The notes under the pieces were generated by a model, which did no database searches, had not been told where the DNA came from, and was given only the letters and a program-made list of their open reading frames with translations. From Pectinatus sottacetonis (lineage in GTDB: Bacteria; Bacillota; Negativicutes; Selenomonadales; Selenomonadaceae): 64,000 nt of DNA. The position numbers were made by a program, and so were the translations under genes. This document shows positions 1 through 64,000 of the stretch, in pieces; the stretch's first letter is position 1, and each line of letters opens with the position of its first letter. The DNA is taken from positions 1,250,001 to 1,314,000 of the forward strand of contig NZ_WIQK01000001.1 of the NCBI RefSeq assembly GCF_015732155.1. Direction: 5' to 3'.

Positions 1-312
1 ATCACCGCCAATTACAACAATACCTTCTATCTCATGGCGTTTAAGATTATTATAAGCTTGTTTACGACCTTTTTCAGTTTCAAATTCTGGACAAAAACTT
101 GTTCCTAAAAAAGTCCCTCCGCATTGTATAACATCACTTACTGAAACCGAATTCAACTGATATATTTGATCATTTACCAATCCAGAAAAACCATCTTTGA
201 CACCCCAGACAGAAGCTTTTTCAAATAAAGCAGTTCGTGTTACCGCCCTTATAGCAGCATTCATTCCCGGACTATCTGTTCCACTAGTTAAAACAGCAAT
301 ACTTTTTACCAT
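1..312 (-). CDS. pfkA: 6-phosphofructokinase, N-terminal part (cut by window edge)
   Basis: The first 104 codons of a phosphofructokinase are visible; the rest lies beyond position 1. The enzyme phosphorylates fructose 6-phosphate in glycolysis. The N-terminus reads MVKSIAVLTSGTDSPGMNAA and the visible part ends ...EGIVVIGGD, the start of the GGDG nucleotide-binding motif. The start ATG is at 310-312 behind a GAGGGGG ribosome site. An odd feature is GTD where the family normally has GGD in the phosphate-binding loop. Because the residue after GGD is missing, ATP versus pyrophosphate use cannot be judged from this fragment. The family call is firm. Confidence 0.93.
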   Translation of the reverse strand, partial: MVKSIAVLTSGTDSPGMNAAIRAVTRTALFEKASVWGVKDGFSGLVNDQIYQLNSVSVSDVIQCGGTFLGTSFCPEFETEKGRKQAYNNLKRHEIEGIVVIGGD

Positions 313-352
313 CACGTATTCCCCCTCTATAAAGAGTCATATTATCATTAAT

Positions 353-361
353 ATTATACCA
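353..361 (-). promoter_or_regulatory. extended -10 promoter of pfkA
   Basis: Read on the minus strand this is TGGTATAAT, a consensus extended -10 element, about 40 bases upstream of the pfkA ATG. No good -35 box is seen at 17 bases, as is common for extended -10 promoters. Confidence 0.55.
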
Positions 362-472
362 CTTTAAAACATCCGTGCCTAAAATAAAGCATACTTTCTT
401 TACCATGAAATAAATATGCTGCCAAACCTGACCAGTCCATAATCTAATCCAAACTATAGCAAACTACCTTAC

Positions 473-500
473 TTGACAAAACAGCATTTAAAATGATAAA
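473..500 (+). promoter_or_regulatory. candidate promoter for the AICAR transformylase leader
   Basis: TTGACA (473-478) is separated by 16 bases from GATAAA (495-500). If used, it makes a leader of more than 200 nt that contains the inverted repeat at 527-559 and the terminator at 672-699. Confidence 0.4.
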
Positions 501-526
501 GTGATTTTATCTAAAATATGTGTTAT

Positions 527-559
527 ATCATTAAAATATTTAATACATATTTTAATGAT
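527..559. repeat. 13-bp perfect inverted repeat
   Basis: ATCATTAAAATAT (527-539) is the exact reverse complement of 547-559, with a 7-base loop. It could be an operator, a hairpin in the leader, or a weak AT-only terminator. Confidence 0.6.
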
Positions 560-671
560 TATTTTTAATTTACCATAGGTTTACTTATTACTTCAATTCT
601 TTTGATCAATTATATTTTTTTATTAAGAACTAATATTATTCAATGCTTTATCAGCTCCAAACAACTCACAT

Positions 672-699
672 CATCCAAAAAACATTGGATGGTTTTTTT
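672..699 (+). terminator. intrinsic terminator inside the leader of the AICAR transformylase gene
   Basis: CATCCAA (672-678) pairs with TTGGATG (685-691) around a 6-base loop, followed directly by seven T (693-699). It lies 31 bases before the start codon, with no plus-strand gene upstream in the window. It is therefore either an attenuator of the downstream gene or the end of a short RNA made from the 473-500 promoter. Confidence 0.7.
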
Positions 700-730
700 A
701 CTATTATTGATAACAAAGGAGAACCTAATT

Positions 731-1906
731 ATGAATTCAATGGAACTAAAATATGGCTGCAATCCCAATCAAAAACCAGCCAGAGTTTTTATGAAAGAAA
801 ATACAAACCTTCCCTTCACTGTATTAAATGGCCGCCCTGGATATATTAACCTTCTTGATGCTTTTAACAGCTGGCAGTTAGTACAAGAATTAAAAGAAGC
901 AACAGGACTTCCTGCGGCCGCTTCTTTTAAACATGTAAGTCCTGCTGGTGCAGCCGTAGGACTTCCCCTATCCGACATACTAAAAAAAGTTTACTTTGTC
1001 GAAGGTATAGAATTAACTCCGTTATCTAGTGCTTACATCCGCGCTCGCGGTGCTGATAGAATGTCATCTTACGGTGATTTTGCTGCATTGTCTGACGAGT
1101 GCGATGAAGCAACAGCATCTTTTTTAGCTAGAGAAGTATCTGATGGAATAATTGCTCCCTCTTATTCAGAAAAAGCACTTGAAATATTAAAAACTAAACG
1201 TAAAGGTAATTATCTGATAATACAAATGGATAAAAATTACCTACCGCCTGAATTAGAACACAAAGAAGTATTTGGCATAAAATTCGAACAAAAACGCAAT
1301 AACGTAAAAATTGATACTTCTATTTTAGAAAACATCCCTACTAAAAACAAAAATATTACCGAAAGCGCTAAACGTGACCTTGTCATCGCTTTAATAACAT
1401 TAAAATATACACAGTCAAACTCTGTTTGTTATACTAAAGACGGGCAAGCAATTGGTATAGGAGCCGGGCAGCAATCTCGCGTCCACTGTACTCGTCTTGC
1501 TGGCAATAAAGCTGACACATGGCATCTAAGACAGCACCCTAAAGTTCTTAATCTTCCCTTTAAAGAAAATATTCGCCGCCCAGACAGAGATAATGCTATT
1601 GATGTATATATTTCTGATGAATATATGGATTTACTTGGTGCAGATGACTGGCAGCGCGTATTTACAGAAAAACCACCTATATTATCTAAAAAAGAAAAGC
1701 AAGACTGGCTAACCAAAATATCTAATGTATCACTTGGCTCTGATGCATTTTTCCCATTTGGTGATAATATTGAACGTGCACATAAAAGCGGTGTAGCTTA
1801 TATTGCACAGAGTGGTGGTTCAATTCGCGATGATAATGTCATTGACACTTGTGATAAATATAATATAAGCATGGCAATGACCGGTATACGTTTATTTCAT
1901 CATTAA
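731..1906 (+). CDS. stand-alone phosphoribosylaminoimidazolecarboxamide (AICAR) formyltransferase
   Basis: The product is 391 residues and matches only the C-terminal transformylase half of PurH. It would convert AICAR plus 10-formyl-THF to FAICAR in purine synthesis. Visible marks are SFKHVSPAG, IGIGAGQQSRVHCTR, AFFPFGDNIERAHKSG, QSGGSIRDD and the C-terminal TGIRLFHH. The N-terminal IMP cyclohydrolase (MGS-like) domain is absent, so cyclisation must be done elsewhere. The start at 731 is chosen because AAAGGAG lies 9 bases upstream and the family match begins right there; an in-frame open stretch back to 602 has no ribosome site. The gene ends in a strong terminator. Confidence 0.9.
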   Translation: MNSMELKYGCNPNQKPARVFMKENTNLPFTVLNGRPGYINLLDAFNSWQLVQELKEATGLPAAASFKHVSPAGAAVGLPLSDILKKVYFVEGIELTPLSSAYIRARGADRMSSYGDFAALSDECDEATASFLAREVSDGIIAPSYSEKALEILKTKRKGNYLIIQMDKNYLPPELEHKEVFGIKFEQKRNNVKIDTSILENIPTKNKNITESAKRDLVIALITLKYTQSNSVCYTKDGQAIGIGAGQQSRVHCTRLAGNKADTWHLRQHPKVLNLPFKENIRRPDRDNAIDVYISDEYMDLLGADDWQRVFTEKPPILSKKEKQDWLTKISNVSLGSDAFFPFGDNIERAHKSGVAYIAQSGGSIRDDNVIDTCDKYNISMAMTGIRLFHH

Positions 1907-1908
1907 AA

Positions 1909-1962
1909 AAGAAGAATTATCCACAATTTTTATAAATAATTTGTGGATAATTCTTCTTTTTT
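1909..1962 (+). terminator. terminator carrying two DnaA boxes
   Basis: An 18-bp perfect stem (1909-1926 with 1941-1958) is followed by a T-rich tract. Each arm contains a consensus DnaA box (TTATCCACA at 1917-1925, its reverse complement at 1942-1950). It ends the AICAR transformylase transcript. Confidence 0.85.
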
Positions 1963-2134
1963 ATTTTTTTTTACTTTACAAAGCTTGACAAATAAGGTTT
2001 TATTGCTAAATTTTATCTTAATCACTTCCTGTGGATAACTTTATCTATTTATTAACAGTTTATTAACAGAAAACAAAGTATATACTTATGTTATCCACAT
2101 TATCCCCACATTTTTCTGTTGATAATGTGGATAA
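1917..2134. other. DnaA-box cluster distant from oriC
   Basis: Within 218 bases there are six good DnaA boxes: 1917-1925, 1942-1950, 2030-2038, 2091-2099, 2117-2125 and 2126-2134, plus a weaker site near 2100-2108. Five are TTATCCACA or its complement and one is TTATCAACA type. The cluster lies about 7.5 kb from the main origin boxes. It could titrate DnaA, act as an accessory origin element, or regulate neighbouring genes. Confidence 0.75.
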
Positions 2135-2138
2135 CATA
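2087..2138. repeat. 18-bp inverted repeat built from DnaA boxes
   Basis: Bases 2087-2104 are the exact reverse complement of 2121-2138, with a 16-base loop. The arms contain the DnaA boxes at 2091-2099 and 2126-2134. The right arm overlaps the left arm of the next hairpin, so only one can form at a time. Confidence 0.75.
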
Positions 2139-2182
2139 CAAGAAGACTGCTGCAAAATATGCAGCAGTCTTCTTGTATGTTA
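2132..2182 (-). terminator. 22-bp hairpin at the end of the minus-strand gene
   Basis: Bases 2132-2153 pair perfectly with 2161-2182 around a 7-base loop, immediately after the stop of the secreted-protein gene at 2185. There is no clear T-tract on either side, so it may be an RNA 3'-end or stability element rather than a classical terminator. Confidence 0.6.
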
Positions 2183-2184
2183 CA

Positions 2185-2865
2185 TTATAAACTTATATTT
2201 AACACACGATCCAAAAAATCACTAGCTTCTCTATCAATACCTTTATTTTTAACAGGAATTTTCACTAAACTACCTTTTGTTAACATTACACCATTATAAA
2301 TAGTTTCCTCAACACTTCCAGGAACAACATCTTCCCAATTTTTAACCGAATAATTATTTTGCTTAATATCATTTGCAGGATACCCTGTTACCTCCAATTC
2401 ACACAAAAACTGCACTTGTCTTGTTACAGGTCTTATATAATAATGATCTAATAAATACGTAGAATCAGTCGTTATTTTCGAATAGGTATTAGAGGGTTCA
2501 TCTTTTTTATTTGCATCTACTAACCGTATCCAAACATCCATTATCTGTCTATCAGTGTTCGGTTCAAGAATCCAGCGAGCTGACTTACGGTCAAGATAAT
2601 AATAAAATTTATCATCCTTAGCAATAAGAACAAACCTTTTATTATTGTTTTCTTCTGCATTTTCCACTTTTTTAAACACAGCTTCGTCTTTTTTATCAAC
2701 ACTGCTATTTTTTTTACTACTAACTGCATCTTTAGTCTGATCTTGTTTAACTAATGAAGTAAACGCAGTATTCTGCCCAACATTTTCAACAGTTGCTGCC
2801 ATGCTAGGCTCCATACTAAATGAAAAAAGACTAGCTATTAATATTACCAGAAAAATTTTTTTCAT
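2185..2865 (-). CDS. predicted secreted protein of unknown function
   Basis: A 226-residue protein with a typical signal peptide (MKKIFLVILIASLFSFS... cleaved near AxA at about residues 21-24). A charged, low-complexity linker follows (about 40-75), then a compact domain beginning RFVLIAKDDKFYYYLDRKSA. The run DVWIRLVD and the overall layout resemble surface-adhesin-E-like domains of Negativicutes, but this is a weak resemblance. It is predicted to be periplasmic or surface-exposed. It sits downstream of rsmG on the same strand with a 30-base gap, so it may be co-transcribed with mnmG and rsmG. Confidence 0.7.
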   Translation of the reverse strand: MKKIFLVILIASLFSFSMEPSMAATVENVGQNTAFTSLVKQDQTKDAVSSKKNSSVDKKDEAVFKKVENAEENNNKRFVLIAKDDKFYYYLDRKSARWILEPNTDRQIMDVWIRLVDANKKDEPSNTYSKITTDSTYLLDHYYIRPVTRQVQFLCELEVTGYPANDIKQNNYSVKNWEDVVPGSVEETIYNGVMLTKGSLVKIPVKNKGIDREASDFLDRVLNISL

Positions 2866-2895
2866 ACAAAATCCCCCGTTTCCTTTAATATTTCA

Positions 2896-3612
2896 TTATA
2901 ACGGATTCCGCTCAGGTGTTCCTGCTTTGCGCGGATAAAGTGCTGGTGTTACATTTATTTTATTTATATATATTATTGCCCTTACATCTTCAATACCTGG
3001 TAATGACACTGATTTCACCTTATATATTTTTCCTCCCAGAACATTTAATGCATTTTTTGCTTCTTCTATTTCTTCTTTATATACCTTTCCTTTTAAAGCA
3101 GCAAAAAAACCTCCTTGTTTAACGAATGGCAAAGCATATTCACACAATATAGGCATTCTTGCTACTGCCCGTGAAAGAGATATATCATATTTTTCCCGAT
3201 ATTTTTTTTGCCTAGCTATTTCTTCCGCTCTTCCATGAATAAACTCTATATCAGTAAATCCTATTGCTTCAACCGCATTTTGTAAAAATTTTATTCTTTT
3301 ATTAAGCGAATCCAGCAATGTCAATTTAATATGGGGATATTTTATTTTTAAAGGAATCCCCGGAAAACCTGCCCCGGTCCCAATATCTATTATTTTGCTA
3401 TCTGTTTTTATAATCTCATCATCACAAACACTCAATGAATCAATCATATGCTTTACAGCTACATCTACAGGAGCAGTTATTGCTGTAAGATTCATCTTTT
3501 TATTCCACTCTATTAAGACATTATAATATATATTAAACTTTTCCAACTGATCATTATTTAATTCTAGATCGAATTCCTCAGCTTTTTCCTGCATGCATTT
3601 AAAAAATTCCAT
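2896..3612 (-). CDS. rsmG: 16S rRNA (guanine-527-N7) methyltransferase
   Basis: A 238-residue RsmG (GidB). It methylates G527 of 16S rRNA with S-adenosylmethionine. The Rossmann SAM site [17 protein letters not shown] is present at about residues 75-92, together with the RAEEIAR and SRAVARM family motifs. The length is normal. The start overlaps the end of mnmG by 14 bases, implying translational coupling, and the order mnmE-mnmG-rsmG is conserved near origins. Confidence 0.96.
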
Positions 3613-5488
3613 TGCTTTTTTCCCTTCGCATATATTGTTCCAAATATATCAAAAGTATTGAAATATCTGCTGGTGAAACTCCTGATATCCTGGCAGCCTG
3701 ACCTAATGATATCGGTTTTATTTTTTTCAATTTTTCCCTGGCTTCATCACGCAGATTAGATACATTATTATAATTTAAACTGACAGGAATTTTTTTGTTT
3801 TCTAACTTTTCCATTCGGTCAACTTGTTCCTGCTGTTTTACTATATATCCTTCATAAGAAGCATTTATTTCTATTTGTTTTTTTACTTCATCCTTTACAA
3901 TCGGCAATTCAAAGGCCTTTTGCAGCTTTTCATAATCAATATTACGTCTTTTTAATAAATCATATAAAGTAAAACTCGTCCGTATTTTCGGCAGACCATT
4001 TTTTTCTAACACCGCATTCGTTTCTTTGTTAGGATTTATTTTTATATTCTTTAATAACTCGGTAATTTCCTCTATCCTATTCTTCTTTTGCAGAAAACGT
4101 TCATATCTTGCATCACTAACTAAACCGATTCTGCGTCCCTTTTCTGTAAGACGCATATCAGCATTATCCTGGCGCAATATCAGTCTGTATTCTGCCCGTG
4201 ATGTCATCATACGATAAGGTTCATTCGTCCCCTTCGTTACCAAGTCATCAATAAGTACACCAATATAAGCCTCTGATCTTTTTAATATAAGCGGGTCTTT
4301 TTTTTGTACTTTTAAGGCAGCATTTATTCCGGCAATAAGCCCTTGCGCAGCTGCTTCTTCATATCCTGAAGTTCCATTCGATTGCCCGGCGGAAAAAAAG
4401 CCTTCAATATTCTTATGTTCCAAGGAAGGTTGTAATTGTAACGGATCCAAACAATCGTATTCTATCGCATAACCAGGCCGCATTATCTTTACATTCTCCA
4501 ACCCTGGTATAGTTTTCAAAAATTCAAACTGAACATCTATAGGCATGCTCGTTGACATTCCCTGCACATACATTTCATTGGTATTAAGACCTTCTGGTTC
4601 GATAAATAATTGATGTTTATCCTTATCAGGAAACCGCATTATCTTTGTTTCAATAGAAGGGCAGTATCTGGGTCCTACCCCTTCAATTATACCATTAGCC
4701 ATAGGTGCCCGGTTTATATTGTCACGTAGTATTTTATGTGTTTTTTCATTAGTATACGTCAGCCAGCAAGGAACCTGTTCACGAGTAACCTCATCACTCA
4801 TAAAAGAAAAATTACGGGATTCATTATCTCCCGGCTGAACTTTCATTTTGGTAAAATCCAGGGATCTCTTATCAACACGCGCTGGTGTTCCCGTTTTAAA
4901 TCTCATTAAAGTAATACCTATATCCTTTAGTGATGTGGACAAAGCCATTGCAGCTCTTTGACCTATCGGTCCGCCATCATAGGTCTTTTCACCAATTATT
5001 ATCCGTCCTCGCAGATATGTACCAGAAGCAAGAACTATACATGAACAAGTATATATTTCGCCAGTTTCAATCTGTATTCCTGTAACCTTATTATTTTGTG
5101 TTAATATTCGTTCAACAAGCAGCTGCTTTACATCCAAATTCTTTTGATTTTCACATGTTTCCTTCATTGTAAACTGGTAATTCTTTTTATCTGCCTGAGC
5201 CCGTAAAGCTTGAACAGCTGGTCCCTTACTGGTATTCAACATTCTAAATTGTATACAGGTCTTATCCGCATTTATGCCCATTTCTCCACCAAGAGCATCA
5301 ACTTCTCGCACCAAATGCCCTTTAGCTGGTCCTCCCACAGATGGATTGCATGGCATCAATGCTATATTATCCATATTTAAAGTAGTAAGCAATGTCCTGC
5401 AGCCAATACGGGATGAAGCCAATCCTGCTTCTACTCCTGCGTGACCTGCACCTATAACAATAACATCATAATTTCCGGCAATAAACAC
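3599..5488 (-). CDS. mnmG: tRNA uridine 5-carboxymethylaminomethyl modification enzyme, FAD subunit
   Basis: A 629-residue MnmG (GidA), the FAD-binding partner of MnmE in modifying the wobble uridine of tRNAs. The FAD motif [12 protein letters not shown] is at about residues 10-21, followed by the family signatures [15 protein letters not shown] and [10 protein letters not shown] and the C-terminal EQYMRRE. The start is GTG at 5486-5488 behind GGAGG. The length is typical. It overlaps rsmG. Confidence 0.97.
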
Positions 5489-5666
5489 TTTTGTTCCTCC
5501 AAATTATTAATCTCCCAGAGATTTTTTTGACATGCGCACCACTTACAAAATTTTTGTGGCAACTTCTCGGAAATACAGCAGCAAGAGCTATCATTATTAC
5601 CAAGCACTGCAGATAAACCCTTATTCTGCGCCTATAAAAAATCACTATATTATATCTTTAATTTAA

Positions 5667-7058
5667 TCACTTACCTATACAAAAATGACTAAATATCTCG
5701 TCTATTATATCTTCACTAACAGTATCGCCAATTATATCCCCCAATTGCTCCCATGCTGAACGCAGATCTATAACAATAAGATCCTCTGGGAGCTCATCAT
5801 CTAAACCTTTCACTGCATCCTTCAAATGTTGATCTGCCTTTTTCAATGCCGTAATCTGTCTTATATCATTAACATACTCACTGGCATGGCTGCCATTATT
5901 TCCCGCATAAACGGTATTTTTTATATCTTTTACCAGTTCAGCTAAACCCTTTTCGTTAATCGTTGATATATGGATAACTTTATTATCAGGACAAATTGCC
6001 TTTATATCACTTTCATCCCATAGCTGTGTTAAATCATTTTTATTTATGAGAATAAATGCTCTTTTACCTTTTATAAGGTGCAGTATTTCTCTATCGTCAT
6101 CATCTATGGGTCTTGCTCCATCAAATATTGCTAATATTAAATCCGCATTTTCAATATATGACCGTGATTTATTCACACCTATTTTTTCTACTTTATCATT
6201 AGTTTGTCTTATGCCTGCTGTATCAACTATACGTAGTGGTACTCCGCCGATGTCGATATATTCTTCTATACTATCTCTTGTGGTTCCTGGAACATCCGTC
6301 ACAATTGCTCTATCTGAATGCAAAAACACATTCAACAAACTTGACTTACCTACATTAGGTTTCCCTATTATTGCTGTAACAAGACCATCACGTAAAATCT
6401 TTCCTGTACGGGCAGTAGAGAGCATCTTTTTTATTCTTTCCTGCAGTTCATGGATTTTTTCCATAATCTGAATATTATCAATTGCATCTATTTCCTCTTC
6501 GGGAAAATCTATATTAGCTTCATAATGTGCTATGATTTCCAGCAAGGGGTCTCTTATCTGAGCTATATGAGAAGAAAATTGACCCGATAAATGACCGGCG
6601 GCTACTCTTAAAGATGCATCTGTCTTTGATTTTATTACATCCATGACAGCCTGCGCCTGTGCTAAGTCAATGCGCCCATTCAAAAAAGCTCGTTTTGTAA
6701 ATTCACCTGGCTCGGCAAGTCTTGCCCCCTTATCTATTAAAAGGCACAATATCCTTTTTAACGGCATCATACCGCCGTGACATTGAATTTCTACTACATT
6801 TTCCTTAGTATATGAATGAGGACCCCGCATCAGTAAGCATAAGGCTTCATCAATAATTTCATCTTTATTTATATCGATTATTTTTCCATAGACCGCACGA
6901 TATGACCGACGTTCAGACAATGTTCTTCCATTACCCGCCTTAAAAATTTGGTCAACAAGTTCTACAGATTTCACTCCGCTGACACGAATAATACCTATTC
7001 CGCCTTCTCCCGGGGGAGTTGCTATCGCTGCAATAGTATCATCAATTTCTTTAAACAA
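5667..7058 (-). CDS. mnmE: tRNA modification GTPase
   Basis: A 463-residue MnmE (TrmE), the GTPase partner of MnmG. The N-terminal formyl-THF-binding domain starts TIAAIATPPGEGGIGIIRVSG. The G1 motif GKPNVGKSS is at residues 232-240, with the G3 region DVPGTTRD...DTAG and the G4 motif NKND following. The C-terminus is FCIGK, the invariant CxGK motif. Translation starts at TTG (7056-7058) after a strong AAGGAGG. It lies 178 bases upstream of mnmG on the same strand. Confidence 0.97.
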   Translation of the reverse strand: MFKEIDDTIAAIATPPGEGGIGIIRVSGVKSVELVDQIFKAGNGRTLSERRSYRAVYGKIIDINKDEIIDEALCLLMRGPHSYTKENVVEIQCHGGMMPLKRILCLLIDKGARLAEPGEFTKRAFLNGRIDLAQAQAVMDVIKSKTDASLRVAAGHLSGQFSSHIAQIRDPLLEIIAHYEANIDFPEEEIDAIDNIQIMEKIHELQERIKKMLSTARTGKILRDGLVTAIIGKPNVGKSSLLNVFLHSDRAIVTDVPGTTRDSIEEYIDIGGVPLRIVDTAGIRQTNDKVEKIGVNKSRSYIENADLILAIFDGARPIDDDDREILHLIKGKRAFILINKNDLTQLWDESDIKAICPDNKVIHISTINEKGLAELVKDIKNTVYAGNNGSHASEYVNDIRQITALKKADQHLKDAVKGLDDELPEDLIVIDLRSAWEQLGDIIGDTVSEDIIDEIFSHFCIGK

Positions 7059-7094
7059 TTTTTCCTCCTTAATAAAATAATAAAACTGTTTTAT

Positions 7095-7103
7095 ATTATA
7101 ACA
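7095..7103 (-). promoter_or_regulatory. extended -10 promoter of mnmE
   Basis: The minus strand reads TGTTATAAT, about 37 bases upstream of the mnmE start and just past the terminator of the preceding operon. No clear -35 element. Confidence 0.5.
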
Positions 7104-7111
7104 TTTTGTTA

Positions 7112-7142
7112 AAAAAGCTGTCCCATTTTTGGACAGCTTTTT
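7112..7142 (-). terminator. terminator of the rpmH-rnpA-yidD-yidC-khpB operon
   Basis: AAAAAGCTGTCC (7112-7123) pairs with 7131-7142 over a 7-base loop, with T-tracts on both strands. On the minus strand it follows khpB and precedes the mnmE promoter. Confidence 0.85.
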
Positions 7143-7255
7143 GTAAACTTTATACTATTATTAAAATCATAGGCACAGCCATAAAATTATAATTTGTTAT
7201 TAATTAGCAACTTAACAATTATAATTCCTGTCATACAGTCAATAAAATAACAAGC

Positions 7256-7885
7256 TTACCTTTTATTATCTATAACAATTCTGCGATAAGGTTCCTCTCC
7301 ATCACTGTAAGTCATTATATCTGACTCATCCTGTAGAGCCATGTGAATTATTTTACGTTCATGCCGATTCATCGGCTCAAGAACTACTTTTTTCTTATGT
7401 GAACGCACTTTATCAGCAATACGCCATGCCAAATGTTTGAGTGTATCTTCCCTGCGACTACGATAATTCTCAACATCTAGAACAATATGTTTTCTATCTT
7501 CATCCAGCCCTTTATTAGCAACTAGATTAGTAAGATACTGAAGTGCATCAAGCGTCTGCCCATGTTTTCCGATCATAATTCCCATATTATCACCGCTTAA
7601 TTCAAATAAACAGCCAAAATCTATTTCCCGACGGTTTATATCCACGTCCATCTGTATGGCAGTAAATATTTTATTTAAAAATTCATTAGCCTTATCTTCC
7701 GGTGAAAGTTCTTTTACAGTAGCCCTTATCTTAGCTACCCTATTACCAATAATTCCCAAAAAACCTTTAGACGGTTCTTCTAATACTTCAAACAATACTC
7801 TATTTTCCGGCAAATTCAGCTCTTTAAGCGCATTTTGTTTTGCTTCATCTATATCCCTTCCAGATACTTCGATAACTTTTGCCAT
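7256..7885 (-). CDS. khpB: Jag/KhpB RNA-binding protein
   Basis: A 209-residue protein with the classic three-part layout. A Jag N-terminal domain (1-55: VIEVSGRDIDEAKQNALKEL... GFLGIIG) is followed by a KH domain with the GxxG loop in IGKHGQTLDALQYL (about 112-125) and a C-terminal R3H domain (RMNRHERKIIH...). In other Firmicutes it pairs with KhpA and affects cell division and envelope homeostasis. It follows yidC by 23 bases, the usual arrangement. Confidence 0.95.
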   Translation of the reverse strand: MAKVIEVSGRDIDEAKQNALKELNLPENRVLFEVLEEPSKGFLGIIGNRVAKIRATVKELSPEDKANEFLNKIFTAIQMDVDINRREIDFGCLFELSGDNMGIMIGKHGQTLDALQYLTNLVANKGLDEDRKHIVLDVENYRSRREDTLKHLAWRIADKVRSHKKKVVLEPMNRHERKIIHMALQDESDIMTYSDGEEPYRRIVIDNKR

Positions 7886-7908
7886 ATTTTCGAGAAGCCT
7901 CCTTTTTA

Positions 7909-8577
7909 CTACTTAGTTGGCTGTTCTTCATTGCGGTACATCCACCACTGCTGTAATACCTGCATAATATTCATTACTACCCAATACAAAACAAGGCCAG
8001 CAGCAAATTTAATACTGATCCAACCAATGAAAATAGGCATAGCAACCATCATTATTTTCATCTGTGCTCCTTGTTGAGCTGAAGTTTTAGTTGTCTGCCA
8101 CTGAGTTACAAATGTTGTTAATGCCGATAATATTGGTAGTATATATAGCGGATCTGGCATAGCTAAATTGGGAATCCACAAAAATGATGGATCATTTGTA
8201 AAATGTACACTTTGTAAAGCATAAAACATAGCCATCAAAATCGGCATCTGGGCAATTAACGGCAGACACCCTGCCAGTGGATTTACACCAGCCTCCTTAT
8301 ATATTTGTCCCATTTTTTGTTGCAGTTCCTGCGGTTTATCCTTATATTTCTTCTGTAATTCTTTTATTTTTGGTTGTAAATCCTGCATTGCCTTCATCGA
8401 TTTTACCTGTTTCACGGTAAGCGGGTACAATAGTACTTTAATAACTACGGTCATTAATATTATTGCTAAGCCATAGTTACCTACACCTAAAAGCTGCGTA
8501 AAATTATAAAAAAGACCTACGATAGTCTCTAATATTTTTACTATTGGTTGAAACAGTGAAGCAAAAAAACCACTCAA
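7909..8577 (-). CDS. yidC: membrane protein insertase YidC/Oxa1
   Basis: A 222-residue short-form YidC that inserts proteins into the cytoplasmic membrane. There is an N-terminal hydrophobic segment, then GNYGLAIILMTVVIKVLLYPLTVKQ, a coiled-coil loop with LQPKIKELQKKYKD, and the signature EAGVNPLAGCLPLIAQMPI followed by further membrane helices. The large periplasmic domain of proteobacterial YidC is missing and no lipobox is seen, as in other diderm Firmicutes. Part of the rpmH operon. Confidence 0.95.
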   Translation of the reverse strand: MSGFFASLFQPIVKILETIVGLFYNFTQLLGVGNYGLAIILMTVVIKVLLYPLTVKQVKSMKAMQDLQPKIKELQKKYKDKPQELQQKMGQIYKEAGVNPLAGCLPLIAQMPILMAMFYALQSVHFTNDPSFLWIPNLAMPDPLYILPILSALTTFVTQWQTTKTSAQQGAQMKIMMVAMPIFIGWISIKFAAGLVLYWVVMNIMQVLQQWWMYRNEEQPTK

Positions 8578-8607
8578 TTCATCACATCCTAATTCAATTA
8601 TTTTTGT

Positions 8608-8820
8608 TTATTTAACAGGATCATAGCCACCCTTATGAAAAGGGTTACAACGCAATATACGCTTCACAGCCATATAACCGCCTTTTCTTGCGCCATATTT
8701 TTTTATGGCAATAACCGCATATTCTGAACAAGTCGGTATATACCTACATGATGGCATCATCATTGGTGATATAAAACCGCGGTAAAAATATATTATACTA
8801 AGCAATATCTTTTTTCCCAA
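8608..8820 (-). CDS. yidD: membrane protein insertion efficiency factor YidD
   Basis: A 70-residue protein with the YidD signature [22 protein letters not shown] and [13 protein letters not shown]. It assists YidC-dependent insertion. The start is TTG (8818-8820), placed directly against the rnpA stop codon, so translation is probably coupled. Normal length. Confidence 0.95.
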
Positions 8821-9177
8821 TTATTTCGCTACTTTCCAAACTCCTGCCCTTTTGCATAACCTGCAAAAAGACCTGTTAATATCATTATAGTCAGCATTTA
8901 CTGCTGCTTTTCTTCCTACTAGTAATATACAAATATTTTCTTTTACATTTTGTTTGTTTTTTCTATATACTTCCCGTAAAATCCTTTTAATATGATTACG
9001 GGTAACCGCATTTCCTAATTTTTTTCCTGCCGCAAAGCCGATTTTATGATTAAACTTATTACTATATGCTATATGCATTACTATATAACGATCAGACAAT
9101 GACTTTGCATTCTTATAAATATGCTGAAATTCCTCGTTATACTGCATTATTATTTTTTTTGATAATTTCTGATTCAT
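8821..9177 (-). CDS. rnpA: ribonuclease P protein component
   Basis: A 118-residue RnpA, the protein subunit of the tRNA 5'-processing ribozyme. Family marks are KIGFAAGKKLGNAVTRNHIKRILREVYR, the basic RNA-binding helix, here with AAGKK where VSKK is usual. The ATG at 9177 is preferred over one at 9189 because GGAG sits 6 bases upstream of the former. It follows rpmH after a 119-base spacer that holds a strong GC-rich hairpin. Confidence 0.94.
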   Translation of the reverse strand: MNQKLSKKIIMQYNEEFQHIYKNAKSLSDRYIVMHIAYSNKFNHKIGFAAGKKLGNAVTRNHIKRILREVYRKNKQNVKENICILLVGRKAAVNADYNDINRSFCRLCKRAGVWKVAK

Positions 9178-9194
9178 ATAACTCCACATTTACT

Positions 9195-9236
9195 GGGGCT
9201 GACATTCCCCGTGGCTTTTGCCCGGGGATGTTCCCC
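9195..9236. repeat. GC-rich 16-bp hairpin between rpmH and rnpA
   Basis: GGGG (9195-9198) pairs with CCCC (9233-9236), ACAT (9202-9205) with ATGT (9228-9231), CCCCG (9207-9211) with CGGGG (9223-9227) and GGC (9213-9215) with GCC (9220-9222), closing a TTTT loop (AAAA in the minus-strand RNA). No T-tract follows. Its GC content is far above its surroundings. It probably acts as an RNA processing or stability element. Confidence 0.75.
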
Positions 9237-9296
9237 ACGCACGATTTTTTTCTAAGACTACACAGATCCTCAGGCAATCTATATTATACTTCGTGC

Positions 9297-9431
9297 TTAT
9301 GCAGATAAAGTTTTTCTGCCACGAGCGCGTCTTCTTTTTAAAACTAACCGTCCGCCCTTTGTTTTCATGCGTTCACGAAATCCATGAGTTTGTTTTTTCC
9401 AATGATTATTCGGTTGAAAAGTTCTTTTCAC
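9297..9431 (-). CDS. rpmH: 50S ribosomal protein L34
   Basis: A 44-residue L34 reading [18 protein letters not shown] and ending [10 protein letters not shown], with the usual KRTFQPN start and RRRARGRK tail. The start is GTG (9429-9431) behind TAAGGAGG. It is the first gene of the minus-strand operon leaving oriC and has a perfect consensus promoter. Confidence 0.97.
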
Positions 9432-9477
9432 AACTTACACCTCCTTATGTTAATAAAATGACAATTTGCTATATGAA

Positions 9478-9506
9478 ATTATAGACTACAAGGCTTATAG
9501 TGTCAA
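9478..9506 (-). promoter_or_regulatory. consensus promoter of rpmH
   Basis: On the minus strand TTGACA (9501-9506) and TATAAT (9478-9483) are separated by exactly 17 bases, a perfect sigma-70 consensus. The predicted transcript starts about 40 bases before the rpmH GTG. Confidence 0.88.
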
Positions 9507-9560
9507 CAATGCAAAATAATTATTGCTAACTTTATTAGCTTTTGATAATATGATATATAC

Positions 9561-9863
9561 ATATCCACATATTTATCCACATCTATTAATGTTTATCAAC
9601 ATAATTATCAACAGTCTGTTATATACTGATATTATAGCTTTTTTGATTATACATATTTTTTTATTTCCTATAATTAATAGCGATTTTTGTAAGTTTTAAA
9701 GTTATCAACAACTGTGTATAACTTTGTGGATAACTTTTTTTCTTATCATGCATATTAAAGAAATTTTTTATGCTATAACATTGTCCAGCAATATATTAAT
9801 CCCTCAATAAATCAAATATATTACTGTATCAGAAACTTTACCTGTATAGAGAGGATCTTTTTA
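9561..9863. other. oriC: oriC, dnaA-upstream part
   Basis: DnaA boxes are at 9573-9581 (TTATCCACA), 9593-9601, 9605-9613 and 9702-9710 (TTATCAACA), 9713-9721 and 9725-9733 (reverse strand), plus a one-mismatch site at 9561-9569. Very AT-rich stretches follow (9734-9790), a plausible unwinding element. A possible dnaA promoter with TGCTATAAC at 9771-9779 overlaps this part. Genes point away from this region on both sides, as expected for a replication origin. Confidence 0.9.
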
Positions 9864-11288
9864 ATGGAGAAGGCACAATTACATGCTACTTGGGAAGAAA
9901 TACTAAAAAAATTAGAAAATTCCCTGTCAAAAATGGTATGCGATACATGGCTTAAACCAATAAAACCAATTGCATTAACTACTACATCATTAGAATTGGG
10001 TACGCCTACAGATTTTTCTAAAGACTGGATAGAAAAACATTATATGCAACTTATTATTGATGCCAGCTATGAAGTAACAACAGCTAAATTGAATATAATT
10101 ATCACAAGTTTTCATCTACAAGATGATGCACCCGAAGAAGAAGAAACACAAATTCCCCTTATTTATCCTACAACCACTATAAATAACACACATACGGAAG
10201 AAACATTATCTATCAATAAGCTTGCAAAAACAAATGCTCCCTTACCAATAACGCCTGGTGATTCTTCTTCTTTAAATCCCAAATACACTTTTGAAACATT
10301 TGTAACAGGCAATTCCAATCGCTTTGCCCATGCCGCTGCTTTAGCTGTAGCAGAATCACCATCTAAGGTTTATAACCCTTTTTTTATGTATGGTGGTGTA
10401 GGCTTAGGTAAAACGCATTTAATGCATGCCATTGGTCATAAAATACTACAAAATAATCCTGATATGCGCGTTTTATACATATCAAGCGAAAAATTTACAA
10501 ATGAACTCATTAACTCTATTCGTGATGGTAAACCAGAGGCATTCAGACAAAAATATCGTAATATTGATGTGCTATTGGTAGACGACATTCAGTTTTTATC
10601 AAAAAAAGAACATACCCAGGAAGAATTCTTCCATACTTTCAATACACTGCATGATGCCAATAAGCAGATCATAATCTCAAGTGATCGCCATCCAAGAGAA
10701 ATACAAACTTTGGAAGATCGTCTTCGTTCGCGCTTCGAATGGGGTCTCATCACTGATATACAAGCACCAGATCTAGAAACACGTATAGCTATTTTAAGAA
10801 AAAAAGCTCTGCTGGAAAACTTAACCGTTCCTAATGATGTAATGGTATATATTGCCAGCCGTATCGATAATAATATACGTGAACTCGAGGGAGCATTAAC
10901 CCGTGTAATGGCATTTGCATCCCTCAATAAACAAATAATAACAAAACAACTTGCTGCAGAAGCATTAAAAAATGTATTTACAAATAATGAAAGCCGTACT
11001 GTAACACTTGAATTGGTACAAGAAATCGTTTCATCTTATTTTAAAATAGACATCTCTGAACTTGTCGCTAAAAAAAGAACCCGCAATCTTGCTTTTCCTC
11101 GTCAGATTGCTATGTACCTATGCCGTGAACTGACTGATGCTTCATTGCCAAGAATTGGCGAAATTTTCGGTGGTCGTGACCATACAACAGTTATTCATGC
11201 TTACGATAAAATAAGTACTAAAATAAAAACTGATAAGAAACTAGACAATACTATTAAAGAATTAACACACCATATTCAAAACATATAA
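9864..11288 (+). CDS. dnaA: chromosomal replication initiator DnaA
   Basis: A 474-residue DnaA. Domain I (1-80, [12 protein letters not shown]) is followed by a variable linker to about 138. The AAA+ domain has Walker A GGVGLGKT at 177-184 and Walker [10 protein letters not shown] at about 237-245, and the C-terminal DNA-binding domain carries the signature [12 protein letters not shown]. It binds the TTATCCACA-type boxes on both sides of its own gene and opens the origin. The start ATG follows AGAGGAT. Normal length and all motifs intact. Confidence 0.98.
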
Positions 11289-11291
11289 GAT

Positions 11292-11456
11292 TTATCCACA
11301 AAATGTGTATTTTAAATGTATAACCTGTAACTTTATTGTGGATAAATCTCGTATATCTAAAAATTTGTGAATTTGTGGATAAAAATTTTATAATTATCAA
11401 CAACTTATCAACAACAACAAACTTTATCCCTACTACACAAAATATAGTTATCAACA
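11292..11456. other. oriC, dnaA-dnaN intergenic part
   Basis: Six DnaA boxes lie between dnaA and dnaN: 11292-11300, 11337-11345, 11374-11382, 11394-11402, 11405-11413 and 11448-11456. With the upstream set this makes a bipartite origin, as in Bacillus subtilis. The remaining bases up to 11529 hold the dnaN ribosome site (AAGGAG) and no other feature. Confidence 0.85.
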
Positions 11457-11529
11457 TTTCCACAGCCCCTATTACTATTACTACTAACCTTATATATGTA
11501 TATAATAATAATAAATAAGGAGAAAAAAC

Positions 11530-12648
11530 ATGAAATTTATATGCCCCAAAAACGAACTTACAAAAGCCATACAAATAAATACAAAGGCAATATCAAATAA
11601 ACCACAAATGCCAATACTTTCAGGTATTTATATCCATGCAGAAAATAATACACTTAGTATAGAAACAACAGATTATGATATAGGAATAATCTGTAAAATA
11701 AATGCTGATATAGAAGAAGAAGGAACGATAGTTTTACCAGGCAGATATTTTTTCGACGTTATCAAAACTTTACCTGGAGATAATATCGAACTAACCTCAA
11801 ATAACGAACAAAACACAATAACAATAAAATCTAACACAGCAAAATTCAATTTATTAAGCATGTCTGCTATTGATTTTCCCAAAATAAAAAAATTAAAAAG
11901 CGAAAATACTTTTTCTCTCCGCAGTAACATACTCACAGATCTTATAAAAAAGACCTCCTTTTCCTGCTCAACAGAAATGATTCGACCAATATTCACCGGC
12001 TGCTTACTAGAAATAAATAATGCCATATTAGTAATGGCTGCAACTAATACTCATCGTTTAGCTGTAAAAAAAGAAATCATGGATGATAATAAATTTAACT
12101 TATCAACAAAATTAATAATTCCATCTAAAATATTAAATGATTTATCCTCACTACTAACATCAGATATCCCTATTGATGTAAAAATAACTTATTCTCACAA
12201 TCAAATAAGTTTTACTTATGATAATATATATATTGTATCTCGTTTAATAGAAGGACAATTTCCTGATTATAATAATGTTATTCCACCTGATTTTATAACA
12301 ACTGTCTCTATAAAAACTCGTGATCTGCAAAGTGCTATAGATCGTGTATCATTAATATCACGCTCTAATCAATACAATATAATCAATCTGGATTTTACAA
12401 CTGATAATTTATTATTATCATCAAATAATCCAGAAATAGGCAAAGCAGAAGAAAATATAACTATAAAACTCACTGGACAACCAATAAATATATCTTTTAA
12501 TGCTAAATATATTCTTGATGTCCTAAAATATATAGATTCCGAAAATATTTATTTTTCCTTTAATAATGAGACTTCTTCAGCTTTAATAAAACCGACTGAT
12601 GATGATATGTTTATTTACGTAGTAACTCCTGTACGTAGAACAAGATAA
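11530..12648 (+). CDS. dnaN: DNA polymerase III beta subunit (sliding clamp)
   Basis: A 372-residue clamp protein with three repeated clamp domains. It begins MKFICPKNELTKAIQ, contains FTGCLLEI near the second domain and the family-like EGQFPDYNNVIP, and ends DDMFIYVVTPVR. It rings DNA and tethers polymerase III. The gene is very A-rich, and its stop codon is inside a 16-bp hairpin. Confidence 0.97.
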   Translation: MKFICPKNELTKAIQINTKAISNKPQMPILSGIYIHAENNTLSIETTDYDIGIICKINADIEEEGTIVLPGRYFFDVIKTLPGDNIELTSNNEQNTITIKSNTAKFNLLSMSAIDFPKIKKLKSENTFSLRSNILTDLIKKTSFSCSTEMIRPIFTGCLLEINNAILVMAATNTHRLAVKKEIMDDNKFNLSTKLIIPSKILNDLSSLLTSDIPIDVKITYSHNQISFTYDNIYIVSRLIEGQFPDYNNVIPPDFITTVSIKTRDLQSAIDRVSLISRSNQYNIINLDFTTDNLLLSSNNPEIGKAEENITIKLTGQPINISFNAKYILDVLKYIDSENIYFSFNNETSSALIKPTDDDMFIYVVTPVRRTR

Positions 12649-12666
12649 AATATCTTGTTCTACGTA
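12632..12666 (+). repeat. 16-bp hairpin over the dnaN stop codon
   Basis: Bases 12632-12647 pair perfectly with 12651-12666 over a 3-base loop. The stem includes the last five codons and most of the TAA stop (12646-12648). There is no T-tract. It may protect the dnaN mRNA 3' end or slow termination. Confidence 0.7.
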
Positions 12667-12754
12667 ACTTTGACTAATAAATAAATTTTATGTTAAAATA
12701 TATTGTATTATATTTAGAATATTAATTTATATTAAAGAAACAGTTATTCATACA

Positions 12755-12788
12755 AAAGTGCTTTTTATAATAATATAAAAAGCACTTT
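12755..12788 (+). terminator. hairpin just upstream of recF
   Basis: AAAGTGCTTTTTATA (12755-12769) pairs with 12774-12788 over a 4-base loop, followed by TATTTATATT. It ends only 29 bases before the recF ATG, so it probably separates dnaN from recF transcription or attenuates read-through. Confidence 0.65.
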
Positions 12789-12817
12789 ATTTATATTATT
12801 AATACTAAGGAATTATA

Positions 12818-13927
12818 ATGAATATTCATGCAATTTTTTTAAAAAATTTTCGTAATTATAAAGACCTAAAAATTTTATTATCCCCTTCTTTAAATATTTT
12901 TACTGGTTGTAATGCTCAGGGAAAAACAAATATAATAGAATCAGTATACTATGCGGCTCTCGGTACATCATATCGAATAAAAAATGATAGTGACCTTATA
13001 AACTGGAAGGAAAATGAAGCTGTTATAAACATATTATTTTCGCGCTTAGATATTCAAAATAATATTAAATTTTATTTAAGTAAAATTAAACGGCGTAAAA
13101 TAATATTGAATGGTGAAAATATACGGCAAAAAGACCTTCCAGGTACTATTACTGTAGTTTTATTTTCACCAGAAGATTTACTTATAGTAAAAGGCGCACC
13201 TTCGCTGCGCCGCAGATTTTTGAATATAGAACTATCGCAAACTGATCCAGCTTATTATAGTAATTTAGTAAAATATAATAAAATAGTCATGCAGCGCAAT
13301 AACCTGTTAAAGAAAATTCGTGAGCGCCAACAAAAAGCATCTATGCTTGAAACATGGGATATTCAGCTTATTGATACAGCTTTTTTCATCTGGAAAAAGA
13401 GATTTTCTGCAGTACAAAAGCTAGCTGCTTTTGCCGCTGTGATGCAGCAGGAAATATCAAATAATACAGAGAAACTTACTATTAACTATAAAATCAGTGG
13501 CATAGATATAAGTCAGCTGGAAAAAGATAATTTAAAAAAAATATATCAGGAAAAATTAACAGAAAACAGGTTTTTAGATATAAAACGTGGTTCTACCGGG
13601 ATAGGTCCACATCATGATGATATAGATTTATTTATAAATGATATAGCTTTAAAAACATTTGGTTCACAGGGGCAGCAGCGTACAGCTGTTCTTGCTCTCA
13701 AACTTGCTGAACTAGAATATATAAAAGATTGTCTGGGACAATATCCTATATTGCTTTTAGATGATGTTATGAGTGAGCTTGATAGTATCCGCAGGGAAAA
13801 AATGGTCGAGTTTTTTCAAAATAGGAGTATACAAACTTTTATTACAGCTACTGATGCAGCTATGTTTGATAATATAAGCGATGCTTGTCTGTATAATGTT
13901 TCAAGGGGAAGGGTAGAAGAATTATAA
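12818..13927 (+). CDS. recF: DNA replication and repair protein RecF
   Basis: A 369-residue SMC-like ATPase that loads RecA at gaps. Walker A GCNAQGKT is at residues 30-37, the signature GSQGQQRT is at about 286-293, and Walker B LLLDDVMSELD is at about 309-319. Length and motifs are normal. Its stop codon touches the start of the next gene, so the two are translationally coupled. Confidence 0.96.
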   Translation: MNIHAIFLKNFRNYKDLKILLSPSLNIFTGCNAQGKTNIIESVYYAALGTSYRIKNDSDLINWKENEAVINILFSRLDIQNNIKFYLSKIKRRKIILNGENIRQKDLPGTITVVLFSPEDLLIVKGAPSLRRRFLNIELSQTDPAYYSNLVKYNKIVMQRNNLLKKIRERQQKASMLETWDIQLIDTAFFIWKKRFSAVQKLAAFAAVMQQEISNNTEKLTINYKISGIDISQLEKDNLKKIYQEKLTENRFLDIKRGSTGIGPHHDDIDLFINDIALKTFGSQGQQRTAVLALKLAELEYIKDCLGQYPILLLDDVMSELDSIRREKMVEFFQNRSIQTFITATDAAMFDNISDACLYNVSRGRVEEL

Positions 13928-14836
13928 ATGGTAAGAAGAAAAAAAAAATACAATGATTTCAAGACAGTTGGACAGATAATTCCCAGAGCTATAAAACATC
14001 TTTCTAATTCACCTGAATATAAATTCTATCTTATTAAATTTTATTGGGAAGATATAGTGGGAAAAGAAATAGCTGAACATGCCGTCCCTAAACATTTTGC
14101 TTTTGGTGTTCTTTATATAGGGACATCAAGTAGTGTATGGGCAAATAATCTCTTATATATGAAACTTGATATTATAAATAAAATTAATGATATTTTAAAA
14201 TATAGATTAATAAAAGATATAAAATTTACTTACGGAAAAATGGGAAATAACAAAAATATTCCGGTAAAAATAGAGGAAAGAAAAGATATAAAAAGAATAT
14301 TAGCTAATATGGTTTTATCAGAACAAGAAAAAATTGTAATAGAAAAAAAATGTAATAGTGTAAAAGATAAAGATTTAGCTGAAAAAATAAAGAAAGTATT
14401 ATCTATAAGCAAAAAAATATATAAAGTAAAAAAAATGAAAAAATGGCATAAGTGTAAAATGTGTGGTACTTTATGTCCAGAAAATGAAACTTACTGTAGT
14501 AACTGTAGGAGGAAAGTAAAAAATAATAGAGCAGCAAAAATTCGCAATATCTTAATGACAAAACCGTGGGCCAGGTATGGCGAAATAAAAAGCTATGTAG
14601 AGGACTGTACTCAAGAAATGGTAAATGATGCTCGTGCTAGTTTGGTGCAGCGAATGGCTATAAATTTAAGGATAAATTCTTATAATGACATACAGGCAAA
14701 AACTTTAGTAATGCTTTATAAAGCATTACCGCCTGAACAGATTAACGAAAAAATAGTAAAAAAAAATATAAATTATTTAAAATATGATCTTAAATTTGAT
14801 GAAATGAAAAAATTATCTGGAAAAAAAGGTGAATAA
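13928..14836 (+). CDS. DciA-like (DUF721) protein with zinc ribbon
   Basis: A 302-residue protein. The N-terminal 100 residues match the DUF721/DciA family, whose members load the replicative helicase in bacteria lacking DnaC or DnaI; conserved features seen are the W40 region (FYWEDIVGKEIAEHA) and VLYIGTSSSVWANNL. A zinc-ribbon follows with C176-x2-C179 and C190-x2-C193, then a basic and helical C-terminal tail. The start directly abuts recF. A ribbon-plus-tail extension of this size is longer than the minimal DciA domain. Helicase loading is family inference. Confidence 0.8.
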   Translation: MVRRKKKYNDFKTVGQIIPRAIKHLSNSPEYKFYLIKFYWEDIVGKEIAEHAVPKHFAFGVLYIGTSSSVWANNLLYMKLDIINKINDILKYRLIKDIKFTYGKMGNNKNIPVKIEERKDIKRILANMVLSEQEKIVIEKKCNSVKDKDLAEKIKKVLSISKKIYKVKKMKKWHKCKMCGTLCPENETYCSNCRRKVKNNRAAKIRNILMTKPWARYGEIKSYVEDCTQEMVNDARASLVQRMAINLRINSYNDIQAKTLVMLYKALPPEQINEKIVKKNINYLKYDLKFDEMKKLSGKKGE

Positions 14837-14838
14837 TA

Positions 14839-15084
14839 ATGTTTTTGCATATTGGCTGCAATATAACAATACCGTTGAAAAATATAATAGCCATTTATAA
14901 TATAAAGGATAAACAAGATGATGAATTTATTTTAGCAATGCGAGAAAAAAAGAAAATTGTAGATGTATCCAAAAGTCTGCCAAAGTCATGTATAGTGACT
15001 GTTGATAAAATTTATTTATCAGCTATATCAGTTATTACGTTGCAAAGTAGGGCGTGTGATAATTATTTAAATGGAGTTGTTTAA
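14839..15084 (+). CDS. remB: RemB-like (DUF370) regulatory protein
   Basis: An 81-residue protein of the extracellular matrix regulator RemB/DUF370 family: MFLHIGCNITIPLKNIIAIYN, then AMREKKKIVDVSKSLPKS. In Bacillus and relatives this gene sits next to recF and gyrB. Start 2 bases after the DciA stop; stop codon abuts the glycosyltransferase start. Symbol by position and family; no function is proven here. Confidence 0.8.
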   Translation: MFLHIGCNITIPLKNIIAIYNIKDKQDDEFILAMREKKKIVDVSKSLPKSCIVTVDKIYLSAISVITLQSRACDNYLNGVV

Positions 15085-16044
15085 ATGGAAAAAAGTAATG
15101 TTATTCATATTGCTTTGGGAGTAAATAATAAGTATTTCCCCTATGCTGGTGTTTTGATGACATCTATTTTATTAAATTCATTTAAAGAACATATAGTTTT
15201 TCATGTTGCTTTTAGTGAAAAACCATCAAAAATAAACAAAGAAAAAAAGGATAAGTTTAATCTTATATATAATAATGCTAATATCATAATATATGATTTA
15301 TCAGAACAAATAGATAAGTTGCCAAATTTGTCCATATATACTTCAAAGCGTTTTGATAAGTCTATACTGCTCAGAATATTACTGCCAGATGTTATTGATA
15401 AAGATATAAAAAAATTACTGTATCTTGATGCGGATATTTTATGTATCGGTAATATCAAAGAATTATGGCAAATTGATATAGAAAATTTTATATTAGGAGC
15501 TTGTCCTTATAAAAAAAAACATGGACCTGAACAGATTAAGCGCTTAGGATTAAATACAAATCTTTATTTTAATTCGGGTGTTCTTTTAATAAATATGGAA
15601 AAATGGCGGGTGAAAAATATAACAGATATAATAATAGATTGTTATAATAAATTTTATGAATTTTTTCTTTTACCGGACCAAGATGCAATAAATGTTGTTT
15701 TGCAAAATAACATTTATTGTCTTCCCTATAAATTTAATCGTATGACAGCACCAAATGACCCTACTCTGGATTTATGTGAGAAGGGAGATATATTAATTCA
15801 TTTTGTTAATGAGGCGAAACCATGGATTGATGGTAATACGATTAAATTTGATAAAATGTATAAACTTTATGTTTCCCAATCTCTATGGAATGATATTGAA
15901 TTCATTATACCTGATAGTGTCGAATTAATGATACTTGCTGGTAGAAATTATGAAGAAAAAAAAGATTATAAAAAGGCAACATATTACTATGGGACTACGG
16001 CACAAAAACTGATGAAATATTATTTAGATAGAGAAAAATTATAG
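15085..16044 (+). CDS. glycosyltransferase family 8
   Basis: A 319-residue GT8 enzyme. It starts IHIALGVNNKYFPYAGVLMTS and has the metal-binding DxD at D115-A-D117 in LLYLDADILCIGN. Further marks are YFNSGVLLINMEKW and DQDAINVVL. Relatives add galactose or glucose to LPS core or other glycans; the donor and acceptor are unknown. No signal peptide or membrane segment, so it should act on the cytoplasmic side. It begins right at the stop of the RemB-like gene, in the place where gyrB is usually found. Confidence 0.85.
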   Translation: MEKSNVIHIALGVNNKYFPYAGVLMTSILLNSFKEHIVFHVAFSEKPSKINKEKKDKFNLIYNNANIIIYDLSEQIDKLPNLSIYTSKRFDKSILLRILLPDVIDKDIKKLLYLDADILCIGNIKELWQIDIENFILGACPYKKKHGPEQIKRLGLNTNLYFNSGVLLINMEKWRVKNITDIIIDCYNKFYEFFLLPDQDAINVVLQNNIYCLPYKFNRMTAPNDPTLDLCEKGDILIHFVNEAKPWIDGNTIKFDKMYKLYVSQSLWNDIEFIIPDSVELMILAGRNYEEKKDYKKATYYYGTTAQKLMKYYLDREKL

Positions 16045-16127
16045 CTGTAATAAAAAAAAATCATAATAATTATTACTTATATTTACAAAGAAATTAATTT
16101 AAATTATTTTATGATTTTATTGAATTG

Positions 16128-16136
16128 TGGTATAAT
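16128..16136 (+). promoter_or_regulatory. extended -10 promoter of the PTS IIA gene
   Basis: TGGTATAAT, a perfect extended -10 element, lies 26 bases before the start codon at 16162. No clear -35 box. Confidence 0.65.
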
Positions 16137-16161
16137 AGAAAAAAAATAAGGCGGTGTGAAA

Positions 16162-16512
16162 ATGAAATACAAATTTGATGTTGTATCTATTGGAGAAAAT
16201 GTAGCAAATTTTCTCAGTACAAGCAAATGTATTACTATTATTGATGAAGGCTGTAGTGAAGGGTTGGCTGCAATGTCAGTAGTACACACTAAGGGAAAGC
16301 TTGAGTCTGATATTTCCATTGGAGATACCTTGGAATGGGGTTCGTCTAAATTTAAAATAGTGGAGATAGGTGCTAATGTTAATAAAAACTTAGCTGAATT
16401 GGGGCACTGCACTATAGTTTTCAATGGAAAAGTAAATCTACCTGGACAGATGGCAGTTGAGGGAGTTTATTTACCTCATTTCAGAACAGGTGAAGTTGTA
16501 AAGATTTACTGA
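16162..16512 (+). CDS. PTS glucitol/sorbitol-family IIA protein (orphan)
   Basis: A 116-residue protein matching the GutA/SrlB IIA family along its whole length. The phospho-accepting histidine appears to be H42 in MSVVHTKGKL, aligning with FIH of E. coli SrlB; also seen are NLAELGHCTIVFNG and the C-terminal GEVVKIY. The ATG at 16162 is chosen over GTG at 16156 because of the GGCGG site 7 bases upstream. No matching IIB or IIC gene is in this window, so it may be regulatory or serve a distant transporter. Confidence 0.85.
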   Translation: MKYKFDVVSIGENVANFLSTSKCITIIDEGCSEGLAAMSVVHTKGKLESDISIGDTLEWGSSKFKIVEIGANVNKNLAELGHCTIVFNGKVNLPGQMAVEGVYLPHFRTGEVVKIY

Positions 16513-16662
16513 TATTTTACGGATATTATGTCATTTTCTATTTTATTTTGCTGTTTTTAATAGCTAAATAAAGTAGTGTAAGTATAATTTTTCCGCTTTT
16601 ATTTTTTTTGTGAAAATTTCCAATATATAAATTGTTTAAATTTAAAGGATTGGGGTGTTTAA

Positions 16663-17832
16663 ATGAATATTCATGAGTATCAAGGTAAAGAAATTCTTCG
16701 TTCTTATGGCGTGTCAGTACCTGTAGGTAAACCTGTATTTTCTGCTGATGAAGCAGTAGAAGCAGCAAAGGAACTTGGACAGGATGTAGTAGTGGTAAAA
16801 GCACAGATTCATGCAGGAGGACGAGGTAAAGCTGGCGGCGTAAAAATTGCAAAATCTCTTGATGAAGTTGCAGGATACGCTAAAGATTTATTAGGTAAGA
16901 CTTTAGTAACAAAACAAACAGGGCCAGAAGGGAAAAAAGTAAATCGTCTTTTAATCGAAGCAGGTTGCAAAATCAAAAAAGAACTGTATTTAAGTTTTAC
17001 TATTGATCGTACTACAGCTCAAACAGTAATGATTGGTTCTGAAGCAGGTGGCATGGAAATTGAAGAAGTAGCTTCATCAACTCCAGAAAAAATAATTAAA
17101 GAGTATATAGATCCATTTATAGGGTTAGCACCATTTCAAGCACGGCGCATGGCATTTAAGCTTAATATTGAACCAGCATTAGTAAATAAAGCAGCTGCTT
17201 TAATGACTGGATTATATAAAGTATTTATTGACAAGGATTGTTCACTTGCCGAAATAAATCCGCTTGTATTGACGGAAGATCAGAATGTTATGGCTCTTGA
17301 TGTAAAATTAAATTTTGATGATAGTGCATTATTCCGTCATCCTGATATCAATGCATTGCGCGATGAATCGGAAGAAGATCCAAAGGAAAGAGAAGCTGCT
17401 GAATTAGGTCTTAATTATGTAAATCTTGGTGGAGACGTTGCTTGTATGGTAAATGGTGCGGGTCTTGCTATGGCAACAGTTGACATTATAAAACATTATG
17501 GTGGAGAACCAGCTAACTTCCTTGATGTTGGTGGTCAAGGCTCAGCTGAAGATGATGCTAAAGCCTTTAAAATAATGACAGAAGATGGACAAGCGAAGGG
17601 CATTTTCGTTAATATTTTTGGCGGAATTAATAAATGCGATATAATTGCAGAAGGAATAATAGAAGCTAATAAAATGCTTGATTTAAAACTTCCTATTGTG
17701 GTACGTCTTGATGGAACTAACGTAGAAGCTGGACGAAAAATACTTAAAGATGCTAATATTCCTAATGTTATTATGGTAGAATCAATGACTGAAGGGGCTA
17801 AAAAAGTTGTTGAACTTGTAAAAAATGCATAA
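16663..17832 (+). CDS. sucC: succinyl-CoA ligase (ADP-forming), beta subunit
   Basis: A 389-residue SucC with an N-terminal ATP-grasp domain ([17 protein letters not shown]..., [14 protein letters not shown] at about 47-60) and a C-terminal CoA-ligase domain with [15 protein letters not shown] and [12 protein letters not shown]. With SucD it interconverts succinyl-CoA and succinate; in Negativicutes this can serve the succinate-propionate route. 16 bases before sucD. Confidence 0.97.
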
Positions 17833-17848
17833 CTAAGGGGGGTTTTTA

Positions 17849-18751
17849 ATGGGAATTTTTATAAATAAGAATACTAGAGTGCTAGTACAGGGAATTACAG
17901 GTAAACAAGCATTATTTCATACAAAAAATATGTTGAATTATGGGACTAATGTAGTAGCAGGAGTAACTCCGGGAAAAGGTGGACAAACTGTTGAAGGCGT
18001 ACCGGTATTTAATACCGTGGCAGAAGCGAAAGAACAGACAGGAGCTAACGCATCAGTAGTGTTTGTTCCTGCTAAATTTGCTGCTGATAGTATTTTAGAA
18101 GCAATTAATAATGAAATGGATATTGTAATATGTATAACAGAACATATTCCTGTACAGGATATGGTCAAAGTTCGTCGCTATTTAAAAGGTAAAAAGACAC
18201 GTGTCATCGGACCTAATTGCCCAGGAATTATGACGGCCGATGAATGCAATATAGGTATTATTCCAGGTTCAATACATAAAAAAGGACATGTAGGGATTAT
18301 TTCCCGCTCAGGAACATTGACTTATGAAGCAATGTATCAGATGAGTAATGCCGGTATTGGACAGACTACTATTATTGGTATAGGTGGAGATCCTGTAAAA
18401 GGAACAGACTTTATAGATGCCTTAGAAGCTTTTAACAAAGATGATGATACTAAAGCAGTGTTAATGATTGGTGAAATAGGCGGTACAGCAGAAGAAGATG
18501 CTGCAGATTGGATAAGCGCTAATATGAAAAAACCAGTTGCTGCATTTATAAGCGGTCGCCAGGCTCCTCCGGGAAAACGTATGGGACATGCAGGTGCTAT
18601 TATATCCGGTGGTAAGGGATCAGCTGCTGATAAAATAAAAGCACTTAATGCTGCTGGAATAGACGTAGCTGATACTGTTGCTCATATGGGAGAAACAATG
18701 GTTAAGACTCTTAAAAGAGCAGGCATATATGATATTTGTCACAATTGTTGA
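17849..18751 (+). CDS. sucD: succinyl-CoA ligase (ADP-forming), alpha subunit
   Basis: A 300-residue SucD. The CoA-binding Rossmann domain has [16 protein letters not shown], and IGPNCPGIM and SRSGTLTYE follow. The phospho-histidine loop [14 protein letters not shown] is near residue 249. Start ATG after a strong AAGGGGGG site. Forms the alpha-beta enzyme with the gene just upstream. Confidence 0.97.
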
Positions 18752-19199
18752 TATTATTGACTAAATATTTATAATAAGTTTTCTTAAATTAGTAAGAAGA
18801 AAAAATTTTTAGGCGTTAGTTAGAATGATAGGTTAATCTATATTAATATATACGAATAAGAATAACAATAACATTAATAAAACACGATAAAATATTTTAT
18901 CGTGTTTTATTAATGTTATTCGTTGGAAGTTTGTAATAGTTTTATATCTGTTATATATTTGATACTTTATAAAATATTTTATTTTTTGTTCTTTTCCCGG
19001 TATATATATAAAATAATGTTTTTTGTTACTGTGTTACGATGATTTTATTATTTAGTTATGATAAAATAATAAAGTGAATATTTAAATATTATTAAAAAGA
19101 TAAATTGGATTTATAAGTAATGATTTTTAGATTTTAGATGATGTAAGTATTAATCTCTAAATTAAGAAATCTTCTAGCATCCATAAGAAGGAGATAATA
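18752..19199. other. intergenic region with a 54-base perfect palindrome
   Basis: A 448-base gap between sucD and prfC. Bases 18867-18920 form a perfect palindrome of 27 bp per arm with no loop. A smaller inverted repeat (19044-19053 with 19064-19073) lies upstream of prfC. The prfC ribosome site AAGGAG is at its right end. No reading frame of note is seen. Confidence 0.7.
18867..18920. repeat. 54-base perfect palindrome
   Basis: Every base from 18867 pairs with its mirror to 18920, centre between 18893 and 18894. No T-tract flanks it, unlike the terminators elsewhere in this window. It may end the sucCD transcript or be a protein-binding or cruciform site. Confidence 0.8.
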
Positions 19200-20813
19200 A
19201 TGGGACAGTTGCAAGATGAGATAAAAAGAAGACGCACATTTGCTATAATATCACATCCAGATGCCGGAAAAACAACACTTACAGAGAAGCTGCTTTTATA
19301 CGGAGGAGCTATTCATTTAGCGGGCTCAATAAAGTCGCGAAAAACGCAGCGCCATGCTGTTTCAGATTGGATGGAAATAGAAAAACAGCGGGGTATTTCT
19401 GTTACATCAAGCGTATTGCAGTTTGATTATGCGGGCTGTCGTATAAATATATTGGATACACCGGGCCATCAGGATTTTAGTGAGGATACATATCGTACAC
19501 TTATGGCAGTAGACAGTGCTGTAATGGTTATAGATGCAGCTAAAGGTATAGAAACACAGACAAAGAAACTTTTTAAGGTGTGCAAGCAAAGAAATATTCC
19601 TATATTTACTTTTGTAAATAAATTAGATAGATATGGTAAAGCACCACTTGATTTAATGGATGAAATTGAAAATGTGTTGGGGATAAAAGCATATCCTATG
19701 AATTGGCCAATAGGAATTGATGGGCGTTATCAAGGTGTTTATAACAGAAGAAAAAAACAGATAGAATTGTTTTCTGCGGATGATTCACATGGACAAAAAG
19801 AACGTGAATCAGTTATTTTTGCGGCACAGGATGAAATGGTTAAAAATAAAATAAGTGAGCATGAATATAATACTTTGTTAGAAGATATAGCTTTATTAGA
19901 TGAAGCAGGGGAATCATGGGATGATGATAAGGTTGCCAAAGGTGAGCTTACACCAATGTTTTTTGGTAGTGCTATGACTAATTTTGGTGTAAAAAATTTT
20001 TTGGAAGAATATTTAAGATTGGCACCACCACCTCAGCCGCATATTTCTGATAGCGGAATAATATCGCCGGAAGATGATAAATTTTCTGCCTTTGTATTTA
20101 AGATTCAGGCTAATATGAATCCGGCACACCATGATCGTCTTGCATTTATTCGTATTTGTTCAGGAAAATTTGAAAGAAATATGCAGGTAATGCATGTTCA
20201 AGAAAATAAGCAAATAAAGCTTTCTCAGCCACAGCAGTTTTTAGCGCAGGACAGACAGATTATTGATAATGCTTATCCAGGGGATATTGTCGGTTTATTT
20301 GATCCGGGAATTTTTGGCATAGGTGATACTATATGTGATTCTAATAAAAAATTTAGATTTGCTGATTTCCCAGTATTTCCACCAGAACGTTTTGCCCGTG
20401 TTGAAGCCAAGGACACTATGAAACGCAAACAGTTCATCAAAGGAATAAATCAGCTGACACAGGAAGGAGCTGTACAGCTTTTTGAACAGCCTGGAACTGG
20501 GATGGAAAGTTATATAGTTGGTACGGTTGGACAGCTGCAGTTTGATGTGTTGAAATATAGACTTGAAAAAGAATATAATGTTGATATTGTAATAACAATG
20601 CAGCCATTTGAAGTAGCAAGATGGCTGGAATTTAAAAATGGACTGGAAGTAAAACCGGAAAGCCTTAACGGAGCAGACAGAGGGATGTTTGTAAAAGATA
20701 TGAAGGGTCGGCCGGTATTGTTGGTAAATAATGAATGGGCTTTAGGATGGATTATGGATAATAATCCGGAACTTATTTTGCATAATGTACCACCTGATAA
20801 AAAAGAAGCATAA
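19200..20813 (+). CDS. prfC: peptide chain release factor 3
   Basis: A 537-residue class II release factor GTPase that recycles RF1 and RF2. G1 SHPDAGKTT is at residues 18-26, followed by RGISVTSSV, the G3 motif LDTPGHQDF and the G4 motif NKLDR. The C-terminal RF3 domain shows GTVGQLQFDVLKYRL. Length normal, start ATG behind AAGGAGA. Confidence 0.96.
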   Translation: MGQLQDEIKRRRTFAIISHPDAGKTTLTEKLLLYGGAIHLAGSIKSRKTQRHAVSDWMEIEKQRGISVTSSVLQFDYAGCRINILDTPGHQDFSEDTYRTLMAVDSAVMVIDAAKGIETQTKKLFKVCKQRNIPIFTFVNKLDRYGKAPLDLMDEIENVLGIKAYPMNWPIGIDGRYQGVYNRRKKQIELFSADDSHGQKERESVIFAAQDEMVKNKISEHEYNTLLEDIALLDEAGESWDDDKVAKGELTPMFFGSAMTNFGVKNFLEEYLRLAPPPQPHISDSGIISPEDDKFSAFVFKIQANMNPAHHDRLAFIRICSGKFERNMQVMHVQENKQIKLSQPQQFLAQDRQIIDNAYPGDIVGLFDPGIFGIGDTICDSNKKFRFADFPVFPPERFARVEAKDTMKRKQFIKGINQLTQEGAVQLFEQPGTGMESYIVGTVGQLQFDVLKYRLEKEYNVDIVITMQPFEVARWLEFKNGLEVKPESLNGADRGMFVKDMKGRPVLLVNNEWALGWIMDNNPELILHNVPPDKKEA

Positions 20814-20816
20814 AAT

Positions 20817-20857
20817 AAGACCGACCTACTAAAAGTATTATTTAATAGGTCGGTCTT
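20817..20857. terminator. bidirectional terminator between prfC and the phosphoesterase gene
   Basis: AAGACCGACCTA (20817-20828) pairs with 20846-20857 and is followed by TTTTA on the plus strand. It sits between two convergent genes. Confidence 0.88.
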
Positions 20858-20879
20858 TTAGATATTTTTCTGAAATGGA

Positions 20880-23798
20880 TTATCCGTGTATTATATCGGT
20901 ATACTCAGTAAAATTACGCAATCTGTCGACAGGGGCGAAACCTATAGCACCATTGAAAGTACCTTTTTCCCAGTCTTTACGTGTTGACCAAAATATTTCA
21001 GTAAAATTGTTTTCATTGGCAGCTGTTATCTGATATTCCTGAAGTTCTGGGGTAAACGTTCCTTCAGGACCTATTTGGGCAGAAAAATTTGTTATTATGC
21101 GTATATATTGTGCCGGCGGCAGATTAGAAATATCTGTGTAATTAGTCCCGGTTTTTAATATTATTTCCATGCTTCCCTTGATAAAAAGACAGTCATCGGA
21201 AACTTCTATGGTTGACTTTATATCAGTTGGTAAGGGAATGGATGCTTTTGTTTTTAATTGCTTAAACGACCAATATTTTTTTTCTGTTTTATATTCAGGA
21301 TCATAAACAGCTGGATGGCGCCATTCTGTTATATGTGTTCCTACGGTGAGAATATTATGGAAATCAAGCCATACTATTAAATCTTTTTTCTTGGGGCCAT
21401 CTTTATAAGGAGAATTATAAACAGACTGGATCTCAGATTCTGATAAATTTGTTTTGTAAAATCGTACTTGATTGATATGTCCCGGTAAATGTGTGAAATA
21501 TTTCGGCCGGTCTATTTCTTTAATTATATGTCCGATATACGAATAACCAATAAATATGGGTTCTTTTTTCCATTGACGCAATTGACATTCGGAAGAAATA
21601 CCAGTTACATGAGCAGTGTTTTCTGTGTTACAGTATGAATTGCCGCCAGTTTTTTTATCAAATGTTATTGCATACTGAGTCCATTTGCCTATATTGGCAT
21701 TGCCGCCCTGCCAGGAATATTCTGTACTGTCATGGCATATTCCCCATTTTAAGCTGCCGCTGCGCTCAACGACCATTCGCAGGAGATAAGTTGCACCCCA
21801 GCCGACAGATTTTCCTTTTACCATTAAGGGATTATGGCTCATTTCATTTTCTTTTGCCAGACGCTCTATTTTTGCATTGACAATGCCAGTAAAACAAGTG
21901 TCTGTTTCCATATCTGGTGTAGAAGGAATTTCTATATAATCACCATATTGTTCCAGATATATTTCTACACAATCTTTTTTACTAATTATTTTAGGTGTAC
22001 CATGCAGCAGACCATAGTGTCCGTGCCCTGATTTATCATGTATACGGGGAATTACGCGGATGCCGCCTTCAATAGATATTTCTTTGGGAAGTTGATCAGC
22101 AATACTTATTTGATAATTTCCGCATTGGGAAAATTTATATGCGAAGTCGATATTTTTTTGTTCATGACCGCGAAAAAATAAATTTTTTGTTACTGCTATA
22201 TGCTGGTTTATATAAAGAGGTATAGCTGTGAATATTTCTCTGTCAAGATTATTTACAGCTTCAATTGATGCGGATAAATAATTTGAAGACAATTGTTTTC
22301 CTGTAAATAATTTCATGTGAGAAAAGGATAGCTGCGTAGGCTCAAATACTACTATTTTTTTGTTAGTATTGCCAATCGTGATGATATGTTCTCCCTGGTA
22401 AACAGCTTTATATAATGCTGTTAATTTTTTTTCTTCAAAGGGATCTAATACGACTACATGGCTGTTATTTTTACTGCCAAATAAATTGATGGTATGTTTT
22501 TTATCATTATCAAATAAGTTGATATTTACAGCAGAAGGAATATTACTTTTATTTATAGCGGATGCTGTTATTTCTATATGCCCATTATTATCAAGTCGGT
22601 TGATCTGTACATTATTTAATTCTATTTTGGGCGGTTCATGCGATAAAATAACAGTGTCTATTAATTTATCAGTATTTTTATAAAAACCAAAAAATTTATA
22701 ACAAATTAAATCTTTGCTTATTTCCAGTTGTCCATAGTTGTTTTTGCCCATGGCGGTTATTTCAGGAAAATCTCCTAAAAAGCGTTTTTCTCCGGATTTA
22801 TTAAGGGAAGCGTTAGGATCCTGCAGGCTGCCTTGAGAAATATACGTGGTTTTGGTACCAATGGCAGGATTAATAGATATTGCTTTTACATAATAATGAA
22901 GATGACCGCTTATTACTAAATCAACGTTATATTTTTCTGCGATGGGAATTATATATTTATTATTAAATTCGTCTGTATATGGGTGGTGTAAGATTAAGAT
23001 TCGCCAACTGGCATGACGAGAGTTTTTTTGTTCCAGATCATTTCTTAGCCACTGTAGTGTTTTTGTTATACATTTTTTTGTAGTGTTATCAGGGTTTAGT
23101 CCTGAATTTACAGCATTCATTTCAAATAATCCCCAGGAATTGCTGTCAACCATTGCAAAATGTACAGATCCATAATCGAAGGAATAGGAGTGGCCGTTAT
23201 AAATGCCATTGACGGTTTTTGCCTGTGGCTGGGCAAAAAATATATTATAGAAAGGTCCTTCATCATGGTTGCCGGGAATATAATAAAAAGGAGTTGTCCT
23301 TAATATATCTGGTATTTTTTGAAACCAGTTTTGTACATATTGTTCATGTTGATAACCAGTGCCAAATGATATATCACCGCTGTGTATGATAAAGTCGGGC
23401 TGTTTTGTTGATACCATTTGGGAAAATTGTTTTTCTGTATTAAAAAGATGGGAGTCAGATATGGTAATAATACTAATCTTTTCTGTTTTTTGCGGCAATG
23501 TTTTAAAGTGGCCTGATGACAGAAGAATATTGTCTTCTGTGAAAATTTTATAATAATATAATTTTCCCGGGAGCAATTTTTTAAGGACCGCTGTATATAA
23601 GAAACAACCATCAGGATACTTGCGGCAAGCGGGCTCATGGATAAATTCGGGATTGATGGAAATAATGGTGGTGGTGTTTGCCTGCTGGTATTTTAATTGC
23701 AGCTTAGTTAATTGTGCCATTTCCCAGGAAATAGTAATTTTTTCTAAGCCAGGAGCAAGAAGATATGGTCCATTGATAATTTTATTGATAATATTCAT
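20880..23798 (-). CDS. large calcineurin-like phosphoesterase with LamG-like domain
   Basis: A 972-residue protein. An N-terminal fibronectin-like region typical of purple acid phosphatases (1-105: INGPYLLAPGLEKITISW) precedes a metallophosphoesterase core with DSH at 115-117, GD at 141-142, GNHDE at 176-180, ILHHPYTD and SGHLHYY. A later region (about 600-830) looks like a concanavalin/LamG fold. The start at 23798 is chosen because CCGGAG lies just upstream; in-frame ATG at 23858 lacks a ribosome site. No signal peptide is seen with either start, which is odd for this architecture. It lies downstream of the phytase on the same strand, suggesting phosphate ester hydrolysis; the substrate is unknown. 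Confidence 0.82.
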   Translation of the reverse strand: MNIINKIINGPYLLAPGLEKITISWEMAQLTKLQLKYQQANTTTIISINPEFIHEPACRKYPDGCFLYTAVLKKLLPGKLYYYKIFTEDNILLSSGHFKTLPQKTEKISIITISDSHLFNTEKQFSQMVSTKQPDFIIHSGDISFGTGYQHEQYVQNWFQKIPDILRTTPFYYIPGNHDEGPFYNIFFAQPQAKTVNGIYNGHSYSFDYGSVHFAMVDSNSWGLFEMNAVNSGLNPDNTTKKCITKTLQWLRNDLEQKNSRHASWRILILHHPYTDEFNNKYIIPIAEKYNVDLVISGHLHYYVKAISINPAIGTKTTYISQGSLQDPNASLNKSGEKRFLGDFPEITAMGKNNYGQLEISKDLICYKFFGFYKNTDKLIDTVILSHEPPKIELNNVQINRLDNNGHIEITASAINKSNIPSAVNINLFDNDKKHTINLFGSKNNSHVVVLDPFEEKKLTALYKAVYQGEHIITIGNTNKKIVVFEPTQLSFSHMKLFTGKQLSSNYLSASIEAVNNLDREIFTAIPLYINQHIAVTKNLFFRGHEQKNIDFAYKFSQCGNYQISIADQLPKEISIEGGIRVIPRIHDKSGHGHYGLLHGTPKIISKKDCVEIYLEQYGDYIEIPSTPDMETDTCFTGIVNAKIERLAKENEMSHNPLMVKGKSVGWGATYLLRMVVERSGSLKWGICHDSTEYSWQGGNANIGKWTQYAITFDKKTGGNSYCNTENTAHVTGISSECQLRQWKKEPIFIGYSYIGHIIKEIDRPKYFTHLPGHINQVRFYKTNLSESEIQSVYNSPYKDGPKKKDLIVWLDFHNILTVGTHITEWRHPAVYDPEYKTEKKYWSFKQLKTKASIPLPTDIKSTIEVSDDCLFIKGSMEIILKTGTNYTDISNLPPAQYIRIITNFSAQIGPEGTFTPELQEYQITAANENNFTEIFWSTRKDWEKGTFNGAIGFAPVDRLRNFTEYTDIIHG

Positions 23799-23828
23799 GG
23801 TTTTCTCCGGTATTACATATTGTTTTTT

Positions 23829-23879
23829 ATAACTAAACCGCCCTGAATTATTTTTCAATAATAAGTGCGGTTTAGTTAT
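23829..23879 (-). repeat. 13-bp hairpin between phytase and phosphoesterase genes
   Basis: ATAACTAAACCGC (23829-23841) pairs with 23867-23879 across a 25-base loop. There is no T-tract on the minus-strand 3' side. It may set differential expression of the two genes. Confidence 0.6.
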
Positions 23880-23888
23880 AAAGAGATA

Positions 23889-25757
23889 TTATTTATCGTT
23901 TTGCTGCAGCCAGTTTGTCCAGCTTAATTTATAATTGTTTTTATAGTTTTCCTGTACATATTTGTAAAAGAGTTTTATCATTCTGGCTTTATCATTATAA
24001 TAATCTGCTTTCCAAATACCTTTTTTAGGATTTTCTACAGTGTAAGCAACATAATTACCGCCAATTAAATGTTGTCTGTAAAGTATATCTTTTAAGGAAA
24101 CAGAAGGATTTTTCATTATATCATACATAGCCATATAAGCAGTTGTCCGTCCTACACCAGCATGACAATGAAAATGCAGCCAGGCATCAGCTGGAAGTGT
24201 TTTGGAAAAATTAATAAATTGGTCTACGCATTCCGAAGACGGCCAGATATGATCAGTAGCTGTAATTCTTAAATAGTTGACACCTTCTTTTTGGGCAAGT
24301 TCCTTTTCAGTAAACGCTGTTTTTATATATTTTTTTTCAGGTGCTGCTGCCAATTTCTGTTTGTTTAACGGGGAAATAATTAAAGTTTTGTGGAGGGCAT
24401 CAGCAATACGTTTGTTTTCGTCTTTTATGACTTGTTTTTTCGTTTTTCCATAGTTTCCCCAGTCATGGTAACCATACCAGCTTACAGCATTATTATTGAA
24501 AAAGCCATGAGATTCCTGCCTTAAGTCAATATCATAAATAGGACCGCTGGTTAAAGTTCTTAATTTTTTCAGCATGGTTTTAAATTCTTCTACGGAAAAT
24601 TGAGCGCTGCCGGAGATATTCAGTGTATCAAGTCCCTTGCGGGTAGGAATATAATCTTTATCCAGATTATATTTAGGATTAGGAGCATTATATGGAGATT
24701 GTGATGTCCTGAAATTACGTGGAAGTTTTTTCTTATCAGCAGCGTCCAAAGACCATATATATCCAGCATAATCAGGTGTATATGTTTCATATTCATGTTT
24801 TTTAGCCCAGGTACTCCATGGAAGTTTTAAATCAGGATTGGCTTTTACATAGTCATAAAAATGTCTGACAAATTGATAACGTTCAAAATATGCTTTACGT
24901 CCCCAGTTCTTTTTTTTATCAGGAATATTGCTTAAGTCAACAATACCAATAAGTCCCTGGCGTTTTACTATATCATGGAAACTTACATCAGAAGCATTTT
25001 TTAAAATGTCATCCATTACCATGAATATTGTTGTGCGTCCCATTCCAGCATAACAATGGAAATGCAACCAGGCATTGGGAGGCAGGGTTTTATAAAATTT
25101 AAGGAATTTATCTACAGCCTGATCGTCGGGACGAAAATGATCCATTAAAGCTAAACGGAAGTAATGAGCATGATGCTGGTGTACCATTTCTTCTTCTGTG
25201 CGTACTGAATTTACCTGCATAGTTATTGGGGAAAGCAGTATATTTTTTTTATCGTCAAATCTATATATTTTTACAGGTGAATCATGCAGAGTTTTTTGTA
25301 GCAGGTCTTTTTCTATATGTTCGATGATGTATTGACTTCGTCCATCATTTCCCCAATCATGGTCAGAAAACCAACTTACATTAGTTCCGTTCAAATATCC
25401 GTGTGATTCACCGCGAAGGTCAATATCATAGAATTGATTAGGTGAAACAGGTACAGTAGCTAATATTTTTTCAAACTCTTTTTCAGAGAAGGTGCTACTG
25501 CCTGATTCACGCAGTTTGCCGAGTCCACGGTGTGTAGGCATAATGCCGTCTTTGGTCAGCCCCTGAAACTTATCTGTACTCATCCTGAAGTTGCGTGGGA
25601 GCTGATAAATATCACTGCGGTCAATTTTTAGGACAGGGGCAGACTGATTTACAGGCTGTTTAGTATGATGGTTGGCAAAAACTATATTGCTTGCCTGTAA
25701 CAGACAGATGAAAGAGACAAATAATATCGACAGAAAGTGTTTCTTTTTTATGCACAT
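23889..25757 (-). CDS. tandem-domain PTP-like phytase (inositol polyphosphatase)
   Basis: A 622-residue secreted enzyme with an N-terminal signal peptide (1 to about 29, ending VFA) and two copies of the cysteine-phosphatase phytase fold. Copy 1 has the P-loop HCYAGMGRT with C235 and R241 and the general-acid loop MDHFRP (D206). Copy 2 has HCHAGVGRT with C531 and R537 and TDHIWP (D502). Both also carry the DLRxESHG and HDWGN motifs. These fit the Mitsuokella/Selenomonas family that strips phosphates from myo-inositol hexakisphosphate. Both catalytic sets look intact. It lies 29 bases after the porin gene on the same strand. Confidence 0.93.
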   Translation of the reverse strand: MCIKKKHFLSILFVSFICLLQASNIVFANHHTKQPVNQSAPVLKIDRSDIYQLPRNFRMSTDKFQGLTKDGIMPTHRGLGKLRESGSSTFSEKEFEKILATVPVSPNQFYDIDLRGESHGYLNGTNVSWFSDHDWGNDGRSQYIIEHIEKDLLQKTLHDSPVKIYRFDDKKNILLSPITMQVNSVRTEEEMVHQHHAHYFRLALMDHFRPDDQAVDKFLKFYKTLPPNAWLHFHCYAGMGRTTIFMVMDDILKNASDVSFHDIVKRQGLIGIVDLSNIPDKKKNWGRKAYFERYQFVRHFYDYVKANPDLKLPWSTWAKKHEYETYTPDYAGYIWSLDAADKKKLPRNFRTSQSPYNAPNPKYNLDKDYIPTRKGLDTLNISGSAQFSVEEFKTMLKKLRTLTSGPIYDIDLRQESHGFFNNNAVSWYGYHDWGNYGKTKKQVIKDENKRIADALHKTLIISPLNKQKLAAAPEKKYIKTAFTEKELAQKEGVNYLRITATDHIWPSSECVDQFINFSKTLPADAWLHFHCHAGVGRTTAYMAMYDIMKNPSVSLKDILYRQHLIGGNYVAYTVENPKKGIWKADYYNDKARMIKLFYKYVQENYKNNYKLSWTNWLQQNDK

Positions 25758-25786
25758 TAATGTATCAGCTCCTAGGTTAGATATTG

Positions 25787-27055
25787 CTAAAATTTGGTTG
25801 TTAGTTTTAGATATACGGTATTGTAATTTTCTTTAGCAGCAGAATTACCATCATCATCTACATTATTTTTATCAGGTTTTGTATGTGCCCAATAGCGTGA
25901 TAATGATAGTTTTGATGCTTTGCTGACAGCGTAATTAAAGATCAGGCCAACACCTTTAAACCCTCTGGAATCAATATAGTCATCCCAGTCGGTATAATTA
26001 TTATCCATGAATGTATTTTGGTCTACATTTATAAATTCAAGACTGGTGGCAAAGTCACCGGTTTTTTTGGCTTTTCCATAATGTAATCCTAAAACATAGC
26101 CTCTGGTAGTATCATTAGCCCCTGTATAATCATAACCGTAACCGATTTTTGCTGTACTGGTGTATTTTTTATCCAGATGTATTTTATTTTCAGTTACAGC
26201 TTGTTCGGGTTTGTTTTTATTGGTATTGATCACATATTCACCGGAAATACTCCATTTTCCGCTTAAAGGTGTTTTACCGTAAAAGCCAATATATTTTTCA
26301 GGCTGCTGGGCGCCAAGATATATACCAGCATAAGCTTTTTTGTTGAAGTTATGTTTGTAATCTAATAATTTCAGTAGACGGGTACGTGATGGCGGATCAG
26401 TCAATTTATTAGTATCATTGACTAAGTAATCCTGGGAATTACGACCATAAACAGCTTGTAATTTATCATTAGGGGATAAATTATAATTTAACTTAAAAGC
26501 GTTAATACCACCCTTATCAAGCCAAAGCCCTTCCCCAACTTCAACTTTTTGTGTACCAACTGTGAGTTTTAAATTTTTGGTAAAATTTTTACTGATATTG
26601 GCAGCTTCAAGTTTTATCTTATTTTTTTCTGATGGATATGATGAAGCCGATGGTTCTGAGGTCGTGGATTTAAATTTTAAACCCAGTCTAACATGGTATC
26701 CATCGTCAATATTGGTATCACCAAAAAGCTTGACTTCAGATTTTACTTTTCCGCTGCCTGTTTCATCATACATATAGCCATTTTTAGTGGAACCTGACCA
26801 AATCATTTTATGGTCGTTGTTTTGTTTTGATGAAATTTTTTTGATGGATTTTTTTTCTTGTAGTTGATTTTCCAAAGTATTCAGCCTTTGTGTTAGTTCT
26901 TCTACTTTTTTTTCTAAAGATAAAATATCAGCACTGGAAACATTTTTCTGATTATCAGAATTACTTGGACTTGAGGCATAAACATGTGTAGATGCCGTAA
27001 AATTGAAAACTAACCCCATTAAAATAATATAACTTAATAATTTTTTTGCAAGCAA
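25787..27055 (-). CDS. outer-membrane porin-like beta-barrel protein
   Basis: A 422-residue protein with a signal peptide (1-27, ending VYA), then a coiled-coil segment (about 42-70: SLEKKVEELTQRLNTLENQL). Alternating strands run from about 80 to the end, which is KLTTKF with the terminal Phe typical of outer-membrane barrels. Start TTG (27053-27055) behind GGGGGAG. It is upstream of the phytase and downstream of the OPA transporter, so it may pass phosphorylated substrates or products. Substrate specificity cannot be read from the sequence. Its presence argues for a diderm cell. Confidence 0.82.
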   Translation of the reverse strand: MLAKKLLSYIILMGLVFNFTASTHVYASSPSNSDNQKNVSSADILSLEKKVEELTQRLNTLENQLQEKKSIKKISSKQNNDHKMIWSGSTKNGYMYDETGSGKVKSEVKLFGDTNIDDGYHVRLGLKFKSTTSEPSASSYPSEKNKIKLEAANISKNFTKNLKLTVGTQKVEVGEGLWLDKGGINAFKLNYNLSPNDKLQAVYGRNSQDYLVNDTNKLTDPPSRTRLLKLLDYKHNFNKKAYAGIYLGAQQPEKYIGFYGKTPLSGKWSISGEYVINTNKNKPEQAVTENKIHLDKKYTSTAKIGYGYDYTGANDTTRGYVLGLHYGKAKKTGDFATSLEFINVDQNTFMDNNYTDWDDYIDSRGFKGVGLIFNYAVSKASKLSLSRYWAHTKPDKNNVDDDGNSAAKENYNTVYLKLTTKF

Positions 27056-27185
27056 ATTTTTACTCCCCCTAAAATAAGATAAAATATTTTTTATACAGTT
27101 ATTTATTATATTTATATTAATCTTATGTTTAGTTAAGTATTTATTAATTTTTTTTTAATATTATTAAAATTTGCTTACATAATAA

Positions 27186-28523
27186 TCAGGAATTTTTTAT
27201 TTTTTTAGCCCATAATGTAGGAATAATTAATGCAGTCATTACTGCCACTGAAGCAATCCAGAAAGTTGTTATTGTTTCAAAATGATAAATGACGTGACCA
27301 TTGGTAACTACTTTGGCGGCATCCATTAAAATACCATTTACTATATCTTGAAGGGCTGCTCCGCCATAACCGAATAGGCCAATGGCTCCCATAGCTGCCC
27401 CTGTAGCTTTTCGTGGACACAGATCGACTGCGAGTAATCCACCAACAAAACATAATATGACACCTAAACCAAAACCAAAAATAGAAATAAACATAGCTGT
27501 TAGGAAAGGCTGGCCGCTTGGAACAAAACATACACCAGCAATACCCAAAAGCATAATTAAACCAAATACTATGGTAGTAATAGAATGATGTGATTGAAAA
27601 ATTTTATCGGAAATTATGCCGGAAAAAAATGAACCTATACCACCCAGAATAGGAGAAAGTGACATTATACTGCCAGCAGTTACAAGATCGAATCCTTTGG
27701 ATTCCTGTAAAAAAATGACACCCCAGCTGCTTATTGAATAACGTGAAATTCCTAGACATATTGCTGCGGCAACTAAAAGCCAGACATAGGGATTTTTTAG
27801 TACCATCAACTGCGCTTCATGTGTAGAAACGGTTTGTTCTTTTTTTTCTTGGATTACTTCCTGTTCAAATTCGTTAGCAGAAGGCAGTCCATAAGTTTCA
27901 GGACGATCTTTCATGAATCGGTACATAATAAAGGCAAGGACAATACAGGCAACTCCAGGAATATAAAATGCAGCATGCCAGCCAAAAGCAACAATTATCA
28001 TAGCAGTACCAAGATAAGTCGCTCCTTCGCCGACATAATGGGCTATACTGAAAACACCATAGTAAGTTGCCAGCTGACTTTTGGAAAACCATTGGGATAG
28101 AGAAACTATACAGGGAGCTGATCCCATAGATTGAAAACAACCGTTTATGAACCATAATATCAAAAATATCCAATAAGAATTGGAAAAGCCCAGTGTAGCA
28201 TTGACTATGGCTGCACCTAATAATCCTAGGGGAACGATTTTCTTAATATTGCAGTAATCGGCAATAAATCCATTGGCGCATTTCCCTACAGCTATAGCAA
28301 TAAGCATCCCTGCACCGATTTGCCCAAGTTCGGTTGGAGTAAAACCGGCATTGATCATAGGTTCTTTAGCTACACCTAAAGTCATTCTCATAACATAATA
28401 CATACCATAGCCGATTATCATTGAAGAAACGGCTTGGAGCCGAGAGCTGTGATACATTTTTTGTATAAGATTTTTATCACTTATACGCGGCAGGTTTGGT
28501 CCTGTCAAAAACCATTTTAGCAT
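27186..28523 (-). CDS. MFS transporter, organophosphate:phosphate antiporter (OPA) type
   Basis: A 445-residue membrane protein with about 12 transmembrane helices. The N-terminus (YGMYYVMRMTLGVAKEPMI) and internal runs resemble the UhpC/GlpT/PgtP group that exchanges sugar or glycerol phosphates for phosphate. First gene of the minus-strand set leading to porin, phytase and phosphoesterase, with an AraC regulator divergent from it. A cargo such as an inositol phosphate or other organophosphate is inference from context. Start ATG behind AGGAAG. Confidence 0.85.
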   Translation of the reverse strand: MLKWFLTGPNLPRISDKNLIQKMYHSSRLQAVSSMIIGYGMYYVMRMTLGVAKEPMINAGFTPTELGQIGAGMLIAIAVGKCANGFIADYCNIKKIVPLGLLGAAIVNATLGFSNSYWIFLILWFINGCFQSMGSAPCIVSLSQWFSKSQLATYYGVFSIAHYVGEGATYLGTAMIIVAFGWHAAFYIPGVACIVLAFIMYRFMKDRPETYGLPSANEFEQEVIQEKKEQTVSTHEAQLMVLKNPYVWLLVAAAICLGISRYSISSWGVIFLQESKGFDLVTAGSIMSLSPILGGIGSFFSGIISDKIFQSHHSITTIVFGLIMLLGIAGVCFVPSGQPFLTAMFISIFGFGLGVILCFVGGLLAVDLCPRKATGAAMGAIGLFGYGGAALQDIVNGILMDAAKVVTNGHVIYHFETITTFWIASVAVMTALIIPTLWAKKIKNS

Positions 28524-28856
28524 TTTAACACTTCCTAATAAATTTTTTTATATATTTAGTTAATAAAAATTAATTAAATTATCTGATAAAAATAATAATT
28601 AAGAAGATAAGCTGGTTTTTTGTTAACTTATTTGATATTATAATAATAATTTTGATTATATTTTGATTAATATATTTCCTTAATATACTCAACAACTTAT
28701 CTTCTAATACTCAGTATAAGATGAAAAAATATAACTTATCTTTAAAATATTGCTATGTTTTTAGTTTAATATGTATAAAACTTCATAATATTGCTTTTTA
28801 TTAAACTTATAATAATATTCAGATTAAATTATTGAAATATATCAGGAGGAGTTTTG
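28524..28856. promoter_or_regulatory. divergent regulatory region between OPA transporter and AraC regulator
   Basis: A 333-base AT-rich gap. The 9-mer ACTTATCTT occurs at 28695-28703 and 28734-28742, and its near reverse complement AAGAAGATAAG at 28601-28611; 28602-28611 and 28696-28705 are an exact 10-bp inverted pair. Such repeats fit AraC-family binding sites. The regulator's ribosome site AGGAGGA is at 28844-28850. No gene is seen. Confidence 0.55.
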
Positions 28857-29708
28857 ATGTTGAAATATTTTTTTTCTAAAATAAATAAGAAAATTTTTGA
28901 ATGGAATACAAATCCACAACTATTATATTTTTGTAAGCTTTGCAGCAAGGTAGATATAATATCTAAAAAGCGTCTGCATAACGATGGTGCTGAAATTATA
29001 ATTATAAAAAATGGTGTGGGTAACTGTTCAATTGGTGGGAAAATATACAGCATAAAGAAAAATGATATTATTTTAATAAACACAAGTGTACTATATAGTA
29101 TTTCAGTTAAAAAGAATAAGAAAATAGATTTTTATATAATAGGAATTAAAAATATGCATATAAAAGGATATAAAAGAAATTGTTTTATTAACGAAAATCA
29201 GTCACCAATTATATCAAACACTGAAATGACTTTTTGGGTACAAAAAATTGTCATGATTTTGGAGTATTTGCTAAAAAATGGAATAAATTATAATATTGAT
29301 GAAGCGGCACAATATATTATGAAAGCTGTTTTAATAGTGATTAATAATTGTATGAAAGATGTTAAGTCGGGGACAGAAAAAGAAAAATATAACATTGGAT
29401 TAAGAATAAAAGAATATATAGACAGCCATTATTTGGAAGAAATAAATCTGACAAGTATAGCTGCTGCCCTAAAAATAAATATATACTACCTGTCACATAC
29501 ATTTAAAAAATTCATAGGACAGACACCAATGAAATATATTATAAATAAACGAATTGCCGAGGCGCAGAATTTATTAATTTCTACAGATCTAACGGTAACA
29601 GAAATAGCTTTAAAATGCGGGTATAATAATTCCAATTATTTTCAAGTAGTATTTAATAATATTGTGGGGATGACACCGGGAAAATATAGGAAAAACTGGC
29701 GGGAATGA
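28857..29708 (+). CDS. AraC-family transcriptional regulator
   Basis: A 283-residue protein. The N-terminal half resembles a cupin-like sensor domain (IIIKNGVGNCSIGGKIYSIKKNDIILIN). The C-terminal 100 residues carry two helix-turn-helix units: INLTSIAAALKINIYYLSHTFKK and LTVTEIALKCGYNNSNYFQVVF, followed by MTPGKYRKNW. The ATG at 28857 is chosen over an adjacent TTG because AGGAGGA is 6 bases upstream. Being divergent from the OPA-porin-phytase genes, it is the likely regulator of that set, responding perhaps to a phosphorylated or inositol compound (inference). Confidence 0.9.
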   Translation: MLKYFFSKINKKIFEWNTNPQLLYFCKLCSKVDIISKKRLHNDGAEIIIIKNGVGNCSIGGKIYSIKKNDIILINTSVLYSISVKKNKKIDFYIIGIKNMHIKGYKRNCFINENQSPIISNTEMTFWVQKIVMILEYLLKNGINYNIDEAAQYIMKAVLIVINNCMKDVKSGTEKEKYNIGLRIKEYIDSHYLEEINLTSIAAALKINIYYLSHTFKKFIGQTPMKYIINKRIAEAQNLLISTDLTVTEIALKCGYNNSNYFQVVFNNIVGMTPGKYRKNWRE

Positions 29709-29804
29709 TATATTAGATTAGTTATTATCATACTAAGAGAGATGGTTTATGTAAAAAAATTAATTTTACAAGTATGTCTAAAAAAGTTTTTGTTTATTTA
29801 TTTT

Positions 29805-29837
29805 ATCCCACAGGAGTTTTCTTTGTGGGTTTTTTTG
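29805..29837 (+). terminator. terminator of the AraC regulator gene
   Basis: CCCACA (29807-29812) pairs with TGTGGG (29824-29829), followed by eight T (29830-29837). It isolates the regulator gene from the PTS cluster. Confidence 0.85.
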
Positions 29838-29936
29838 TGTATAATAAAAAATCACTTATTTCCGCAATTTAGGAAATTTCATAACTGGAATTGTCAGAAT
29901 AATATTTATATAATAAAAATAACGGAGGATAAATAA

Positions 29937-31883
29937 ATGGTTATTCAAAATAAGAGAATTTTGCAGATATTAAAATTATTTAATGAGAATAACAAAATTA
30001 TGACAGGAAAATACCTGGCTGACTTGATAGGTGTGAGTAGTCGTACCATAAGGAGTGATATGAGGGAGACTGCCGAATTTTTAGAAGGAAGGGGTGTTCA
30101 TATAGTTTCTAAAACTGGCAGTGGATATGCTCTATTAATAGATAATGAGAAAAAATATGAAAAGTTTGTAGATGACTATTCGCTTAATAGTTCCAAAGCT
30201 TATAAGGGGACAAATATAGTTCCTGCTGATTATAATGATCGGATATCGTTTATTATTGCCAGAATTTTGCTGAATTCACTGCATAATAAGGTAGTGAGAC
30301 AGGAAGATCTTTCTGATGAATTATTTATCAGTTTATCTACATTGAAAAAATATCTTGGGGATATAAAGAAAAGTGTTGCCAGATTTAATTTAAAACTTAC
30401 AACTGATAGAAAAAACGGTATAAAAATAAATGGTGATGAAGCACAGATACGGTATTGCATATCTGAATATGTTTTTAATCGTGATGATCTGTTGAATTTA
30501 TCAAACAACAAGTTTTTTAATGACATATTTCCTAAACAGGAAATCGAGCTGGTAAAACATATTTTACTGAAAATAATTTTGAAACATAATATACATTTGA
30601 CTGATATTGCTTTTAAGAATTTACTTGTCCATATTATTATTACAATGCGGCGGGCTGGACGGGAAAATACAGTTGAATATACTGGGGAAGAGCGCAATAA
30701 ACTAAAAAAATCAGTATATTTTGTTCCAGCGGCAGAGATTCTTAATATAGTAGAAGAACAGCTGGGAATAGATATTAATAATGAAATATATTATTTGACG
30801 CAGCATTTTATAGCCAGTCAAAAGTTTATAGAATCATCTAAAAGCAGAAATAACTTTAAGAAATTGATCGGCAATATTTTATATAAGATTAAAAAAAATA
30901 TAGGAATTGATTTATCAGGCGATGAAGAGCTGCTTTCAGGAATAACCATACATCTTATAGCAGCAATAAGTCGGCTGCGTTTTAATATGAACATAAGAAA
31001 CGATATATTAAAATCAATAAAAAATAATTATCCGCTGGCATTTGATATGGCAGTAATGGCCAGTGAAATAATGGAACGGGAGGAAAATGTAAAAACTAAT
31101 GAAAATGAAATAGGTTTTCTTGCCATTCATTTTGGAGCGGCAATGGAACGTAATAAACTTTACAAAGATATGGGCAAAACGGCCATAATTGTCTGCGGCA
31201 CAGGTCTTTCTACTGCACTTTTACTGAAAAGTAAATTACAACGGAGGTTTGGCAGCATATTAAAGATAAAAAAAGTAATGAGCTGTTATGAACTTAATGA
31301 TGGAATTATAAATAATACCGACTTTATATTTACCACAGTGCCGATAAATCATATTAAATCAGCAAAGATAATACGTGTTGAACCTATAATGACAGAATAT
31401 GATCTTATAAAAACAGGTAAAAAAATAAATAACGCAGCAGAAAAAAATATTGTAAATTATGATGACTTTTTTAAAAAAAGATTATTCTTTTCAGAGTTTA
31501 AGGCGTTATCGGCAGAAACAGTAATAGAAAAAATAGCTGATGAAATGATAAAAACAGGTTATATTGATGAACATGTAAAAAAATCTATTTTTGCCAGAGA
31601 AAAAATGGCATCAACAGAATTTTCTAATTTAATAGCTATTCCGCATCCTTTAGAAAATAATATGGAAAAACCGTCTATAGCAGTAGCTGTATTGAAGAAA
31701 CCTATAATTTGGAACAAGGAAAGAGTCCAAATAGTGTTTTTGCTGGGGATACCACAAAATCTTCATAGTGTATGGGAACATATATTCAAAAAGATATATG
31801 ATAATTTCATAGAAGGCAAAAGTAGTGAAAATCTGATCAAATCACCTAAATTTGAAACATTGCTTGCTGAACTCAAGCAGTAA
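29937..31883 (+). CDS. PRD-containing PTS-controlled transcriptional activator
   Basis: A 648-residue protein of the MtlR/LicR type. It has an N-terminal helix-turn-helix (TGKYLADLIGVSSRTIRSDMRE at about 22-43), two PTS regulation domains (about 180-395), a galactitol-type IIB domain with the phospho-cysteine in CGTGLSTALL, and a C-terminal IIA domain with the histidine in IAIPHPLE. Phosphorylation by PTS proteins would switch its activity with sugar supply. It is the first gene of the cluster and likely activates it. The DNA-binding start argues for a transcription activator and not an RNA antiterminator. Confidence 0.92.
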   Translation: MVIQNKRILQILKLFNENNKIMTGKYLADLIGVSSRTIRSDMRETAEFLEGRGVHIVSKTGSGYALLIDNEKKYEKFVDDYSLNSSKAYKGTNIVPADYNDRISFIIARILLNSLHNKVVRQEDLSDELFISLSTLKKYLGDIKKSVARFNLKLTTDRKNGIKINGDEAQIRYCISEYVFNRDDLLNLSNNKFFNDIFPKQEIELVKHILLKIILKHNIHLTDIAFKNLLVHIIITMRRAGRENTVEYTGEERNKLKKSVYFVPAAEILNIVEEQLGIDINNEIYYLTQHFIASQKFIESSKSRNNFKKLIGNILYKIKKNIGIDLSGDEELLSGITIHLIAAISRLRFNMNIRNDILKSIKNNYPLAFDMAVMASEIMEREENVKTNENEIGFLAIHFGAAMERNKLYKDMGKTAIIVCGTGLSTALLLKSKLQRRFGSILKIKKVMSCYELNDGIINNTDFIFTTVPINHIKSAKIIRVEPIMTEYDLIKTGKKINNAAEKNIVNYDDFFKKRLFFSEFKALSAETVIEKIADEMIKTGYIDEHVKKSIFAREKMASTEFSNLIAIPHPLENNMEKPSIAVAVLKKPIIWNKERVQIVFLLGIPQNLHSVWEHIFKKIYDNFIEGKSSENLIKSPKFETLLAELKQ

Positions 31884-31910
31884 AATAATACAAAAGTCAG
31901 GAGGGGTTAA

Positions 31911-32396
31911 ATGATATCCCCCAATAGTCAATTATTGAATATGAATATAAGCTTAAATAATTTGTTTATAGATTTAGATGCTGAAAGTGATATGGATGCA
32001 ATTAAGAAAATGGCTGTTAATTTTAATAAGGAGGGAGTGGTGAAGAAAAGTTTTATAGGTGCTGTGCTGGAACGGGAAAAAAAGTTTTGTACGGGACTGC
32101 AGTTTGATGAAGCTGGTATAGCTATTCCGCATACTGATGTACAACATGTCAATTTGCCGGCAATAAGCATTGCTGTTTTAAAAAAACCATTGGTTTTTCG
32201 TGAAATGGGAATGCCGGACACAAAAATAAATGTAGAAATAGTATTTATGCTGGCAATTAAAACAGCTCATGGACAGGTGGAATTTTTACAGACATTGATG
32301 ACTGCGTTCCAAAAAAAAGGTATATTGAAAAGTCTGATAAAAAGTGAATCAAAAATAGAATTATTAAATAAATTTAAAAATATTTTAGGAAAGTAG
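31911..32396 (+). CDS. PTS IIA component, fructose/mannitol/galactitol family
   Basis: A 161-residue IIA domain protein. The phospho-histidine is H74 in GIAIPHTD, with LPAISIAVLKKP and FMLAIKTAHGQVEFLQ following. Start ATG behind AGGAGGGG. It passes phosphate from HPr to the IIB gene just downstream. The neighbours are of galactitol type, so it is GatA-like, but the sugar is not known. Confidence 0.92.
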   Translation: MISPNSQLLNMNISLNNLFIDLDAESDMDAIKKMAVNFNKEGVVKKSFIGAVLEREKKFCTGLQFDEAGIAIPHTDVQHVNLPAISIAVLKKPLVFREMGMPDTKINVEIVFMLAIKTAHGQVEFLQTLMTAFQKKGILKSLIKSESKIELLNKFKNILGK

Positions 32397-32406
32397 GAAA
32401 GAAATT

Positions 32407-32688
32407 ATGAAAAAAATTCTTGTAGCATGTGGAGCAGGTGTATGTACATCTACGGCGGTACTGAATAAGATGAAAAAAATATTGGATGATAATGGAATGA
32501 AGGGAAAATATGAATTATCACAATGCAAAGTGGCAGAAGTGCCGTCAAAGTCATCAGGTTTTGATCTATGTGTAGCAACTACAACCGTATCTGATGTAAA
32601 ATGTCCGTTTATTATGGGAATTCCTTTTTTAACAGGACGAGGTCTGGATGCTGTGGTTGAACAAATTTTGGCAGAGTTGAGAAAATAA
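32407..32688 (+). CDS. PTS IIB component, galactitol type
   Basis: A 93-residue GatB-like protein; the phosphorylated cysteine is C8 in LVACGAGVCTS. It receives phosphate from the IIA and gives it to the sugar bound by IIC. Sits 10 bases after IIA and 30 bases before IIC. Confidence 0.93.
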   Translation: MKKILVACGAGVCTSTAVLNKMKKILDDNGMKGKYELSQCKVAEVPSKSSGFDLCVATTTVSDVKCPFIMGIPFLTGRGLDAVVEQILAELRK

Positions 32689-32718
32689 TAATAAAAATCA
32701 TCAAAGAGGTGGGAATGA

Positions 32719-34095
32719 ATGGATAATATACTGGCTGGTTTTAAATTTATACAGGGATTAGGTCCGTCTGTAATGATGCCAATAATAATATTCGTTTTGG
32801 GAGTTATATTAAAAACGGGTATAGGAAAAGCAATAAGGGCAGGGTTGACTGTAGGTATAGGATTTATTGGACTGAATTTAGTAATAGGGATGATGAGTTC
32901 AAACTTGGGACCGGCAGCACAGCAAATGGTGGAAAGATATGGGCTGAGTTTATCAGTAATTGATGTTGGCTGGCCGGCAGCAGCAGCAATAGCTTTTGCT
33001 TCAACGATAGGCACGGTGATAATTCCTTTATGCTTGATTATAAATATTATTATGCTCTTGACTAATACAACACAAACTGTGGATGTAGATATATGGGATT
33101 ATTGGCATTTTGCCTTTACCGGAGCATTAGTCGCAATAATAACAGGAAGTCAGATATTGGGAATTGTAGCAGCTGTGTTGAATATGATAATAATAATGGT
33201 AATTGCTGATTACACGGCACCGGCATTGGAAAAAACTAATGGATTAACAGGAATTTCTCTGCCGCATGGTTTTAGTGGAGCATATGTGCCAATAGCACTG
33301 ATAATTAATAAGGTTATAGATTTAATTCCTGGTATCAGAGATATAAATATAGATCTTAATAAAATACAAGATAGATTTGGTGTTTTTGGCGAACCTATTT
33401 TAGTAGGAACGGTATTAGGATTGATTATTGGGATAGTGGCCGGCTATGAAATAGGGCCGGTGCTCACTTTAGGAATAACTCTTGGTGGTGTGCTGGTATT
33501 AATACCTAAGATGGCAGCTATGCTTATGGAAGGATTATTGCCGATATCTGATGCAGCTTCTGAATTTATTGAAAAACGATTCAAAAACAGAGGAAAAATA
33601 TATATTGGCCTTGATTCGGCAATAGGAATAGGGCACCCAATAACGTTAGCAGTTTCGCTTATTTTAGTTCCCCTGACAGTTTTTATGGCAGTGATCCTTC
33701 CGGGAAATAGAGTTTTACCATTTGCGGATCTGGCGGTTATTCCATTTATGTTTGTTTTGATAATTCCTATGGTAAACGGTAATGGATTCAGAGCGTTGGT
33801 AACAGGTATATTAACAATTGCGGCAGGGCTGCTGATAGCGACTAACTTATCACCATTGATAACTACAGCAGCGGTAAATGCTAAGTTTAAAATGCCGGAA
33901 GGAGCCATGGCAATCTCCAGTATATGTGATGGAGCCAATCCTCTTACATGGGCTATTGTTCACTTAAATGATATTGGCATTATAGGAGTGGGAGCACTAA
34001 CCGTGGTAGCTGTTATAATGGCAGTGATGAATAGAAAAAGGATAATAAAAGAAGCAAAGAAAATACATGGTGCAATTGACAATTCGGGTATGTGA
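32719..34095 (+). CDS. PTS IIC component, galactitol type
   Basis: A 458-residue membrane permease of the GatC family, with about 10-12 hydrophobic segments and the typical start FIQGLGPSVMMPIIIFVLG and MEGLLPISDAASEFI. It carries the sugar or polyol through the inner membrane while it is phosphorylated by IIB. The family includes transporters for galactitol, arabitol-like polyols and pentoses, so the substrate cannot be named. Confidence 0.92.
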   Translation: MDNILAGFKFIQGLGPSVMMPIIIFVLGVILKTGIGKAIRAGLTVGIGFIGLNLVIGMMSSNLGPAAQQMVERYGLSLSVIDVGWPAAAAIAFASTIGTVIIPLCLIINIIMLLTNTTQTVDVDIWDYWHFAFTGALVAIITGSQILGIVAAVLNMIIIMVIADYTAPALEKTNGLTGISLPHGFSGAYVPIALIINKVIDLIPGIRDINIDLNKIQDRFGVFGEPILVGTVLGLIIGIVAGYEIGPVLTLGITLGGVLVLIPKMAAMLMEGLLPISDAASEFIEKRFKNRGKIYIGLDSAIGIGHPITLAVSLILVPLTVFMAVILPGNRVLPFADLAVIPFMFVLIIPMVNGNGFRALVTGILTIAAGLLIATNLSPLITTAAVNAKFKMPEGAMAISSICDGANPLTWAIVHLNDIGIIGVGALTVVAVIMAVMNRKRIIKEAKKIHGAIDNSGM

Positions 34096-34099
34096 CAGC

Positions 34100-34570
34100 A
34101 TGAAAAAATATAATTGTTCTAAAAGAGAATTTATTTTTCAAATTATGTTCCCCTGTATAATTTCATTGGGCGGATTAATTATATTGACAGTAACTGCATA
34201 TATTTATAATGAATATATTATATTTTGCGGATTGTTAGGAATAGTGTGTTTATATACGATTTATAACACTTTTTTTACAAGTAGTTATCCTGACCAGGTC
34301 ATAATAACAGATAAGTATATCTTATTTGGGTTTATGGGACGGTTCCAAAAATATAGATATGACAAAATAAAGTATTTTAAAGTAAGAGAAGCAAGATATT
34401 CTAGAAATATGTTTATCAGGATAAATAAACCATTACTAGGAAAGGGAAGATTTTGGATAAATGCAAATGGTTTTAATGATAGTAAAGAATTATATGAATA
34501 TATAATTAATTTAGAATATAAAATACATCCGCGGTCATTAAAGAGTATTGCTAATAATCAGTATATATAA
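34100..34570 (+). CDS. small membrane protein of unknown function in the PTS cluster
   Basis: A 156-residue protein with two adjacent transmembrane segments (about 14-56), then a soluble part with SYPDQVIITDKYILFGFMGRFQKYRYDKIKYF that resembles bacterial PH-like membrane domains. The ATG at 34100 follows the IIC stop by 4 bases, so translation is probably coupled. I recognise no named family. It may be a membrane accessory of the transporter; this is inference. Confidence 0.65.
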   Translation: MKKYNCSKREFIFQIMFPCIISLGGLIILTVTAYIYNEYIIFCGLLGIVCLYTIYNTFFTSSYPDQVIITDKYILFGFMGRFQKYRYDKIKYFKVREARYSRNMFIRINKPLLGKGRFWINANGFNDSKELYEYIINLEYKIHPRSLKSIANNQYI

Positions 34571-34584
34571 ATGGGGGAGAAAAA

Positions 34585-35223
34585 TTGTTTGAACAAGAAA
34601 AAAGAAAAATTATTGAGACTGGCATAAAAATAGACAGATATGGATTAATTGCCCTTTCAGGGGGAAATATAAGCTGTCGTATGCCGACCGGTGAAATTTT
34701 ATTGACTCCTTCTGGGATGATATATGAAGAACTTACAGAAAAAGATATTTTAGTAGCGGATATCAATGGAAAAATATTGGAGGGCAAAAGACGTCCTTCG
34801 GTGGATACATTAGCATTAATATATATATACAGCAATATGCCGAAGGTAAATGCGGTTATTCATACTCATCAGCCTTATGCCACAGCAGTTGGACTTATTG
34901 CGGATGAACTGCCATGTATTCTTACTACTCTTGCAAATGCGGTGAAAGGCAGTGTTAAAGTCTGTCCGTTCAGTTCTGCTGCTAATATACAAATGGGAAA
35001 GGAAACAGTAAAAAATATTGGTGACAAATTGGCAGTAATATTAAAAAATCATGGAGTAATATCTGTGGGAATTGATTTAAAACAAGCTCTTTGTGCGTGT
35101 GTTTATTTGGAAGAAGCAGCCAAAACATATTTAGCAGCCAGAGCTGTAACGGCAGATATAGCCCAACTTACTGAAAAGCAGATAATTGAAGCAGTGGAAG
35201 TATTTAACCATTATGGGCAATAG
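34585..35223 (+). CDS. class II aldolase/epimerase family protein (FucA/AraD-like)
   Basis: A 212-residue zinc enzyme of the fuculose-phosphate aldolase and ribulose-phosphate epimerase family. Zinc ligands align as H93 and H95 (HTHQPYAT) and H156 (LKNHGVI), one residue off E. coli FucA. The catalytic Glu73 of FucA is replaced by D74 in RRPSVDT, which is the state of AraD epimerases; yet the epimerase acid (in THADYF) reads TLANAV here. So aldolase or epimerase activity cannot be decided. Start TTG (34585) behind GGGGGAG. Confidence 0.85.
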   Translation: MFEQEKRKIIETGIKIDRYGLIALSGGNISCRMPTGEILLTPSGMIYEELTEKDILVADINGKILEGKRRPSVDTLALIYIYSNMPKVNAVIHTHQPYATAVGLIADELPCILTTLANAVKGSVKVCPFSSAANIQMGKETVKNIGDKLAVILKNHGVISVGIDLKQALCACVYLEEAAKTYLAARAVTADIAQLTEKQIIEAVEVFNHYGQ

Positions 35224-35301
35224 CTGACGGATAGATATCATATTGCAGGTAAGTTAATACATTGACTAATAATTATACGTTGGAAAAAAGGGGTAATAAA
35301 A

Positions 35302-36144
35302 ATGCTGGTATCAACGAGGAAAATGCTCAAAGAAGCTAAGAAAAAGGGCTTTGCCATACCATCAGTCAATTTTGTCGATCAAATAACAGGCAAAGCACAA
35401 CTTGAAGTAGCTGAAAAATATGGATTGCCGCTGATCTTATCCTATGCGCAGGCACATAGGGCATATCAGAGTATAGAAGAAGCGGCACTGCTGGGGAAAT
35501 TTTATATAGAAAAAGTAAAAGTACCAGTAGCACTGCATTTAGATCATGGTATGGATATTGATTTTATAAAAAAAGCCATTGAAGCAGGTTTTACATCTGT
35601 TATGATCGATGCTTCGCAAAAAGGTATTAAAAAAAATATAGAAATGACAAAAGAAGTAGCAGATTTTGCCCATAAGCATAATGTAGTAGTGGAAGCAGAA
35701 ATAGGCCATGTTGGAACAGGTGTTAATGTCGGACAGGGAGAAACAGATGTAGATGATGATAGTATTTATACTACAGCAGAAGAAGCAAGGCAGATGTCTG
35801 AGCAGAGTGGAATAGACAGCCTGGCGGTTTCGATAGGCACAGCGCATGGTCTTTATAAAGGAACACCCAAGATAAATTTTGCAAGATTAAAAGAGCTGTC
35901 TGAAGCTGTAAAAATTCCGCTGGTATTACATGGTGGTTCTTCTTCTGGTGACAGTAATTTAGAGAAATGTGCTTTGAATGGTATTGCCAAGATAAATATA
36001 TATACAGATTTTGTAGTAAATGCTTATAAAAATTTACAGAATAATGATTATGATGATTATTTTGCAGCAAAAAAATTATTAGAAAATGGCATCAAAAATA
36101 CGCTGGAAAATTATTACAAAGTTTTCCATACGCAGAAAATATAA
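35302..36144 (+). CDS. class II ketose-bisphosphate aldolase (GatY/FbaA family)
   Basis: A 280-residue zinc aldolase. The catalytic Asp-His pair D81-H82 is in LHLDHGMD, with MIDAS, EAEIGHVG (E132), AHGLYKG (H182) and LHGGSS (H210). The family cleaves fructose- or tagatose-1,6-bisphosphate, or related ketose phosphates, to DHAP plus an aldehyde. Start ATG behind AAGGGG. The next gene's start lies just after its stop. The real substrate follows from the unknown sugar of the cluster. Confidence 0.9.
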   Translation: MLVSTRKMLKEAKKKGFAIPSVNFVDQITGKAQLEVAEKYGLPLILSYAQAHRAYQSIEEAALLGKFYIEKVKVPVALHLDHGMDIDFIKKAIEAGFTSVMIDASQKGIKKNIEMTKEVADFAHKHNVVVEAEIGHVGTGVNVGQGETDVDDDSIYTTAEEARQMSEQSGIDSLAVSIGTAHGLYKGTPKINFARLKELSEAVKIPLVLHGGSSSGDSNLEKCALNGIAKINIYTDFVVNAYKNLQNNDYDDYFAAKKLLENGIKNTLENYYKVFHTQKI

Positions 36145-36157
36145 AGGATGTGGCAGA

Positions 36158-36838
36158 ATGAAAAAAATAAGAATACCGTTTTTTATGGTAAATCCAAAAT
36201 CATATTTATATGGAGATAAATTACTGGAACTGGCGTTGGAAGCAGATAAAGAAGCAGAAAAAAGAAACTTTGATGTTTTTTTTACTGTACCATTTGTAGA
36301 TTTAAGAAATATTGCTGAACATACAAAAAACCTTATAGTTACAGCTCAGCATATGGAGCCATTGACTCCCGGACGAGGGATGGGTCATATAATTCCAGAG
36401 GCTTTGAAAGCAGCCGGTGCACAGGCAGTTTTTTTGAATCATGCAGAAAATCCCTTGAAAATGGCTGATCTCGTAAAAGATGTCAAAATGGCAAAGAAAT
36501 TAGGTTTATATACAGTTGTTTGTGCTGATTCTGTGGAAGAGGCTAAAGCAATAGCGATGATGGCACCTGATATTTTATTGTGTGAACCAACAGAGCTTAT
36601 AGGGACGGGTAAAGTAAGTGATAAATCATATATAAAACAAACCAATGAAGCCATAAAAAGTATAAACAAGGATATACTTATAATGCAGGCGGCAGGTATA
36701 AGCACTGGAGAAGATGTATACGAAACAATAAAAAATGGTGCAGATGGTACAGGTTGTACCAGTGGTATAGTGTGTGCAGATAATCCTAAAAAAATGGTAA
36801 AAGAAATGCTTGATGCGATAAGCAAAATTATTAATTAA
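36158..36838 (+). CDS. archaeal-type triose-phosphate isomerase homologue
   Basis: A 226-residue TIM-barrel protein whose sequence follows the short archaeal TpiA type and not the 250-residue bacterial one: AQHMEPLTPGRGMGHIIPEALKAAG, LLCEPTELIGTG and AGISTGEDV. Catalytic residues are present: K14 in MVNPKSY, H95 in LNHAENP and E143 in CEPTELIGTG. It may isomerise DHAP or a related C3 or C4 ketose phosphate made by the two aldolases. The start ATG at 36158 has AAAGGATG upstream; an in-frame ATG at 36086 inside the previous gene is rejected. Confidence 0.85.
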   Translation: MKKIRIPFFMVNPKSYLYGDKLLELALEADKEAEKRNFDVFFTVPFVDLRNIAEHTKNLIVTAQHMEPLTPGRGMGHIIPEALKAAGAQAVFLNHAENPLKMADLVKDVKMAKKLGLYTVVCADSVEEAKAIAMMAPDILLCEPTELIGTGKVSDKSYIKQTNEAIKSINKDILIMQAAGISTGEDVYETIKNGADGTGCTSGIVCADNPKKMVKEMLDAISKIIN

Positions 36839-36855
36839 ATAAAAGGGGAACAAAA

Positions 36856-37371
36856 ATGGCTGCATATATAGAAACAATTGAAGTATTATCAAATGGAAAC
36901 AGAGTGTCATACCATGAAATAACAAAGCAGGTACGTGAGATAGTCCAGAAAAGCAAAATAAAAAATGGCATAGTAGTGATAACATCAACACATACTACAT
37001 GTTCAGTTATATATGAAGAATATTCCCATGATCTTAATTATTGTGGTGATGAATATTTGCAAGTGGATTTTAATAATATTTTAGAAAAAATAATTCCACG
37101 CTGTCTGACGGAAAATCAATATTATCATCCCGGTCCTCAGCATGTGGCTTTTGGGGAAAAGGATTGTGAAAAATCACTGGTTCCTGACCGCCGGTCATTG
37201 TTAAATACCGAAGCTCATTTAAAAGCTTCTTTAGTGGGAGAAAGTGTAACTAGTGCAATAGAAAATGGGATTATACAGATAAATCAGGTAACAGGTTATT
37301 ACTATTTTATTGATTGGGATCAAAATCGTCCCAGAAAAAGAATATGTAAAGTAGCTGTTATGGGGGAATAA
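36856..37371 (+). CDS. YjbQ family protein (UPF0047)
   Basis: A 171-residue member of the YjbQ/UPF0047 family. Signatures are STHTTCSVIYEEYSHDL and, near the C-terminus, GIIQINQVTGYYYFIDWDQNRPRK. Some family members have secondary thiamine-phosphate synthase activity but the physiological role is unclear. It is longer than the usual 130-140 residues because of an insert around 75-115. Last gene of the PTS cluster, 17 bases after the isomerase, so probably co-transcribed. Confidence 0.82.
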   Translation: MAAYIETIEVLSNGNRVSYHEITKQVREIVQKSKIKNGIVVITSTHTTCSVIYEEYSHDLNYCGDEYLQVDFNNILEKIIPRCLTENQYYHPGPQHVAFGEKDCEKSLVPDRRSLLNTEAHLKASLVGESVTSAIENGIIQINQVTGYYYFIDWDQNRPRKRICKVAVMGE

Positions 37372-37414
37372 ATATTTTTTAATAAAAAGTATTAAAATAA
37401 GTTGATTTTATAAT

Positions 37415-37477
37415 AAAAAACTCTTTTAAGCTTAATGATAATAAGGTTTGTATCATTTTGCGGAAAAGAGTTTTTTT
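37415..37477 (+). terminator. terminator of the PTS cluster
   Basis: AAAAAACTCTTTT (37415-37427) pairs with 37464-37477, which runs into seven T. Inside the loop a second stem (AATGATA 37434-37440 with TATCATT 37451-37457) makes a nested hairpin. Confidence 0.85.
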
Positions 37478-37520
37478 GTGTAAACTAATAGTTTGAAAAG
37501 GTAATATACTAAGTGTAAAT

Positions 37521-37561
37521 TTGACATACTAACAACTTTGATATAAAATTAAATTGTTAGT
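37521..37561 (+). promoter_or_regulatory. promoter and possible operator of the aminomutase genes
   Basis: TTGACA (37521-37526) and TAAAAT (37544-37549) are spaced by 17 bases. An 8-bp inverted repeat, ACTAACAA (37528-37535) with TTGTTAGT (37554-37561), brackets the -10 box, a good position for a repressor or an RNA hairpin. Confidence 0.6.
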
Positions 37562-37593
37562 TAATAAACTTTGGGACAGGAAAGGATGATATA

Positions 37594-38862
37594 ATGAGCC
37601 TAACTCTGGAAATAAAGTCCAATCACCCAATATCGGTTGAAGATCAGAAAAAATGGAATGACTGGCATTGGCAATTAAAAAATCGTATAATGACTTTGGA
37701 AAATCTGAAAAAACATATTAATTTGACAAATAATGAAACAAAAGGTGTACAAAATTGTTTAAAAAGTCTGCGAATGGCAATAACGCCTTATTATGCATCA
37801 TTAATAGATGCAGATGACCCCGAATGTCCGATAAGAAAACAAGCGGTGCCATCAGCAAAGGAACTTTCCCATTCTGTTTATGATTTAGATGACCCGTTGT
37901 CTGAAGATACTGATTCACCTGTTCCGGGTATAACACATCGTTATCCTGACAGGGTTCTTTTTTTGGTTACTAACCAGTGTTCTATGTATTGCCGTCATTG
38001 TACGAGAAGGCGTTATGCTGGTACGACAGATGAACCACGTTCTATAAAAGAAACTTTAGCTGCCATTGAATATATACGTGAACATGAAGAAATAAGAGAT
38101 GTATTAATTTCAGGAGGAGATCCATTTGTCCTAAACGATGAATATTTAGAAAATATTTTACAGCGGCTGCGTAAAATTGATCATGTGGAAGTAATAAGAT
38201 TTGGTACCAGGACGCCAGTAGTCATGCCGCAGCGAATAACAGATGATCTTTGTAATATGCTCAAGAAATATCATCCTATATGGATAAATACACATTTTAA
38301 CCATCCTAAAGAAATAACACCTGAAACTAGGAAGGCATGTGAAAAGTTGGCAAATGCAGGAATTCCTGTGGGGAATCAAACTGTTTTATTAAAAGGGATA
38401 AATGATTGTCCTTATATAATGAAAAAGCTGGTACAAAAATTAGTGCAGATACGAGTTCGTCCTTATTATATGTATCAGTGTGATCTATCTAATGGCATAG
38501 AGCATTTTAGAACGCCGGTTTCTAAAGGAATTGAAATAATGGAAATGCTGCGGGGGCATACTTCGGGATTTGCAGTACCAACATATGTGATTGATGCACC
38601 AGGCGGCGGCGGAAAAATACCTGTAGGACCGCAATATCTTATTTCAATGTCGGAAAGTAAGGTAATATTAAGAAATTATGAAGGAATCATAACTACTTAT
38701 GATGAACCTAAAAACAAAGAAACACATTGCCATCATTGTGGGATTTGCGGTGAAAAATCAGCTGATTTACGTAAAACAGGTTTAGAAAAATTATTTTGTG
38801 AGAAAAAGAGAAGCCTGGTTCCCAACGATAATAATCGCCGTAACCGTCGTAGTAATTTTTAA
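37594..38862 (+). CDS. ablA: L-lysine 2,3-aminomutase
   Basis: A 422-residue radical-SAM enzyme (KamA/AblA) converting L-alpha-lysine to L-beta-lysine with PLP. The iron-sulfur motif C129-x3-C133-x2-C136 is in QCSMYCRHC; the PLP lysine is probably K341 in PGGGGKIPVG; zinc ligands C379, C382, C385 are in CHHCGIC. Normal length. The acetyltransferase gene follows by 15 bases, which marks the N-epsilon-acetyl-beta-lysine osmolyte pathway rather than lysine fermentation. Confidence 0.94.
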   Translation: MSLTLEIKSNHPISVEDQKKWNDWHWQLKNRIMTLENLKKHINLTNNETKGVQNCLKSLRMAITPYYASLIDADDPECPIRKQAVPSAKELSHSVYDLDDPLSEDTDSPVPGITHRYPDRVLFLVTNQCSMYCRHCTRRRYAGTTDEPRSIKETLAAIEYIREHEEIRDVLISGGDPFVLNDEYLENILQRLRKIDHVEVIRFGTRTPVVMPQRITDDLCNMLKKYHPIWINTHFNHPKEITPETRKACEKLANAGIPVGNQTVLLKGINDCPYIMKKLVQKLVQIRVRPYYMYQCDLSNGIEHFRTPVSKGIEIMEMLRGHTSGFAVPTYVIDAPGGGGKIPVGPQYLISMSESKVILRNYEGIITTYDEPKNKETHCHHCGICGEKSADLRKTGLEKLFCEKKRSLVPNDNNRRNRRSNF

Positions 38863-38877
38863 TTTGGGGAGATTTTT

Positions 38878-39738
38878 ATGCAGATGAATGCGGTAGTAAA
38901 TAAAAATTTTTATATAGAAAAATCATCTCAACAGTTGGAAGTAAAGCTGTTAGTAGATTTTATAAACAGGCGGTTAAAAGTGGTAAAGTATCGCTGTAGT
39001 GACTATGATATCTTATGCCGGGAACTTTATCGCACAGCCCAAAAATATAAATTGGAAAAAATTTTGCTTATAGCTAAAAGTGATGACTGGAAAAAATTTT
39101 TTGTTAAAAGTTTTGTTTTAGAAGCACTTCATCCGGCTTTTTATGATGGTGAAGATGGTTTTCATATGTCATTGTTTTTAGCGGCAGATAGATTTAAAGC
39201 AGAAAATTATATACTGCATAAGAAAATATTGCAGACTGTTATAAGTCATCCTAAAAGTAAATTAAAACCTTTGGGACAGGATTTTTCTATAGATAGTGTG
39301 GCCAGAAATGATATAAAAGAATTGACAGAACTTTATAGTAAAATATTTAAAACTTATCCAACACCAATAAATGATCCAGATTATTTTAAAAAGATGCTGC
39401 ACAAGGACTATATTTTTAAAGTGGTTCGTTATAAAGGTAATATAGTAAGTGCGGCGTCACTGGATATAAATATGACCGATAAAAATGCGGAACTTACTGA
39501 TTGTGCAACACTTAAAGATTATGGCGGAAAGGGCCTCATGGCTAACATAATAAAGGCATTGGAACAGGAAGCAAAACAGAAGGGCCTGCGGACAATATAT
39601 ACAATTGCTAGAGCATGTTCCATAGGAATAAATAAAGTGTTTTATAACCAGGAATATGAATATTGCGGTCAGCTGATAAAAAATTGTGATATCTGTGGAC
39701 AATTTGAAGATATGAATGTTTGGTCAAAAATTATATAA
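38878..39738 (+). CDS. ablB: beta-lysine N6-acetyltransferase
   Basis: A 286-residue protein whose C-terminal half is a GNAT acetyltransferase (about 140-286: ELTELYSKIFKTYPTPI, LKDYGGKGLMANIIKALEQEA) of the AblB/YodP family. It acetylates beta-lysine to the compatible solute N-epsilon-acetyl-beta-lysine. The C-terminal CGQLIKNCDICGQFEDMNVWSK is typical. Forms an operon with ablA. Confidence 0.9.
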   Translation: MQMNAVVNKNFYIEKSSQQLEVKLLVDFINRRLKVVKYRCSDYDILCRELYRTAQKYKLEKILLIAKSDDWKKFFVKSFVLEALHPAFYDGEDGFHMSLFLAADRFKAENYILHKKILQTVISHPKSKLKPLGQDFSIDSVARNDIKELTELYSKIFKTYPTPINDPDYFKKMLHKDYIFKVVRYKGNIVSAASLDINMTDKNAELTDCATLKDYGGKGLMANIIKALEQEAKQKGLRTIYTIARACSIGINKVFYNQEYEYCGQLIKNCDICGQFEDMNVWSKII

Positions 39739-39740
39739 TA

Positions 39741-39792
39741 AAAAACAAAGGTAATATCAACAAAAAGTTAAATTGATACTACCTTTGTTTTT
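39741..39792. terminator. bidirectional terminator between ablB and the AGCS symporter
   Basis: AAAAACAAAGGTA (39741-39753) plus TATCAA pairs with TTGATA and TACCTTTGTTTTT (39773-39792) with one A-C mismatch. T-tracts occur on both strands between convergent genes. Confidence 0.85.
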
Positions 39793-39801
39793 TATAAAAT
39801 T

Positions 39802-41217
39802 TTATTTATTGTTTTTCCACCATACAATACCATCTTGTTTGGGAAGAATACTGGCATCAAAGACAGGCGTCTTTATGCCAGCTTTTTTTTGTTTTGTATA
39901 ATCATTTAAAGTGATACAAGCTTGTTTGGAAAGTCGTAGTATTGCAATTATATTAGTTATTGCCATAAAGGCCATAAATAAATCGGCCAGGTTCCACACC
40001 AGGCTGAGCTTAGCAATAGAACCAAAAAATACCATTAGTATTACTAAGATGCGAAAGAGATTTAGATAAACAGGATTATCAGAAAGATGTTTTATATTTA
40101 TTTCACCGTAATAGTAATTGCCAATAATAGAAGTAAAAGCAAAGAGAAATACAATGATAGCCATTGCACTTAAGGCCGCATTACCAAAATACAGAGATAG
40201 ATCATGTTGTACTAATTGCACACCGGTCAGCCCGACAGTGGAATAATCTCCTGTAATAAGTATAATAAATGCTGAAGCGGAGCAGATGAATAAAGTGTCA
40301 ACAAATACACCAAAAGCCTGGATAAGACCTTGTTTTGCTGGATGTTCAGCATCGGCAGTTGCTGCGGCATTAGGAACAGATCCCATACCGGCTTCATTGG
40401 AGAAAAGACCGCGCTTTATACCTGTCATTATAGCAGCGCCAAGTCCGCCGCCAATAACTTGGTCCATTCCCCAGGCACTTTTGAAGATAATAGTGAAAAT
40501 GAGCGGAAGTTTAGCAAAATTATAAATGCAGATTCCAAGGGCAACCAATATGTATATACCAGCCATTATGGGAACCATGTATTCAGTTATTTTAGCAATT
40601 CTGGACATTCCGCCAAAGACCATTAAAGCAGAAATGAGGCCAATTACAATACCGGTGATTGTCTTATCAAAGCCAAAAGCAGTCTGCAGTGATAATGATA
40701 TGGTGTTAGCTTGTACTGAATTAAAAATAAGTCCATAAGTAATACTTATAAGAATAGCAAAAAATATTGCTGTATGTGGAGCATGAAGGGCATTTCTTAT
40801 ATAATATGCTGGACCGCCTAAGAAACCGCCTTTGCCATCCTGGCGGGGAACTTTATATATCTGTGCCAGGGTGCTTTCTATAAAACCGGTAGCTGCCCCC
40901 AAAAGGGCAATTATCCACATCCAGAAGATAGCCCCCGGGCCGCCGGTGACAATAGCAATAGCAATACCAGCAATATTTCCTACACCAACACGGGAGGCGG
41001 TGCTTACGCAAAATGCCTGGAACGATGAAATACTGTGGCCTTCAGTCTTGGTACCAACACTATCCGTTATTAGACGGAACATTTCTGTGAAATAACGTAT
41101 TTGAACAAAATTAGTTCTTATTGTAAATATAAGACCTGCACCTATGAGTAATATTATGAGTATATAACTCCATAATATGCCATTGATTTGTGAAACTAAG
41201 TTGTTAAGTATATCCAT
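39802..41217 (-). CDS. sodium:alanine/glycine symporter (AGCS family)
   Basis: A 471-residue membrane protein with about 10-11 helices. The AGCS signature GGPGAIFWMWIIALLGAATGFIESTLAQ and KRGLFSNEAGMGS are present. It imports small neutral amino acids with sodium. The start at 41217 (MDILNNLV) is chosen because AAGGATGG precedes it; an upstream ATG at 41262 lacks a site. Exact substrate is unknown. Confidence 0.92.
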   Translation of the reverse strand: MDILNNLVSQINGILWSYILIILLIGAGLIFTIRTNFVQIRYFTEMFRLITDSVGTKTEGHSISSFQAFCVSTASRVGVGNIAGIAIAIVTGGPGAIFWMWIIALLGAATGFIESTLAQIYKVPRQDGKGGFLGGPAYYIRNALHAPHTAIFFAILISITYGLIFNSVQANTISLSLQTAFGFDKTITGIVIGLISALMVFGGMSRIAKITEYMVPIMAGIYILVALGICIYNFAKLPLIFTIIFKSAWGMDQVIGGGLGAAIMTGIKRGLFSNEAGMGSVPNAAATADAEHPAKQGLIQAFGVFVDTLFICSASAFIILITGDYSTVGLTGVQLVQHDLSLYFGNAALSAMAIIVFLFAFTSIIGNYYYGEINIKHLSDNPVYLNLFRILVILMVFFGSIAKLSLVWNLADLFMAFMAITNIIAILRLSKQACITLNDYTKQKKAGIKTPVFDASILPKQDGIVWWKNNK

Positions 41218-41396
41218 TACAACACCATCCTTAAAAATTATAGATAATAAATATTTATACAAAGTATTTATTATTCGTGTGAAATGGATAAAACCCTTTT
41301 TTTTATTTTACGAAACATTTATTTACTTAATATATATGCATAAATTATATTTATTACTTAATTATTTATTAAAATTATTATATGATATTAAAAAAG

Positions 41397-42737
41397 TTAT
41401 ACAGTGGATTTTTTAAAACACATGCCTTTTCTTTTTTGCAGAAGCTGTTTAAAATGTTCTTTTTTACTGTGACCAAGATAGCCCCTAGCAAATATATTAG
41501 GAATAGCTATTCCTACTGCTATAGCTAGAATAGTAAGACTTGCGATAACGCCACTTTGAAATAGCTGCATAAAAGAAGCAATATCCATTGTGCTTATGTT
41601 TATAAAACCGAACATAAGGCGATACATAAGCACACCGGGAATCATGGGAATAACAGAGGGCAGGGTTATTACATGAATCGGTGTATGGACGTAATGTACT
41701 ACTTTTATTGATAGACAACTTACAAGCATCGCGCCTATAAAAGAGCCCATAGGCAGTCCCATATCTAAATTAAAATTAACAAAATTTCTAGTACATACGG
41801 AAATAATTCCACCAAGTGCGACCACCCATAAAAGTCTTCTGGGAACATTAAATATTGTAGAAAATCCCACAGCAGCAATAGCAGCTGCTACTGCGTAGAC
41901 AAGAAAAGAGCTGTTTGGGCGAGTATTTATCATAGTAAAATCAGTTACATAGCAGATTTTTATAGCTAAAACAATGCCGAAACTCATACTGCCTACCATT
42001 AATATAGTGTTTATGGCGCGGGTCATTCCAGAAACAATGTAATTATCAAGTAAATCGTCGACAGCATTTATCAGAGGAATACCAGGAACAATAAATAAAG
42101 AACAGGCTAAAAGTGGATGCCATGGAGTAAGTGAACCGGGAAGTAAATGTGTCAGATAAGCAAGGGTGGTAGCAGCAAAAGACGAAATAGCAATAGAAGC
42201 ATAAGGGTTGATATTGCAGTTATTGCATAGAAAACGTATCCTGAAACCGATCATAGCACAGAATGCTGTATAAAAGAAGGCTACCCAGTCACAGCCAAAT
42301 AGTTTACAAAAGCCGCCACATGCAAAACCGGCACCAATTGCAACAAATGTAGAGATATATTCTTTATGAGATTCTGCTATTTTTTTTAAATTGGCTTCAT
42401 ATTCATCAAGCGAATAATTTTTTTCCATTGCTGTCCAGGATAATTTACTTAATGCTGATATTTTTTTCATATCAATAGAATGGCGCAGGCATTTTTGGAA
42501 TTTTGTTATAGAGTGATTTCCATCACTGATGCTGATCATTATTGTAGTATAAGTTATATGAATGTGCAGTGCCTTTTGGGGAATCATCATAAACGCAGAT
42601 ACTCTTTTCATCGTTCGTGCTATACGACTTGTATCGGCAGCACTTTCCATTAATATTTGACCTGTTTTGAGAATTAATAAAAGCTTTCTGCCAATTTCAA
42701 AATATGGATCATCAATATAAGTTTCTTCTGTAATCAT
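41397..42737 (-). CDS. ThrE-type threonine/serine exporter family protein
   Basis: A 446-residue protein joining the cytoplasmic DUF1212 domain with its membrane part (about 1-265) and a second membrane block of the ThrE_2 type (about 280-420). Roughly ten helices. In Corynebacterium ThrE exports threonine and serine; other members move other small solutes. It shares strand with the AGCS gene downstream and is divergent from a LysR regulator. Confidence 0.85.
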   Translation of the reverse strand: MITEETYIDDPYFEIGRKLLLILKTGQILMESAADTSRIARTMKRVSAFMMIPQKALHIHITYTTIMISISDGNHSITKFQKCLRHSIDMKKISALSKLSWTAMEKNYSLDEYEANLKKIAESHKEYISTFVAIGAGFACGGFCKLFGCDWVAFFYTAFCAMIGFRIRFLCNNCNINPYASIAISSFAATTLAYLTHLLPGSLTPWHPLLACSLFIVPGIPLINAVDDLLDNYIVSGMTRAINTILMVGSMSFGIVLAIKICYVTDFTMINTRPNSSFLVYAVAAAIAAVGFSTIFNVPRRLLWVVALGGIISVCTRNFVNFNLDMGLPMGSFIGAMLVSCLSIKVVHYVHTPIHVITLPSVIPMIPGVLMYRLMFGFINISTMDIASFMQLFQSGVIASLTILAIAVGIAIPNIFARGYLGHSKKEHFKQLLQKRKGMCFKKSTV

Positions 42738-42996
42738 GGTATCATGTCCTTTTAAATTTCGTATAGTGTATACATAATTTTATCCATAATGGTAAAAGAG
42801 TCAAATTACTATTTTATGAGATATATATTCCCAAATGTAATACACTATACAGACTGGAAATATATTATAAAAGAGACTATAATCAATACAGAAGTGTAAT
42901 TATTTTTGAATTATAGGGATATAAAGGAATAATCATTATTACTATAAGAAACTATTATTATGATAAAATATCATAATAATATAAACAGGAGATAAA
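42738..42996. promoter_or_regulatory. divergent control region between ThrE-type exporter and LysR regulator
   Basis: ATAGTGTAT (42763-42771) and ATACACTAT (42840-42848) are an exact inverted pair 68 bases apart, and AGTGTAAT recurs near 42893, a pattern fitting LysR-type sites. A 13-bp perfect hairpin with a 3-base loop (42953-42965 with 42969-42981) ends just before the LysR ribosome site AGGAG. Confidence 0.5.
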
Positions 42997-43872
42997 ATGG
43001 AACTACAACAATTGGAATATTTTTTGGCGATAGCGCATATTGGAAATTTTACAAAAGCAGCTAAAGCTGTGTCAATAACACAATCTGCACTTAGCCGTTC
43101 CATTATACGTTTAGAAAAAGAACTCGGAGTTAAATTATTAAATCGTAGTACAAAGGAAATATCTCTGACACATTACGGGGAAATGCTGTTGACCCATGCA
43201 GAGAGGATTGTAAAAGAAGAAACAGCGGCCAAGATGGAAATATTTAAACCGGACCGGCAGATAATAAATTTATCATTTCTACATTCTTTGGGGAGTTATA
43301 TAGTTCCCAAGCTTATAGGTGAATTTAGAAAAACGCATCCCCAATGTAAATTCAGATTGTATCAAAATAATTCTACCGTTTTGACAGAACAACTTATAGA
43401 GGGAAAGGCCGATTTATGTATTTGCTCTAATTTGTTAATGAATGAAACTATAGGATGGCTGCCGTTATGTTCAGAAGAGCTATTTGTTATAGTTCCAGCA
43501 GATCATCCTCTAGCAAAAAAGAATAGTGTTAATTTAAAGGAAATTGCCAATGAATCATTTATAACACTTAAACCATTTTATGGATTAAGGCTCTTAGCTA
43601 ATCAGCTTTTTGATATGTCAGGGATGTCACCACATATAGAATTCGAAGGTGACGAAATTGTTACGGTGGCTAATCTAGTAGCAGCAGATCTTGGTGTATC
43701 GCTTATTCCTAAGATACCGGGATTAGAATATCTGAATTTAAAGTTTTTAAAATTATCTTCACCACATTGCCGGAGAACTATAGGTATAGCTTGGGACACA
43801 AGCCGGATGCTATCGGCATCAGTTTATGAATTTCAAAAATTTGCCTTAAATAGTTTTTCTGATGATAAATAA
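42997..43872 (+). CDS. LysR-family transcriptional regulator
   Basis: A 291-residue LysR protein. The N-terminal winged helix (MELQQLEYFLAIAHIGNFTKAAKAVSITQSALSRSI region, 1-60) is followed by a substrate-binding domain from about 90. Divergent from the ThrE-type exporter, which is its most likely target. Inducer unknown. Confidence 0.93.
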   Translation: MELQQLEYFLAIAHIGNFTKAAKAVSITQSALSRSIIRLEKELGVKLLNRSTKEISLTHYGEMLLTHAERIVKEETAAKMEIFKPDRQIINLSFLHSLGSYIVPKLIGEFRKTHPQCKFRLYQNNSTVLTEQLIEGKADLCICSNLLMNETIGWLPLCSEELFVIVPADHPLAKKNSVNLKEIANESFITLKPFYGLRLLANQLFDMSGMSPHIEFEGDEIVTVANLVAADLGVSLIPKIPGLEYLNLKFLKLSSPHCRRTIGIAWDTSRMLSASVYEFQKFALNSFSDDK

Positions 43873-43943
43873 TAGTATTAATAAAAAATAATTTTTTATA
43901 GAAAATTGATTTTATTTATATAATATGTTATTATTAGCCACAC

Positions 43944-43974
43944 AGCCGCGGGTGTATATATACCGCGGCTTTTA
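43944..43974 (+). terminator. terminator of the LysR gene
   Basis: AGCCGCGG (43944-43951) pairs with CCGCGGCT (43963-43970), followed by TTTTA. It is a GC-rich stem in a very AT-rich setting. Confidence 0.8.
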
Positions 43975-44052
43975 TGCTTAAAAAATAAGTTGTGTATGAT
44001 AATATTAGTTATAAACAATATTATCAACAATGATATGTAAGAAGGAAAGAAA

Positions 44053-44952
44053 TTGGGAAATAAAGGTTTGATTTTGGCAATGGGAGCAGCATTAGTTTTT
44101 AGTATAATGAATTTAATGGTAAAGGAACTCAGTGGGTCAATGGGCAGTGGGGAAATAGTTTTTGGTAGAAGTATAGTAGGAGTAGTTATTCTTTTGTTAA
44201 TAATGAAAAAATATGATATTAAATTTTCCCATAAGGATATACCATTGCTTATTTTTCGCGGGACTATGGGAGGAACAGGAATGTTTCTTATTTTTACTGC
44301 AATATCTGGTATGCATTTGGGCGATGTTGCCATATTACAGCAACTATCAGCGATATTTGTAATATTTTTGTCGGCATTATGGCTGAAGGAAAAAATACCG
44401 TCAAAGGCTATACTGCCGTTAGTAATTATCATCGCAGGGACAATATTACTGCTGCGTCCATGGGAATATAATTCTTTTTCTTTTTATGCAATATTGGTAA
44501 TTTTGGCAGCGTTTTTATCGGCAGTTGCTTATACTACTATTCATAAATTATTTCAAAGTGGTGGGCATAACTCATGGGAAATCGTATTCTATTTTCTTTT
44601 ATGTAGTACAGTCATTGGTCTGACCACTATGTCAGAAAACTGCCATATGCCTAGCAGTTATGAGATAGTATTAATGATAGGTATAGGAGTGGCTTCTTTA
44701 TTAGCCCAGGCCTTAATGACACAGGCTTACGGGACTTCAAATACGGTGCTAGTAAGCTTTGTCTTATATCTGGGAGTTTTTTTTAATATCCTGTGGGGAT
44801 ATTTATTTTTCGGGGAAATAATGCATATATTATCAGTAATAGGTGGACTGTTAATAATAGGTGGCTCTATATATTTGACGTTAGTTAAGCAAAAAAATAA
44901 TAAGAAACGAAAAAAACATGTGTATAGGCAGAGTGGCAGCAAGTTGGATTAA
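44053..44952 (+). CDS. EamA (DMT) family transporter
   Basis: A 299-residue membrane protein with ten predicted helices arranged as two EamA repeats (about 1-135 and 145-285). Family marks are RGTMGGTGMFLIFTAIS and AILQQLSAIFVIFLSALWLKE. Start TTG (44053) after GAAGGAAAG. Substrate unknown; relatives export amino acids or metabolites. Confidence 0.9.
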   Translation: MGNKGLILAMGAALVFSIMNLMVKELSGSMGSGEIVFGRSIVGVVILLLIMKKYDIKFSHKDIPLLIFRGTMGGTGMFLIFTAISGMHLGDVAILQQLSAIFVIFLSALWLKEKIPSKAILPLVIIIAGTILLLRPWEYNSFSFYAILVILAAFLSAVAYTTIHKLFQSGGHNSWEIVFYFLLCSTVIGLTTMSENCHMPSSYEIVLMIGIGVASLLAQALMTQAYGTSNTVLVSFVLYLGVFFNILWGYLFFGEIMHILSVIGGLLIIGGSIYLTLVKQKNNKKRKKHVYRQSGSKLD

Positions 44953-44978
44953 AAATAATTAATTATGGAGAGGACCAT

Positions 44979-45641
44979 ATGAAAGAAAATTTTATAAAAT
45001 CAGGAAAAAATATAAAAATATACATTATGGTATTTATAATATTAATATTCTCATCAGGAGTCATCTTTTATAAAGCTTACTGGTTAAAAACACCACAGCA
45101 CTCTATAGAGATAATAATGGAAGCAGTAAGGGAGCATAATACAGAATTATTTAACAAACATGTAGATGTTGACAATATAATAAGCAGTGCTTACGATGTA
45201 TATTTTGAAGTTTATTTTTCTAATGATTCTTTTATGAAAAATAATCCATTGAGAGGGCTAGCACAAGGAATAGTTAAAATGACTAAAACTATGGCGGTTA
45301 ATAAAATAAAAAAAGAAATAAATACCTACGTAAAAACAGGGAAATGGCAGAATGAGCCAAATAAAAGGGAAAGTGCAAATAAACAGTTAATATCAGATAA
45401 TGGAACTACAAGTAGTAAAATAGGTCTGAAAAATATTGAATTTCATAATATTGCTTATACAAAAGTTAGTGGCAGTACAGCTCTTGTAGGAATTGATATA
45501 TATTTGACAGATAAAAATAAATCAATGATTTTGGAATTGGAAATGGAAAAACTGTCTGATAATACCTGGAAAGTTACTGGAATAAAAAATATGAAAGAGT
45601 ACATGAAGTTTATTGAGTTGAGGGCAGAAAATGTAAAATAA
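44979..45641 (+). CDS. membrane-anchored protein of unknown function (DUF2939-like)
   Basis: A 220-residue protein with one N-terminal transmembrane helix (about 12-33) and an outer domain. The pattern TPQHSIEIIMEAVREHNTELFNKHVDVDNI resembles DUF2939-type proteins, where a short helical pair precedes a small beta domain. Predicted to face the periplasm. No function can be given. It precedes mutM by about 40 bases. Confidence 0.65.
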   Translation: MKENFIKSGKNIKIYIMVFIILIFSSGVIFYKAYWLKTPQHSIEIIMEAVREHNTELFNKHVDVDNIISSAYDVYFEVYFSNDSFMKNNPLRGLAQGIVKMTKTMAVNKIKKEINTYVKTGKWQNEPNKRESANKQLISDNGTTSSKIGLKNIEFHNIAYTKVSGSTALVGIDIYLTDKNKSMILELEMEKLSDNTWKVTGIKNMKEYMKFIELRAENVK

Positions 45642-45682
45642 GTAAAACTGTTGCAAATAAAATAGTAAAAGGAATGATTTCA

Positions 45683-46516
45683 ATGCCGGAAATGCCTGAA
45701 GTTGAAAGTATTAAGCGAACGCTGGAAAAAAATATAAACGGACAAGTTATAAAAAATGTTATAGTATTGCTGCCGCGTATGATAAAGTATCCTGACAGTA
45801 TTTCTTATGTAAAAATGCTTAGTGGACATAAAATAAAGCAGATACAAAGACGTGGCAAATATCTTATAATGCAGATGGATAATGAGATAATGGCAGTATT
45901 TCATTTACGGATGACGGGAAGACTTTGTTACGTAAATAAAAATAAGCAGGAAGATAAATACGAAAGAATTATTTTTGAATTAAATAATGGAGATAAACTT
46001 ATTTATGCAGATACAAGAACTTTAGGAACATTATATTGTATAAAACCGGGAGAATTAGATAAGATAAAAGGTTTGTATGAACTAGGGCCAGAACCATTGT
46101 CGGCAGAATTTACTTTAGAATATTTACAAAGTAAATTAAAAAATAATAGGGGGAAAATAAAATCATTTTTATTGAACCAAAAAAATATAGCAGGTCTGGG
46201 AAATATATATGTAGATGAGTCGTTGTTTTTGGCAGGTATATATCCAGAAACCAAAGCATGCAATATTAATAAAAAAAAGGCAGGAAAATTAATAGAAGCA
46301 GTTAATAAGGTAATAAAGGATGGAATAAATGACGGAGGAACTACTTTTCGTGATTATGTTAATGGCAAGGGAGAAAAGGGAACTCATCAGGAAAAACTAT
46401 TTGTTTATGGTCGGGATAAAAAACAATGTAAAAAATGTGGTACAATAATAGAAAAAATAAAAGTCGGAGGACGGGGGACATGTTTTTGTCCTCACTGCCA
46501 GAAATTAATAAAATAA
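45683..46516 (+). CDS. mutM: formamidopyrimidine-DNA glycosylase
   Basis: A 277-residue Fpg enzyme that removes 8-oxoguanine and related bases. Its N-terminus after Met removal is PEMPEVES, with the catalytic proline and glutamate. The C-terminal zinc finger is CKKCG...CPHC, and NQKNIAGLGNIYVDE is also seen. The ATG at 45683 is preferred to 45674 because the catalytic proline must be residue 2. Start of a run mutM-coaE-SLT. Confidence 0.96.
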   Translation: MPEMPEVESIKRTLEKNINGQVIKNVIVLLPRMIKYPDSISYVKMLSGHKIKQIQRRGKYLIMQMDNEIMAVFHLRMTGRLCYVNKNKQEDKYERIIFELNNGDKLIYADTRTLGTLYCIKPGELDKIKGLYELGPEPLSAEFTLEYLQSKLKNNRGKIKSFLLNQKNIAGLGNIYVDESLFLAGIYPETKACNINKKKAGKLIEAVNKVIKDGINDGGTTFRDYVNGKGEKGTHQEKLFVYGRDKKQCKKCGTIIEKIKVGGRGTCFCPHCQKLIK

Positions 46517-46541
46517 AAATTATTATGAAGGATATCATCAG

Positions 46542-47147
46542 ATGTATAAGATTGGATTAACAGGCGGAATTGCCTGTGGAAAAACGACAGTATGCTCTTT
46601 TTTGCGACAAGAAGGAGCTGCAATAATTGATACAGACAAAATTGCCCATGAGTTGGTACAGCCCGGTGGTGCTTTGTGGCAGGCTTATTATGACCATTTT
46701 GGGGAAAAAGTATTAGCAGCAGATAATACGCTTGACCGGCGTATGATAGGCAATATCGTATTTGCAAATATAAAAGAAAAGGAATGGATAAACGCTGTAA
46801 GCCATCCGTTGATTTGGGAAAAAGTTGATAAAAAAATAAAGGAAATAGAATTATCAGGAAAAAAAATAGTTATTATTGATGTACCACTTTTATTTGAAAC
46901 AGGATGGGATAAGTTTGTTGACGAGATATGGGTTATATATGTTGATAGAAAAACACAATTGAAGCGGCTGCGGCAAAGAAATGGCTATACTTTTGCTGAA
47001 GCAAGGCATCGCATACGGTCACAGATGTCCCTGCAGTTGAAAATAAAACTGGCAGATAAGGTAATTAATACGGTTAACCCATTGGAAATAAATAAAAAAA
47101 ATGTAAAAAGATTATGGCATGCCCTTGTGAACAGGCTGGATATATGA
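46542..47147 (+). CDS. coaE: dephospho-CoA kinase
   Basis: A 201-residue CoaE performing the last step of coenzyme A synthesis. The P-loop is GGIACGKTT at residues 7-15, with IDTDKIAHELV and VPLLFETGWDKFVD following. Its stop overlaps the start of the lytic transglycosylase gene (ATGA). Confidence 0.95.
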   Translation: MYKIGLTGGIACGKTTVCSFLRQEGAAIIDTDKIAHELVQPGGALWQAYYDHFGEKVLAADNTLDRRMIGNIVFANIKEKEWINAVSHPLIWEKVDKKIKEIELSGKKIVIIDVPLLFETGWDKFVDEIWVIYVDRKTQLKRLRQRNGYTFAEARHRIRSQMSLQLKIKLADKVINTVNPLEINKKNVKRLWHALVNRLDI

Positions 47148-47764
47148 TGAGTAATACCAAAGATGAGTCTACAAGTTATGTAATGCGCATTATTCAGGGG
47201 TTTATGATAATGCTGCTGTTTTTAACAGTGACTTTTGCCGGCATTTATGAGGGACTCCAGACACACGTAATAGAAAAAGTAGAAAAAAAATATTTCTATC
47301 CCTATCCGTATGAACAAGTCATTAATAAATATGCGCAAAAATATAATATGGACAGTACTTTAGTTGCCGGTATAATTCTGGCAGAAAGTAAATTTGTACC
47401 AAATGCAAAATCGCACCGTGGAGCTATCGGTCTCATGCAGATAATGCCGGAAACAGGGCAGTGGATAGCTAAGAATATAAGTGATAACAACTATACGGAC
47501 GATAAATTGTACGATCCGGAAACTAATATTCGGTATGGTGTATGGTATTTGGCATTTTTAATGCGAGAATTCAGGCATAATGAAATATTGGCTGTTGCAG
47601 CTTATAATGCCGGACATGGGCAAATTGAGCAGTGGCAGCAGATTTATCATTGGGGAAGAAATTTTGCCGATTATAAAAAAATACCTTATAAGGAAACCAG
47701 GGATTATGTAAAAAGAGTATTAGATAATAGAAAATCATATAAAAAATTGTATTCCCCAAATTAG
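47144..47764 (+). CDS. lytic transglycosylase (SLT domain)
   Basis: A 206-residue membrane-anchored protein. One helix lies near residues 20-40; the SLT domain follows with the catalytic glutamate in AESKFVPNAKS, HRGAIGLMQIMPETG and AVAAYNAGHGQIEQW. It cleaves peptidoglycan. The start at 47144 overlaps the coaE stop by the ATGA arrangement. Confidence 0.93.
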   Translation: MMSNTKDESTSYVMRIIQGFMIMLLFLTVTFAGIYEGLQTHVIEKVEKKYFYPYPYEQVINKYAQKYNMDSTLVAGIILAESKFVPNAKSHRGAIGLMQIMPETGQWIAKNISDNNYTDDKLYDPETNIRYGVWYLAFLMREFRHNEILAVAAYNAGHGQIEQWQQIYHWGRNFADYKKIPYKETRDYVKRVLDNRKSYKKLYSPN

Positions 47765-47774
47765 TTATAAAATA

Positions 47775-47804
47775 TTGACAATTAAAGTCTTTGTGTGCTA
47801 TTAT
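47775..47804 (+). promoter_or_regulatory. promoter of the pyrimidine operon
   Basis: TTGACA (47775-47780) and TATTAT (47799-47804) with an 18-base spacer. Transcription would begin near 47811, just before the PyrR-type element. Confidence 0.75.
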
Positions 47805-47822
47805 TTTAGCAATATGGTATTA

Positions 47823-47922
47823 CCCTTTAATAAAATCCAGCGAGGTTGAAAGGGAGCTTTTATAATGAACTGATGGGATAGCTATGCTTTCTTATGCCTT
47901 GCGCATGAGAAAGCTTTTTTTT
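47823..47922 (+). promoter_or_regulatory. PyrR-type attenuator of the pyr operon
   Basis: The leader holds a PyrR binding-loop-like element: ATCCAGCGAGGTTG (47835-47848) inside a stem CCCTTT (47823-47828) with AAAGGG (47849-47854). Downstream is an intrinsic terminator, GCTTTCTTATGC (47886-47897) with GCATGAGAAAGC (47903-47914), then eight T. GAAAG at 47848-47852 can pair with CTTTC at 47887-47891, so an antiterminator is possible. With UMP bound, PyrR would favour termination. pyrR itself is not in the window. Confidence 0.85.
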
Positions 47923-47947
47923 ATATATAAGAAAAGGAGCAGATATA

Positions 47948-48907
47948 GTGGAAAATAAGAGTGTTTCACTTAGGGGCAAAAATATTTTAGGACTGGAATA
48001 TTTTTCTCCCGATGAAATTGAATTGGTACTGCAGACAGCTAAGGAAATGAAAAATATCATTCATCGTGATATAAAGAAGGTTCCTGCTTTACGGGGGAAA
48101 GCTATTGTTAATTTATTTTATGAACCTAGTACCAGGACACGATCTTCTTTTGAACTTGCTGGTAAATATTTGGGAGCAGATGTGATAAACATAACGGCTA
48201 GTTCCAGTAGTATAGTAAAAGGAGAAAGTTTACGAGACACTCTGCTGACAGTTGAAGATATGGGGATTGATGCTATTGTTATGCGTCATAAAGCTGAAGG
48301 TGCAGCGGAATATGCAGCCAAAGTAGTAAAACCAGTAATCGTTAATGCCGGTGATGGAGCACATGCCCATCCTTCGCAAGGTCTGCTCAATTTATTTACT
48401 ATAAGACAGTATAAGGGTGGGTTTAAAGGCCTGAAATGCGCAATAATAGGAGATGTTCTGCATAGCCGAGTAGCGCGCAGTGATATCTGGGGAATGAGAA
48501 AAATGGGAATAGAAGTACATTTAGCGGGACCCAGAACATTGATGCCGCGTTTTTTATATGAAGAAGAAGGTATCTTCATCCATGATCGGATAGAAGAAGC
48601 TATTGAAAATGCTGATGTTATAAATGTACTTAGGATTCAGCTGGAACGTCAAAAATCAGGACTTTTCCCTTCAACAAGAGAGTATGCCCGTATTTTTGGC
48701 CTTAATAAAAAAAGGTTATCACTGGCTAAAAAAGATGTTTTGATTATGCATCCGGGACCAATGAATAAAGGTTGGGAAATATCTCCTGAAGTTGCATACA
48801 GCAGTAATTCTGCTATTCAGGAACAGGTTAAGAATGGGGTTGCTGTGCGTATGGCACTTTTGACACTTATTTTGACAGGAGGAAAAAATAGTGAAATTAT
48901 TGATTAA
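47948..48907 (+). CDS. pyrB: aspartate carbamoyltransferase catalytic subunit
   Basis: A 319-residue PyrB, second step of UMP synthesis. Carbamoyl-phosphate loop [13 protein letters not shown] is at about residues 57-69, and [21 protein letters not shown] and [11 protein letters not shown] follow. Start GTG (47948) behind AAGGAG. No pyrI gene is nearby, which fits the class of the enzyme in Firmicutes. Overlaps pyrC by 17 bases. Confidence 0.96.
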
Positions 48908-50180
48908 GGGCGGACGAGTTATAGATCCAGCTAATAAAATAGATAAAACAGCTGATGTACTTATAGAAAACGATAAAATTGCTGCAGTAGAGGAAAATAT
49001 AGTGGCTGATGATGCAAAAGTAATAGATGCTGCTGGTAAAATAGTAGTACCGGGACTTATTGATATGCATACGCATATGCGGGAACCGGGACAAGAATCA
49101 AAAGAAGATTTTGCTTCAGGTTCAAGGGCTGCAGCAGCCGGTGGTTATACTACTATTGCAGCTATGCCTAATACAAAACCCGTTGTAGATAATTCTATTT
49201 TAATAAAAGGACTTAAGCAGCGGGCCAGGGAAGATGCTGTAGTTAATATTGAAATAATCGGGGCTTTGACTAAAGGACAAAAGGGAGAAGAACTGGCAGA
49301 AGTCGGGGATATGAGCCAGGCTGGTGCAGTAGCTTTTTCTGATGACGGACATTATGTACAGAAAGCAAACGTCCTGCTTAATGGATTAGATTATCTGAAA
49401 CCTTTTCATAAAATAATAATATCACATGCCGAAGAGCCTACTCTGGTTGAAGATGGTATTATGAATGAAGGTAAAAGAAGCGCAATGCTCGGAGTGAAGG
49501 GACGGCCTGCTGTTTCTGAAGATATAGCAGTTATGCGCGATATATTACTGGCCGAGTATGCCGATGCCCCCATCCATATAGCCCATATCAGTACAAGGAA
49601 GGCAGTAGATTTTGTCAGACAGGCAAAGAAACGTGGCGTTAAGGTAAGTGCTGAGGTTACACCGCATAATCTTACAATGACAGAAGATATGGTAGATCTT
49701 ACTGATTCAGCAACTAAAGTTAATCCACCGCTGCGTACAGATGAAGATCTGGCTGCGATGATAGAAGGACTTATTGATGGAACGATTGATAATATAGTAA
49801 CGGATCATGCCCCGCATGCTGAAGAAGAAAAAGATAGGGAATTCAGATATGCTCCGAGTGGTTTTCCCGGCTTAGAAACAGCATTAGGTGTGTTGCTGAC
49901 AGATCTTTATCATACTGGAAAAGTTGATCTGCCGCTTATTATAAATAAAATGACAGCTGCACCAGCTGAATTATTTGGCCTTGATAAAGGAACATTGAGT
50001 AAAAATGCAGTAGCTGATATAACGATAATAGATACAGAAGAACAATGGACCGTTGATGAAGATAAGTTTTATACCCGAGGTACTCACTCACCATTTGCTG
50101 GAAGAAAATTAAAGGGAAAACCAGTTATGACTATCATTAATGGACGAATAATTATGCAAGATGGTATAATTATAGAATAA
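48891..50180 (+). CDS. pyrC: dihydroorotase
   Basis: A 429-residue type I dihydroorotase. Metal ligands are visible in [12 protein letters not shown] (about 58-69), and further histidines in [16 protein letters not shown] and [12 protein letters not shown]. Start GTG inside pyrB, behind AGGAGG. Third step of the pathway; coupled translation with pyrB. Confidence 0.95.
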
Positions 50181-50300
50181 TCTACTTGAGTATGATAAAA
50201 TATTTAGATTTAAGGTAGCAGGCTTTCCGATATACACTGTTTGGAGATAAAAGAAAGAACAGTGTGAAGGTAATAACTGATGATTACGGAGGTGCTTTAT

Positions 50301-51368
50301 TTGAAAGGTAAATTGATTCTTGAGGACGGCAGTACTTTTACTGGAAATTTGCTGGATGACAGATTAGCAACCGGTGAAGTTGTATTTAATACAGGAATGA
50401 CGGGATATCAGGAGATACTTACGGATCCTTCCTATTGTTCGCAAATTATAACATTGACATATCCGCTTATAGGAAATTATGGTACGGCTGAGAAGTTTAA
50501 TCAAAGTCGTAAATGTTTTGCTAATGGCCTTGTAATAGGAGAATTGTGTGAGGCGGGTAGTAACTGGCAGAAGGAAAATGAATTAGCACAGTTCCTGGAG
50601 GATAATCAAATCCCTTGTCTTTATAATGTGGATACGCGGGCGTTGACACGTTGCCTGCGCTCATCAGGAACAATGAAGGGAATTATTGTTTGTGAAGATA
50701 CGCCAAAGGCAGAATGTGAAAAATTAATGGCTTTACCAATTGATAAAAAGACAGTTAAAAAAGTGACAACACCTGAACAATACGTACTTGATAATAAAGG
50801 AATGCATATCGTAGTAATGGATTTTGGTATAAAGAGACATATGCTGGAATCAATGCATGAAAGAGGCTGTAAAATTACAGTTGTTCCGGCATATACGACG
50901 TCAGAAGCTGTTTTGGCACTGAAACCTGATGGTATATTTTTGTCTAATGGGCCGGGAGATCCTAAAGATGTAATGGATATAGTAGAAACTATTAAACAAT
51001 TAATTGGTAAAAAGCCTATTTTTGGTATTTGCCTGGGACATCAATTAATTGCATTGGCCAGCGGGGCCGATACTTATAAATTAAAATTCGGACATCGTGG
51101 GTCTAATCAACCAGTAAAAGATTTGCGGACAGGACGTGTGTACATTTCTTCCCAAAATCATGGCTATGCTGTAAATAAAAAGTCGTTGGAAAAACTACCT
51201 TTTGTTATAACCCATATTTCTATGAATGATGGTACAATTGAAGGAATACATCATAAAAGTTTACCATTATTTTCAGTGCAGTACCATCCTGAAGCTTCAC
51301 CGGGACCGGATGATAATACATATCTATTTGATGAATTTTGTGCAATGATGAAGAAAGGAGCAAATTAA
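50301..51368 (+). CDS. carA: carbamoyl-phosphate synthase small subunit
   Basis: A 355-residue glutaminase subunit. The nucleophile cysteine is in [14 protein letters not shown], with NGPGDPKDV and [10 protein letters not shown] also present. The start is TTG at 50301, 8 bases after GGAGG (50288-50292); the in-frame ATG at 50280 lies before that site and is less likely. It feeds ammonia to CarB, whose start lies 2 bases beyond its stop. Confidence 0.95.
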
Positions 51369-51370
51369 TC

Positions 51371-54300
51371 GTGCCGAAAAAAGAATATCTGAGGAAAGTT
51401 ATGGTAATCGGTTCCGGCCCGATAATTATTGGTCAGGCAGCAGAATTTGATTATGCGGGTTCGCAGGCTTGCCGGGCACTCAAAGAAGAAGGATTAGAAG
51501 TAGTTTTGGTAAATAGCAATCCAGCTACGATAATGACTGATACACATATCGCAGATCGTGTATATATAGAACCGCTGACAGTGGAGTTTTTAGAAGAAAT
51601 AATAGTTAAAGAAAAACCGGATGGTCTTCTGGCTACTCTGGGGGGACAGGCCGGATTGAATCTGGCAGTAAAACTACATGAACGTGGTGTTTTGAAAAAA
51701 CATAATGTAGAACTTCTAGGTACACCTTTAGAGGCAATAAAAAAAGCAGAAGATCGCGAATTATTCAAGGAAACAATGCAGAAACTTGGTGAACCAATAC
51801 CGGAAAGTAAAATTGTAGAAGATGTGGATGCGGCAGTAAAATTTGCCAATGAAATAGGATATCCGATAATAGTCCGCCCGGCATATACAATGGGCGGAAC
51901 CGGCGGCGGTATAGCAGACAGTGAAGATGAACTGGTAGAAATCGTTATACGTGGCTTGAAATATAGTATGATCGGGCAGGTACTCATAGAGCGTTCTGTT
52001 GCTGGCTGGAAAGAAATAGAATATGAAGTGATGCGCGATGGTAATGATAACTGTATAACTGTATGTAATATGGAAAATTTTGATCCGGTAGGTGTTCATA
52101 CCGGCGATAGTATTGTAGTTGCTCCTTCACAGACATTGACTGATCATGAGTATCAGATGCTTCGTTCGGCATCATTACGTATTATTCGTGAACTAGGGAT
52201 AGAAGGCGGCTGCAATGCCCAATATGCCTTGGACAGCAAGACCAATAATTACTATGTTATTGAAGTAAATCCGCGTGTCAGCAGGTCATCGGCCTTGGCA
52301 TCAAAGGCAACAGGTTATCCTATTGCAAAGGTTTCGGCTAAAATTGCTATAGGATATACTCTTGATGAAATAACCAATGCGGTAACGCAGAAAACCAAAG
52401 CCTGTTTTGAACCGGCATTGGACTATTGTGTGGTAAAGTTTCCCCGCTGGCCGTTTGATAAATTTGTTTTAGCTGATCATACGCTGGGTACACAGATGAA
52501 GGCAACCGGAGAAGTCATGTCAATAGACCGTAATTTTGAAGGAGCTATTTTAAAAGCTGTACGGTCTTTGGAAATAGGAGTCAATCGTTTATCCATGGAG
52601 CATGTAGCGGCATGGACGGATGCTGAAGTCATTAAAAAATTAGAGCTGATTAACGATGAAAGAATATTTGTCATTGCGGAAGTACTGCGCCGTAACATTG
52701 CATCGGTTGATAAAATAAATGATATAACAAAGATAGATAAATGGTTTATAAGAAAAATAAAGAATATTACTGATGTTGAAAATAAGCTCAAGGCACAGCA
52801 GTTAACGAGAAAATTGCTTCTGGAAGCCAAAAATATCGGTTTGGCTGATAAATCCATAGGAGAAATAACGGGAAAAAATATGACAGATATACGTAATACA
52901 CGCATATCTATGGGCATAAAACCATGCTATAAAATGGTTGATACCTGTGCGGCTGAATTTGAGGCTGCTACGCCATATTATTACTCTACTTTTCATGCCC
53001 AGGAAGATGAAGTTAAGACTTCATCTAAGAGAAAAGTAATAGTTTTGGGTTCTGGTCCCATCCGCATAGGGCAGGGAGTAGAATTTGACTATTGCTCGGT
53101 ACATTCTGTATGGGCTTTGCGTGAAATGGGGATAGAAGCAATTATCATCAATAATAATCCAGAAACAGTAAGTACAGATTTTGATATTTCGGATAGACTC
53201 TATTTTGAACCATTGACGGCAGAAGATGTGCTGAATATTATTGATAAAGAAAAACCTGAAGGTGTAATAGTTCAGTTTGGTGGACAGACAGCAATAAACC
53301 TGGCGGCTGATCTGCAAAAAGCAGGTGTAAAAGTACTAGGAACAGCTGTTGACGATATCGACCGTGCTGAAGATAGAGAACGTTTTGATGAACTACTGGA
53401 AAAAATACAGATACTGCGTCCGCGTGGAGAAAGCGTGACTAATGTCGCTGATGCAGTAAAAGCCGCAAAAGATATCAATTATCCGTGTGTTATCCGTCCA
53501 TCGTATGTTTTGGGTGGAAGAGCGATGGAAATTGTCTATAATGAAACAGAACTGCGTGATTATATGGCACGGGCGGTTAAAGTATCACCGGAACATCCTG
53601 TACTCATAGATCATTATATGCAGGGACGGGAAGTAGAAGTTGATGCTATTTGTGATGGCACTGATGTGGTTATACCAGGAATAATGGAACATATTGAACG
53701 TGCCGGAGTACATTCGGGTGACAGTATTGCAGTCTATCCGCCGCAGACACTTTCTGCCAGAGTAATATACACGATAGTTGATTATACTAAAAGGCTGGCA
53801 TTAGGGCTTAACGTAAAAGGCTTGATGAATGTGCAGTATGTAATACTTAATGAACATGTTTATGTAATAGAAGTAAACCCCCGCTCAAGCCGTACTATAC
53901 CATTTCTTAGCAAGGTGACAGATGTAAAAATGGTCAATATAGCTACGAGAGTGGCCCTGGGACATTCGCTGAAGGAAATGGGTTACCATTCAGGGCTGAT
54001 AACACCTAAACCATATGTAGCATTAAAAGCGCCAGTATTTTCTTTTGCTAAAATGCAGGATGTGGATATTTCACTTGGGCCGGAAATGAAATCGACTGGT
54101 GAAGTGATGGGGATAGATTATCATTATTCACGAGCTTTATATAAAGCAATAACCGGGGCAGGAATGAATATCCCGAAAAAAGGAACAATATTATTCACAG
54201 TTGCTGATAAAGATAAAGAGGAAATGCAGCAACTGGCTAAGGCTTTCTTTGAACTGGGATTCAAGCTTGTAGCTACACAAGGTACAGCAAAAGCTATTGA

Positions 54301-54598
54301 AAAAATGGGGATAAAAGTAGATGTCGTAGGAAAAGTACATGAAAGTAAAGGCGATATTTTACAAATGATAAAAGCCGGTAAGATAAATATGGTAATAAAT
54401 ACACTTACTCCGGGCAGGGCTTTTGCCAAAGATGGATTTAAAATACGCCGCTCGACAGTAGAACATGGTATTGCATGTTTGACAGCCCTTGATACTGCAT
54501 GGCAGGTATTGCGTGTTTTATCGTTTATGCGTGAACGCCGTCTCGTTTATGCATTAGCATTACAAGACTATATTGGCGGTGGCGATGATCTTGCCTGA
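51371..54598 (+). CDS. carB: carbamoyl-phosphate synthase large subunit
   Basis: A 1075-residue CarB with two ATP-grasp halves (first [20 protein letters not shown], second [20 protein letters not shown]) and a C-terminal MGS-like regulatory domain (about 935-1065: [18 protein letters not shown]). Start GTG at 51371 behind AAAGGAG. With CarA it makes carbamoyl phosphate for pyrimidines and arginine. Full length. Confidence 0.97.
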
Positions 54599-54624
54599 AT
54601 GATTGAATATAGTTTTTTATAATT

Positions 54625-54670
54625 ATACAAATAACCCGTTGGTCTTATAAGACCAACGGGTTATTTGTAT
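54625..54670. terminator. bidirectional terminator after carB
   Basis: A perfect 46-base palindrome, ATACAAATAACCCGTTGGTC then TTATAA then the reverse complement. It lies between convergent carB and the uracil permease gene. Confidence 0.85.
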
Positions 54671-54701
54671 AAAATCTGTATGGTGATAAGGAATAATATT
54701 A

Positions 54702-55973
54702 TTAGTTTTTGTTATCTATGTTAAATTTTTCAAAAATGCCGAAGAATATACTTAAAATCATAGCAGCAACTGTGGCTAGTCCCATGCCTTTTAATTGTAC
54801 AGGCCCAATAGTAAGAACAGCTCCGCTTAACCCGCTTACCATTGTGACGGCAGTGAGTATCATGTTTTTGGATTTAGTATAATCTACTTTTTTTTCGATG
54901 AGCATACGGATACCAGAACAGGCAATGATGCCAAATAACAGGATACTTACGCCGCCCATGACCGGAACGGGGATAGCATGAATGATGGCAGCAATTTTAC
55001 CAATAAAGGAAAATACTATGGCAAATACAGCAGCTCCACCAATTACCCATACACTGTATACGCGTGTTATAGCCATTACTCCCATATTTTCTCCATAGGT
55101 AGTGTTGGGAGTAGAACCAACCAGGCCGGATATTATGTTAGAGAGACCGTCAGCAAATAATGAGCGATGCAATCCCGGGTCCTTGATAAGGTCACGATGA
55201 ACAATACTGCCGGTAACAAATAGATGGCCAATATGTTCAGCAAAAACAACAAATAAGGCAGGCATTATCATCATTATGGCACTTAGATTGAATTTGGGTT
55301 CATAAAAGGTAGGGACAGCAAACCATGGAGCTGTCTGCACACTAGACCAATCAACAATGCCAAGAAAAAAAGAAATTATATAACCGGCTACTACACCAAT
55401 TAAAACGGGAATAATGCCGATAAATCCCCGGCCTAATACAGAAGCGAGGATAGTTACGAGCAATGTAAAACCAGAAGCAATCATTGCTGAATCATGGGGA
55501 ATATGTGATGTACTGGATGGTGTAGTTATAAAACCGGCCATAGTTAAGGCTAATGGAGCAAGTTCCAGTCCGATAACGGCAACTACTGAACCCATGGCAG
55601 CAGGCGGCAGGATAAAATCGATCCATTTAGTGCCGACTTTATTAATTATTAATGACAAGATTATAAAGGATATACCAAAAGCTATGAAGCCTCCCTGAGC
55701 ATCACCGTAGCTCATACCGCTTGTGCCTAAAACAGCAAGAATAGGAGATATAAAAGCAAAACTAGAGCCAAGGTAAGCGGGCAGACGTCCTTTACAGATA
55801 AATAAATATAAAATAGTACCTATCCCATTCATAAATAATGCAGTAGCCGGATTGACTTTAAGCAGGAAAGGAACAAGTACTGTGGAGCCGAACATAGCGA
55901 ATAAGTGCTGTAGACTAAGCGGAATACCTTCTAATAAAGGAACTTTTTCCTCGACATCATAATATTTTTTCAT
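54702..55973 (-). CDS. uracil/xanthine permease family protein
   Basis: A 423-residue nucleobase:cation symporter (NCS2/UraA type) with about 12-14 helices. Marks are GIPLSLQHLFAMFGSTVLVPFLL near the start, YLGSSFAFISPI, and GSTPNTTYGENMGVMAITRV. Next to the pyr operon, so probably uracil import (PyrP/UraA-like). No PyrR-type leader was found in front of it. Confidence 0.92.
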   Translation of the reverse strand: MKKYYDVEEKVPLLEGIPLSLQHLFAMFGSTVLVPFLLKVNPATALFMNGIGTILYLFICKGRLPAYLGSSFAFISPILAVLGTSGMSYGDAQGGFIAFGISFIILSLIINKVGTKWIDFILPPAAMGSVVAVIGLELAPLALTMAGFITTPSSTSHIPHDSAMIASGFTLLVTILASVLGRGFIGIIPVLIGVVAGYIISFFLGIVDWSSVQTAPWFAVPTFYEPKFNLSAIMMIMPALFVVFAEHIGHLFVTGSIVHRDLIKDPGLHRSLFADGLSNIISGLVGSTPNTTYGENMGVMAITRVYSVWVIGGAAVFAIVFSFIGKIAAIIHAIPVPVMGGVSILLFGIIACSGIRMLIEKKVDYTKSKNMILTAVTMVSGLSGAVLTIGPVQLKGMGLATVAAMILSIFFGIFEKFNIDNKN

Positions 55974-56291
55974 GTAATACGTCCTTTGTAAAAAATTAGT
56001 GGCAAATATATTATTGATAGCGAAAATAAAATATGATTATTTTATCATAAGAAGATGTAATAAAATTTAATAATTACATTATAATTGCCTTGATTTAATT
56101 ATAAAGACTAAAATCAAGGCAATTATTCGGTATATAACTGCACACATGCAATAATTTGCTGAGTAATATATTTGCTCTATATATTTTGCCACAAAGAATA
56201 TTGAAAAACAAGCTGGATAAATATATTTAGTGCTTTATATTTAAAGTATAACTTGTTTTTTACAAATAGAGAAAAAATTTAAGTAAGCAAA
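55974..56291. other. intergenic region between uracil permease and larE
   Basis: A 318-base AT-rich stretch between two minus-strand genes. The one clear element is a 16-bp perfect hairpin (56081-56096 with 56111-56126, 14-base loop), probably the end of the larE transcript. A poor T-tract follows on the minus strand. No riboswitch consensus was seen upstream of the permease. Confidence 0.6.
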
Positions 56292-57098
56292 CTAATTTAT
56301 AATAGCAGCATTTTGGCTGCCCATTTTATAGCCGGCCATGTCAATGGTAACAAAGGTAAACCCCAAATTTTTAAATTCAGTATAAATTTTTGTCCGTAGG
56401 TTGTTTTCCATCAGCTTGGGAAATTCCTGCGGCATTATTTCAATACGGGCCAGATTACCGTGATGGCGGACACGGAGTTGTCCATTGATAAATTTATGCA
56501 AAAAGTTTTCAGCTTTATCAACCTGCGATAGTCGTTTATCCGTCAGATTTAATCCATAAGATAAGCGTGAGGCAAGGCAGGCCTGGCTTGGTTTATCCCA
56601 TACAGGCAGACCATATTTTCGGGCAATTTCTCTAATTTCTTGTTTATTTATCTCCGCTGCCAAAAAAGGCGATTTGACCATACTGGACAGTTCTGTTATA
56701 GCTCGCATACCAGGACGATAATCATTTTTATCATCGAGGTTGGAACCTTCAATGATATATGAAAAATTATTTATTTCAGCCCATAGGCACATATTATTGA
56801 ACCGAAATTTTTTACAGTAGTAACAACGGTTTTTATCATTGACAGTTATTTCTGGGACAGAAAGGTCATCACTTTTCAGCATAATATGCTTGATACCAAT
56901 TATATTAGCAACTTTGACAGCATCGGTTCTTTCACTTTCCTGTAGTAAGGGCGAGTCAGCAGTTATAGCAATAGCTGCTTTTCCCAAAGCCAAATGGGCT
57001 GCTTGGCATAATACAGAACTGTCAACACCACCTGAAAAGGCAACAATGACTTTTTGGTATTTTCTTATAATATTGATTAAATTCATAAATTTATCCAT
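56292..57098 (-). CDS. larE: ATP-dependent sacrificial sulfur transferase LarE-like
   Basis: A 268-residue PP-loop enzyme. SGGVDSS is at residues 22-28; CYYC gives C92 and C95; QACLASR gives C174. LarE puts sulfur on the pyridinium dithio cofactor that becomes the nickel-pincer nucleotide of lactate racemase and related enzymes. Three cysteines (CxxC plus the later one) suggest the iron-sulfur-cluster type and not the single-cysteine sacrificial type of Lactobacillus. No larA, larB or larC is near. Start ATG behind AGAGG. Confidence 0.86.
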   Translation of the reverse strand: MDKFMNLINIIRKYQKVIVAFSGGVDSSVLCQAAHLALGKAAIAITADSPLLQESERTDAVKVANIIGIKHIMLKSDDLSVPEITVNDKNRCYYCKKFRFNNMCLWAEINNFSYIIEGSNLDDKNDYRPGMRAITELSSMVKSPFLAAEINKQEIREIARKYGLPVWDKPSQACLASRLSYGLNLTDKRLSQVDKAENFLHKFINGQLRVRHHGNLARIEIMPQEFPKLMENNLRTKIYTEFKNLGFTFVTIDMAGYKMGSQNAAIIN

Positions 57099-57128
57099 TT
57101 TACACCTCTGGTTTTGTGAATTGAAGAT

Positions 57129-57166
57129 AAAAAAGCATTAGGTTTTTACGAATCTGATGCTTTTTT
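57129..57166 (-). terminator. terminator-like hairpin in front of larE
   Basis: AAAAAAGCATTAG (57129-57141) pairs with CTGATGCTTTTTT (57154-57166), one G-T wobble, with T-tracts on both strands. On the minus strand it lies 31 bases upstream of the larE start with no minus-strand gene before it, so it could be an attenuator. Confidence 0.6.
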
Positions 57167-57358
57167 ACGATGATTTTTAGGGATGGTAATTTAATTAATA
57201 GTTTACAGCTAAAATATAATTTTTACAAATAGAAAAAATTATTATTATAAAGATAATATTTTACATAAAATTTACAATGAATTAAAAAAAGCAGGGAAAA
57301 ATTATGATAACTTAATAATATAAATTTGATATCGTCATATTGATTAGGAGGATTTTGT

Positions 57359-59074
57359 GTGGGAATAAAAGTCAGGCTGGGAATAAGCTTTGCAGTTACG
57401 ATTTGTTTGACAGCAATTATTGGAATATATGCTGTTTTTTGTCTTAAGACAGTAAATAATTATCTGGTAATGATGGCAGACGTCAATCTGCCGCGCATGA
57501 CAGCTATGCAGGAAACTGTGCGATTATTGGAACAATATCGTGCCGATACATATAAACTGTTATGGGAAAGAAATAATATGCAGCATTCACAGCAGGACAA
57601 AACTTTTATAATCAAGGATATAAATGATACGGCAGAGAAAATAGACAGACATGTGAAGTTGATGAAAAAATTTGCGGATAAAGACCAGCAGAATAATATT
57701 AATGATATTGAAAAAACATGGGGAAATTATAAAATACTGACTAAGACAGCAGTAATAGATGATGAAAATAATGCTGATAATGTAAAAATAGAAAAAAATT
57801 TATCAAATACAGGTGATTTAGGTAAGGATTACAGTAAACTAGTGACTTTATCAGAAGGCTTTAAGCAACTCAATGAAGGATATGTGAATATAGCAGTAAA
57901 AAATAGTGACAGTGAATATAAAAAGGCAGCAACTGCAGTTGTCGGCGGAGTGGTTGTAGTAATTATAGCTACACTTATAATAGCAATTCTGTTTGGACAT
58001 TATATTAATAGATTTATTAGAAAATTTCTTGCTACAGCTGAGAAAAATGCAGCGGGAAATCTACAGGAACAGCTTGAATTTACTGGAAATGATGAATTTG
58101 CCATGATTGCCACTTCCTATAATAGCATGATTGCTAAGATACGCTCACTAATAAAATTAATACAGGATACGGCAAATAATGTGACACAGACATCAGAGCA
58201 GATAACAGCTGTTTCGTCGCAGTCATCAGAGGTAATAAATCAGATAGCACAGGCGGTGTCATCAGCAGCAGTTTCAGTGGAAAATGAAGTGAAAAATATT
58301 GATGGGACAGCTTTGCTGGTAAATAAAATGTCAACTAATATAGAAGGAATATCAAAACAGGCAGAATCATCAGTCAAAGCAGCAATGTCATCCGTAGAAA
58401 TAGCTAATAATGGGGGAAGCTCTATTAAACAGGCAATAGGACAAATGGATTCTATTGCAAAAACTAATCAGAAATTAGTACATGGCATAGATTCATTAGG
58501 TAAAAATTCAGGCCAGATTGGGCAGATAGTAGATACTATAACCAGTATTGCTTCTCAGACAAACCTTTTAGCACTTAATGCCGCAATAGAAGCATCACGG
58601 GCCGGCCAGTATGGTAAAGGATTTGCCGTAGTCGCTGATGAAGTGCGCAATCTTGCGGAGCAGTCGCAAGATGCTGCCAAGCAAATCGAAAAAATAATAA
58701 ATGGAATAAAAGCACAGACCGATAATACAGTAACTATAATGACAATGAATAGTAGAGAAGTTGATGCAGGGGCAGTTGATGTAAACCGATCAGGTGAATC
58801 TTTCCGGAAATTAGCAGGTATAAGCGGCAGAATGTCATCTGAAATAGAAAAGATCTCTCATAATATTATAGAATTATCGAGCTCATCACAAAATGTTGTT
58901 AAAAGTGTGGGACAGATAAATATAGAAATAAATAATGTTAATGAACAGATACAAAGTACATCAGCTGCAATTGAAGAACAGTCAGCATCTTTGGAAGAAA
59001 TAGCAGCTTCAGGCCGGTCATTGACTGATGTATCCAGGCAGTTAAAAAAACAAGTCAGTATTTTTAGTGTATAA
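57359..59074 (+). CDS. methyl-accepting chemotaxis protein
   Basis: A 571-residue receptor. TM1 (about 6-27), a four-helix-bundle type sensor domain (about 30-195), TM2 (about 198-218), HAMP (about 219-270), and a signalling domain with the conserved tip [21 protein letters not shown] and [18 protein letters not shown]. Start GTG at 57359 behind AGGAGG. The ligand is unknown. No flagellar or che gene is in the window. Confidence 0.93.
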
Positions 59075-59112
59075 TTAGATAAGGTGAAATAAAAAATATA
59101 GTTAATTGTAAT

Positions 59113-59154
59113 ATAAAGCAGGTTGGTTGCCATTAGTGAACCAACCTGCTTTAT
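59113..59154 (+). terminator. terminator of the chemotaxis receptor gene
   Basis: Perfect 16-bp stem, 59113-59128 with 59139-59154, followed by TTTG. Ends the receptor transcript 85 bases before the permease gene. Confidence 0.85.
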
Positions 59155-59181
59155 TTGCTGTACATATATAGTTAGTTGATG

Positions 59182-59210
59182 TTGTAATAAGTTTATTAAA
59201 GCGATATAAT
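59182..59210 (+). promoter_or_regulatory. promoter of the amino-acid permease gene
   Basis: TTGTAA (59182-59187) and a perfect TATAAT (59205-59210) separated by 17 bases. Confidence 0.7.
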
Positions 59211-59238
59211 AGTATCATTATATTTTTGAGGTGGATTT

Positions 59239-60621
59239 GTGGAAAAGGGTAAAGAAAATTATGGTTTAAATGAAAATCTTGATCGAGGACTGAAAGATCG
59301 TCATATACAGCTCATCGGCCTTGGCGGAGCAATCGGTGTAGGGCTGTTTCTGGGATCAGCAACGGCAATAGAGGCCGCTGGACCGGCAGTTTTGCTGGCA
59401 TATGCTGCTGCCGGGATAGTGATTTATTTTATAATGAGGGCAATGGGAGAAGTACTTATTGAATATCCTGTTTCAGGAGCGTTTAGTGCTCATGCAGCTA
59501 AATTTCAAGGTCCACTTATGGGATATTTGACTGGATGGTCATACTGGTTTATGTGGATAGGGACAGGAATGGCCGAGATAACAGCTATTGGGATTTATAT
59601 GCATCATTGGTTTCCCGATCTGCCGCAGTGGCTCACAGCATTGGGTGCGCTTTTGTTTATGACAGCAGTAAATTTTATTGCTGTATCAGCATATGGCGAA
59701 TTTGAATTTTGGTTTGCGTTAATAAAAATAGTGACAATAGTATTAATGATAATAGGTTGTATTGGAATTATAGTCTTTGGCGTAGGCAATAACGGGATAC
59801 CTACTGGAATAGCGAATTTATGGACACATGGAGGCTTTATGCCTAATGGAATACATGGTGTATTATTGGCGATGGTCATGGTTATGTATTCATATCTGGG
59901 TATAGAGATTGTCGGAGTGACTGCTGGAGAAGCCCATGATCCGCGCAAAACTCTGGCAGCGGCAATTGACAAAGTATTTTGGCGTATATTACTGTTTTAT
60001 GTGTTATCACTAGCGGTAATAATGTGTATTTATCCATGGGATCAGATAGGTGACATAGGAAGTCCTTTTGTATTGGTGTTTAATAAATTGGGAATAGGTT
60101 TTGCAGCTGATTTTATAAATTTTGTGGTTATAACTTCAGCACTATCTTCCTGCAACAGTGGATTATTTAGTACAGGTCGCATGTTATATAATTTGTCATT
60201 ACAGAAAAAAGCACCGGCTTTTCTGGCTAAAGTAAATAAAAATCATGTACCCAAGAGAGGCATATTAATTTCTTCATGTGTGCTTCTAATCGGAGTACTG
60301 CTTAATTATATAGCGCCATCACGGATTTTTATATATATTACAAGTGTGGCTTCTTTTGGTGCTATGTGGACATGGGTAGTTATTCTTATTTCTCAATTAT
60401 GTTATAGAAAGACATTATCACCTGAGCAGGTGATAAAATTACACTATAAGATGCCATTATCACCGTATACCAATTATTTGTCATTACTGTTTATTGCTGG
60501 TGTTGTAATCGCTTCAGCACTTGATGAAAAAACGCAGATAGCTTTATTTATTTTTCCGGTATGGTTGATTATACTTATAGTGATATATTATGCTGCCGGC
60601 ATGAATAAAAAGTCAGCATGA
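59239..60621 (+). CDS. amino-acid permease (APC family)
   Basis: A 460-residue transporter with 12 helices. The AAT-type signature LNRGLKDRHIQLIGLGGAIG appears here as LDRGLKDRHIQLIGLGGAIG, followed by GLFLGSA and YPVSGAFSAHAAKF. Close relatives are proline, GABA or D-serine/alanine/glycine permeases; the substrate is not decided. Start GTG (59239) behind GAGGTG. Followed by its own terminator. Confidence 0.93.
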   Translation: MEKGKENYGLNENLDRGLKDRHIQLIGLGGAIGVGLFLGSATAIEAAGPAVLLAYAAAGIVIYFIMRAMGEVLIEYPVSGAFSAHAAKFQGPLMGYLTGWSYWFMWIGTGMAEITAIGIYMHHWFPDLPQWLTALGALLFMTAVNFIAVSAYGEFEFWFALIKIVTIVLMIIGCIGIIVFGVGNNGIPTGIANLWTHGGFMPNGIHGVLLAMVMVMYSYLGIEIVGVTAGEAHDPRKTLAAAIDKVFWRILLFYVLSLAVIMCIYPWDQIGDIGSPFVLVFNKLGIGFAADFINFVVITSALSSCNSGLFSTGRMLYNLSLQKKAPAFLAKVNKNHVPKRGILISSCVLLIGVLLNYIAPSRIFIYITSVASFGAMWTWVVILISQLCYRKTLSPEQVIKLHYKMPLSPYTNYLSLLFIAGVVIASALDEKTQIALFIFPVWLIILIVIYYAAGMNKKSA

Positions 60622-60675
60622 AAAAAGCGCTTAGTTAAGTTTCCTTGTTCAGGATGCTTTACTAAGCGGCTTTTT
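60622..60675. terminator. bidirectional terminator between permease and receptor genes
   Basis: AAAAAGC (60622-60628) and GCTTAGT (60629-60635) pair with ACTAAGC (60661-60667) and GCTTTTT (60669-60675), with one bulged base. T-tracts serve both convergent genes. Confidence 0.85.
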
Positions 60676-60696
60676 ATTTATAATAAGACAATATTA

Positions 60697-62685
60697 TTAT
60701 ATTTTGAATACGTTGATAGCTGTTTGTAATTCCTGGGCCATTTGTGCCAGGTTTTGGCTGGCAGATGAAATTTCATCCATGGAAGCAAGCTGTTGTTCAG
60801 CTGCTGCCGATACCATTTGTGCCTCATCAGTATTAGTTTTACTTACATCATCAATTGATTTAGTAGAACGATTGAGCAGTTTACTGTTATCAGCAATTTC
60901 CTTTAGTGAAGAATGAATGTTTCTTATGCTGTTGCTGCTGGTCAGGATTAAGCCGGTTATTGATTTTAAATTATCACTGACTATATTTACACTTTTAACA
61001 CCCGATTTTACCTTTTCATTGCCTGAACTCATAGTTGTAACAGCAGATTCAGTATCATTTTGGACTGTAAGTATTTCTTCTGATATTTGTTGTGCTGCCT
61101 GCTGTACTTCTTCAGCTAATTTCCGTACTTCTTCGGCAACAACGGCAAAGCCCTTGCCTTGTTCTCCGGCTCTTGCCGCTTCTATAGCAGCATTGAGTGC
61201 CAAAAGATTAGTTTGGGAAGCAATATTGGAAATAGTTTCGGTTATTTTACCGATGTTTTTGGATTGTTCGCCTAATTTCATAATTACATCAGTTGCGTTT
61301 TGTACTGATATTTCTATATCGCCCATGTTTTTTACCATTAAATCTACATTGTGGCTGCTTTCGTCGGCATATTTAGCTACCTTAGTGGATTCATTGGCAA
61401 CGTTGACACTGTCATTTGCTATTTTTTCAATAGTTGAAGTCATGGTCGTTACTGTTGATGATACTTCATCAGTAGATGAAGTTTGTTTGCGTATTCCATC
61501 AGCAACATTTGTTATGGAATTTGCTACCTGATTGGCAGCTTGGACAGTCTGATGGGCACTTGCAGTAAGTTCTTCCGATGAAGCAGCAATATGCTCGGAT
61601 TGTTCCTGAACTTTTTTTATTAAGGTATATAGTTCTTTGCGCATTTTATTAAAGCCTTTACTTAAAAGGCCAATTTCATCTTCACTGGATACGGTAATTT
61701 CCTGAGTAAAATCACCTTTGGCAATTTTTTCTACATGTTCGACCAGAGCATTGACTGGTGCGGTGAATTTAACGGCGATTAATCTTGTTAATATAAGGAC
61801 TATTAATAGAGCAATTATTGTTCCAATGATAAAAATCAGTTTAAGCGTATTAAGCGGAGCATAAGCTACAGTTGTAGGAATATTTATGCCGAGAATCCAT
61901 TGAGTAGAAGGTATTTTTTCAAATACAAGCAAAAGTTTCTGCCCGTTCATAGAATAGGTTGTTATACCGGTCGTTTTATTTGTTATATCCAGAGTTTTTA
62001 ATGCCTGGCTGAGTGGGGCTGTTTCACTGGATGTATTAATATTTTTATTTAAAAGTTTTTTATCAGGATAGGCCATAATAATTCCTTTGGTGTTAAGCAG
62101 AAACGCGGAACTTCCTTCAAATGGATGAATTTTATTTACTGTTGCAAAAATCGTATCTACAAGTACATCTTCTGATAGGACTCCACGTGTTTCACCAGCA
62201 TTATTTTTTAGTGGCATACATATAGGCATGGCTACCTTATTGGTTACTTTATCAAGGTAAGGTTCACCGAAAGTGAGCTGGCTGGCAGCTATGGCATCTT
62301 TATACCACGAGCGCGTCCGTGAATCAAAGTTGGCGGGGGCAGTCCATCCAGAACCGTCGACAATAGAACCATCAGTCTTGCTGCCAAAGTATAGATCACT
62401 GATATTAGCATCAGCATTTTTAAAACCGGTTACCATAGATAAGGTTATTGGCCCATCTCCGGCTAATTCATTGATAGTAGCTGCTTTTGTTTTTAAGACG
62501 GCAGCCCTGCTGGTCAGCCAGCCGTCAAGCTGATTGCTGGTTGCATTTACTATTGATTTTGATCTTTCCTGAATTTGTGTAGTCAGCATTTTTTCCGCAT
62601 AGAAATATGCAACACAGGAAATTGCTATGACTATTATCGTTATTAATAGTGAAAATACAAGAGTCATTTTTTTCTTCAGATTCAT
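60697..62685 (-). CDS. methyl-accepting chemotaxis protein with dCache sensor
   Basis: A 662-residue receptor. TM1 (about 9-30), a double-Cache type periplasmic sensor (about 35-275, with [18 protein letters not shown] and RSWYKDA), TM2 (about 280-300), HAMP (about 302-355), and the signalling domain with [20 protein letters not shown] and [17 protein letters not shown]. dCache domains commonly bind amino acids or other small molecules. Start ATG. Confidence 0.94.
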
Positions 62686-62872
62686 TTCGTATCCCTCGAT
62701 TCTATGTTCTTATATTCTAAAAAAGACTATAGCAATAAGTATAATGCTTAGTCTTCATTGACTGGGAATATAATAAATTACCAAATCCGTTACTATATAT
62801 ATTATATTATATTGTATATATTGTCCATTAAAAATAGTAAATGAGGGATACATTTTGCAAATAATATTAATA

Positions 62873-62915
62873 AAAATGTCTTAACGCATAATAAATTTGT
62901 ACGTTAAGACATTTT
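62873..62915 (-). terminator. terminator of the DUF3793-flavodoxin pair
   Basis: AAAATGTCTTAACG (62873-62886) pairs exactly with 62902-62915; the minus strand runs on into ATTTTTATT. It ends the minus-strand transcript 45 bases after the flavodoxin stop. Confidence 0.82.
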
Positions 62916-62960
62916 ATGTATACTATAAAAAATAATAAAAAAGTAGTTATAGTATTTATA

Positions 62961-63392
62961 TTAATATTGGGAAAAAAGTGTTCCAAAAATTTTACAAGCA
63001 TTGATATCATTATCATCGGGGGAAGAATGTACAATAAGCCCTTTATTGTCGAATAATAAAGCATGATCATCTTTTATGCGTTCCTGCCACAAGCGCATCC
63101 ATTCACCATCACCCCAGTCATAAGAACCAAATAAGGCAATTTTTTTATTTTTTAGAAAAGGTTCAAGTGTGGTGAAAACAGGTTCAAATTCAGATGGTTC
63201 TAATTCTTCGGCACCCATGGCTGGACAGCCAAAAGCTATTTTGGGAAATTCTTTTATACGTTCAGAAGAAAAATTTGATATTTCAAATATTTCACAATTG
63301 TTACCTGCATCACTAATCCCCTCAGCAATAGCTTTAGCCATTTGTTCAGTATTACCGGTGCCGCTCCAATAAATTACAGCAGTTTTTTCCAT
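62961..63392 (-). CDS. flavodoxin
   Basis: A 143-residue short-chain flavodoxin. The FMN phosphate loop is WSGTGNTEQMA (about 9-19), with GCPAMGAEEL and FGSYDWGDGEWM forming the isoalloxazine loops. It is a small electron carrier replacing ferredoxin. The ATG at 63392 is chosen over 63404 because GAGG sits just upstream. Gene follows the DUF3793 gene by 20 bases on the same strand. Confidence 0.93.
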   Translation of the reverse strand: MEKTAVIYWSGTGNTEQMAKAIAEGISDAGNNCEIFEISNFSSERIKEFPKIAFGCPAMGAEELEPSEFEPVFTTLEPFLKNKKIALFGSYDWGDGEWMRLWQERIKDDHALLFDNKGLIVHSSPDDNDINACKIFGTLFSQY

Positions 63393-63412
63393 ATTATACC
63401 TCATTTCTTTTA

Positions 63413-63982
63413 CTATACAGCAGTCATAATATTTTCAAGATGCATTCCATTGGCCAGATAACGACAGAAGCGATGGCAGCATTTTGTATATTGTGAAAAT
63501 AATTTTTCTGCGGCTTCTGTATCAGAATATACTTTCCATTGACCGCAGAATTTAAAATTTTGTCCATTATTTTTGATAAATCCTTGAACATCGGGAAGGG
63601 GATAACCTAAAAAAATTCCTATTTCGTGAGGAAAGCCTTTTTGCAAAAGCATCCGTACTTTTAAATAGCGCAGACACGACAGGACATTATTAAAATCTTT
63701 ATAACCATATGTCTGGAGAAAATTTTTAATTTCTTTTTTTGATAACAATTGTTTTAAAATAGGTTTGTGATAAATAAGAATAAGACGATAATGTAAGGAG
63801 TCAGATACTGTAAACATATAAACATCGTTGCATTTTAGGCATTTTTGATATTTTTGTTGGATCTGCCTGAAATTATTAAGTTTATTCTTATTTATGGAAA
63901 TTAAATTGCCAGCTTTTATTCCAGCAAGAGTGGGAGCGCAATGAAAAGCCAGTAAGTGTTCAAATTGGTCGAAAGAGCCCAT
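63413..63982 (-). CDS. DUF3793 family protein
   Basis: A 189-residue protein matching DUF3793: it begins with FEHLLAFHCAPTLAGIKAGNLIS and has GFPHEIGIFLGYPLPDVQGFI and WKVYSDTEAAEKLFSQYTKC near the end. Function unknown. From memory, such genes often lie next to a flavodoxin gene in anaerobic Firmicutes, as here. The start ATG (63980-63982) has GGAGG upstream. Several cysteines (for example KCLKCND and KCCHRFC) hint at metal or redox involvement; this is inference. Confidence 0.85.
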   Translation of the reverse strand: MGSFDQFEHLLAFHCAPTLAGIKAGNLISINKNKLNNFRQIQQKYQKCLKCNDVYMFTVSDSLHYRLILIYHKPILKQLLSKKEIKNFLQTYGYKDFNNVLSCLRYLKVRMLLQKGFPHEIGIFLGYPLPDVQGFIKNNGQNFKFCGQWKVYSDTEAAEKLFSQYTKCCHRFCRYLANGMHLENIMTAV

Positions 63983-64000
63983 ATGTTTTCCTCCAAATAA

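Follow-up and report, generated by a model that had tools for sequence, protein, structure and literature searches.

A PTS-fed sugar operon of Pectinatus sottacetonis ends in a conserved pair of archaeal-type TIM homologue and long-form YjbQ

Which sugar, and which sequence of reactions, is served by an operon that combines a complete PTS with aldolase-family proteins, an archaeal-type triosephosphate isomerase (TIM) homologue and YjbQ? The question is raised by a locus of Pectinatus sottacetonis lying within what we call the window, the whole stretch of 64,000 nucleotides analysed here. Its features, from 5' to 3', are the following.

29807..29829, + strand: terminator-like hairpin upstream (terminator scan; z = -2.32)
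29937..31883, + strand: PRD-domain transcription activator (HTH_11, Mga HTH, two PRDs, a weak IIB-like match and a C-terminal EIIA_2)
31911..32396, + strand: PTS EIIA (PTS_EIIA_2; galactitol IIA is the nearest model, 70.1 against a cut-off of 139)
32407..32688, + strand: PTS EIIB (galactitol IIB is the nearest model, 53.4 against a cut-off of 95)
32719..34095, + strand: PTS EIIC, GAT family (Pfam EIIC-GAT, 308.6 bits)
34067..34570, + strand: small membrane protein (by reading), 167 aa, in a 29-nt overlap with IIC
34585..35223, + strand: class II aldolase/AraD-superfamily protein (Pfam Aldolase_II; residue alignment)
35302..36144, + strand: class II ketose-bisphosphate-type aldolase (F_bP_aldolase; cbbA, 245.4 bits, cut-off 215.6)
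36158..36838, + strand: archaeal-type TIM homologue of the YjbQ-paired clade (PRK04302, 190.1 bits, cut-off 132)
36856..37371, + strand: long-form YjbQ (UPF0047), 171 aa (PF01894, 79.8 bits, cut-off 27)
37410..37482, + strand: terminator hairpin, a 13-bp stem with a T run (-22.9 kcal/mol; z = -6.35)

The nine + strand open reading frames at 29937-37371, whose coordinates were checked, form a real operon. They are separated by gaps of 27, 10, 30, -29, 14, 78, 13 and 17 nt (5' to 3'), the TIM start having been placed at 36158 because TIM relatives begin there. None of 200 shuffles folded as well as the closing hairpin, which a simple terminator scan had overlooked; at the other end, the hairpin at 29807-29829 separates the operon from an AraC-type regulator gene (28854-29708). 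That a congeneric relative (genome G301, locus L037) carries the identical nine genes in identical order means that the set is not a product of chance. Identity to the counterparts there is 74% for the activator, 88% for EIIC and 58% for the 167-aa membrane protein, which has no Pfam match and no further match among the loci listed. The original prediction – nine same-direction genes closed by a strong terminator, forming a complete PTS locus – is thus borne out by the coordinates, by the hairpin and by family matches for the activator, IIA, IIB and IIC alike. It was also right that kinase and dehydrogenase are lacking, insofar as the Pfam and NCBIfam matches listed for the nine products include neither family; of the 29 NCBIfam families for the AraD-like product, 25 were covered.

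The component types are those of the galactitol system (GatABC and GatY), and a diverged galactitol or tagatose pathway would account for the matches to the GAT-type IIC and GatY-like aldolase models. We consider such a pathway very improbable, since all the galactitol-specific cut-offs are missed – by IIC (TIGR00827, 475.8 bits against 542.2) and the aldolase (GatY model, 220.4 against 383) as well as by IIA and IIB, with the scores given above – and the operon matches include no dehydrogenase or kinase family.

The locus had further been credited with two functional aldolases, a view that the residues of the AraD-like protein do not support. It retains His93, His95, His156 and a C-terminal YGQ, but has Asp at the site of FucA Glu73 and AraD Asp76, Thr in place of FucA Tyr113 and, as in the congeneric relative, Asn at the site of AraD Asp120. 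We take Glu73 and Tyr113 to be catalytic residues of FucA, and Asp76, Asp120 and the C-terminal Tyr to be those of AraD; the FucA-type residues are lost, whereas two of the AraD features, Asp76 and YGQ, are kept. Both equivalog models are missed (FucA, 108.6 against 400.25; AraD, 93.5 against 389.1). Judged from these residues and scores, the protein is probably no second ordinary aldolase and is probably an epimerase-like enzyme. Its neighbour passes the cbbA subfamily cut-off and is, as predicted from sequence, a class II aldolase of the ketose-bisphosphate type.

The TIM homologue, whose best solved structural match is 1hg3, departs from its family in a more particular way. Like archaeal-type triosephosphate isomerases, the window TIM exceeds the PRK04302 cut-off, and the cassette TIMs – those of the YjbQ-paired clade – keep the catalytic Lys, His and Glu: K14, H95 and E143 are retained in all 48 aligned rows, several of which are near-identical sequences. 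Unlike them, in none of the 48 are T75 and S96 preserved, the former being replaced by M, L, I or V and the latter by A or V; N12 is Gly in five. Thr75 and Ser96 are presumably important neighbours of the TIM active site, and N12 presumably a site important in TIM itself. The alignment places both T75 and S96 in the TIM of P. woesei, and of the two archaeal comparison rows both have T75, with S96 in one and P in the other. The same genome, moreover, encodes a second, canonical TIM, so that the cassette enzyme need not serve glycolysis.

What the cassette TIM does keep is its company. Among 299 phylum genomes searched, long YjbQ and archaeal-type TIM occur together in all nine that have long YjbQ. 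TIM adjoins long YjbQ at 26 of 28 class loci – places newly numbered among 39, five of the 28 (G320 C14, G299, G300, G301 and G315) having been covered before in the neighbourhood reading – as against 0 of 30 short-YjbQ control loci, which are the 30 best-scoring PF01894 places and include a few with short flanks. In a wider set, the two genes are found together in 22 of 27 loci; in L003, where an aldolase sits between them, they were scored as together, not as adjacent. The pairing is not obligatory, because loci with only one partner exist. TIM is missing beside YjbQ in five of the 27 (annotations there give Rpe plus HxlB in four and HxlB in one), in L062 YjbQ adjoins a sorbitol PTS with TIM absent, and two Liquorilactobacillus loci have TIM without YjbQ, one of them (L004) nesting in the cassette tree.

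The last two operon genes are, all the same, a conserved unit, and trees suggest that they are exchanged as one. Over 20 chosen loci (19 rows for YjbQ, 14 for Fba, seven for IIC), YjbQ distances correlate with those of TIM at r = 0.76 (171 pairs), with those of Fba at 0.23 (91) and with those of IIC at -0.01 (21). In the trees of this chosen set, where two clades picked after the identities were known were tested, both members of the window pair fall with Propionispira, and the window aldolase with its own genus. Propionispira species are the nearest named relatives of the window pair.

The gene-neighbourhood check proposed for this locus found GAT-type IIC, archaeal-type TIM and YjbQ co-occurring in L003, L026, L027, L034, L037, L041 and L042. 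The pair also accompanies PTSs of the mannose/sorbose and sorbitol types, while its Shinella neighbours are an SDR, an FGGY kinase and a protein resembling epimerases; the common factor is therefore the TIM–YjbQ pair, not the GAT PTS. Around the pair, the aldolase and the epimerases differ from locus to locus. The earlier view of a complete PTS sugar locus stands, but had missed that TIM and YjbQ form a unit of their own, used with other PTS types.

These observations bear on the simplest role for an aldolase beside a TIM, namely that the PTS delivers a ketose 1-phosphate and the class II aldolase splits it directly into DHAP plus an aldehyde, with TIM as a spare DHAP/GAP isomerase and YjbQ handling or detoxifying the aldehyde or a side product. 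If a ketose 1-phosphate were indeed the PTS product, TIM and YjbQ would be dispensable, since the aldolase alone could cleave it. An exchangeable DHAP aldolase would be consistent with L039, where a FucA/AraD-like protein that keeps the FucA-type Glu takes the usual position of Fba beside TIM–YjbQ. We nonetheless hold direct cleavage to be somewhat unlikely: the genome already has its normal TIM, the cassette TIMs share replaced active-site neighbours, and neither Shinella nor L031-L033, all of which have the pair, gave an aldolase match.

YjbQ itself offers fewer clues. Its AlphaFold model (pLDDT 90.5) confirms the fold, with Z of 15.9-19.9 to nine solved YjbQ proteins and a next best of 4.8 in VIA-align; beyond the YjbQ structures, Foldseek and VIA-align on this model returned only weak rows (VIA-align Z <=4.8), many of them capsids, and no functional hint. 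H46, T47, E55, D71 and H121 are common to the window protein and E. coli YjbQ. What sets the long form apart is its length of ~170 aa, with H96 in 24 of 24 rows and H58 and D59 in at least 90%, and its surroundings: at every locus read it lies near TIM, PTS or sugar-phosphate genes, except at L072, whose sequence ends immediately upstream of YjbQ. YjbQ has a thiamine phosphate synthase side activity. Cofactor supply by such a synthase, unrelated to the sugar, would agree with the family name and with a near miss of the TIGR00149 model (63.2 bits, cut-off 67.75), but is hardly probable at all here: the genome already has two TMP-TENI (ThiE/TenI-type) genes, the whole 64-kb window has no Rfam match, and short YjbQ lacks the TIM context with which the long form co-varies. 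In the parts of the literature available, YjbQ is merely named as a thiamine condensation gene in one paper (PMC5613172) and is still marked as unknown in a 2021 review (PMC7954711).

A closer parallel to the TIM–YjbQ pair may be found in the TIM–RpiB pairs seen elsewhere. TIM adjoins RpiB in Rhizobium etli (L125), Agrobacterium (L126, with Fba) and Listeria (L130), and lies close to it in Klebsiella (L127); Shinella locus L128 has TIM without RpiB. These comparison loci were picked by hand – L125-L128, with bacterial-type TIM, from 60 of 301 records, and L130 because TIM and RpiB had already been seen adjacent there – and the tetrulose role of each is putative. DerI is RpiB-type. As described in the available part of PMC10733421, LerI, a TpiA homologue, acts with DerI to convert L-erythrulose 1-phosphate to erythrose 4-phosphate; several DHAP aldolases form erythrulose 1-phosphate in a side activity; and in a synthetic cycle FucA and RhaD, but not FbaA, gave growth as erythrulose-1-phosphate synthase. 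The window operon resembles this module and the TIM–RpiB pairs in joining a TIM-family isomerase to a second small protein in a sugar cluster, where a DHAP aldolase or a kinase may also be present, and differs in that its TIM belongs to the archaeal-type branch, its sugar enters by PTS rather than through a kinase, and the partner is YjbQ instead of RpiB. LerI is only a distant relative of the cassette TIM: the L-erythrulose-1-phosphate isomerase structure 11ef matches the window TIM at E = 1.2e-4, and the latter shares 24% identity with the RpiB-adjacent TIM of R. etli. By tblastn at E 1e-5, RpiB was found in none of the 27 YjbQ loci and nowhere in the 64-kb window; the window YjbQ was found in none of the four bacterial-type TIM loci tested, three of which have RpiB.

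On our best reading, the operon would serve as an inducible, PTS-fed pathway for a short ketose, most likely a tetrulose or pentulose. The operon and the families of its products, the conserved pairing and co-inheritance of TIM and YjbQ, the catalytic residues kept in TIM and the undetected RpiB are the observations from which we infer the substrate and all the reactions, above all YjbQ as an isomerase. IIABC would import the sugar as a ketose phosphate, and the AraD-like protein may correct one stereocentre. The TIM–YjbQ pair would then walk the carbonyl along the chain, TIM interconverting the 2-keto and 3-keto forms (numbered from the phosphate end), the counterpart of LerI acting on L-erythrulose 1-phosphate, and YjbQ carrying the carbonyl on from C3 to C4, as DerI does in forming erythrose 4-phosphate. 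The class II aldolase would provide the connection to DHAP, either through cleavage of a ketose 1-phosphate or through condensation of DHAP and an aldose phosphate. That TIM and YjbQ perform the pair of carbonyl shifts for which LerI and DerI are used elsewhere, with the aldolase linking them to DHAP, is a reading we hold tentatively, at a little less than an even chance. The stronger claim – that YjbQ is a new fold-family of sugar-phosphate isomerase, substituting for RpiB beside TIM and forming, with a DHAP aldolase, a natural module of the erythrulose-phosphate type – we regard as unlikely. A stepwise carbonyl walk in which HxlB, too, is given a carbon was considered; it fits several architectures, and just its TIM–YjbQ part was retained.

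The walk might also run in the opposite sense. With a pentulose or 1-deoxypentulose phosphate as substrate, YjbQ and TIM would shift the carbonyl towards the phosphate (C4 to C3 to C2), yielding a pentulose 1-phosphate for the aldolase to split into DHAP and glycolaldehyde or acetaldehyde. Accessory Rpe and AraD-like proteins best match pentulose 5-phosphate epimerase families, and some loci combine a sorbitol-type PTS with an oxidoreductase of the DRL type (which we take to be a DXR-like family); in L029 these are joined by genes for E1 alpha/beta and E2 which, by reading, look acetoin-dehydrogenase-like. Because the window operon has neither DRL nor E1/E2 genes and the chain length is deduced, we judge this distinctly unlikely.

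As to precedent, the gene set is not described in the titles and abstract beginnings of the matches listed for YjbQ/UPF0047, rare sugars, tetruloses, HxlB, methylerythritol/DRL and carbonyl migration. The suspicion that it is none of the known galactitol, arabitol, fucose or tagatose pathways fits this, no described pathway having matched in the literature searched. PMC10101011, considered as an explanation, deals in its available part with E. coli and with fructose and GalNAc PTSs, and leaves the locus unexplained.

YjbQ occurs widely (in 10 of 14 control genomes and 76 of 101 phylum genomes) and is structurally solved (at least eight solved sequences), yet without an agreed function; a subfamily tied to a single isomerase within catabolic operons turns this into a concrete biochemical question, and its recurrence in many sugar operons hints at a role for the long form. 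The operon would add a PTS-fed pathway absent from the literature searched, and may hold enzymes to make or use rare ketose phosphates. The designers of the synthetic formaldehyde-assimilation cycle suggested, in the part of their paper available, seeking just this co-occurrence of a DHAP aldolase with an isomerase pair (PMC10733421); if the proposed reactions are true, TIM–YjbQ with a DHAP aldolase would be the natural counterpart they sought.

ORF, profile and folding analysis bears out the operon of the original prediction (29937-37371): nine genes in the order given, all on the + strand, with the terminator behind them. Its surroundings are as follows:

Upstream boundary: a terminator-like hairpin, 3' of an AraC-type regulator gene
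37594-39738, downstream neighbours: ablA/ablB, by profile matches

In the profile search of the window, AblA (lysine 2,3-aminomutase) scores 646.5 bits against a cut-off of 525.4 and AblB (beta-lysine acetyltransferase) 263.4 bits against 205.1; we take this pair 3' of the operon to be genes for the osmolyte N-epsilon-acetyl-beta-lysine. The congeneric genome G301 holds all nine genes in identical order (locus L037), with identities of 74% for the PRD activator, 65% for IIA, 85% for IIB, 88% for IIC, 58% for the membrane protein, 76% for the AraD-like protein and 71% for the aldolase, and lower for the last pair – 57% for TIM and 45% for YjbQ. The product of 34067-34570, whose gene overlaps that of IIC, is a membrane protein by reading; it has no Pfam match, and L037 is its only match among the matches listed.

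The last two genes belong together as a conserved unit. Querying the species genome collection with TIM, by a pattern-limited search, gave five loci: two in Propionispira (C below), one in Atopobacter, which reads PRD, YjbQ, aldolase, TIM, GAT PTS, and two in Liquorilactobacillus, which have TIM without YjbQ. A search with long YjbQ, the ~170-aa form, picked out 9 genomes from 299 in the phylum and 33 from 380 in the class, and TIM adjoins it in 9/9 phylum loci (window counted) and at 26 of the 28 class loci read with flanks, the exceptions being L062, without TIM, and L072, at a contig end. The reverse check found YjbQ adjoining TIM at 8/8 places, in the seven of 31 relatives with a window-type TIM; both proteins are present in 22 of 27 wide loci. 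Among short-YjbQ controls, 0/30 had a match to the window TIM, Fba, AraD/FucA, Rpe or HxlB (E 1e-6, ~1.5 kb around).

In the plasmid collection, a search with YjbQ (E 1e-12) matched 160 records, of which 152 are from Enterococcus, and one with TIM (E 1e-5) matched 16, so the majority of Enterococcus plasmids with YjbQ lack such a TIM; seven records have both, among the matches listed. Shinella accounts for five records for each protein, and the two loci read contain both. The E. faecium plasmids L046 and L049 (4911-10749 in each) carry an operon of PTS, YjbQ, Rpe and HxlB.

The co-occurrence of GAT PTS, TIM and YjbQ singled out in the original prediction was also found outside the window by a gene-neighbourhood check (L037, L003, L026, L027, L034, L041, L042).

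Gene sets at the loci compared
A: GAT PTS, AraD-like, aldolase, TIM, YjbQ; window, L037
B: GAT PTS, aldolase, TIM, YjbQ; L003, L026, L027, L034, plasmids L041, L042
C: Propionispira; two loci with aldolase, TIM, YjbQ, preceded in L002 by a mannose/sorbose-type PTS and Rpe
D: sorbitol-type PTS parts nearby (partly opposite strand), aldolase, TIM, YjbQ; L028, L029, L030, L036
E: GAT-like PTS, YjbQ, Rpe, HxlB, with neither TIM nor aldolase matched; L046-L049 (by annotation)
F: TIM, YjbQ, HxlB, Rpe; L031 (NCBIfam), L032, L033 (by resemblance)
G: SDR, epimerase-like, TIM, YjbQ, FGGY kinase; Shinella
H: FucA/AraD-like, TIM, YjbQ; L039

Architecture E shows that YjbQ is able to act without TIM; L045 has only part of this gene set in annotation, and a SIS protein is also present in L047 and L048, the one in L047 being closest to KdsD/GutQ models, below cut-off. 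In L040, aldolase, TIM and YjbQ lie behind a divergent sugar-binding regulator, with GAT PTS absent from the stretch read; a GntR-type regulator adjoins TIM-YjbQ in L035 and L038, and in L035 an aldolase also lies behind it. On the Shinella megaplasmids (L043 9358-13768, L044 9356-13783), a DhaL-type kinase gene is close to architecture G. L028 and L029 encode a DRL-type oxidoreductase (Pfam). In L029 (828-9069), it adjoins aldolase-TIM-YjbQ together with the sorbitol-type PTS and genes for E1 alpha/beta and E2 that read as acetoin-dehydrogenase-like; this locus could serve to break down methylerythritol or a different branched polyol, with a 1-deoxyketose phosphate as intermediate.

Across a chosen set of 20 loci, pairwise distances, taken over non-independent pairs, correlate between TIM and YjbQ (r = 0.76, 171 pairs), less between TIM and aldolase (r = 0.43), weakly between YjbQ and aldolase (r = 0.23, 91 pairs) and not between YjbQ and IIC (r = -0.01, 21 pairs). 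The window groups with Propionispira in the YjbQ tree (100/99; a clade with G301 rejected, p = 1.5e-5) and the TIM tree (91/86, not starred; G301 clade rejected, p = 2.9e-4), and with G301 in the aldolase tree (99/99; Propionispira clade rejected, p = 0.001), the clades tested having been picked only after the identities were known. The simplest account would be exchange of the TIM-YjbQ unit inside an operon otherwise retained.

A canonical TIM is encoded elsewhere in the same genome. The 48 aligned cassette TIM rows all retain K14, H95, E143 and P13, with N12 replaced by G in five; S96 is replaced by A (45 rows) or V (3), and T75 by M (41), L (3), I (2) or V (2), T75 itself being found in two TIMs from haloarchaea and in that of P. 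woesei. Retention of K14, H95 and E143 alongside replacement of S96 and T75 suggests that catalysis has probably been kept and specificity altered. The Liquorilactobacillus TIMs (L004 9998-10684, L005 10001-10684), of the same clade and without YjbQ, combine Ser96 with Met75, an intermediate state.

Long YjbQ shares H46, T47, E55, D71 and H121 with E. coli YjbQ; nine solved YjbQ structures match its predicted model (pLDDT 90.5) with Z scores of 15.9-19.9, and no non-YjbQ chain among those compared exceeds Z 4.8. The genome has PF01894 in one place (profile search) and two TMP-TENI genes. YjbQ in some way relieves a pdxB block in E. coli (PMC7954711), which is loosely compatible with small phosphorylated substrates. 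In the alignment, the AraD-like protein has Asp at the Glu73/Asp76 site (Glu in its L039 relative), Thr at Tyr113 and Asn at Asp120, and keeps the C-terminal Tyr. Judged by the roles of these sites in FucA and AraD, it has the standard form of neither enzyme.

The cassette TIM and LerI, which with DerI forms the isomerase pair of tetritol catabolism, are only distant relatives. A different pair, bacterial-type TIM adjoining RpiB, occurs in R. etli (L125), in Agrobacterium (L126, with Fba and FBPase) and in Listeria (L130, with DHA kinase genes); in Klebsiella (L127), RpiB lies near such a TIM, and Shinella L128 has the TIM without RpiB. By eye, TIM and RpiB are adjacent in 12 records among the matches listed, R. 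etli and Listeria counted. RpiB had no match in the window or in the 27 YjbQ loci, and the window YjbQ none in L125-L128, with RpiB present in L125-L127. According to PMC10733421, LerI converts L-erythrulose 1-phosphate to the 4-phosphate, from which DerI produces erythrose 4-phosphate; erythrulose 1-phosphate is itself a product of several DHAP aldolases, although as its source in vivo FucA and RhaD worked and FbaA failed, and the authors suggest studying the co-occurrence of such aldolases with LerI/DerI-type isomerases. The TIM-RpiB pairs, this chemistry and the mutual absence of RpiB and YjbQ at the loci searched lead us to propose that YjbQ would take the DerI role beside the cassette TIM.
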